NCBI GenBank assembly: GCA_016217695.1
Contig: JACRHE010000107.1
Coordinates: 1 to 36,083 of the forward strand
Direction of reading: 5' to 3'
DNA length: 36,083 nucleotides
Source: Nitrospirota bacterium
GTDB lineage: Bacteria > Nitrospirota > Thermodesulfovibrionia > Thermodesulfovibrionales > UBA6898
The position numbers were made by a program, and so were the translations under genes. This document shows, one piece after another, positions 1-36,083 of this stretch. Numbering within the stretch: position 1 is the stretch's first letter; each line of letters starts with the position of its first letter. Under the pieces are notes generated by a model. It was not told the origin of the DNA and did no database searches. It was given only the letters and a program-made list of their open reading frames with translations.

Positions 1-1
1 A

Positions 2-1159
2 CCTCTGACGCCTGTTATCCTTATGACTGCCTTTGGAACGATCGAAACCGCCGTTACCGCCATGAAAGAGGGGGCCTACGATTTCATAACCAAGCCTTTT
101 GATACGGACCATCTGCTCCTGCTGATAAAACGCGCACTGGAAACCCAGAGGCTCCTCGCCGAGAACATTCTTCTGAAAGACGAACTGGCTGCAAAGGTCG
201 GGGCGCCGAAGATCATAGGCAAAAGCAGCGGGATAGTCGACGTTGCCCAGAAGGTCCAGAAAGTGGCCCCCGGCAGAACGACGGTCCTGCTTCTGGGCGA
301 GAGCGGCACAGGAAAAGAGCTCTTTGCCCGGGCTATCCATAACCTCAGTCCCAGAAATTCGTATCCCTTTGTGCCTATTAACTGTGCAGCGATCCCGAGG
401 GAACTTCTCGAGAGCGAACTATTCGGTCACGAAAGAGGCTCCTTTACAGGAGCCGAATCGAGGAAACTCGGCAAATTCGAACTGGCAGACCATGGCACTG
501 TATTTCTGGACGAGATCTCGGAGATGGACCTATCCCTCCAGGCAAAGATGTTAAGGGTACTTCAGGAGGGAGAGATAGAACGTGTCGGCGGACTGAAATC
601 AATACAGATCGATGTCCGCATCGTTGCAGCGACAAACAAGGATATCGAAAAGGCAGTCGAGGACAGACTCTTCAGGGAAGACCTGTTTTATCGCCTGAAC
701 GTCTTCCCGATCAGGATACCGCCGCTGCGTGAGAGGAGAGATGACATACCCCTGTTGATTGAATATTTTATCAACAAATATTGCATGGAGCTGAAAACCC
801 GCACTAAGGCCATCGCCGCAGGTGCGCTTGAGCTCCTGATGCGCTACCCGTGGAAAGGGAACATACGTGAACTTGAAAACTGCATAGAAAGGGCGATAAT
901 CCTCTGTGACGGTGATTCTATTACCCCCGAGCATATCGCACTGAATCCTCAGGTTATGATCGAGAGCTCCATGGCAAACATCTGCATGGCAGGTTCTCTT
1001 GAAGACGCTTCGAAAGAGGCGATGAGGATCGCCGAGACCAGGAGAATTACCCTGGCCCTGAAAGAAACCAGGGGGAACAAGAGCAGGGCCTCGGAACTCC
1101 TGCAGGTAAGTTATAAGACCCTCCTCACAAAAATCAAGGATTACGGGATAGAGTCATAG
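2..1159 (+). CDS. Sigma-54-dependent response regulator (NtrC family), 5' end outside window
   Basis: End of a receiver domain (MTAFGTIETAVTAMKEGAYDFITKPF), AAA+ domain with GESGTGKE and GSFTGA (GAFTGA-type) motifs, C-terminal Fis-type HTH; reading frame appears open at the left edge. Confidence 0.93.
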   Translation, partial: PLTPVILMTAFGTIETAVTAMKEGAYDFITKPFDTDHLLLLIKRALETQRLLAENILLKDELAAKVGAPKIIGKSSGIVDVAQKVQKVAPGRTTVLLLGESGTGKELFARAIHNLSPRNSYPFVPINCAAIPRELLESELFGHERGSFTGAESRKLGKFELADHGTVFLDEISEMDLSLQAKMLRVLQEGEIERVGGLKSIQIDVRIVAATNKDIEKAVEDRLFREDLFYRLNVFPIRIPPLRERRDDIPLLIEYFINKYCMELKTRTKAIAAGALELLMRYPWKGNIRELENCIERAIILCDGDSITPEHIALNPQVMIESSMANICMAGSLEDASKEAMRIAETRRITLALKETRGNKSRASELLQVSYKTLLTKIKDYGIES

Positions 1160-1225
1160 CGGTCTCACATCTGCTCACAGCGGCTGCCTTGACAGCTTGA
1201 ACCCCCTGGAATTAATATAAAAGTT

Positions 1226-1894
1226 ATGGATAAGCGCCATTTTCTCCCAATCTTGTTAATCTTATCTCTTTCTCTTTCAGCGGTTTCATGCAGAACAGCA
1301 GCTGACAGGGAACGGGAAGAAAGAGAGAGACTTCCGCAGAAATTAAGTCTTGACGAGCAGAATAAAAGGGCTATGGACACCTTCCAGAATATCTTCAGCC
1401 TTCTTGAGGATTCAGAGAGAAAGGCCGTTCTTCCCCGCTTAGAACAGATGTATAAGGAGATCATCGACAACTATCCTGACGCAGCGCTCAGTCAGGAGTC
1501 CTACTGGAGGCTGATACTTATCTATCTGGAAGATTATAATCCCCCCCTCTTTGACAAGATAGAGGTACTGTATGCCGGATTTACACTCTCATATCCCCAG
1601 TCGCAGTTCAGAAATGAGGTTGAGGACATGATAGCAACTTCCTATGCAAGGCATGCGAAATGGCAGGACCTGATAAAATTCAGCACACCCGTCGTCAAGC
1701 AGTATATCGATACAGGAAAACTGGCCAGACCCCAATTGATGTTTGCCTATGCAGATGCAAAGATGAACCTGGGCGATATCGATGAGGCCGAGAAGGGCTA
1801 CAGAATCGTCATCGCCTTATTCCCACTCTCACGGGAAAGCGATATGGCCAAATACAGGCTCGAAGCGCTCAAGAGAATAAAATACAAACAATAG
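1226..1894 (+). CDS. Putative lipoprotein with TPR-like/BamD-like repeats
   Basis: Signal peptide with lipobox-like LSAVSC, then helical repeat sequence. Confidence 0.6.
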
Positions 1895-1908
1895 TTCCGG
1901 AGGTATTA

Positions 1909-2664
1909 GTGTCAGGACATTCCAAATGGTCTCAGATCAAGCATAAAAAGGCTCACACCGACGCCAAGAGGGGAAGGGCGTTCACGAAGATCGTAAAGGA
2001 GATATCGATCGCAGCCAGGCTGGGCGGCGGCGACCAGGACGGTAATCCGCGGCTTCGCGCAGCCATAGAAAAGGCAAAGGAAGTCAACATGCCGCATGAT
2101 AACATAAAAAAGGCAATCATGAAGGGTACCGGAGAACTCCCGGGTGTCACTTATGAAGAATTCGTGTACGAGGGATACGGGCCGGCCGGCGTTGCCCTTA
2201 TGATAGAGGTTATGACGGACAACAAAAACAGGACCGTGCCGGAGATTAGACATATATTGGGCAAAAACGGCGGCAGTCTCGGCGAGACAGGCTGCGTTTC
2301 ATGGATATTCGACAAAAAGGGGTATATCCTTGTCAGCAAGGCAAAGGCTTCTGAAGATACCGTCATGACCGCGGCCCTGGACGCAGGCGCCGAAGACATG
2401 AAAAACGACCCGGGGGAGGACAATTACGAGATCATCACCTCTCCCGAGGATTTCGCTACGGTAAAGGAGGCCGTTGAAAAGGCCGGCATACCCATTGAAT
2501 CAGAAGAAGTGACGATGCTTCCGAAAAATTATGTGGTCCTGGATGCAAAGTCGGCTGAGCAGATGGTGAGGCTTATGGATACCCTGGAAGACCATGACGA
2601 TATCCAGAACGTTTATGCCAACTTCGACATACCGGATGACGTGGCTGAGAAGCTCGGCAAATAG
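1909..2664 (+). CDS. yebC: YebC/PmpR family transcriptional regulator
   Basis: [28 protein letters not shown] is the family N-terminal signature; GTG start. Confidence 0.95.
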
Positions 2665-2774
2665 ACCAGAATGACGACACCAAAAATAAATGATGCTCCT
2701 GAAAAAGACGATCCGGCAGTTACAGTCGCAGGCAGTGAGATAATGTCATCTGGAGATCTGTCATAAAAAATAAT

Positions 2775-3395
2775 ATGGCCATCTCCATACGGGCTACGTT
2801 TAAGAGAAGATTCATAGCAGGCCTCTTCGTTTCGATACCTGCCATCATAACGATTCTCATAATAGGATGGTTTTTTCGCTTTGTGGACGGCCTGCTCGAG
2901 CCGGTCTACTTCAGGATACTCGGGTATCATACCCCTGGTCTCGGGTTTATATCGGCAATCATACTCGTCTTCGTCGTCGGCATCATATCGACAAATGTCT
3001 TCGGAAAGAAGATCATACGGTTTCTCGAAAACATCTTTCTCCGGATACCTGTTTTCAAGGGGTTCTATACTGCTGTTAAACACCTCGTGGACGCATTTTC
3101 CCCGGAGAACAAGACAGACTCCTTCAAAAAATTCGTGATCATAGAGTACCCGAGGCAGGGGGCGTTCGCCTTCGGATTTCTCACCAAGGAAAGCATAGTC
3201 AAGGCCGCCCTGAGCGGAAATGAGTCACACCTCAGGGCCGTGTATGTGCCTACCAACAATCTCTATCTCGGGGAGATCGTCCTTGTCAGCGATGAAGACG
3301 TCTTTTATACTGACATCCCAATCGATGACGGCATAAAGATCATCCTCTCAGGAGGGATCGCGACCCCGAACAGGATATCCGAGGCAAGGGAGTGA
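2775..3395 (+). CDS. DUF502 family membrane protein
   Basis: Two N-terminal TM segments and conserved pattern IPVFKGFYTAVKHLVDAF...VIIEYPRQGAFAFGFLT...VYVPTNN. Confidence 0.85.
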   Translation: MAISIRATFKRRFIAGLFVSIPAIITILIIGWFFRFVDGLLEPVYFRILGYHTPGLGFISAIILVFVVGIISTNVFGKKIIRFLENIFLRIPVFKGFYTAVKHLVDAFSPENKTDSFKKFVIIEYPRQGAFAFGFLTKESIVKAALSGNESHLRAVYVPTNNLYLGEIVLVSDEDVFYTDIPIDDGIKIILSGGIATPNRISEARE

Positions 3396-4777
3396 ACCTG
3401 GCATGTGTAATACTGGCTGCCGGCCTTGGGAAGAGAATGAGGTCTTCCCTCCCCAAGGTCCTGCACAGCATTTGCGGAATCCCCATGATCCAAAGCGTTC
3501 TGAATACCGTCACAACCCTGCGCCCGCAAAGAATCATCGTAGTTGCCGGAAAGCACATGGATCGGATACAGGAGTCTGTGGAAGCAGGAGACGTCCTCTT
3601 TGCTCATCAGGCTGAGCCGAGGGGAACAGGTCATGCGCTTCGTTGCGCCGCCCCTGCGCTGAAAGGCTTCAGGGGAGATGTCCTGGTCGTCAACGGTGAT
3701 ACCCCCCTTATCCGAACCCGCACCCTCAGGGAGTTCCTCAGGCTGCATCAAAAAAACAGGAACATACTTTCGGTCCTTTCTTTCATTCCCCGAAACCCCG
3801 CCGGTTACGGCAGGATCGTAAGGAGCAGTGATGGAGAGATTGTATCCGTCGTCGAGCAAAAAGATGCCGATATACGCCAGAAAAAAATCACGGAGGCAAA
3901 CAGCGGCGTCTACGCCATCAGCCATGCGGCCCTCTCACTTGTTGAGAAGATACCGCTTAACCGTGCAAGAGGCGAATACTATCTGACAGATATAGTTGCC
4001 GGGGCCGTCAGAGAAAGATTAAGATCAGCAGCCTACTGCATCGGAACAGAAGAAGAGTTCATGGGTGTAAATACGCGGGCAGAGCTGCACAGAGCCGCAC
4101 AGCTTATGAGAAAGGGCATCGTCGCTGGATGGACCGCCAAAGGCGTGGACTTTATCGATTCAGGTTCAGCCTTCATCGATGCGGGAGTTTCCCTCAGCAG
4201 GGACGTCACGATATATCCACACGTATGTATTGAAGGCAGGACAAGGATAGGCAGCGGCTCAACCGTCTTTCCGAATGTCAGGATCAGGGATGCCAGGATC
4301 GGCAGAGATGTAACCATTAAGGACTCCTCGGTGATTGAGGACTCGGTCGTTGAAGACGGGGCATCGGTCGGTCCGTTTGCCCATATACGTCCGGGTTCAC
4401 GCATCGGAAGGCTGGCAAAGATCGGCAACTTCGTTGAACTGAAAAAGGCGAGCGTCGGAGATTCATCTAAGGCATCACATCTTAGTTACCTCGGGGATAC
4501 GGATATAGGAAAGGGCGTCAATATCGGGGCAGGCACAATAACCTGCAATTACGACGGATCGAAAAAACACCGTACAGTGATCCGGGACGGCGTTTTTATC
4601 GGAAGTGATTCTCAACTCGTTGCGCCGGTTATAATCGGGGAAAAGGCGTATATAGGTGCCGGTTCGACAATAACGAAGGACGTGCCGGCCGGGGCGCTTG
4701 CTCTGAGCAGGTCACCCCAGAAGATAATAAACGGCTGGGTCGGGACAAAGGGCCGGCGGACAGAAAAAAAGAGATGA
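3392..4777 (+). CDS. glmU: Bifunctional UDP-N-acetylglucosamine pyrophosphorylase / glucosamine-1-phosphate N-acetyltransferase
   Basis: LAAGLGKRMRSSLPKVLH nucleotidyltransferase motif and C-terminal left-handed beta-helix hexapeptide repeats; GTG start overlapping the upstream stop. Confidence 0.96.
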   Translation: MNLACVILAAGLGKRMRSSLPKVLHSICGIPMIQSVLNTVTTLRPQRIIVVAGKHMDRIQESVEAGDVLFAHQAEPRGTGHALRCAAPALKGFRGDVLVVNGDTPLIRTRTLREFLRLHQKNRNILSVLSFIPRNPAGYGRIVRSSDGEIVSVVEQKDADIRQKKITEANSGVYAISHAALSLVEKIPLNRARGEYYLTDIVAGAVRERLRSAAYCIGTEEEFMGVNTRAELHRAAQLMRKGIVAGWTAKGVDFIDSGSAFIDAGVSLSRDVTIYPHVCIEGRTRIGSGSTVFPNVRIRDARIGRDVTIKDSSVIEDSVVEDGASVGPFAHIRPGSRIGRLAKIGNFVELKKASVGDSSKASHLSYLGDTDIGKGVNIGAGTITCNYDGSKKHRTVIRDGVFIGSDSQLVAPVIIGEKAYIGAGSTITKDVPAGALALSRSPQKIINGWVGTKGRRTEKKR

Positions 4778-4793
4778 TTATTATAGAGCCGTT

Positions 4794-6620
4794 ATGTGCG
4801 GAATAATCGGGTATACGGGCAATAAAAATGCCGTCACTGTAATCCTTGAGGGGCTGAAGCGCCTGGAATACAGAGGATATGACTCTGCCGGCATCGCCTT
4901 TTTCTCTGACAAGGGTATCGAAGTGATCAGGTGCAAGGGGAAGATAAGGGAACTTGCATCCCTTATTGATGCAAAGACCGTGTCGAGTACGTGCGCAATA
5001 GGACATACCAGGTGGGCTACACATGGCAAACCATCGGAGGAAAACGCCCATCCTCACAGGTCAGGCGGAATCGTTGTTGTTCATAACGGGATTATAGAAA
5101 ACTATCTCCAGCTCAGGAAAAAACTTTCAGACAGAGGATATACCTTCCAGTCAGATACTGATACCGAAGTGCTTTGCCATCTTATAAGGGATTTTGCAGA
5201 CGCCCTCCCTCTGGAGGATGCTGTGAGGGAAGCGCTGAAAGAGGTAAAAGGGGCGTACGCGATTGCTGTAATCAGTGAAAAAGAGCCCGGCAAGATCATA
5301 GGAGTCAGGAAAGACAGCCCGCTTGTAGTCGGACTCGGCGACGGAGAATATTTCATCGCCTCGGACGTCCCTGCCTTTCTGAACTTCTCGCGGGAGGTGA
5401 TGTTCCTTGACGAAGAGGAGATGGTCGTGCTTACCGATGATGGCGTCGTCGTCACAACTATCGACGGCACACCTGTGCAGAAAGAGGTCACGTCCATTAC
5501 CTGGAGCCCTGCAATGGCAGAGAAGGGGGGCTATCGCCACTTTATGCTGAAAGAGATCTTTGAACAGCCCCGGGCTGTCAGCGATACTATCAGGGGCAGG
5601 TTCTCTCTCGAAAGCGGTGAGATCAACCTTGAGGAATTCGGACTTTCAATTGACGCGGTGACAGGCATAAGAAAGATCTTCATCGTGGCGTGCGGCACTT
5701 CATGGCATTCGGCCCTGATCGGCAAATACATGATCGAGGATCTCTCAAGAATCTCGGTCGAGGTCGACATAGCATCGGAATTCAGATACCGGCGTCCTCT
5801 CATAACCAGTGAAGACCTTATGGTCGTCATTACCCAGTCAGGCGAGACTGCTGACACGCTGGCGGCCCAGAGAGAGGGAAAGAGGCTGGGGGCAAGGATA
5901 TTGAGCATATGTAATGTTGTCGGCAGCACGTCGGCGCGCGAGGCTGACGCCGTATTTTACACGCATTCAGGCCCGGAGATCGGAGTTGCGTCAACAAAGG
6001 CCTTTTTGACACAGGTAACCGGCCTTTATCTTCTGGCTGTCGGGCTCGCAAGGGTGAAAGAGACCCTGAACGCTCAACAGGCAAGGGATCTGCTTCAGGA
6101 CCTGCTTTCCCTGCCGGGCAAGATAGAGCGGGCCCTCTCCTCTGCAGAGGCTATCAAGTCCATCGCAAGGGAATATTTCAAGGCAAGGGGCTTCATTTAT
6201 CTGGGCCGGGGCATTCAATATCCTGTTGCTCTCGAGGGTGCCCTGAAGCTTAAAGAGATATCTTACATACATGCCGAGGGATATCCTGCCGGCGAGATGA
6301 AACACGGGCCGATCGCACTGATTGACGAAGAACTGCCTGTAGTGATCCTTGCTCCAAGGGACGCGCTCTACGAAAAGATGCTGACCAGCATTCAGGAGGT
6401 AAACAGCAGGGGAGGAAACGTCATCACAATATCCAGTGAGCGTAACCAGGATGTCTGCGGTCTCTCAAAAAACTGCATCCTGGTCTCTGACTCAAACCCC
6501 TATCTGTCCTCACTGCTTCTGGCGGTCCCCCTGCAGCTGCTTGCATATCACATAGCTGTTCTCAGGGGATGCGACGTAGACCAGCCGAGGAATCTGGCAA
6601 AGAGCGTGACCGTGGAGTAA
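4794..6620 (+). CDS. glmS: Glutamine-fructose-6-phosphate aminotransferase (isomerizing)
   Basis: MCGIIGYTGNK N-terminal Cys nucleophile, SIS domains, C-terminal DQPRNLAKSVTVE. Confidence 0.97.
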   Translation: MCGIIGYTGNKNAVTVILEGLKRLEYRGYDSAGIAFFSDKGIEVIRCKGKIRELASLIDAKTVSSTCAIGHTRWATHGKPSEENAHPHRSGGIVVVHNGIIENYLQLRKKLSDRGYTFQSDTDTEVLCHLIRDFADALPLEDAVREALKEVKGAYAIAVISEKEPGKIIGVRKDSPLVVGLGDGEYFIASDVPAFLNFSREVMFLDEEEMVVLTDDGVVVTTIDGTPVQKEVTSITWSPAMAEKGGYRHFMLKEIFEQPRAVSDTIRGRFSLESGEINLEEFGLSIDAVTGIRKIFIVACGTSWHSALIGKYMIEDLSRISVEVDIASEFRYRRPLITSEDLMVVITQSGETADTLAAQREGKRLGARILSICNVVGSTSAREADAVFYTHSGPEIGVASTKAFLTQVTGLYLLAVGLARVKETLNAQQARDLLQDLLSLPGKIERALSSAEAIKSIAREYFKARGFIYLGRGIQYPVALEGALKLKEISYIHAEGYPAGEMKHGPIALIDEELPVVILAPRDALYEKMLTSIQEVNSRGGNVITISSERNQDVCGLSKNCILVSDSNPYLSSLLLAVPLQLLAYHIAVLRGCDVDQPRNLAKSVTVE

Positions 6621-6699
6621 CGGCAAAATTAGCGGCGCTGTAGACTAAAAGGGCCGGGATTTGTTATTCTATAACGCTTAGAGTAACCGGAGCAAATAG

Positions 6700-8811
6700 A
6701 TGTCCAAAGAAGGTTTAATGCAAGATCTGAATCCGCAGCAAAGAGAGGCTTTAAAGCATACAGAAGGTCCGTTATTGGTATTGGCAGGCGCAGGGAGTGG
6801 GAAGACAAAGGTAATTACCCACAAATTCGCATACCTCGTAAAAGCACAAAAGGTCTCACCGGAATCCATCCTGACCGTCACCTTCACGAACAAGGCTGCC
6901 AGTGAGATGAAAGGCAGGATCAAAAACCTCCTCGGCAAGGAACTCAGGAACTCATGGGTAGGCACCTTGCATGCTCAGTGTGGAAGGATCCTCCGCAGGG
7001 AGATCAGAAGCCTCGGTTACAGCCAGGATTTTTCGATATACGACGAAGACGACCGTTGTAATCTCATTCGCCACATCCTGAAGGAATTCAAGATCTACGA
7101 GGCCCTTTACAAGGGCGTCTCGTCGAGAATCAACTTTTTGAAGGCCTCCCTGGTAGGCCCTGAGGATTTTCTGTCTGCCGGTGAAGGCTTCGGCTTTGAT
7201 GAAAAACTTGCAAAGGTCTATGTCAGATACCAGGACGAGCTCAAAAGGAGCAATGCCCTGGACTTCGATGACCTGATCATGCTCGTGGTAAAACTCTTTC
7301 AGGAGCACCCTGAAATCCTGAAAAAATATCAGGGTTCATTTTCACATATTCTGGTTGACGAATTCCAGGACCTCAATTTTGCCCAGTACCAGCTGGTCAA
7401 GCTGATAGCTAAGCTGCACAAAAATATCTGTGCCGTTGGTGATGATGATCAGAGCATTTACAAATTTAGAGGGGCTGACTCCCGGAATATCCTGAAGTTT
7501 GAAAAAGACTTTCCCGGCGCAAGAGTCGTCAGGCTTGAGAGAAACTACCGCTCTACTCAGAATATCCTCGATGTGTCTCATGCGGTCATAGCGCTGAATA
7601 CCAACCGGAAGGAAAAGAAGCTCTGGACAGAGAGGGGCAGAGGAGAGAAGGTCCATTTCTGCTGGCTCAATAATGAAGAAGAGGAAGCCAAACATATTGC
7701 AAAACTCATCAAGGAGCAATTCTTAAAAGGTGCATACTCATATAAAGACATCGGCATCCTGTACAGGGTAAACCTTCAATCGAGGGCTATAGAGGATGCG
7801 CTCCGCGAGACAGGACTTCCCTATCATGTTTTGGGAGGCTTAAGCTTTTATCAGCGCAAGGAGATCAAGGACGTCATAGCCTATGCCCGGCTTGTCCTGA
7901 ACCATGGGGACAATGTGAGCATGAGGAGGATACTGAACTGCCCTCCCCGGGGCATAGGCGCAGCAACACTGTCAAAGATCGAAAACGAGGCCAAGAAAAA
8001 GTCGCTCTGCCTCTTCGATACGCTGAAGCTATGTATCCGGAATAACGGAATTGTGACGGCGACAAAGGACAAGCTGAGCAATTTTGCTATTCTCATAGAC
8101 AGGCTTTCGTCCAAGAATTATCATTCCGCGTCTGATCTTCTAAAGGCCATCTCGGAGAAAACCGGATATCTGGAAGGCCTGGATGACGAAAGGAGGCAGA
8201 ACGTCAGTGAACTGCTAACCTCGGCAGAAGGCAAGGATATCCGGGAGTTCATAGACAAAGTTTCGCTTCTGACGAATACGGATGAATCGTCTGATCGCAA
8301 CCACATCTCGCTCATGACCCTGCATAATGCCAAGGGACTTGAGTTTCCGGTCGTATTCGTGATAGGACTGGAAGAAGGACTTCTTCCTTATTTCAAAGCT
8401 AACGGCAATGATGATGAAATCTCCGAGGAGCGGCGGCTCTTCTATGTCGGTATGACTCGTGCCAAGGATCTCTTATTCCTCACAGGTGCTCGCAAGAGGA
8501 GACTCTATGCGAGAGTCCAGGATCAGGAGCCTTCCAGGTTTCTCAAGGATATGCCGAAAGATTACTGTCACTGGATAGAAAAAGTGACGGAACCACATCC
8601 TTTCCAGGGCAGGCACGATAAGAAGAAGATAGAGGTTAAAAAGGTTAGACCTCTTTTTTCCTCAGGCTGCAGAGTGAAGCATCCTGTATGGGGCATAGGC
8701 GTTATCCGAGATTGTTACGGCGACGGGGAAGACCAGAAGGTAATGGTCAACTTCCCAAGCATCGGGATAAAAAGGCTCTCGCTGAAGCTTGCCAACCTGA
8801 CAAAGATCTAG
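6700..8811 (+). CDS. UvrD/PcrA family ATP-dependent DNA helicase
   Basis: LNPQQREALKHTEGPLLVLAGAGSGKT, DEFQDLN, GDDDQSIYKFRGAD, YVGMTRAKD motifs. Confidence 0.95.
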   Translation: MSKEGLMQDLNPQQREALKHTEGPLLVLAGAGSGKTKVITHKFAYLVKAQKVSPESILTVTFTNKAASEMKGRIKNLLGKELRNSWVGTLHAQCGRILRREIRSLGYSQDFSIYDEDDRCNLIRHILKEFKIYEALYKGVSSRINFLKASLVGPEDFLSAGEGFGFDEKLAKVYVRYQDELKRSNALDFDDLIMLVVKLFQEHPEILKKYQGSFSHILVDEFQDLNFAQYQLVKLIAKLHKNICAVGDDDQSIYKFRGADSRNILKFEKDFPGARVVRLERNYRSTQNILDVSHAVIALNTNRKEKKLWTERGRGEKVHFCWLNNEEEEAKHIAKLIKEQFLKGAYSYKDIGILYRVNLQSRAIEDALRETGLPYHVLGGLSFYQRKEIKDVIAYARLVLNHGDNVSMRRILNCPPRGIGAATLSKIENEAKKKSLCLFDTLKLCIRNNGIVTATKDKLSNFAILIDRLSSKNYHSASDLLKAISEKTGYLEGLDDERRQNVSELLTSAEGKDIREFIDKVSLLTNTDESSDRNHISLMTLHNAKGLEFPVVFVIGLEEGLLPYFKANGNDDEISEERRLFYVGMTRAKDLLFLTGARKRRLYARVQDQEPSRFLKDMPKDYCHWIEKVTEPHPFQGRHDKKKIEVKKVRPLFSSGCRVKHPVWGIGVIRDCYGDGEDQKVMVNFPSIGIKRLSLKLANLTKI

Positions 8812-8821
8812 GACCTGCGGA

Positions 8822-9100
8822 ATGAAGATCTCGGTTGAACACCTGGCACGGCTGGCAAGATTACATGTCTCGGACAGCGAAAAGGATCTCTTCGGAATCC
8901 AGTTGGACGGTATCCTGACCTATATGGAAAAACTGAACGAACTGGATACAAAAGACGTTGAGCCGACCTCCCACGTCATATCTATAATAAATGTACTCAG
9001 AGAGGATCTTCCCAGGCCTTCACTCAGCCGTGAAGACGCGCTTACGAACGCACCGGATGGTACCGAGAAATTCTACCGGGTACCGAAGATAATAGAATGA
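8822..9100 (+). CDS. gatC: Asp-tRNA(Asn)/Glu-tRNA(Gln) amidotransferase subunit C
   Basis: VEHLARLARLHVSDSEKDLFGIQLDGILTYMEKLNELDTKDVEPTSHV...REDLPRPSL typical of GatC. Confidence 0.93.
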   Translation: MKISVEHLARLARLHVSDSEKDLFGIQLDGILTYMEKLNELDTKDVEPTSHVISIINVLREDLPRPSLSREDALTNAPDGTEKFYRVPKIIE

Positions 9101-9110
9101 GGGCGACATC

Positions 9111-9467
9111 ATGCTGAGGTGCATGCTCAGGGCTAAAATACACATGGCAACAGTGACAGAATCCAACCTCGAATATGAGGGCAGCATCACCATCGATGAG
9201 ACCATCCTGAATAAGGTGGGCATACTCGCCTTTGAGCAGGTGATGATAAGCAACATGAATAACGGTGAGCGCTTTGAGACATATGTGATCCCAGGCAGGA
9301 AAAATTCCGGGGAGATCTGCCTGAACGGGCCTACGGCAAGGAAAGGCGTTGTCGGAGACAAGGTTATCATCTTCTGCTACAGCTATTTTGAGGACAGCAA
9401 GACAAAAAATTTCAGACCGAAAATCATCAAGCTGGACAAAAAAAACAGACTCCTCAGCGCGAAGTAA
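9111..9467 (+). CDS. panD: Aspartate 1-decarboxylase (pyruvoyl-dependent)
   Basis: MLRCMLRAKIHMATVTESNLEYEGSITID with the Gly-Ser self-cleavage site; NGPTARKGVVGDKVIIFCY. Confidence 0.95.
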   Translation: MLRCMLRAKIHMATVTESNLEYEGSITIDETILNKVGILAFEQVMISNMNNGERFETYVIPGRKNSGEICLNGPTARKGVVGDKVIIFCYSYFEDSKTKNFRPKIIKLDKKNRLLSAK

Positions 9468-10416
9468 TCCGCGTGCCTGCCTTACCCTTCATCGCATCCT
9501 CAACAAGTTCGGGGCTTGTTATGATAACCTCTTCCCCCTCTCCTTCGAGGAACTCTATTGCCGCCACTATCTTCGGCCCCATGCTCCCTGCAGGGAAATG
9601 ATCCTGCTGAAAATATCCCCGGATCTCATCAAGTCTCACATCATTTAACCCCCTCTGACCTGGCTTCCCATAATCGAGGTATACCCTGTCTACGTCGGTG
9701 AGGTTAATAAGGCGTACCGCCTTGATCTCCCGGGCAAGAAGGCCTGTTGAAAAGTCCTTATCGATCACGGCGTCCACGCCCTGGAGACTACCCCCCGGCA
9801 GCTCTCTTACCGGAATCCCTCCGCCTCCCGCTGCGATCACGATAACACCCTGCTGCGAGAGACTCTTTATGACGTCGGCCTCGACAATCCTGCCCGGCCT
9901 TGGCGACGGCACCACACGTCTATATCCCCTGCCGCTATCCTCTATCAGTTTCCAGCCTTTGGTACGCCCGAGTGTCACCGCCTCCTCAGCACTGTAAAAA
10001 GGTCCTATCGGCTTAGTTGGATTACTGAAAGCGCCGTCCTCCACGTCCACAACGACCTGTGTAATAATTGTCACTATGCTTGCAATGCCCCGCAGCTGGT
10101 TATAAAGTGTTTGCTGGATCATATAACCTATCCCTCCTTCGGAGTCGGCATCGCAAATATACAGGGGCATCGGCGGAATTGTATTCTTTGCTGCCTCATT
10201 GCGAAGCACGATGTTGCCGACAATCGGGCCGTTTCCATGGGTTATCACGATCCTCCAGCCCTTCCTGATCATTCCGGAGATTTGGCTTGTGCAGGCGCGG
10301 GTGTGACTGAACTGTTCCTCTATTGTCCCTCTCTCGCCCCTCCTGATCAGGGCATTCCCGCCGAGAGAGACAACACACAACGGATGCTTGTCTTGTTGGG
10401 TCATGGTTGATACCAA
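9454..10416 (-). CDS. arcC: Carbamate kinase
   Basis: VVSLGGNALIRRGERGT, THGNGPIVGNI, AAGGGGIPV, GSMGPKI motifs. Confidence 0.94.
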   Translation of the reverse strand: MVSTMTQQDKHPLCVVSLGGNALIRRGERGTIEEQFSHTRACTSQISGMIRKGWRIVITHGNGPIVGNIVLRNEAAKNTIPPMPLYICDADSEGGIGYMIQQTLYNQLRGIASIVTIITQVVVDVEDGAFSNPTKPIGPFYSAEEAVTLGRTKGWKLIEDSGRGYRRVVPSPRPGRIVEADVIKSLSQQGVIVIAAGGGGIPVRELPGGSLQGVDAVIDKDFSTGLLAREIKAVRLINLTDVDRVYLDYGKPGQRGLNDVRLDEIRGYFQQDHFPAGSMGPKIVAAIEFLEGEGEEVIITSPELVEDAMKGKAGTRITSR

Positions 10417-10482
10417 CAGTATACCGTTAAAAGCCTGATAGAGCTACGTAGGGCCGACCGGAAGATATCAGACAAGGATTAT

Positions 10483-10821
10483 TTATTCGCTTCGGGGCGT
10501 GTGATGTCTCATATTCTTATTCACCAGTTCAAGGAGGATAATCGTCCTCTCCATCTCAATGTGCTCTTCCTCCCTGACAAGCGCATAGAAATCACATATT
10601 GCGCATCCCTTCATCTTCTGCTCAAAGGTTCCCTGCACCTCTCCGCCGCACATGGTTCCGACTATGACCCAGCAGGCCCTGCCTGCGTTGTCTCCACCAT
10701 GAATGCCATCGAACCTTATATCCGTTGAAGCAGGGCATACGCCCGTGATATATGCATTCGTTCCTCCCAATTCCCGGCCGCAGAGCATAAATTCCCAGCA
10801 GTTTCTTTTATTTTTTTTCAT
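10483..10821 (-). CDS. Small cysteine-rich 'two-CW' domain protein (copy 1)
   Basis: NCWEF..CGRE..GVCPA....GGxNAGRACW...G.MC.G..QG......C..CDFY; clear paralogue of the ORF at 26199-26504. Confidence 0.85.
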   Translation of the reverse strand: MKKNKRNCWEFMLCGRELGGTNAYITGVCPASTDIRFDGIHGGDNAGRACWVIVGTMCGGEVQGTFEQKMKGCAICDFYALVREEEHIEMERTIILLELVNKNMRHHTPRSE

Positions 10822-10832
10822 AAGGTATCGCC

Positions 10833-11120
10833 TCAGATAAACTTCAGGCCCGCCCTGTAAGAGTCGTCAGTTTTTTGTGACCACTTCACCATTGCGACAT
10901 GAAGCTTCCCTTTTCTGTGTTCGTCGTCCCATTCCAGGATATAGCCGGCGTCCAGCGGAAATTCCGTCTTTAAACCCAGCCCGGACCTGCTGACATCTAA
11001 AATCTCTCCGCAGGACCGCATCCGCTTGAACTCGGACGACTGCATAAAGAGGATGGTAAAGCATATTGAACCGGAATACTTTATCCTTTCATGCATCCTT
11101 TTTTCACTGCTTGCCTCCAT
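10833..11120 (-). CDS. PilZ domain protein (putative cyclic-dinucleotide effector)
   Basis: RMHER (RxxxR) followed by DVSRSG (DxSxxG), the two PilZ ligand motifs; SD aggaggtc just upstream of ATG. Confidence 0.85.
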   Translation of the reverse strand: MEASSEKRMHERIKYSGSICFTILFMQSSEFKRMRSCGEILDVSRSGLGLKTEFPLDAGYILEWDDEHRKGKLHVAMVKWSQKTDDSYRAGLKFI

Positions 11121-11148
11121 TTGACCTCCTCAGATTTTTCGCAGGCCC

Positions 11149-11181
11149 AAAAAAAAAGCCCATACCATCTAATGGCTGGGC
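11149..11181 (-). terminator. Intrinsic terminator between riboswitch aptamer and PilZ gene (expression platform)
   Basis: Minus-strand GCCCAGCCATTAGATGGTATGGGC hairpin followed by a 9-T run. Confidence 0.85.
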
Positions 11182-11195
11182 GTCTTTTCCTTATA

Positions 11196-11285
11196 ATTAC
11201 TTCGGCAACCCCGCTGTCCAGCTTTTCCCTCTGGACCGGTAGCTTTGCGCCCTACCCTTACAGATAGTTTGCTATTATCGGTAAT
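11196..11285 (-). ncRNA. GEMM-I family cyclic-dinucleotide riboswitch aptamer (A20 variant; candidate 3',3'-cGAMP sensor)
   Basis: Minus strand ATTACCGATAATA-GCAAAC-TATCTGTAAGGGTAG-GGCGCAAAGC-TACCGGTCCAG..CTGGACAGCGGGGTTGCCGAAGTAAT: conserved GCAAAC, GNRA (GUAA) loop hairpin, CGCAAAGC, AGCGGGGUUGCCG, and closing P1 ATTAC/GTAAT. Confidence 0.9.
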
Positions 11286-11299
11286 GTTTTATATGCTGG

Positions 11300-11329
11300 A
11301 CTATACTAAGAACTGCCCTGGCTTGTCAA
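11300..11329 (-). promoter_or_regulatory. Sigma-70-type promoter of the riboswitch/PilZ transcript
   Basis: Minus strand TTGACA - 18 nt - TATAGT; predicted start falls a few nt before the aptamer P1 strand. Confidence 0.8.
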
Positions 11330-11339
11330 TATTTTTTTT

Positions 11340-11556
11340 CGCAGTGCTGTGACAATTTAGACCAGCATCCACCATCAACTTTGCGGGGGATGCATTGGAG
11401 CGGATTCAGCGGCGTGTATCGCATCACCGGGACGGTGATGGACGCCGGTGCCTCGGAGTCCCGATCAGATCGGGACGAGAATGAGCGACAATGCTGTCTC
11501 CGCGCAAATACAGGGTTTCTTGATGGTGTATTGGGGTAGAAATGTCCGGTTTTGAT
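11340..11556. mobile_element. Possible degenerate insertion-sequence remnant or other structured non-coding DNA
   Basis: Contains CATCACC-GGGAC-GGTGATG and GTCCCGATC-A-GATCGGGAC inverted repeats; the end sequence GTAGAAATGTCCGGTTTT resembles terminal sequence of IS21-like elements from memory only; no intact ORF. Confidence 0.3.
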
Positions 11557-11567
11557 ATTACAAAGGA

Positions 11568-12920
11568 TTACTTCATATCTCTCCGGAAATGGCTGTCGAC
11601 AAATCCCTCTATGCACCCCCTGAGTTCCATACCGTCTGTCTCCTTTATTTCGTAACGTATCCTGACCGTATCTCTTGTGAGACTCAACAGGCCGCGGAGG
11701 TCTATGGGAGTTGCTATCAGCACGAGGTCACAGGGGGTATTCTCGATAGTCTCTCTTAGTTCGTTCATCTGCCGGGCTCCGTATCCCATTGCCGGGAGAA
11801 CGGCATATAGGTGAGTATATCTCCTGAATGTATCCCTGAGGGAGCCTTGTGCATATGGCCGGGGATCAACAATCTCTGCTGCCCCGAATCTCTTTGCAGC
11901 GAGGTATCCTGCGCCAAAGGCCATATTGCCATGGGTAAGTGTAGGCCCGTCCTCCACAACCAGGACCTTCCTGCCCTGTATCTCTCCCGGCGCATCGGCC
12001 ATTATCAGCGATGCGGTATGCACGATGATCGCCTCAGGACTAAACCTCCTGATGTTCTCTTCGACCAGCCGGATATTCTCCTTCCGGGCAGTATCGACCT
12101 TGTTTATCACGGCGATGTCGGCCCTTCTCATGTTCGTCTCACCCGGATGATATGCCAGCTCATGCCCTGGCCGATGAGGGTCAAAGACAACAATCTCAAT
12201 ACCGGGATGTATGAAGGGCAGATCATTATTGCCTCCGTCCCAGAGAATAACCTCAGACTCTTCCTCAGCCTTTTTTACGATCTTCTCATAGTCAACCCCT
12301 GCATAGACCACCGCCCCGGCATCGATGAGGGGCTCAAACTCTTCCCTCTCCTCTATAGTGCAGTTAAAGAGGTCAAGGTCCTCCCGGTTTCCAAACCGCT
12401 GGCAGCTGCCTATCGAAAGATCGCAATAGGGCATTGGATGCCTGATCACGACCGGTGATATGCCCCTGCCCTGAAGTACCTTCAGGATGTACCTCGTTAT
12501 GCCGCTTTTCCCGCATCCTGTCCTTACTGCGCATACGGAAATTACAGGCAGCCTCGTCTCTATCATAGTCCTTCCCGGACCGAGAAGGACAAAGTCAGTT
12601 CCAAGGGAAAGGCAGAGTGATGCCCTGTGCATCACGTGCTCATGGGAGATATCGCTATAAGAAAAAATCACCTCGTCTATCCCCAACTGGGAGATAAGCG
12701 CCTTGAGTCTGTTTTCCGGATAAACAGGTATCCCTTCGGGATAGAGGTAGCCGGCCAATTCCTGCGGATAGACCCGTCCTCCGATAAAGGGAATCTGGGT
12801 CGCTGTAAATGCCTTCACTTCATAGGAAGGATTGTTCCGGAAGACCATGTTAAAGTTGTGGAAGTCTCTGCCTGCTGCTCCCATTATGATAACCTTCCGT
12901 CTTTTCACCGGTGCCTCCAC
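11568..12920 (-). CDS. Cyclic 2,3-diphosphoglycerate synthetase-family P-loop GTPase
   Basis: IIMGAAGRDFHNFNMVFR, VRTGCGKSG Walker A-like, VINKVDTA (NKxD), LVVEDGPTLTHG; true start may be the GTG encoding MKRRKVIIMG about 12 nt downstream, with SD GGAGG. Confidence 0.8.
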   Translation of the reverse strand: MEAPVKRRKVIIMGAAGRDFHNFNMVFRNNPSYEVKAFTATQIPFIGGRVYPQELAGYLYPEGIPVYPENRLKALISQLGIDEVIFSYSDISHEHVMHRASLCLSLGTDFVLLGPGRTMIETRLPVISVCAVRTGCGKSGITRYILKVLQGRGISPVVIRHPMPYCDLSIGSCQRFGNREDLDLFNCTIEEREEFEPLIDAGAVVYAGVDYEKIVKKAEEESEVILWDGGNNDLPFIHPGIEIVVFDPHRPGHELAYHPGETNMRRADIAVINKVDTARKENIRLVEENIRRFSPEAIIVHTASLIMADAPGEIQGRKVLVVEDGPTLTHGNMAFGAGYLAAKRFGAAEIVDPRPYAQGSLRDTFRRYTHLYAVLPAMGYGARQMNELRETIENTPCDLVLIATPIDLRGLLSLTRDTVRIRYEIKETDGMELRGCIEGFVDSHFRRDMK

Positions 12921-12946
12921 TGACCATGTATAGCTCTTATGCTAAA

Positions 12947-12975
12947 ATTCTCCCTCTCCGTTGAGAGGTTGTCAA
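12947..12975 (-). promoter_or_regulatory. Candidate promoter with inverted repeat in the spacer
   Basis: Minus strand TTGACA - 17 nt - GAGAAT; the spacer contains CCTCTC-AACG-GAGAGG. Confidence 0.45.
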
Positions 12976-13074
12976 GGAAGGATGAGCAACAGTAATCCGG
13001 CGCCTCAGATATTGATAATTACAAGGCTCATGAAGATTTGAGGGAAAAAGGAAAAGAGGCCTTTGAAAGCGGAA

Positions 13075-13662
13075 CTAGTAGTGCTTCTTTAACTCTATGA
13101 GTACCTGTTTTGCAACGTTCTTGAGGGTCTCAAAGACACCTATGCCGGTCACTGCGCAGCCATCGAAACAGGGGACGTTCCTGGGATTGAGCAGCTTGTT
13201 CATGTTTTCGACGGGGGCCACGTTCGGCAGGTCTCTCTTATTGAACTGAATCGTATAGGGCAGCTTCTCAAGTTCGTACCCCTGTTCCGCCAGGTTGATC
13301 TTGAGGTCATCGAGGCTCTCCATATTCGCCTCCATCCTTTCGATCTGGCTGTCGGCGACAAAGACAACACCGTCAACACCTTTGAGGATAAGCTTTCTGC
13401 TGGCGGCATAGAAGACCTGTCCAGGCACGGTATACAGGTGAAACCTGACCTTGAAGCCCTTGATGTCGCCCAGGGCAAGGGGCAGGAAGTCGAAAAAAAG
13501 CGTCCTCTCTGTCTCGGTAGCCAGGGAGATGAGCTTTCCCTTCTGGTCAGGGTTGGTCTTTTTGTAGACGTACTGGAGATTTGTTGTCTTTCCGCAGAGA
13601 CCGGGACCATAGTAGACGATCTTGCAGTTGATCTCGCGGGAGGAATAGTTTATAAAAGACAC
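13075..13662 (-). CDS. mglA: MglA-like Ras-family small GTPase
   Basis: MSFINYSSREINCKIVYYGPGLCGKTTNLQYVY, LYTVPGQVFY, NKRD; typical prokaryotic MglA. Confidence 0.92.
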   Translation of the reverse strand: MSFINYSSREINCKIVYYGPGLCGKTTNLQYVYKKTNPDQKGKLISLATETERTLFFDFLPLALGDIKGFKVRFHLYTVPGQVFYAASRKLILKGVDGVVFVADSQIERMEANMESLDDLKINLAEQGYELEKLPYTIQFNKRDLPNVAPVENMNKLLNPRNVPCFDGCAVTGIGVFETLKNVAKQVLIELKKHY

Positions 13663-13674
13663 GTAACGGAATAC

Positions 13675-14169
13675 CTACCTGAATAGATTGTCGATGTCTT
13701 CATCACTGATCTCTGCAAACGGAGATTCGTCAAGCCTGCCCTCGACCTTCTCTTTCTCCGACTTTGACGTGATGTCGCCAAAGATGCCTACGAGGGCCTC
13801 GGACGATTTCTTCACCCTCAGCCTCACAAGGCCAAGAGAAGACCTCTTGTCGAATATCACTACAAGGATCACCCTCTGTCCGATGAGGGAGATGTGGATA
13901 TTGTCCTTTTCTCCCTCATGAAACAGGATGGAAAACTCCTTTTCTCCGAGCAGCCTGGCTATGCCGCCCGTAGCCGCTATGTTCCCGGCTGTAAGGGATG
14001 CAAGAGAGGTCGTATCAATGTCCTGGGTCTCGCCTGCTGATGCGATCAGCTGGCCGTTCTTGTCGACAAGGAATACGACCTTTGCATTCGTCTGTAGATA
14101 GAGCTTCTGGAGCTCTTCATCGATCTTCTTGAACTCCTCCTCATACATTATCAGGTCAGAACCGCTCAT
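13675..14169 (-). CDS. mglB: Roadblock/LC7 domain protein, MglB-like
   Basis: Roadblock fold sequence (AKVVFLVDKNGQLIASAGE...LASLTAGNIAATGGIARLLGEKEF) directly upstream of mglA. Confidence 0.88.
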   Translation of the reverse strand: MSGSDLIMYEEEFKKIDEELQKLYLQTNAKVVFLVDKNGQLIASAGETQDIDTTSLASLTAGNIAATGGIARLLGEKEFSILFHEGEKDNIHISLIGQRVILVVIFDKRSSLGLVRLRVKKSSEALVGIFGDITSKSEKEKVEGRLDESPFAEISDEDIDNLFR

Positions 14170-14204
14170 AACACCTCAAAAATATCACACTTCATAGTGC
14201 TTTA

Positions 14205-15134
14205 TCAACCGCATTTTTCCTCTTTCTGCAATTTTGCCCATTCGGCGTCGACCTCATCCTGCACCCGCTTGAGGAGTTCTGCGTTCTGCGGATCAAAGAG
14301 GTGCTTGAATCTTCCCTGGGGTTTCATGAAGTCTGCCACAGGGACTTTGTCCTTTGGAGTATAGGTTATCTTTGTCACCCCGTTTTCTATCTCGTAAAGC
14401 GGCCAGTAGCAGGAATTCACTCCTAACCTGCTGAGTGTGATGGCGTCGTTGGTCTTTGACCTCCAACCCCTGTTGCAGGGAGAGAGGATATTGATGAATT
14501 TCGGCCCTGGTATCTCATGGGCCTTCTGCACCTTTTTCATCAGGTCCATCCAGTGGGAAGGAGATGCCTGCGCAGCATACGGGATATTATGGGCCGCCAT
14601 GATCTTCGTGAGATTCTTTCTTGCCCTCAGCTTTCCGGGGATCACGTCGCCTGCTGGACAGGTCGTTGTATCGGCGCCAAGAGGGGTTGCGCTCGAACGC
14701 TGGATGCCCGTGTTCATGTAAGCGCCGTTGTCATAACATATATAGATCATGTCATGGCCGCGCTCCATAGCGCCCGAAAGGCTCTGAAAACCGATGTCAT
14801 AGGTGCCGCCGTCGCCTCCGAAGGCGATGAACTTTATATCCTTGTCTATCTTGCCCTGCTTCTTGAGCGACCGGTACATGGTTTCAACGCCTGATAAAGT
14901 GGCTGCAGCATTCTCAAATGCCGTGTGGATCCAGGGGATCTTCCAGGCCGTATATTCAGATATGCAGGTCGAGACCTCCAGACATCCCGTGGCATTGGAA
15001 GCAATAACCGGATACTCAGTCGCCAGCAGCACCATCTTTACGACCGTGGGAGCGCCGCAACCGGAACACATCCGGTGGCCGTGGGTAAGAAGGTCCTCTT
15101 TTTTCGAAAGTTCTTTTAAATTTAGTGTTGCCAT
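14205..15134 (-). CDS. porB: 2-oxoacid (pyruvate):ferredoxin oxidoreductase, beta subunit
   Basis: HRMCSGCGAPTVVK, GDGGTYDIGFQSLSGAMERGHD, YDNGAYMNTGIQRS TPP-binding motifs. Confidence 0.93.
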   Translation of the reverse strand: MATLNLKELSKKEDLLTHGHRMCSGCGAPTVVKMVLLATEYPVIASNATGCLEVSTCISEYTAWKIPWIHTAFENAAATLSGVETMYRSLKKQGKIDKDIKFIAFGGDGGTYDIGFQSLSGAMERGHDMIYICYDNGAYMNTGIQRSSATPLGADTTTCPAGDVIPGKLRARKNLTKIMAAHNIPYAAQASPSHWMDLMKKVQKAHEIPGPKFINILSPCNRGWRSKTNDAITLSRLGVNSCYWPLYEIENGVTKITYTPKDKVPVADFMKPQGRFKHLFDPQNAELLKRVQDEVDAEWAKLQKEEKCG

Positions 15135-15135
15135 G

Positions 15136-16314
15136 TTATTCCCTCACTCCGATGTATTCTTTGTAAGTTCTGATCTTGCCGCTCTTTGCAATCTCCGCCA
15201 GTTCGTTGAGAACCAACTCCGCGTGGGAAGGCATATAGTCCCTTCCTCCCAGGCCGTAGATCTTATTTATAAGCAGAGGCCTCTCCTTCAGATGATAAAG
15301 AGCGGAACTCACCTCCATAAACAGGGGGCCATATCCTCCGAAGGAGTCGGCCCTGTCCATGACGCATACAGCCTTCGTGTTCCCGAGCGCCTCTGCAACC
15401 TCTTCATAAGGGAATGGCCTGAAGAGCCTCGGCTTAAGAAGACCTGCCTTGATACCCTTATTCCTGAATTCGTCAACCACGTCCTTTGACGTGCCTGCAG
15501 CCGAGTTCAGGATAACCAGGGCGATCTCGGCATCCTCGAGCCGGTATGTCTCGAAAAGGCCGTACTTCCTGCCGCTCAGTTTCTCAAAGTCCTTCGCAAC
15601 ATCGAGGACCACGTCCTTCACCTTTGTCATCACTTCATGCTGGGCTCTCTTATATTCATGATAGAGATCTGTAAGGATCAGAGGCCCGTAGCTCTTGGGC
15701 TTATCGAGATCAAGAAGAGGGAAAAGGTTTTTGAACTCGCCTACGAATTTCTTCACCTCGGCATCCTCCAGATACTCCATCCTCTCTATCGAATGGCTGA
15801 TGATGAAACCGTCAAGGCATACCATCACCGGCAGTCTGATATCCATATGCTCGCCGACCCTGAAGGACTGGACTGTGTTGTCATAAGCCTCCTGGGCGTT
15901 TTCCGACCAGATCTGTATCCAGCCGGTGTCCCTCGCGCCCATCGCATCCGAATGGTCCCCGTGTATGTTGAGGGGGGCGGAAAGCGCGCGGTTGACAACA
16001 GGCATGATAATCGGCAGCCTGTCGCCCGACGCAATATGGAGCATCTCCCACATGAGAGCAAGCCCCTGTGAAGACGTGGCGGTTACCACCCTGCCGCCGG
16101 CGGCCGACGCCCCGATACAGGCGCTCATAGAGCTGTGCTCGCTCTCAACCAAAATAGCCTCTGTATCGACCTTGCCGTTGGAGATAAACGACGCGTATCT
16201 CTGCATCATGTCGGTCTGCGGCGTGATCGGGTAGATCCCGCAGACATCCGGGTTCACCTGGCGGAGCGCATTGGCAACCGCCTCGTTTCCTGTAACAGCA
16301 ACAACCTTTGCCAT
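15136..16314 (-). CDS. porA: 2-oxoacid (pyruvate):ferredoxin oxidoreductase, alpha subunit
   Basis: VTGNEAVANALRQVNPDVCGIYPITPQT...ESEHSSMSACIGASAAGGRVVTATSSQGL. Confidence 0.93.
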   Translation of the reverse strand: MAKVVAVTGNEAVANALRQVNPDVCGIYPITPQTDMMQRYASFISNGKVDTEAILVESEHSSMSACIGASAAGGRVVTATSSQGLALMWEMLHIASGDRLPIIMPVVNRALSAPLNIHGDHSDAMGARDTGWIQIWSENAQEAYDNTVQSFRVGEHMDIRLPVMVCLDGFIISHSIERMEYLEDAEVKKFVGEFKNLFPLLDLDKPKSYGPLILTDLYHEYKRAQHEVMTKVKDVVLDVAKDFEKLSGRKYGLFETYRLEDAEIALVILNSAAGTSKDVVDEFRNKGIKAGLLKPRLFRPFPYEEVAEALGNTKAVCVMDRADSFGGYGPLFMEVSSALYHLKERPLLINKIYGLGGRDYMPSHAELVLNELAEIAKSGKIRTYKEYIGVRE

Positions 16315-16608
16315 CTATTTGCCCTCCTCTATCATCTCGATAGCCTTTTTCCCTTTTTTCCCGGGACATTCAAGGGCACAGATGCCGCATCCCTTGCAGA
16401 AATCATAATTAAACTCTGCTCTCTTGCCGTCTTTTACCTTAATCGCCATGTCAGGACAGTATAGCCAGCACCACATGCACTGGATGCAGTTTTCCTCTAT
16501 CCATACCGGCCTGAAGGCCCTCCAGGAACCCGTCTTGAAATTACAGGCGCTTCCTCCTTCGAGGACAACGGCGCCGGGGGTCAAATCCTTCCATCCCTTT
16601 GGTTTCAT
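16315..16608 (-). CDS. porD: 2-oxoacid:ferredoxin oxidoreductase, delta (2[4Fe-4S] ferredoxin) subunit
   Basis: CIQCMWCWLYCP and CKGCGICALECP motifs. Confidence 0.92.
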   Translation of the reverse strand: MKPKGWKDLTPGAVVLEGGSACNFKTGSWRAFRPVWIEENCIQCMWCWLYCPDMAIKVKDGKRAEFNYDFCKGCGICALECPGKKGKKAIEMIEEGK

Positions 16609-17180
16609 GCCTCTTTTACCTCCTCATATCCTCTCTTCGTTGCCTCAAGGTTTCCATCTATGATCTTCTGGGAGAATTTCTTGCCGAAGCTTTTCTTTAC
16701 GTCCTCCAGGAGGTGTTCAATGGCTACCAGGCCCGTCGCCTTGCATAAGGCGCCGAGCATCGGAGAGTTCGGGAGCGCCCTTCCGAAGCAGTCCAGCGCG
16801 ATCTTTGTCGCATCAACCGTTATGACCCTCTGTTTTGAACCTGCACCGAGCTTTTCCCTCATCTCCATGGGAGCTTTCGTTGTGTTGATGATAAAAATAG
16901 TGTTCTCTTTGGCGCCCTCAGCAATATTTATACTGTCGAGGAGAGTGGCATCCACGACCGTAACCACGTCAGGATTAAGCACAGGACAGTGCATCCTGAG
17001 TTCCTTCGAACTTATGCGATTGTACGCCCTGAGGGGTGCACCGGCCCTTTCAGGCCCATACTCGGGAAAAGCCTGGACGTATCTGCCGCCGCTCAGACAG
17101 GTGTCAGCGAGCACCTTGGCCGCAGTTACCGTGCCCTGCCCGCCTCTGCCATGCCATCTAATTTCTGTTGTTTCAGCCAT
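16605..17180 (-). CDS. porC: 2-oxoacid:ferredoxin oxidoreductase, gamma subunit
   Basis: IRWHGRGGQGTVTAAKVLA...QAFPEYGPERAGAPLRAYNRIS. Confidence 0.93.
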   Translation of the reverse strand: MAETTEIRWHGRGGQGTVTAAKVLADTCLSGGRYVQAFPEYGPERAGAPLRAYNRISSKELRMHCPVLNPDVVTVVDATLLDSINIAEGAKENTIFIINTTKAPMEMREKLGAGSKQRVITVDATKIALDCFGRALPNSPMLGALCKATGLVAIEHLLEDVKKSFGKKFSQKIIDGNLEATKRGYEEVKEA

Positions 17181-17314
17181 ATTCTCCTCCAGATGATGAA
17201 ATGAATTTAAATTTTAATGTATTTTCAAGACCTTTTTCAATAATGTTATGAATATATTTAAATTATTAATGCATTTGACCAAAACAAGGAGACTATTTTA
17301 TAGTTTCAATTACA

Positions 17315-18163
17315 ATGGTACAGAGCATGACGGGATTTGGAAGCGCCGAAAAGGAATACTGCAGGGTAGAGATCCGTTCAATAAACCACCGGCACCTTGA
17401 TATCGTTCTGAAGGCGCCATCTTTTCTAAACCAGATCGAGATGTCCCTCAGGACTCTGGTTAAGGAAAACTTTTCACGGGGGAAGTTCGATATCTTCATC
17501 ACGGTGTCTGAGCAGGCATCTACAGAACTGGATATTAAGACAGACCTTGTCAAAAAGATCCACACTGCATTCAGGGATATCCAGGACGAGCTTTCCATCC
17601 CCGGAGAAATAGATATCAACGCTCTTATCAACCTTCACGGCATGTTCATAGAGACAAGCCAGAAATATGATGCAGGAACAGTCCAGGACGTATTCAGGGA
17701 AGCCCTGTTCGACCTCCGGGCCATGAGAGCGAGGGAAGGCGGATCTCTCGCTGCTGAGATTCATCGCATGATAGACTCTCTGGCCGGCATGAATGAAAAG
17801 ATCAGCGGCTCTTGCGAAAAGGTCCTCTCCGACACCAGGGCCAAATTCGTTGAGAGGATTAAGGTGCTCCTTGAAGGAAAAGAGGTTGACGGCAGCAGGA
17901 TACTTCAGGAAGCGGCGGTCATCGCGGCCAGGCTGGATATATCCGAAGAGATAACGAGAATCGGGAGCCATATCAGGCAATTCAGGGCAATACTTGCCGA
18001 AGGTGGTATAATAGGCAGAAAGCTGGATTTCATCCTGCAGGAGCTGAACCGAGAGGTAAACACCATAGCATCGAAATCATCCGACTATGGCGTCTCCAGC
18101 CTCACTGTTGATATGAAGACCGAGATCGAGAAGATCAGGGAACAGGTCCAGAACATTCAATAA
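17315..18163 (+). CDS. YicC/YloC family endoribonuclease-like protein
   Basis: SMTGFGSAEKE N-terminus and C-terminal EINTIASKSSD-like LNREVNTIASKSSDYGVSSLTVDMKTEIEKIREQVQNIQ. Confidence 0.93.
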   Translation: MVQSMTGFGSAEKEYCRVEIRSINHRHLDIVLKAPSFLNQIEMSLRTLVKENFSRGKFDIFITVSEQASTELDIKTDLVKKIHTAFRDIQDELSIPGEIDINALINLHGMFIETSQKYDAGTVQDVFREALFDLRAMRAREGGSLAAEIHRMIDSLAGMNEKISGSCEKVLSDTRAKFVERIKVLLEGKEVDGSRILQEAAVIAARLDISEEITRIGSHIRQFRAILAEGGIIGRKLDFILQELNREVNTIASKSSDYGVSSLTVDMKTEIEKIREQVQNIQ

Positions 18164-18193
18164 GCTGCAATTATGAAGGGTGAATTGTGAAAG

Positions 18194-18475
18194 ATGAAAA
18201 AAGGTGATGTAAGTCCCATTCTTGTAAATATCGGGTTCGGCAATGTAGTCGCCTCATCAAAGGTTGTCGCGATAGTAACACCGGGCTCAGCGCCCATAAA
18301 GCGCCTGCGCGAAGAGGCGAAGAAAGACCGGAGGCTCGTTGACGCGACCCAGGGACGGCGGACTCGTTCAATCATAGTTACCGACAGCAATCATATAATC
18401 CTTTCCGCTCTGCAGGCGGAAACGATCACGCAGAGATTCCAGGAAGGAAAGAGCGGCCTTGCAGAAGAAGAGTGA
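18194..18475 (+). CDS. RemA-like (DUF370) extracellular-matrix regulatory protein
   Basis: [69 protein letters not shown]. Confidence 0.9.
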
Positions 18476-19085
18476 AGGAAGCATATTCATCATCTCCGCG
18501 CCCTCGGGCGCAGGAAAGACGACTATCTGCAGGAAGATTATCATGAAGATGGAAAATGTTCAGCAGTCCGTCTCCTACACTACCAGGCTGCCACGCAAGG
18601 GAGAGGTCGAAGATGTCGATTATACCTATATCGGAGAGAAGGCCTTCAGGAAGATGGCCGGCAGTGGTGACTTTGTAGAATGGGCGGAGGTGCACGGCAA
18701 CCTCTACGGGACTTCCCGGAAACGGCTCGAAAAGCTCATGGCCGCGGGGTTCGATGTGATACTTGACATCGATACGCAGGGGGCCAAACAGATTCGAAAC
18801 TCATACGGCGGTGGGGTATTCGTGTTTATCCTCCCTCCTTCCATGGATGCCCTAAGGGAACGGCTCGAAAAACGAAAGACCCGGACAAAAGAGGATAAAG
18901 CCGATATCGAAAGGCGTCTGCGGCGCTCCGTGGACGAAATAAGAGACTATAAACTCTATGATTATGTTATAGTTAACGACGAACTTTCGATCTCTATCAG
19001 GAAACTTGAGTCGATCATTACATCTGAACGGCTCAGGAATGAAAAGATAGACCCCGGATGGATAAAGAAAAACTTTTTAAGCTAG
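18459..19085 (+). CDS. gmk: Guanylate kinase
   Basis: [40 protein letters not shown]. Confidence 0.95.
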
Positions 19086-19094
19086 GAGGAAGCA

Positions 19095-19505
19095 ATGGAC
19101 ATCATTTCCCTGCCTGTTGAGTATGATGAAACAAATATCGACAGCAAATTCAGGCTTGTCATAATCGCCTCTCAAAGGGCAAAAGAGATCTCGATGGGAG
19201 CCAAACCTAAGATACAGACGCGGACAAAAAAGGTCACGAGCATCGCGATCGAAGAGGCCCTGGACAAGCATCTCGAATACCTTACAGGCGAAGAGGCGAG
19301 GATAGCCAAGGAAGAGGCCGGCAAATTCGATTACAGGAAACTCCTCGAAGACAGCCGGAAGTTGGCAGCAAGTGAAGACCTGACCGAACTCGAAAAAGAC
19401 CTGAAGGTCTATCTCCACGAGAAAGAAACGATGGTGGACAAGAGGGCCTTCGATGAACTCTTCAGCGACAAAAAAGAAGAAGCCGCAGACGAGCCTGAAG
19501 AATAA
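19095..19505 (+). CDS. rpoZ: DNA-directed RNA polymerase omega subunit
   Basis: FRLVIIASQRAKEISMGAKP...KKVTSIAIEEAL and position between gmk and coaBC. Confidence 0.88.
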   Translation: MDIISLPVEYDETNIDSKFRLVIIASQRAKEISMGAKPKIQTRTKKVTSIAIEEALDKHLEYLTGEEARIAKEEAGKFDYRKLLEDSRKLAASEDLTELEKDLKVYLHEKETMVDKRAFDELFSDKKEEAADEPEE

Positions 19506-20667
19506 GTCTATACTTCTGGGTGTTTCGGGCGGCGTAGCCGCCTACAAAGCCATAGAGCTTTGCAGAAGATTAAGAGATGAAGAGGCGTCGGTCTCCGTAG
19601 TCATGACCGATGCCTCAAAAAACTTTGTAACCCCCCTTTCCCTTGAAGTCGCCTCCATGCACAAGGTCTTTTCCTCGCTCTATGAAGAACCTATGGCGCA
19701 TATAACGCTGCCCCAGCAGGCTGAGCTGATGGTCATCGCTCCTGCAACGGCAAACATCATCGGGAAATTCGCCAACGGCATAGCTGACGACCTGCTCAGC
19801 ACCTGTTTCCTCTCTTTCAGCGGAAAGACGGTAATAGCCCCTTCCATGAACTGGCGGATGTATGAAAACAGGATCTTCAGGCAAAATCTTGAAAAGCTCA
19901 CTTCCCTCGGCGTGATACAGGTTGGCCCCGGACAAGGGAGCCTGGCCTGCGGGGAAGAAGGCCCCGGGAGAATGGCCGAGATACCCGACATTATCGATGC
20001 CGTCAGAACAGCGTTCTCAAAAAGAGATCTTGAGCATGAGAAGATCGTCGTGACGGCAGGCCCGACGCGGGAATATCTCGATCCCGTGAGGTTCATCTCA
20101 AACAGGTCTTCAGGAAAGATGGGATTTGCGATAGCAAAGGCTGCACGAAACCGTGGGGCTGACGTGACGCTAATAAGCGGCCCCACCTCGCTCGCAGCTC
20201 CAGCCGGCATGCGATTCATACAGGTGGAGACTGCGCTGGAGATGGCAGAAGCGGTTGAAAAAGAGGTGCGCTCCGGAGCCTCCGCACTGATCATGGCAGC
20301 TGCCGTGGCCGATTTTTCACCTTCCGAAAAGTCAGGGACAAAGATCGAAAAAGCGGGGGAACTTCTCATTCGCCTGAGGCAGACCCCGGATATCATTTCG
20401 TCGGTTGCAGCAGGGAAAGGGAAGCCGTTCATCATAGGATTTGCTGCCGAGACCGGGGCCCGTGTCGAAAGGGCAAGAGAAAAGATGAAAAAAAAGAAGA
20501 TGGATATGGTCGTTTTCAACGATGTCACTGAGGCAGGAGCCGGATTCGATCTTGACACAAACCGCGTAACCATAATCGACAAAAAAGGCGAGACAGGCCT
20601 TGAACTCATGAGCAAAGACTCCGTAGCTGAAGCCATCCTGGACAGGTTCTCTGAAATCAAGGCTTGA
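19453..20667 (+). CDS. coaBC: Phosphopantothenoylcysteine decarboxylase / phosphopantothenate-cysteine ligase (true start uncertain, overlaps rpoZ)
   Basis: ILLGVSGGVAAYKAIELCRRL, PSMNWRMYEN, VTAGPTREYLDPVRFISNRSSGKMGFAIA. Confidence 0.94.
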   Translation: MNSSATKKKKPQTSLKNKSILLGVSGGVAAYKAIELCRRLRDEEASVSVVMTDASKNFVTPLSLEVASMHKVFSSLYEEPMAHITLPQQAELMVIAPATANIIGKFANGIADDLLSTCFLSFSGKTVIAPSMNWRMYENRIFRQNLEKLTSLGVIQVGPGQGSLACGEEGPGRMAEIPDIIDAVRTAFSKRDLEHEKIVVTAGPTREYLDPVRFISNRSSGKMGFAIAKAARNRGADVTLISGPTSLAAPAGMRFIQVETALEMAEAVEKEVRSGASALIMAAAVADFSPSEKSGTKIEKAGELLIRLRQTPDIISSVAAGKGKPFIIGFAAETGARVERAREKMKKKKMDMVVFNDVTEAGAGFDLDTNRVTIIDKKGETGLELMSKDSVAEAILDRFSEIKA

Positions 20668-20704
20668 CTTTATTCCTGTTATTTGATAAAAAATTGACAA
20701 GGTT

Positions 20705-21775
20705 ATGGCGTTAAAAGATATAGAAAAGCTGAAAGAAAAAGTAGAGAAGGACCCGAACTCGAAACTCTTTGTCCCCCTCGCCGAGGAATACCGGAAAGAA
20801 GGCCTGCTGGATGAAGCCATCAGCGTACTTCTCACCTGCATCGAAAAACAGCCGGGATATATGAGTGCCAGGGTGGCTCTCGGTAAGATATACCTGGAAA
20901 AAAGCATGCTGCCGGAGGCAAAGGCAGAATTTGAAAATGTTATAAAGGCTATACCCGACAACCTTTATGCACATAAGAAACTGGCAGATATCTACCGCGA
21001 GACCGGCGACAGGGACCACGCGATTCAGTCATATAAGGCTGTTTTGAAACTCAACGCCATGGATGAAGAGGCGCTAACCAGTCTCAACGATATGGAAAGC
21101 GGCATTGTCTCCGAAGAGCAGGCTGGTGAGACGACTGCGCCGGCAGAGGCAGCGGTCGCAGAAGAAGCGGTCGTGACAGAGGAAAGCGCAAGGGCAGAGG
21201 AACATATCCCTGAAGATGATCTCTATGCGGTCACCGGAGAAGATGAGGCGGAAATAGCCCCGCATTCTGAAGAGGAATTAAGCGCATTTAAAGATTCTAT
21301 TTTTGGGGTCAGGGAGCAGGAGAAAGAGGAACTGACGGAAGGCTTCGAACTGGAAGAAGAAGAAACAGTTGAAGCTGAAAAAGAGATCTCATTCGGCGAT
21401 GTCGGCGAAGCGCTGAAAGCCGGCGAACAAGAGACGGCTATTGCAGAAGAAGCCTCAGTCAGTGAGGCCGCTGAAGAAGATATCTTCACCAAAGAAGAAA
21501 AGACATCCCCGGAGAGAAAACAGACGTCCGGAAGGGACTTCAGACTGGAAGAGGCCGAACAGAAGATATCCGAAGGCAGCTACGGTGAGGCATTACAGAT
21601 CTATCGAGGACTCATTCAGGTCAATCCTGACGATACGACCGTTTTACAGCGTATCGAGGAACTCAGGGCACTCTTAAAGCTCATGGGAAAGGACAAGGAG
21701 GAATTGATAGGGAAACTGAACGCCTTCCTTGACGGCATCAAGAAAGGACGGGATGAATTTTTTAGACGTACTTAA
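20705..21775 (+). CDS. TPR-repeat protein with acidic low-complexity linker
   Basis: N-terminal and C-terminal TPRs flanking a Glu/Ala-rich central region. Confidence 0.75.
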   Translation: MALKDIEKLKEKVEKDPNSKLFVPLAEEYRKEGLLDEAISVLLTCIEKQPGYMSARVALGKIYLEKSMLPEAKAEFENVIKAIPDNLYAHKKLADIYRETGDRDHAIQSYKAVLKLNAMDEEALTSLNDMESGIVSEEQAGETTAPAEAAVAEEAVVTEESARAEEHIPEDDLYAVTGEDEAEIAPHSEEELSAFKDSIFGVREQEKEELTEGFELEEEETVEAEKEISFGDVGEALKAGEQETAIAEEASVSEAAEEDIFTKEEKTSPERKQTSGRDFRLEEAEQKISEGSYGEALQIYRGLIQVNPDDTTVLQRIEELRALLKLMGKDKEELIGKLNAFLDGIKKGRDEFFRRT

Positions 21776-22109
21776 GGAGACGGTCGATAAGGTAGAAGGC
21801 GCCGTCTCTGCAATGATCATTGCCTCCGACGGCATACCTGTCCAGGAGTATGCTTCAGAAAGGCTGATCGACCTTACCGGGCTTGGTGCAGAGGCCTCGG
21901 CGATGATCAGGGACATCTCTTTGGCAGCTGAAAACCTCGGACTTGGCGAGGCAAGGGAGTTCTCGATAATTTCCGATATCTGCGGCATCATAATGAGGAA
22001 GATAAACGATGAATACTATCTGGCCCTTGTGATAAAACCCGAAGGCAATTACGGCAAAGGCCGTTTTGTTCTCAAAACTACAGTCCCCAAGATAGAGAGC
22101 GAATTCTAG
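21753..22109 (+). CDS. Roadblock/LC7 domain protein
   Basis: MNFLDVLKETVDKVEGAVSAMIIASDGIPVQEYASE...; ATG preceded by aaaggacggg; overlaps the TPR gene end. Confidence 0.8.
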   Translation: MNFLDVLKETVDKVEGAVSAMIIASDGIPVQEYASERLIDLTGLGAEASAMIRDISLAAENLGLGEAREFSIISDICGIIMRKINDEYYLALVIKPEGNYGKGRFVLKTTVPKIESEF

Positions 22110-22166
22110 CTCGCGGTTTTCAGAGCCGCACCTCCGGGGTATCATATCCTGACGGAAGATAACCGC

Positions 22167-22613
22167 ATGGGACATAAAAAGATGAAAAAAATACTGGTCA
22201 TACACGGACCAAACCTGAACATGCTCGGCAGAAGGGAACCCGGCATTTACGGCTCAGTCTCGCTCGACGACATAAATAAGAAAATCGTCGCAGTTGCCTC
22301 TGAACTGGGCCTCGGGGCCGACATCTTCCAGTCCAACAGTGAAGGCGCTATCGTAGATGCAATACAGGGAAAGGCATATGATCTCCTGATTATAAACCCG
22401 GCAGCATACACTCATACGAGCATAGCCATAAGGGACGCTATCGCTGCTGTCGGGAAACCCGCAATAGAGGTCCATATCTCAAACATCCACGCGCGTGAGG
22501 AATTCAGACAGAGATCTTTTATATCCGGGGTCGCAACAGGCCAGATCGCAGGGCTCGGCATTGAAGGATATCTCCTCGCTGTCAGAGCCGCCCAGAAAAT
22601 CCTGTCGAAATGA
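22167..22613 (+). CDS. aroQ: 3-dehydroquinate dehydratase type II (start may be 22182)
   Basis: [51 protein letters not shown]. Confidence 0.96.
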
Positions 22614-23671
22614 ACCGCCTGCAGGCATTGATTGATGCCCTGAACAGCAGAGGCGTCGATGGCATACTTGTTTCCGACATCAGAAACATCCGCTATCTCT
22701 CAGACTTCAGAGGAACGCACGCATGTCTATTGATCAGCAGCAGGGAAAGGCTGTTGTTCACCGATTCCCGGTATATCGAGCAGGCAGGAAAAGAGACGAG
22801 GGGATTTGAAATCGTACTTGCAAAGGAAGACCTGTCACGATCGGTCCTGAAGAGGGCGGCTGCAGCCGGAATCAGGGTGCTCGGATTCGAGTCATCCGTA
22901 ACATACGTATTTTATCGCTCCCTCCTGCGAAAAGGCGTCAGGCTGAAGGCTGTGAGCAATCTCGTTGAAGACATGCGCAAGGTCAAGGACCGAGCTGAAC
23001 TTGAACTGATTCAAAAGGCGATAGTAAGGGCGGAGAAGGCATTCACAGGTGTCAAGCCGTATATCCGCCAGGGTGCATCGGAGCGGCGGATAGCAGGCCT
23101 TCTCGAAGAAGGCCTGAAAAAAAGCGGATGCAGGGTGCTTCCTTTTGATATAATAGTTGCCTCAGGACCGAACTCTTCAATGCCGCATGCAGATCCGACG
23201 GACAACAGGATTAAGGCTGGAGACCTCGTTGTCATTGACTGGGGTGGCGAGGCAGGAGGATACTTCTCGGACATGACGAGGACCTTTCTGATTAACGGCA
23301 AAGGCATCGAAAAGAAAAAGGAAATGTACGAGACCGTACTCTCCGCAAATATCAGGGCGCTGGAGTCTGTCAGAGAAGGAATACCTGTGGGAATGGTTGA
23401 CAAAGCAGCCAGAGATGTTATAAAAAAGGCAGGGTACGATGATTTTTTCGGTCACGGCACAGGACATGGAGTTGGTCTTGAAATCCACGAACTCCCTCGC
23501 GTCTCACGGGTGGGAAGAGAATCGATCAGGCCGGGAATGGTCTTCACCATAGAGCCCGGCATCTATATACCCGGTGTCGGAGGGGTCAGGATAGAGGACA
23601 TGATAGTCGCCGGCAGGACCGGATGCACCATACTGACATCCATCCCGAAGACGCTGGAAATACTACACTAG
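22610..23671 (+). CDS. pepQ: Xaa-Pro aminopeptidase/dipeptidase (M24)
   Basis: [60 protein letters not shown]. Confidence 0.93.
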
Positions 23672-23688
23672 TTTGGAGGAATATATCA

Positions 23689-24249
23689 TTGATTGCAACA
23701 TCTGATTTCAGAAAAGGCCTGAAGCTCGAATTTAAGGGAGATCCCTATGAGATAATCGATTTTCAGCACGTAAAGATGGGCAGGGGCGGCGCCATCGTAA
23801 AGACAAAGATGAAAAACCTCAAGACCGGCAGCGTGGTGGAAGAGACTATACGCTCGGGCGAGAAGTTCCCGACTCCCGAGCTTGAGGAAAGAAAGATGCA
23901 GTACCTCTATATGCAGGACGGGCTTTATTATTTCATGGACCAGGAGACCTTCGAGCAGATACCGCTGACGTCAGAGCAGCTAGGCAATGTGAAACTCTTC
24001 CTGAAGGAGAATATTGAGGTAAAGATCCTCACCTACCGGGGTATTCCGCTCAATGTTGAACTGCCCACATTCATCGAGCTCGTCATAGCAAAGACTGACC
24101 CGGGCTTTAAGGGTGACACGGCATCAGGAGGCGGAAAGCCTGCGACCCTAGAGACAGGGGCTGTGGTAAGAGTTCCGTTCCATATCAACGAAGGAGACAC
24201 TATCAAGGTTGACACGAGAACGTCTGAATATATAGAAAGGGTAAAATGA
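23689..24249 (+). CDS. efp: Translation elongation factor P (Arg at loop position 32)
   Basis: TTG start with SD ggagga 8 nt upstream; [47 protein letters not shown], family C-terminus [15 protein letters not shown]. Confidence 0.95.
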
Positions 24250-24686
24250 TGGAGCTTGAGGACCTCAAAAATCTGATTGAACTTCTCAAGGAAACCGATA
24301 TCACGGAGCTGCAGGTAGAGAAAGACGGCACCAAGGTCAAGATCAGACGGGAAAAATTCTTCCAGAGCATAGAGATCCCCACTGTTAAGCCCTCGGCAGC
24401 CGTACATGAACATATCATAAAAGAGACCGACGAAGACGCCCAGAGGCTGATCACCGTTACCTCGCCGATCGTAGGTTCCTTCTACCGATCGCCGACTCCG
24501 GAAGCCCCGTCCTTCGTCGAATCCGGGACAAAGGTCAAAAAAGGACAGGTGCTCTGCATCATAGAGGCTATGAAGCTCATGAACGAGATAGAATCCGAGG
24601 CCGACGGCGTCATCGTGAAGATCCTCGTCGAAAACGGACAGCCTGTTGAATACGGCGAGCCCCTCTTTCTCATCGATCCCCTATGA
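24246..24686 (+). CDS. accB: Acetyl-CoA carboxylase biotin carboxyl carrier protein
   Basis: Biotinylation motif [11 protein letters not shown] and upstream linker. Confidence 0.95.
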
Positions 24687-26047
24687 AATTATTCAGAAAG
24701 ATACTCGTTGCAAACCGCGGAGAGATCGCAGTGAGGATCATACGGGCCTGCAAGGAGCTCGGCGTAAAGACAGTTGCGGTCTACTCCGACGTCGACAGGG
24801 AGTCGCTGCATACAAAGATCGCAGATGAATCGATCTGCGTTGGACCGGCGAGCACTGCCCAGAGCTACAACAATATACCGAGCATCCTTACTGCCGCGGA
24901 GATAACGGACTCAGAGGCGATTCATCCAGGCTACGGCTTTCTTTCGGAGAACCCCCACTTTGCCGAGGCCTGCCTTACATCAGGCATCACCTTTATCGGC
25001 CCTTCTGCCGAGAGCATCAGACTGGGCGGAGACAAGGCAAAGGCCCGGCAGGTGATGAAGCGCAGGGGCGTCCCGGTTGTTCCCGGAAGCGATGGTCCGG
25101 TTGTCTCGGAAGAGGCTGCCCTGAAGACGGCAAAAAGGATCGGGTTTCCGGTCATCATTAAGGCCTCTGCAGGAGGCGGCGGAAGGGGCATGCGCATCGT
25201 CAGGGCTGAAGAAGAACTCGAGAAACTGTATTTCATGGCGCAGAGAGAGGCTCTCACCGCATTCGGAAACGGCGAGCTCTATGTCGAGAAGTTCATCCCT
25301 GAGATGAGGCATATCGAGGTTCAGATCCTTGCAGACACCAAGGGAAACATCATCCATCTCGGAGAGAGGGACTGCTCCATTCAGAGGAGGCACCAGAAAC
25401 TCATAGAGGAATCGCCATCGCCTGTTGCTTCCGAAAAGTTCAGGAAAAAAATCGGTGAATATGCCGTAAAGGCGGCGAGGGCAGTAAAGTACAAGAACGC
25501 CGGGACAATAGAATTCATCGTCGATACTGAGGGAAATATCTATTTTATGGAGATGAACACCAGGCTGCAGGTAGAGCATCCTGTCACGGAATTCGTCAGC
25601 GGCGTAGACATCGTAAAGGAACAGATAAGGATTGCCGCCGGCTTCCCTCTGGAATTGAAACAGACGAAGATTAAGATATCCGGCCATTCCATCGAATGCA
25701 GGATCAACGCCGAGGACCCTGAACGGTTCATCCCCTGCCCCGGAAAGATAACCTTTCTTGCCCTTCCCGGAGGCCCCGGGGTAAGGGTTGATACTGCGGC
25801 TTATAACGGCTGCGTCATCCCGTCTCATTATGATTCGCTTGTCGCCAAGCTTATCGTGCACGGAAAGGACCGGGCAGAGGCGATTATGAAGATGAAGAGG
25901 GCACTGGATGAATTCATCATTGAAGGAATCAAGACGACGATCCCCTTCCATAAGAAGGTGCTGAACGATCCTGACTTTTTTAATGGCAATTTCAATACCG
26001 GATTCGTGGAGAAGATGAACGCCCCTGCCGAACCTGTGAACAGGTAA
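24683..26047 (+). CDS. accC: Acetyl-CoA carboxylase biotin carboxylase subunit
   Basis: [48 protein letters not shown]-grasp. Confidence 0.97.
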
Positions 26048-26083
26048 GGGCAAGATCGACCTGCTGCGCTTTGATTTTGCATG

Positions 26084-26104
26084 GAGAGGTCACCTTCACC
26101 TCTC
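26084..26104. other. Small inverted repeat downstream of accC (hairpin without T-tract)
   Basis: GAGAGGT-CACCTTC-ACCTCTC. Confidence 0.45.
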
Positions 26105-26114
26105 GCCAATTCAC

Positions 26115-26145
26115 TTGACAAGATGCTGATCCAAACTTGTATATT
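26115..26145 (+). promoter_or_regulatory. Candidate sigma-70 promoter for two-CW copy 2
   Basis: TTGACA with AT-rich TGTATATT 17-19 nt downstream. Confidence 0.55.
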
Positions 26146-26198
26146 GAGATATGCATACATTAGAACTATATTCAATAATATCGTGAGGTAACAGGCTG

Positions 26199-26504
26199 AT
26201 GGCAAAACTGAACTGCTGGGAATTCAAAAAATGCGGAAGGGAACCGGGCGGAGTAAACGTCAGGGAGCTGGGTGTCTGCCCTGCGGCAACCGAGATCAGA
26301 CTTGAAGGAGCTCACGGCGGCAAAAATGCAGGAAGGGCATGCTGGGTAGTGGCAGGCAGCATGTGCGAAGGCAAGGTGCAGGGCTCATACTCCATGAAAT
26401 ACGGAGATTGCGTCGAGTGTGACTTTTACAAGAAAGTGGAAGAAGAAGAACAGTCGGACTATCAGCTCTCGATCATTCTCCTTCGGAAACTTATCAGGAT
26501 CTGA
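26199..26504 (+). CDS. Small cysteine-rich 'two-CW' domain protein (copy 2)
   Basis: LNCWEFKKCGREPGGVN..GVCPAATEIRLEGAHGGKNAGRACWVVAGSMCEGKVQGSYSMKYGDCVECDFY, aligns end-to-end with the 10483-10821 product. Confidence 0.87.
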   Translation: MAKLNCWEFKKCGREPGGVNVRELGVCPAATEIRLEGAHGGKNAGRACWVVAGSMCEGKVQGSYSMKYGDCVECDFYKKVEEEEQSDYQLSIILLRKLIRI

Positions 26505-26509
26505 AGCGA

Positions 26510-27613
26510 TTATCCGAACTGCACATTACGCTGAAAATCATCTGCGCTGGTTGCAGCTGACTTGGCCGTCTCCAGATCGATGACCCCCTGGTTAAACAGA
26601 TCCATCAGATGCTGGTCAAAGGTCTGCATGCCGTACTGGTCTGTCCCTGATTCAATATAGTCCCTCATATTCCCGCTCTTCTCAGGGTTCTCTATGCAGT
26701 CCCGGATACTGAGAGTATTCCTCATGACCTCCACAACAGCCACGCGACCGGCATTATCTTTCCTGCGGAGGAGCCTCTGCGAGACAACGGCCCTCAGAGC
26801 CTCACCCAGCCGCAGACGGACGGACATTTCATCTCCGGGATCAAACGAACTGATGATCCTCTGTATCGTCTTTGGAGCGTCAACTGTATGGAGCGTCGAA
26901 AGCACCAGATGGCCGGTCTCTGCCGCTTTCAGGGCGGTATCGATAGTCGTCCTGTCGCGCATCTCTCCGACAAGTATTATATTGGGGTCCTGGCGGAGCG
27001 CTGCGCGGAGTGCCTTTGCAAAACTCTCTGTGTCGGAACCCACCTCACGCTGGACAATCGCGGCCTTGATCTCCCTGTGCAGAAATTCTATCGGGTCCTC
27101 GATCGTCACTATCTTGCACGGTTTGGACTGGTTAATCAGGTTTATCATGGATGCCAGTGTCGTGGATTTTCCGCATCCGGTGACACCCGTAACGAGCACA
27201 AGACCCCTTTCCTCCATCGAGATATCATTTATCACCCTGGGAAGCCCGAGCCCCTCTATAGTGGGAGCCTCAAAAGGAATCAGCCTCAGGACAACAGAAA
27301 AAGTACCTCGCTGCCTGCAGATATTAACGCGAAAACGTGCGAGTTCGGCAATGGAATACGAGCAGTCAATGTCCTGCAGTATCCGGACATCCCTGGCTAA
27401 ATCCTCTTCGGGCACGCTCTTTGTCCCGCGCATGATATGCCTGACGATCTCCTCGCAGTCTGCCATACTCAAAGGCTGGAGCTGTGGTATCAGCATGATC
27501 TGTCCCTGAAGACGGTATTTCCAGAGCGTGCCGACGCAGAGGTGGACATCAGAGGCGTTGATCTCCTTGCACTTGGCCAGAACCTTGTTGAATACGCTGA
27601 CTATATCTTCCAT
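26510..27613 (-). CDS. pilT: Type IV pilus retraction ATPase, PilT/PilU family
   Basis: VTGVTGCGKSTTLASMI, IEDPIEFLH, AALRQDPNIILVGEMRDRTTIDTALKAAETGHLVLSTLHT; start reassigned to ATG at 27613 with SD aaggagg. Confidence 0.93.
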   Translation of the reverse strand: MEDIVSVFNKVLAKCKEINASDVHLCVGTLWKYRLQGQIMLIPQLQPLSMADCEEIVRHIMRGTKSVPEEDLARDVRILQDIDCSYSIAELARFRVNICRQRGTFSVVLRLIPFEAPTIEGLGLPRVINDISMEERGLVLVTGVTGCGKSTTLASMINLINQSKPCKIVTIEDPIEFLHREIKAAIVQREVGSDTESFAKALRAALRQDPNIILVGEMRDRTTIDTALKAAETGHLVLSTLHTVDAPKTIQRIISSFDPGDEMSVRLRLGEALRAVVSQRLLRRKDNAGRVAVVEVMRNTLSIRDCIENPEKSGNMRDYIESGTDQYGMQTFDQHLMDLFNQGVIDLETAKSAATSADDFQRNVQFG

Positions 27614-28037
27614 GATAACCTCCTTGTAAAATAGTACCACTTTACCCTTCCCTGTTTAAGATTTTTTTACAGAGGCCAACCCCTGTCCAAAATGCCGTGG
27701 CCCAAGGGCCTGACACCTCCTAAAAACAGCAAATCGACGATATCTTGTGGCGGCAAACCTTTTTGGTCATCATTGGTGTCCGGATATATGCGGCCCTATA
27801 CGACGTTTCTGACGGCCCTATTACAAGGAGTCGCTGCTGTTTTTATCCGGCATTCAGCCCTTATTCCGATTGTTTTGTACTGTTGTAACAGAGACCGTTC
27901 ATTTTAAAAATAATGCCTTTTCCAGTAAAATGAAGGGACAGTTTACTTGAATGCTTGCGGAAAGAGACCGGGCAGGCAACCCCAAAGCCTTTCAATGCGA
28001 TAGGATTTGATAAGGGCATGGCGTCGGAATATATATA

Positions 28038-28658
28038 ATGCAGATAAACGGCATCTATTTCATAACTGACAGGACATATTGCAGCCTGAGCGCCTGCGAG
28101 ATGGTATCCCTCGTGCTTAAAGCCGGGGTACGTCTTATACAGTACAGGGACAAAGACGGAACAAGACGCCAACTATATAAAGAGGCTGTAAGATTGCGTG
28201 AGCTGACCCGGTCTTTCGGCGCAATGCTGATTATGAACGACCACGCGGACATAGCGCTCGCGGTAAAAGCAGACGGCGTTCATCTCGGTCAGGATGACCT
28301 TCCGCTTAAAGAGGCAAGAAAGATCATGTCCGGGAAAATTGTCGGCATCTCAACCCACAGCCTTGAGCAGGCCAGGGACGCCGAAGCAGGAGGGGCCGAT
28401 TATATAGGGTTCGGTCCGGTCTTTCAAACTGCAACGAAAGATGCAGGCAAACCGAAAGGGGTTGACAATATCAGGCTGATTAAACAAAATGTCTGTATTC
28501 CGGTGGTGGCGATCGGCGGAATAACGATTGATACCATAGGAGAAGTGATAAGGGCAGGCGCTGACGCAGCTGCTGTGGCATCAGCCATCTGCAGGGGCAG
28601 TATTGAGAATAACGCCCGTCAGTTCGTTGAAGAATTGAAGGATATGCTGAAAACATAG
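28038..28658 (+). CDS. thiE: Thiamine-phosphate synthase
   Basis: IYFITDRTYC, LIQYRDKDGTRRQLY, MNDHADIALAVKADGVHLGQDDLP, GFGPVFQTATK. Confidence 0.93.
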   Translation: MQINGIYFITDRTYCSLSACEMVSLVLKAGVRLIQYRDKDGTRRQLYKEAVRLRELTRSFGAMLIMNDHADIALAVKADGVHLGQDDLPLKEARKIMSGKIVGISTHSLEQARDAEAGGADYIGFGPVFQTATKDAGKPKGVDNIRLIKQNVCIPVVAIGGITIDTIGEVIRAGADAAAVASAICRGSIENNARQFVEELKDMLKT

Positions 28659-28673
28659 TGTACGGAGGTAGAT

Positions 28674-29789
28674 ATGCGGAGACTGTTTCTGGTTGCATTT
28701 TTGATAGGCCTGGCCGTTTTCTCAGGTCTTGGCTGCAGAAAGAAGTCCGATGTTGTGAAGATCGGAGTAGCAGGCCCTATGACCGGCGACCAGAGCAAGA
28801 TGGGCATGGACTTCAAAAACGGTGTGTCGCTCGCTGTTGAGGAATGGAATGCAAAGGGAGGCGTTCTCGGGAAAAAGATAGAGCTGATCATAGGTGACGA
28901 CCAGCATGATCCAAAGCAGGCGGTATCAGTAGCGAACAAGATAGTCAATGAAGGCGCCTCAGGCGTCATCGGTCATTTTAATTCCAGCTGCTCGATCCCG
29001 GCTTCCGACATCTATGACAGGGCCGGCATCCCGATGATCTCGCCGGGCTCGACCAACCCCCAGCTTACGGAAAAGGGCTATGCAGGCGTCTTCAGGGTCT
29101 GCGGCAGGGATGACCAGCAGGGCAGGATAGGCGCTGATTTTGTCACGGGACAACTCAAGATAAAAAAGACTGCTGTCATACATGACAAGACAACATACGG
29201 CCAGGGGCTTGCGGACGAATTCAGAAAAGCGCTCGGCAGCGCAGCAGAGGTGGTCTATTACGGCGGAATTGTCCAGGGAGACAAGGACTTCAAGAGCGTT
29301 CTGACCTCCATGAAACAAAAGAACCCTGAGCTCATCTTCTTCGGCGGCGTCTACCCCGAGATGGGGTTGCTTGTAAGACAGGCGCGCGAGCTAGGCCTGA
29401 ACGCGCCCTTCATGAGCGGCGACGGATCTATTGACCCTAAGTTCATCGAGATTGCAGGTCCGAAGGCGGCTGAAGGCACATATCTGACATTCAGCCCTGA
29501 CCCAAAGAATATCCCGACTGCAAAGGAGTTCATCGGCAGATACCAGGCCAAATACGGAGAACTCGGGCCCTACTCCATTTACGCCTATGATGCTGCCAAT
29601 ATCATGCTGACCGCTATAAAGGCGGCTAACTCCCCTGACAGCAAGACAGTGATAGACAGACTGCATGCTCTTGATTTCAGCGGTGCTATAGGAAAGATCA
29701 AATTCGACTCAAAGGGCGATGTCACGGCCGCTCCGTATGTCGTATGGATAACAAAAGACGGCAAGTTCATGGAACACTGGAAGCCATGA
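28674..29789 (+). CDS. Branched-chain amino acid-type ABC transporter substrate-binding lipoprotein
   Basis: Lipobox-type GLGC, VKIGVAGPMTGDQSKMGMDFKNGVSLAVEEWNAKGGVLGKKIELIIGDDQHDPKQAVSVANKIV. Confidence 0.92.
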   Translation: MRRLFLVAFLIGLAVFSGLGCRKKSDVVKIGVAGPMTGDQSKMGMDFKNGVSLAVEEWNAKGGVLGKKIELIIGDDQHDPKQAVSVANKIVNEGASGVIGHFNSSCSIPASDIYDRAGIPMISPGSTNPQLTEKGYAGVFRVCGRDDQQGRIGADFVTGQLKIKKTAVIHDKTTYGQGLADEFRKALGSAAEVVYYGGIVQGDKDFKSVLTSMKQKNPELIFFGGVYPEMGLLVRQARELGLNAPFMSGDGSIDPKFIEIAGPKAAEGTYLTFSPDPKNIPTAKEFIGRYQAKYGELGPYSIYAYDAANIMLTAIKAANSPDSKTVIDRLHALDFSGAIGKIKFDSKGDVTAAPYVVWITKDGKFMEHWKP

Positions 29790-29811
29790 GAACAATAGAG
29801 AGGAGATATCC

Positions 29812-30444
29812 ATGAATATCGGAATCATCGGCTCAGGGAATATGGGAAGCGGTCTCGGAAGCCTCTGGGCCAGAAAAGGGCATCATGTCATCTTCAGTTA
29901 TTCGCGCCATCCGGAGAAGCTTGCTGAACTTGCCGCTTCTGTCCCGAACGCAGAGGCCGCAACGCCTTCAGAGGCTGCAGGCCGCAGCGAAGTCATCCTG
30001 CTCTCCGTACGATGGCCGGAGGTGGAAGAGGCGATCAGGACTGCCGGTCCCATGGCCGGCAAGATCCTGATAGACTGCACCAACCCTCTGAAACCCGACC
30101 TCAGCGGATTAGCCATAGGCCATGAGACGTCGGCAGCAGAGGAGATCGCGAGGCTGGCGCCGGGTGTGAAGGTTGTTAAGGCTTTTAATACCGCGTTTGC
30201 AGAGATCTACCATGGAGGCACACGGCTCTTCGGTTCCAGGAGGCTGTCGATGTTTTACTGCGGCGATGATGAAACTGCAAAGAAAACGGTAACGAAACTC
30301 ATCATCGAGATCGGCCTCGACCCCGTAGATAGCGGCAGTCTCAAAAGTGCCCGATATCTGGAGCCCCTGGCAATGCTCATGATCCAGCTCGGATACGGCC
30401 AGGGCATGGGCACGAATATCGGCCTGAACCTGATCAGACGCTGA
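29812..30444 (+). CDS. NADPH-dependent F420 reductase-like NAD(P)-binding protein
   Basis: IGIIGSGNMGSGLGSLWARKGHHVIFSYSRHPEK; KAFNTAFAEI; family C-terminus. Confidence 0.8.
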   Translation: MNIGIIGSGNMGSGLGSLWARKGHHVIFSYSRHPEKLAELAASVPNAEAATPSEAAGRSEVILLSVRWPEVEEAIRTAGPMAGKILIDCTNPLKPDLSGLAIGHETSAAEEIARLAPGVKVVKAFNTAFAEIYHGGTRLFGSRRLSMFYCGDDETAKKTVTKLIIEIGLDPVDSGSLKSARYLEPLAMLMIQLGYGQGMGTNIGLNLIRR

Positions 30445-30475
30445 GAAAGACCGGCCAACAAAAAGGAGATAAATA

Positions 30476-30988
30476 ATGGATGTTTTCAGCGCAATCAAAG
30501 AGAGAAGAAGCGTCCGCACATTTCTTAAAAAAGAGATCCCTGAGCCGGTCATAGACAGGCTCATCGATTCCCTGATCTGGGCTCCGAGCGCAGGCAATCT
30601 CCAGTCAAGGAAATTCTATCTTGTCCGTGATAATGACCTAAAGAAAAGACTTGCCGAGGCCGCGCTTTCTCAGGGCTTTATCAAGGATGCCCCTGCTGTC
30701 TTTGTCTGCTGCGCTGACGCAGGCATCGGCCGGCATTACGGCCAGCGGGGGATCGAGCTATATTCTATACAGGATGTCTCGGTAAGCGTCATGTGCATGA
30801 TGCTCGCAGCCTGCGAACAGGGGCTGGGCACATGCTGGGTAGGCGCATTCAGGGAGGAAGAGGTCTCAAGGGTCATGAACATACCCGAGAACCTCAGGCC
30901 TGTTGCGATAATCCCGGTCGGCTATCCTGAAAAGACTCCGAAGCCCACTACAAGGGTCTCAAAAGATGAAGCCGTCATTTACAGATAA
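30476..30988 (+). CDS. Nitroreductase family protein
   Basis: VFSAIKERRSVRTFLKKEIPEPVIDRLIDSLIWAPSAGNLQSRKFYLVRD. Confidence 0.9.
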   Translation: MDVFSAIKERRSVRTFLKKEIPEPVIDRLIDSLIWAPSAGNLQSRKFYLVRDNDLKKRLAEAALSQGFIKDAPAVFVCCADAGIGRHYGQRGIELYSIQDVSVSVMCMMLAACEQGLGTCWVGAFREEEVSRVMNIPENLRPVAIIPVGYPEKTPKPTTRVSKDEAVIYR

Positions 30989-31008
30989 GCTGCTGTCTTG
31001 CGCCTCTT

Positions 31009-31557
31009 TTATCCTTTTTTGACAAACTTCAGGGCGGCTGAATTGATGCAGTAGCGGAGGCCGGTAGGCGGCGGTCCGTCGTCGAACACATGACCGAGGT
31101 GTGCGTCGCATCTGGCGCAGAGCACCTCGGTCCTTTTCATCGAATGGGAGATGTCCGTCTCTGTCCTGATATTATGTTTTGAGACAGGCTCCAGAAAGCT
31201 CGGCCAGCCGGTTCCTGAGTTAAACTTCGCTGAGGACATGAATAGGTCGGTGCTGCATCCAACGCACTGGTAGATGCCCTTGTCCTTATGATCGTAAAAT
31301 AAGCCGGTGCAGGACATCTCCGTCCCCTTTTTTCTCGTGATCTCATACTGCTCGGGGGTCAGAATCCTTTTCCATTCCTCGTCCGTCCTAACAACCTTAT
31401 CCACTTCTTCTACAACACCCCTGGCTGCGTTATATATCTTTACCTTCTCCACCTTTTTCCCTTTCTCCTTCATGCCTGTCACATTGCCGATAACAAGGAC
31501 AGCCAGCATAGTCGCCAGCAATATCAATGGCTTTTTCATATCGTTCCTGCCGCTCAT
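31009..31557 (-). CDS. msrB: Peptide-methionine (R)-S-oxide reductase with N-terminal signal/anchor
   Basis: [56 protein letters not shown]; hydrophobic N-terminus. Confidence 0.94.
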
Positions 31558-31613
31558 GTTTTATTATAACTCCGGTGAAGATGAGAACGCATAAAGATGA
31601 ATCAAACCATCGG

Positions 31614-32411
31614 TCAGGACAACGATTGGGAAATTCTTTCCACCGCGTTCATCAGTTCATCCATCTTCTTGGCGCTATGAACAAACTCATCGGAGACAAG
31701 CCCCCACCCGTTCGGGGTGAACTTCAGCCTGGCATGGAAAAGGTAGCTAGCACCCTTCTTGCGGGTGCCACGAAGGCTGAGAAACGGCGAGCACTCCAGC
31801 AAAGCCTCCTTCAGCGCTGCAGGAAAAGCAGCCAGGGAAGCGTCCTCAGTATAGAAATCGAACAAGGCCGGCAGCGGCGCTTCAATACCGGCCTCTACCT
31901 TTTGCAGGCCGTGCTCAGGATCGAGTCTATAGCCGTCGCCCACCACATGCACCTCCTTATCCACCGGCATTCGGACTGTCTCCAGGAAGACCAGGCTGAA
32001 ATCACGATCCCTTCTGGTGACTTGAGAAGTGGAGATGGAAGCAAACCGGCTCAGGTGGGCGAAAAAGCGGGTTCTCCCGGCACGCGTTTGCACATAAGCC
32101 AGCTCCACCCGCCAAGGGCCTTTTTCCCTCACCGTTTCCTCCCTGTAGGTGGTGAAGATGAGCGGGGTCAACCGCGTCACCGCTTCCTGCAGATGAGGGT
32201 CATCCAGCGGCAGAGGGGAGTATTCTCTTGCAAGCATGCTCTTTAGAATGCGTTTCGCCCGGCGGGGGGCAATGTAACCGGCCCAGATGAAAACCAGAAC
32301 AATGACGAGGACAAACGGGATGCCCACCAGAAGGGGCAGGTGGTCACTTACCCAGGGCAGAACCACTTTCATCAAGGGAAAGAGCTCGATTAATCGATCA
32401 AGCGGGGTCAT
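31614..32411 (-). CDS. Hypothetical single-pass membrane protein
   Basis: Long ORF with TM segment LPLLVGIPFVLVIVLVFIWAGYI, no recognised domain. Confidence 0.65.
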   Translation of the reverse strand: MTPLDRLIELFPLMKVVLPWVSDHLPLLVGIPFVLVIVLVFIWAGYIAPRRAKRILKSMLAREYSPLPLDDPHLQEAVTRLTPLIFTTYREETVREKGPWRVELAYVQTRAGRTRFFAHLSRFASISTSQVTRRDRDFSLVFLETVRMPVDKEVHVVGDGYRLDPEHGLQKVEAGIEAPLPALFDFYTEDASLAAFPAALKEALLECSPFLSLRGTRKKGASYLFHARLKFTPNGWGLVSDEFVHSAKKMDELMNAVERISQSLS

Positions 32412-32447
32412 GCTAAAGAACTCGGATTCATGGTGGTAAAGAATTTC

Positions 32448-34811
32448 TTAAACGTTTTCGACCATCTCCCAGACCCCGCATGGGCAGACACCCGCGCAGA
32501 ACCCGCAGCCTATGCATTTGTCTTCATCAACCACATACTCATAGGCTCCGCCTTCGTGGTCAACCCTGCTGATGGCGCCCCAGTAACAGGTAGCCTCGCA
32601 CATATGGCAGTCGCGGCAGGAGGCGCAGGAGAGGCATTTCTGGCCTTCCGCCTCAACAGTAAAGTCGCCTGTGCAGGCATCATAATATTCGCGTTTGATC
32701 CGTTCGTACGCAATGGCCTGTTTGATCTCAGGGAACCGCGGCGCATGCATCATCTGATAATGCACTGTCTCGGCAACGGTCCTGCCCTGGCCGATGGCAT
32801 GGGTCACTAGGCCAAGGCCTGTGGCGTCGCCCACTGCAAAGACCTTAACGTCAGAGGTCTGGTTGATGTTATTGACCGCGAGCCAGCCGCGCTCTGTATG
32901 GACGGAAGGCGGCAGAAAGTCAAGTACAGGCACATCTCCGACAGACATAACCACAACATCCGCCTCCATTGACGAGCCGTCTTTGAAGTAAAGCTTCTTT
33001 TCTTTCTGATCATAGCGCTCGGTAAATTTCGGCCAGACAATCTGTGTGCCCTTTGCAACAGCCGACTCCATCTCCTTGCCGAAGGCCGCAGGCTTCTGGA
33101 TATCGACCGCGATAACCGATTCCGCGCCGAAGTTGTATGCCTCTGAGGCGACGTCCATGCCGACATTACCGGCGCCTATTACCACTACCTTCCTGCCCTT
33201 CAGGTCATGGATCTTGCCGCTGTTTGTATCTTTCAGAAAGTCATAGGCCGTTGCCACATGCTCTGAGCCCGGAAACGGAATGAGACGTCCCTTCTGCGCC
33301 CCGACAGCTACGATCACGATCTCATGGCCATCGTATATCTCATCGAATTTATTTCTGTCTATCGCCGAATTCAGATGCAGATTGACCCCGAGCTCGCTGA
33401 ACCGCGAAAGCTCCTTTTCCAGAATCTGATGAGGAAGCCGCTCACGGGGTATGCAGTGTTCGATCTTTCCGCCGAGCTTGCCTGAGGCCTCGTAGAGGTC
33501 TACTGTATGTCCCTTGAGGGCAAGCTGCCATGCTGCGCTCAGTCCGCCCGGCCCTCCACCGATAACAGCAACCTTATGGCCCGTTGGCTTTTCCTTCTTA
33601 GGCGCAGGAAGGTCAAGGGCCATGCTGCCGAGTTTGTCGATGGCAAGGGGTTTATCTATCATGCCCCTTGTGCAGCTCGTCATGCAGAGATTCGGACAGA
33701 CCTGTCCGCAGACAGTGGCAGGAAGCGGGCTGTATCTGAGAACAAGCTCCAAAGCATCCTGTATCAGACCCTGCCTGATCAGAGTCGCGCGCTTATGAGA
33801 CGGTATAAGGGTCGGGCAGGCATAGGCGCAGGGAGGATTGTACTTCTCGTTTGCCCATAGCGGCTTGTTCCTTCTTTCCTTGCCTGTTGTTATATAGGGA
33901 AGGATCGTGAGGTCGTGGTCGAGGTATTCGGCAAAGATGCCTCCCTGGCCCACTCCCTTTTCCCATTGGTTTTTCCGGAACTCTGACGTAGACATCTTGA
34001 ACCATTTCCTGCTGCGCTTCTCCGCAGGGGTGTACGCCATAAGCTTTTTCCAGTCTTTGGGGGAGCTGGTAAGCTCATCATAGTGGGACATCCTGTCAAT
34101 CGCCTCAAGATAGGGCCTCATATTCTTCGTCAGCCATTCCCAGTCCTGATCAGTCAGCTCAAGGAGTTTCACATCTTTGTCGCTGTAGCCCTGGATAGGT
34201 CCGCGGAAATATATCTCGCCTCCGACCATGCCGACGCAGGGGCGATAGCCCAGGACATTTTCGGGGTTCCTCGAATTCACGCCGCAGATTACTGCTATGC
34301 CGCCTGCCTTGAACTCTGCAAAAGAATCGCCTACGTTCCTGAAGTACCACGACTGCGGGTGCTCGAAACGCGGGTTCCGCTTTGTCATGGTATCGCAGCG
34401 CGCGCCGCCGCTGCCCTGAACATACAGAATTCCCTGCGCCGCGGCATTAAAGGCTCCGTTTGTGACATCGCCGAGCACGGTAATCCTGGCGCCGCAGTTG
34501 ATCCATCCTATGTCGTCTGAGGAGCTGCCCTTTACGATGATCTCGGTCCCGTCCATGCCCATGCTGCCGAGACGCTGTCCGGCCGTTCCCTCAACAGTTA
34601 TCTTAACGGTCTCGCCCCTCGGCCAGATCCGTCCGCCGATGCCGTGCTGTCCGTCGGCTATAATGCGAATTTCTCTGGCTCCGTCCTTCACCGCCTCCTG
34701 TATATGCTCCTCGAGGATGCGGGACGGAACACGCTGCCCGTTGGCCGAGCCCTTTATAACAACAGGTTTAGTCGCTGGGGTTTGGGGATTGGCTTTCTTT
34801 TTAGCACGCAT
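32448..34811 (-). CDS. Fused glutamate synthase-type protein: GXGXG domain + GltD-like NAD(P)/FAD oxidoreductase + C-terminal 4Fe-4S ferredoxin domain
   Basis: N-terminal GltB3-like repeats (GGRIWPRGETVKITVEGTAGQRLGSMGMDGTEIIVKG), GltD Fe-S/FAD motifs (CAYACP...CGQVCPNLCMTSCTRG, VAVIGGGPGGLSAAWQLA), C-terminal CIGCGFCAGVCPCGVW. Confidence 0.9.
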   Translation of the reverse strand: MRAKKKANPQTPATKPVVIKGSANGQRVPSRILEEHIQEAVKDGAREIRIIADGQHGIGGRIWPRGETVKITVEGTAGQRLGSMGMDGTEIIVKGSSSDDIGWINCGARITVLGDVTNGAFNAAAQGILYVQGSGGARCDTMTKRNPRFEHPQSWYFRNVGDSFAEFKAGGIAVICGVNSRNPENVLGYRPCVGMVGGEIYFRGPIQGYSDKDVKLLELTDQDWEWLTKNMRPYLEAIDRMSHYDELTSSPKDWKKLMAYTPAEKRSRKWFKMSTSEFRKNQWEKGVGQGGIFAEYLDHDLTILPYITTGKERRNKPLWANEKYNPPCAYACPTLIPSHKRATLIRQGLIQDALELVLRYSPLPATVCGQVCPNLCMTSCTRGMIDKPLAIDKLGSMALDLPAPKKEKPTGHKVAVIGGGPGGLSAAWQLALKGHTVDLYEASGKLGGKIEHCIPRERLPHQILEKELSRFSELGVNLHLNSAIDRNKFDEIYDGHEIVIVAVGAQKGRLIPFPGSEHVATAYDFLKDTNSGKIHDLKGRKVVVIGAGNVGMDVASEAYNFGAESVIAVDIQKPAAFGKEMESAVAKGTQIVWPKFTERYDQKEKKLYFKDGSSMEADVVVMSVGDVPVLDFLPPSVHTERGWLAVNNINQTSDVKVFAVGDATGLGLVTHAIGQGRTVAETVHYQMMHAPRFPEIKQAIAYERIKREYYDACTGDFTVEAEGQKCLSCASCRDCHMCEATCYWGAISRVDHEGGAYEYVVDEDKCIGCGFCAGVCPCGVWEMVENV

Positions 34812-36083
34812 AGCTGATTCCCAGCCTCTCTGCTATGGCCTTATCCTCAACGCTCAGCCCGTCCGACATTCCGATCGGGAGTTCGGTTGATCTGCCCATC
34901 GGCGCAAAGATCTTCTTGAGCTCTGTGTCAGCGGCCTTAAAGACCTCGACAACGCGTTCGGCAACCCTGTCTGAGTCGAGCCTGCGGTAGAGCTTCGGGT
35001 CCTGGGTAGTTATTCCCCTCGGACACTTTCCTGTATTACAGAGATTGCAGCGGTTATATTCGTCGCCGAAACAATCCGAAGCGGTCTGCATGATATATTT
35101 GCCGATTGAGACCGCGGACGCGCCCAGCATGATAAGGGCTGCGGCATTGGCTGCTAAGTTGCCTTTTTTGCCGACACCGCCGGCCGCAATAAGCGGAAGC
35201 TCATTTTGTTTGCCCTGTTTTACCAGGTCAAGATAGCATTCCCTGAGGTTGGACGCAATTGGATGGCCCATCTTGTCCATCGAGACATTATATGCTGCCC
35301 CTGTCCCGCCGTCCTCACCGTCTATCGAAAGAGCTGCTGCATAGGGATTTCTGGCAAGGTTATTGAGAACCGCCTTGGCGGTCTTTGTGCCTGATATCTT
35401 CGGAAATACCGGGACCCTGAATCCCCAGGCCATAGACATGGACTGGATCATCTTGGCGACAGCCTCCTCGATCGAGTACTTGGTCTGGTGCGTAGGAGGA
35501 GAGGCAAGATCCACATACTGAGGGACCCCTCTTATCCCTGCGATCAGCTTGAGCACCTTCTGGGCCATGAGAAGGCCGCCGTCACCCGGCTTTGCCCCCT
35601 GGCCGTACTTGATCTCAATCGCAGCAGGGTCCTCGACCATATGAGGAAGCGCGCGGACGATCTCGTCCCACCCGAAATACCCTGATGCTATCTGTATGAT
35701 GAAATATTTGAGATACCTGGACCTCAGAAGCCTCGGAGGCATGCCTCCTTCTCCGGAGCACATGACAACAGGCATTCCCTCAACCTCATTGAGATAGGCG
35801 ATACCCATGGCAAGCCCTTCCCACATGGGAGGCGAAAGCGCGCCGATGGACATGCTGCCGATCATGATCGGATATATCTCGCGGACCGGAGGTATAAATA
35901 CATCTGCTTTTTTGTCTATGCCGAGCTTACCGCCCTCAACCTTAATGGGCATCTGTTCAGGCGCCATGACCCGGCCCAGCAATGTTCTGATCCGGAACTC
36001 GTGCCTCCCCGCATCAAGGGCAGGGTCCGTCAGCATCGAGATCCTGGTGAACTTCAGCTTGTCGAGAGTCGAGATGGAAGGAT
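34801..36083 (-). CDS. Glutamate synthase FMN-binding (GltB2-type) domain protein, 5' end beyond window
   Basis: PIMIGSMSIGALSPPMWEGLAMG, YGQGAKPGDGGLLMAQKV, GEDGGTGAAYNVSMDKMGHPIA; frame stays open to the right edge (SISTLDKLKFTRIS upstream of the listed Met). Confidence 0.92.
   Translation of the reverse strand, partial: PSISTLDKLKFTRISMLTDPALDAGRHEFRIRTLLGRVMAPEQMPIKVEGGKLGIDKKADVFIPPVREIYPIMIGSMSIGALSPPMWEGLAMGIAYLNEVEGMPVVMCSGEGGMPPRLLRSRYLKYFIIQIASGYFGWDEIVRALPHMVEDPAAIEIKYGQGAKPGDGGLLMAQKVLKLIAGIRGVPQYVDLASPPTHQTKYSIEEAVAKMIQSMSMAWGFRVPVFPKISGTKTAKAVLNNLARNPYAAALSIDGEDGGTGAAYNVSMDKMGHPIASNLRECYLDLVKQGKQNELPLIAAGGVGKKGNLAANAAALIMLGASAVSIGKYIMQTASDCFGDEYNRCNLCNTGKCPRGITTQDPKLYRRLDSDRVAERVVEVFKAADTELKKIFAPMGRSTELPIGMSDGLSVEDKAIAERLGISYAC

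Follow-up and report, generated by a model that had tools for sequence, protein, structure and literature searches.

An A20 GEMM-I riboswitch preceding a small PilZ gene in a member of the Nitrospirota: a candidate sensor of c-di-GMP, 3',3'-cGAMP or both

Riboswitch annotation often infers the ligand from one base. For GEMM-I aptamers, position 20 has been described as a selectivity factor and not a hard filter for c-di-GMP versus cGAMP, point mutations in lower P2 are stated in general terms to alter this selectivity, and the position-20 equivalent G-to-A change in the Clostridioides difficile Cd1 aptamer (G11A) does not abolish c-di-GMP binding (PMC9262584). The engineered Vc2 G20A mutant (4YB1) is reported to bind cGAMP. 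For the Geobacter GEMM-Ib 3',3'-cGAMP riboswitches, the contact list of the crystallised RNA 4YAZ names A14, C15, G40 and A41, and pilM has a U15-G38 pair in lower P2; both agree with a form of lower P2 that carries C21-G46 and U22.

The window, by which we mean the whole 36,083-nt stretch analysed here, had been annotated initially as carrying a GEMM-I aptamer with A at position 20 on its minus strand, and both parts of this reading were confirmed. Searching Rfam with cmscan returned RF01051 over the complete model (1-87) with an E-value of 7.1e-11 for the whole window and a score well above the gathering score of 35 bits (Table 1), the sole gathering-level Rfam match in the 36 kb, while the RF01051 search gave no match in 14 control genomes. 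Our position numbers derive from an alignment of the window with the Vc2 sequence and agree with the published 3IRW contact list; in the cmscan alignment, posterior probability is maximal in the columns around position 20, and the A (complement of T11273) lies in column 20. An alignment shift placing it elsewhere was ruled out by cmscan and by the Vc2 and clade alignments. The 3IRW contacts are G14, C15, A16, C17, A18, G19, G21, C46, A47, A48, A49 and G50 (PMC7288161), and on the minus strand of the window the Vc2-numbered bases are A20 (11273, T on the plus strand), G21 (11272), C46 (11247), A47 (11246) and C92 (11205). Judged by sequence, the element is a genuine cyclic-dinucleotide riboswitch ahead of a small PilZ gene, and its RNA belongs to an already known family. 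The same genome has four GEMM-I elements in total, and the other three carry G20.

Table 1 Features of the riboswitch locus in the window.
Feature	Coordinates	Strand	Evidence
Promoter-like TTGACA-18 nt-TATAGT, 11/12 consensus matches	11300..11329	-	consensus scan
P1 5' strand ATTAC, paired with GTAAT	11281..11285	-	direct sequence reading
GEMM-I aptamer (c-di-GMP-I, RF01051)	11201..11283	-	cmscan, 65.7 bits
P1 3' strand GTAAT, paired with ATTAC	11196..11200	-	direct sequence reading
Intrinsic terminator GCCCAGCCATTAGATGGTATGGGC then nine T	11149..11181	-	sequence reading and folding
95-aa PilZ-domain-like protein, first gene of the regulated unit	10833..11120	-	Pfam PF07238, E 7.1e-4
112-aa two-CW domain protein, second gene	10483..10821	-	NCBIfam NF045718, 108 bits

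With c-di-GMP-I (RF01051; Vc2, Cd1) the window element shares the whole aptamer, the P2/P3 core (in the window, CUAUCU-GUAA-GGGUAG for P2 and GGUCCAG/CUGGAC for P3), A47, C92, G21-C46 and a terminator platform, but it has A for G at position 20, and its P3 lacks the CUAA...UAUG receptor of the RF01051 consensus, which appears as deletions in the cmscan alignment. With the Geobacter GEMM-Ib riboswitch (4YAZ; pilM) it shares A20, U19, the J1/2 segment (CGAUAAUA) and a short receptor-less P3, and the Geobacteraceae-like J1/2 and P3 could favour cGAMP. The cGAMP-type lower P2 of the Geobacteraceae, however, is C21-G46 with U22-G/A45, whereas a check of the window for C21-G46 and U22 found G21-C46 and C22-G45 instead, the pairs that Vc2 has. 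Vc2 G20A combines A20 with G21-C46 exactly as the window does; that RNA is an engineered point mutant, whereas the window switch is natural and differs from it in P3, and it may be seen as a naturally occurring counterpart of Vc2 G20A.

The sigma-70-like promoter site precedes the aptamer by about 15 nt and was the only strong one among three sites in the consensus scan (1.2 expected by chance), and a G+C-rich terminator hairpin follows the aptamer; a simple terminator scan, whose stem rules disallow an internal loop, listed none at this place. The first gene is preceded by an AGGAGG ribosome-binding site, and its product scores 20.3 bits with PF07238, slightly under the cut-off of 22.5. Promoter, terminator, ribosome-binding site and the order of the PilZ and two-CW genes together identify the element as a riboswitch in the 5' leader of a small PilZ transcription unit. 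In 14 further genomes of the order the PilZ orthologue is likewise directly preceded by a GEMM-I, and in one relative (G013, locus L052) an A20 GEMM-I lies immediately ahead of the two-CW gene. On the other side of the riboswitch, directly upstream, is a 450-aa open frame (window:11568-12920, minus strand) with a weak NAD kinase match only, and further on (window:13075-14169, minus strand) an MglA-like small GTPase (Arf/small_GTP match) adjoins a Roadblock/MglB-like protein, possibly a polarity module near the PilZ unit.

Folding of the growing transcript gave the aptamer up to 112 nt, a transient antiterminator at 116-132 nt, in which P2 and the following GGGCG pair with CGCCC and AGAUGGU in what later becomes the terminator, and the terminator itself once the transcript reached 136 nt. 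When ligand is absent, P2 and the segment behind it (AACUAUCU, GGGCG) would base-pair with the terminator hairpin at its 5' arm and loop, and when ligand is present, P2/P3 and P1 would be locked, the terminator would form and PilZ transcription would stop. Because the predicted antiterminator competes with the aptamer, the model points to an OFF switch, a direction that we put forward tentatively since folding energies ignore ligand and tertiary contacts. A pilM-like ON platform as in Geobacter, with overlapping P1 and terminator, was rejected, as in the window the terminator and the P1 3' strand share no nucleotides. The expression platform is not conserved, because the terminator is missing in five relatives (G007, G009, G013, G017 and G023), where the PilZ start codon follows 5-8 nt past the aptamer; the platform has therefore changed its type at one locus, with a terminator in the window and others and none in some relatives. 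The PilZ orthologues L042, L054, L093, L094 and L092 are of the GCCGAAGUAAUUAUAUG type and have neither a terminator nor an obvious Shine-Dalgarno site. At another locus (L030), the loop region of the terminator, CCUUACAG, could pair without any mismatch with CUGUAAGG, a P2 segment of the aptamer at that locus, which suggests an antiterminator like that predicted for the window.

The Hypr-type GGDEF that a cGAMP reading had implied elsewhere in the genome was found, as far as its sequence tells. The assembly (3.04 Mb, 221 contigs, 87% complete) encodes 15 GGDEF proteins, whose signature residue is Asp in 13, Asn in one with a degenerate motif and Ser in one, so that both kinds of synthase, canonical GGDEFs and one Hypr-type GGDEF, are encoded. 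The Ser-type protein (G000:C140:9892-11052, outside the window) is a 387-aa GAF-GGDEF protein with GHLAGS ... GGDEY; among PDB entries it matches 6d9m best, the Hypr domain of G. metallireducens GacA (E 1.5e-29 versus 2.6e-22 for the next). Its Ser aligns to Ser348 of 6d9m, and the 304 position is Asp. According to PMC6456294, Ser or Thr at the signature position is found only together with GGDE[F/Y], and the products are mainly cGAMP where residue 304 is not Arg, Asp being absent among the residues that the passage names. The protein follows the Hypr sequence rule, with Ser for the signature Asp and GGDE[F/Y], and is likely a cGAMP-making enzyme. It shares with GacA the signature Ser, GGDE[F/Y] and a non-Arg residue at 304, but this residue is Tyr in GmGacA and Asp here, and a second, GacA-like family carries an additional N-terminal region that this protein lacks. 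Thirteen further genomes of the order contain orthologues of the protein (56-64% identity), with Ser in 12 of them; one orthologue (L067, G020) has Gly at the signature position and keeps GGDEY. The second Ser-type family (L085:1102-2502; orthologues L201-L217) has 466 aa with an N-terminal extension before GAF-GGDEF, and in L085 its gene is flanked by one secA-like gene and one for an MglA-like GTPase. No member of this family turned up in the genome that contains the window, at 87% completeness. A CD-NTase as alternative cGAMP source was set aside after a search with one family model gave no SMODS match in the genome.

The comparative data address how far A20 can be taken as the mark of a cGAMP sensor. 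In the switch that precedes the PilZ orthologue, position 20 is A in five genomes (G000, G003, G007, G009 and G013) and G in six (G017, G023, G019, G026, G016 and G002) plus four genomes of another family, and the PilZ protein tree calls for three A/G changes (2-3 in bootstrap trees). This alternation among close relatives does not support A20 as diagnostic of cGAMP. All nine A20 genomes compared had an orthologue of the Hypr-type enzyme, which at first seemed strong evidence, but we rejected this co-occurrence as proof of cGAMP: a search with the second family found Ser-type GGDEFs nearly family-wide and also in G20-bearing relatives, so the test is without power. As the second Ser-type family likewise extends nearly throughout both families, G20-bearing relatives included, the presence of Hypr enzymes does not explain which switches have A.

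Lower P2 gives a similar picture. Among 133 GEMM-I elements of the clade, 56 are G20/G21-C46, 55 are G20/C21-G46 and 21 are A20/G21-C46, with one not assignable to such a class and none combining A20 with C21-G46. In five Geobacteraceae-type genomes, by comparison, A20-C21-U22 occurs with G46 in 36 rows (about 27 distinct) and A20-G21/C46 in 12 rows (10 distinct), so that the C21-G46 signature, the form that fits the cGAMP RNAs studied by crystallography and NMR, is carried by about 27 of 37 distinct A20 switches there versus 0 of 21 in the window's clade. A20/G21 switches numbered at least 119 in a scan of 85,488 species genomes, the matches listed coming from Firmicutes, Deltaproteobacteria, Omnitrophota, Elusimicrobia, Chloroflexi and others, and Firmicutes switches usually carry the window string CGATAATAGCAAAC. 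Among the most Hypr-like GGDEFs of eight genomes with such switches (seven Firmicutes and one Omnitrophota; best three or four GGDEFs per genome), Ser was found at 0 of 30 loci (Asp 29, Asn 1). On these comparisons, A20 by itself is not diagnostic and does not name the ligand. What survives of the proposed cGAMP sensor is that A20 is real and a Hypr-type GGDEF is present; against it, A20/G21-C46 is widespread and the cGAMP-type lower P2 is absent.

Given that other marks of cGAMP switches are absent and that position 20 flips between A and G among relatives, the signal may be c-di-GMP, cGAMP or both. Sensing of both appears the likeliest single reading, with a preference for c-di-GMP second and selectivity for cGAMP third, because A20 permits cGAMP and does not forbid c-di-GMP and both messengers are plausible in the cell. 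C92 would pair with one ligand guanine, and A20 would contact the second ligand base, accepting either adenine (3',3'-cGAMP) or guanine (c-di-GMP); the RNA would bind both ligands, most likely with no strong preference for either, and the usual signal may well be c-di-GMP. The full account, in which an A20/G21-C46 GEMM-I controls the PilZ/two-CW unit by dual c-di-GMP/cGAMP sensing and switches it OFF via the antiterminator, is one that we consider evenly poised between right and wrong.

That the element is an ordinary c-di-GMP switch with A20 as a tolerated, nearly neutral variant is somewhat unlikely. The roughly three flips at a locus whose PilZ product comes from a c-di-GMP effector family, the commonness of A20/G21-C46 in Firmicutes that have canonical GGDEFs (those inspected) and the retained c-di-GMP binding of Cd1 G11A all argue for it, but cGAMP is bound by Vc2 G20A as well as by natural A20 RNAs, and the genome encodes a Hypr-type enzyme, which makes at least a partial response to cGAMP likely. 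A switch selective for cGAMP, GEMM-Ib in function and supplied by the genome's Hypr-type GGDEF, is less probable still: A20, the Ser, GGDEY and non-Arg 304 of the GAF-GGDEF enzyme with GmGacA as its best PDB match, the orthologues of this enzyme across the order and the secreted-looking proteins that follow other A20 switches of the clade, as they do Geobacter cGAMP switches, fit it, but the lower-P2 signature is missing in the window and in every other clade A20 switch, the identical A20 type occurs in Firmicutes in which none of the inspected GGDEFs is of Ser type, and orthologous PilZ switches carry G20 in genomes that also have Hypr-type enzymes. We are equally doubtful of a broader scenario in which the lineage uses 3',3'-cGAMP via two Hypr-type GGDEF families and the PilZ switch swapped its ligand repeatedly by a single A/G change without the lower-P2 alteration of the Geobacter switches; if true, this would be a natural, repeated c-di-GMP/cGAMP swap at one orthologous locus.

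In a literature search that was not exhaustive, we found no report that combines, for Nitrospirota, A20 switches with two families of Hypr-type GGDEFs and with a polymorphism of position 20 at a single orthologous locus. An A20 switch and a Hypr-type enzyme do co-occur in this lineage, and the comparative data indicate that A20 alone is insufficient to assign the ligand; the A/G series of orthologous PilZ switches offers a ready natural set for measuring what base 20 and lower P2 contribute to selectivity.

Membership in the sister family c-di-GMP-I-GGC (RF03167) was considered and rejected, as the window-only scan gave 57.5 bits, under the gathering score of 59, and the window has A47 and not G47. 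The short P3 is common to both, whereas RF03167 has G20 and G47 (consensus CGCGAA) and the window A20 and A47. Several clade GEMM-I elements do score above the RF03167 threshold. About 40% of the lineage's GEMM-I elements form a subtype in which G20 goes with an inverted lower P2 pair, C21-G46 (GCCAAAC ... CGGAAAGC), found at about 55 clade loci (e.g., L035 and L166) and, in the same genome as the window, at L004:1500-1582 on the minus strand; L004 and L035, the two examined, lie above the RF03167 threshold yet keep A47.
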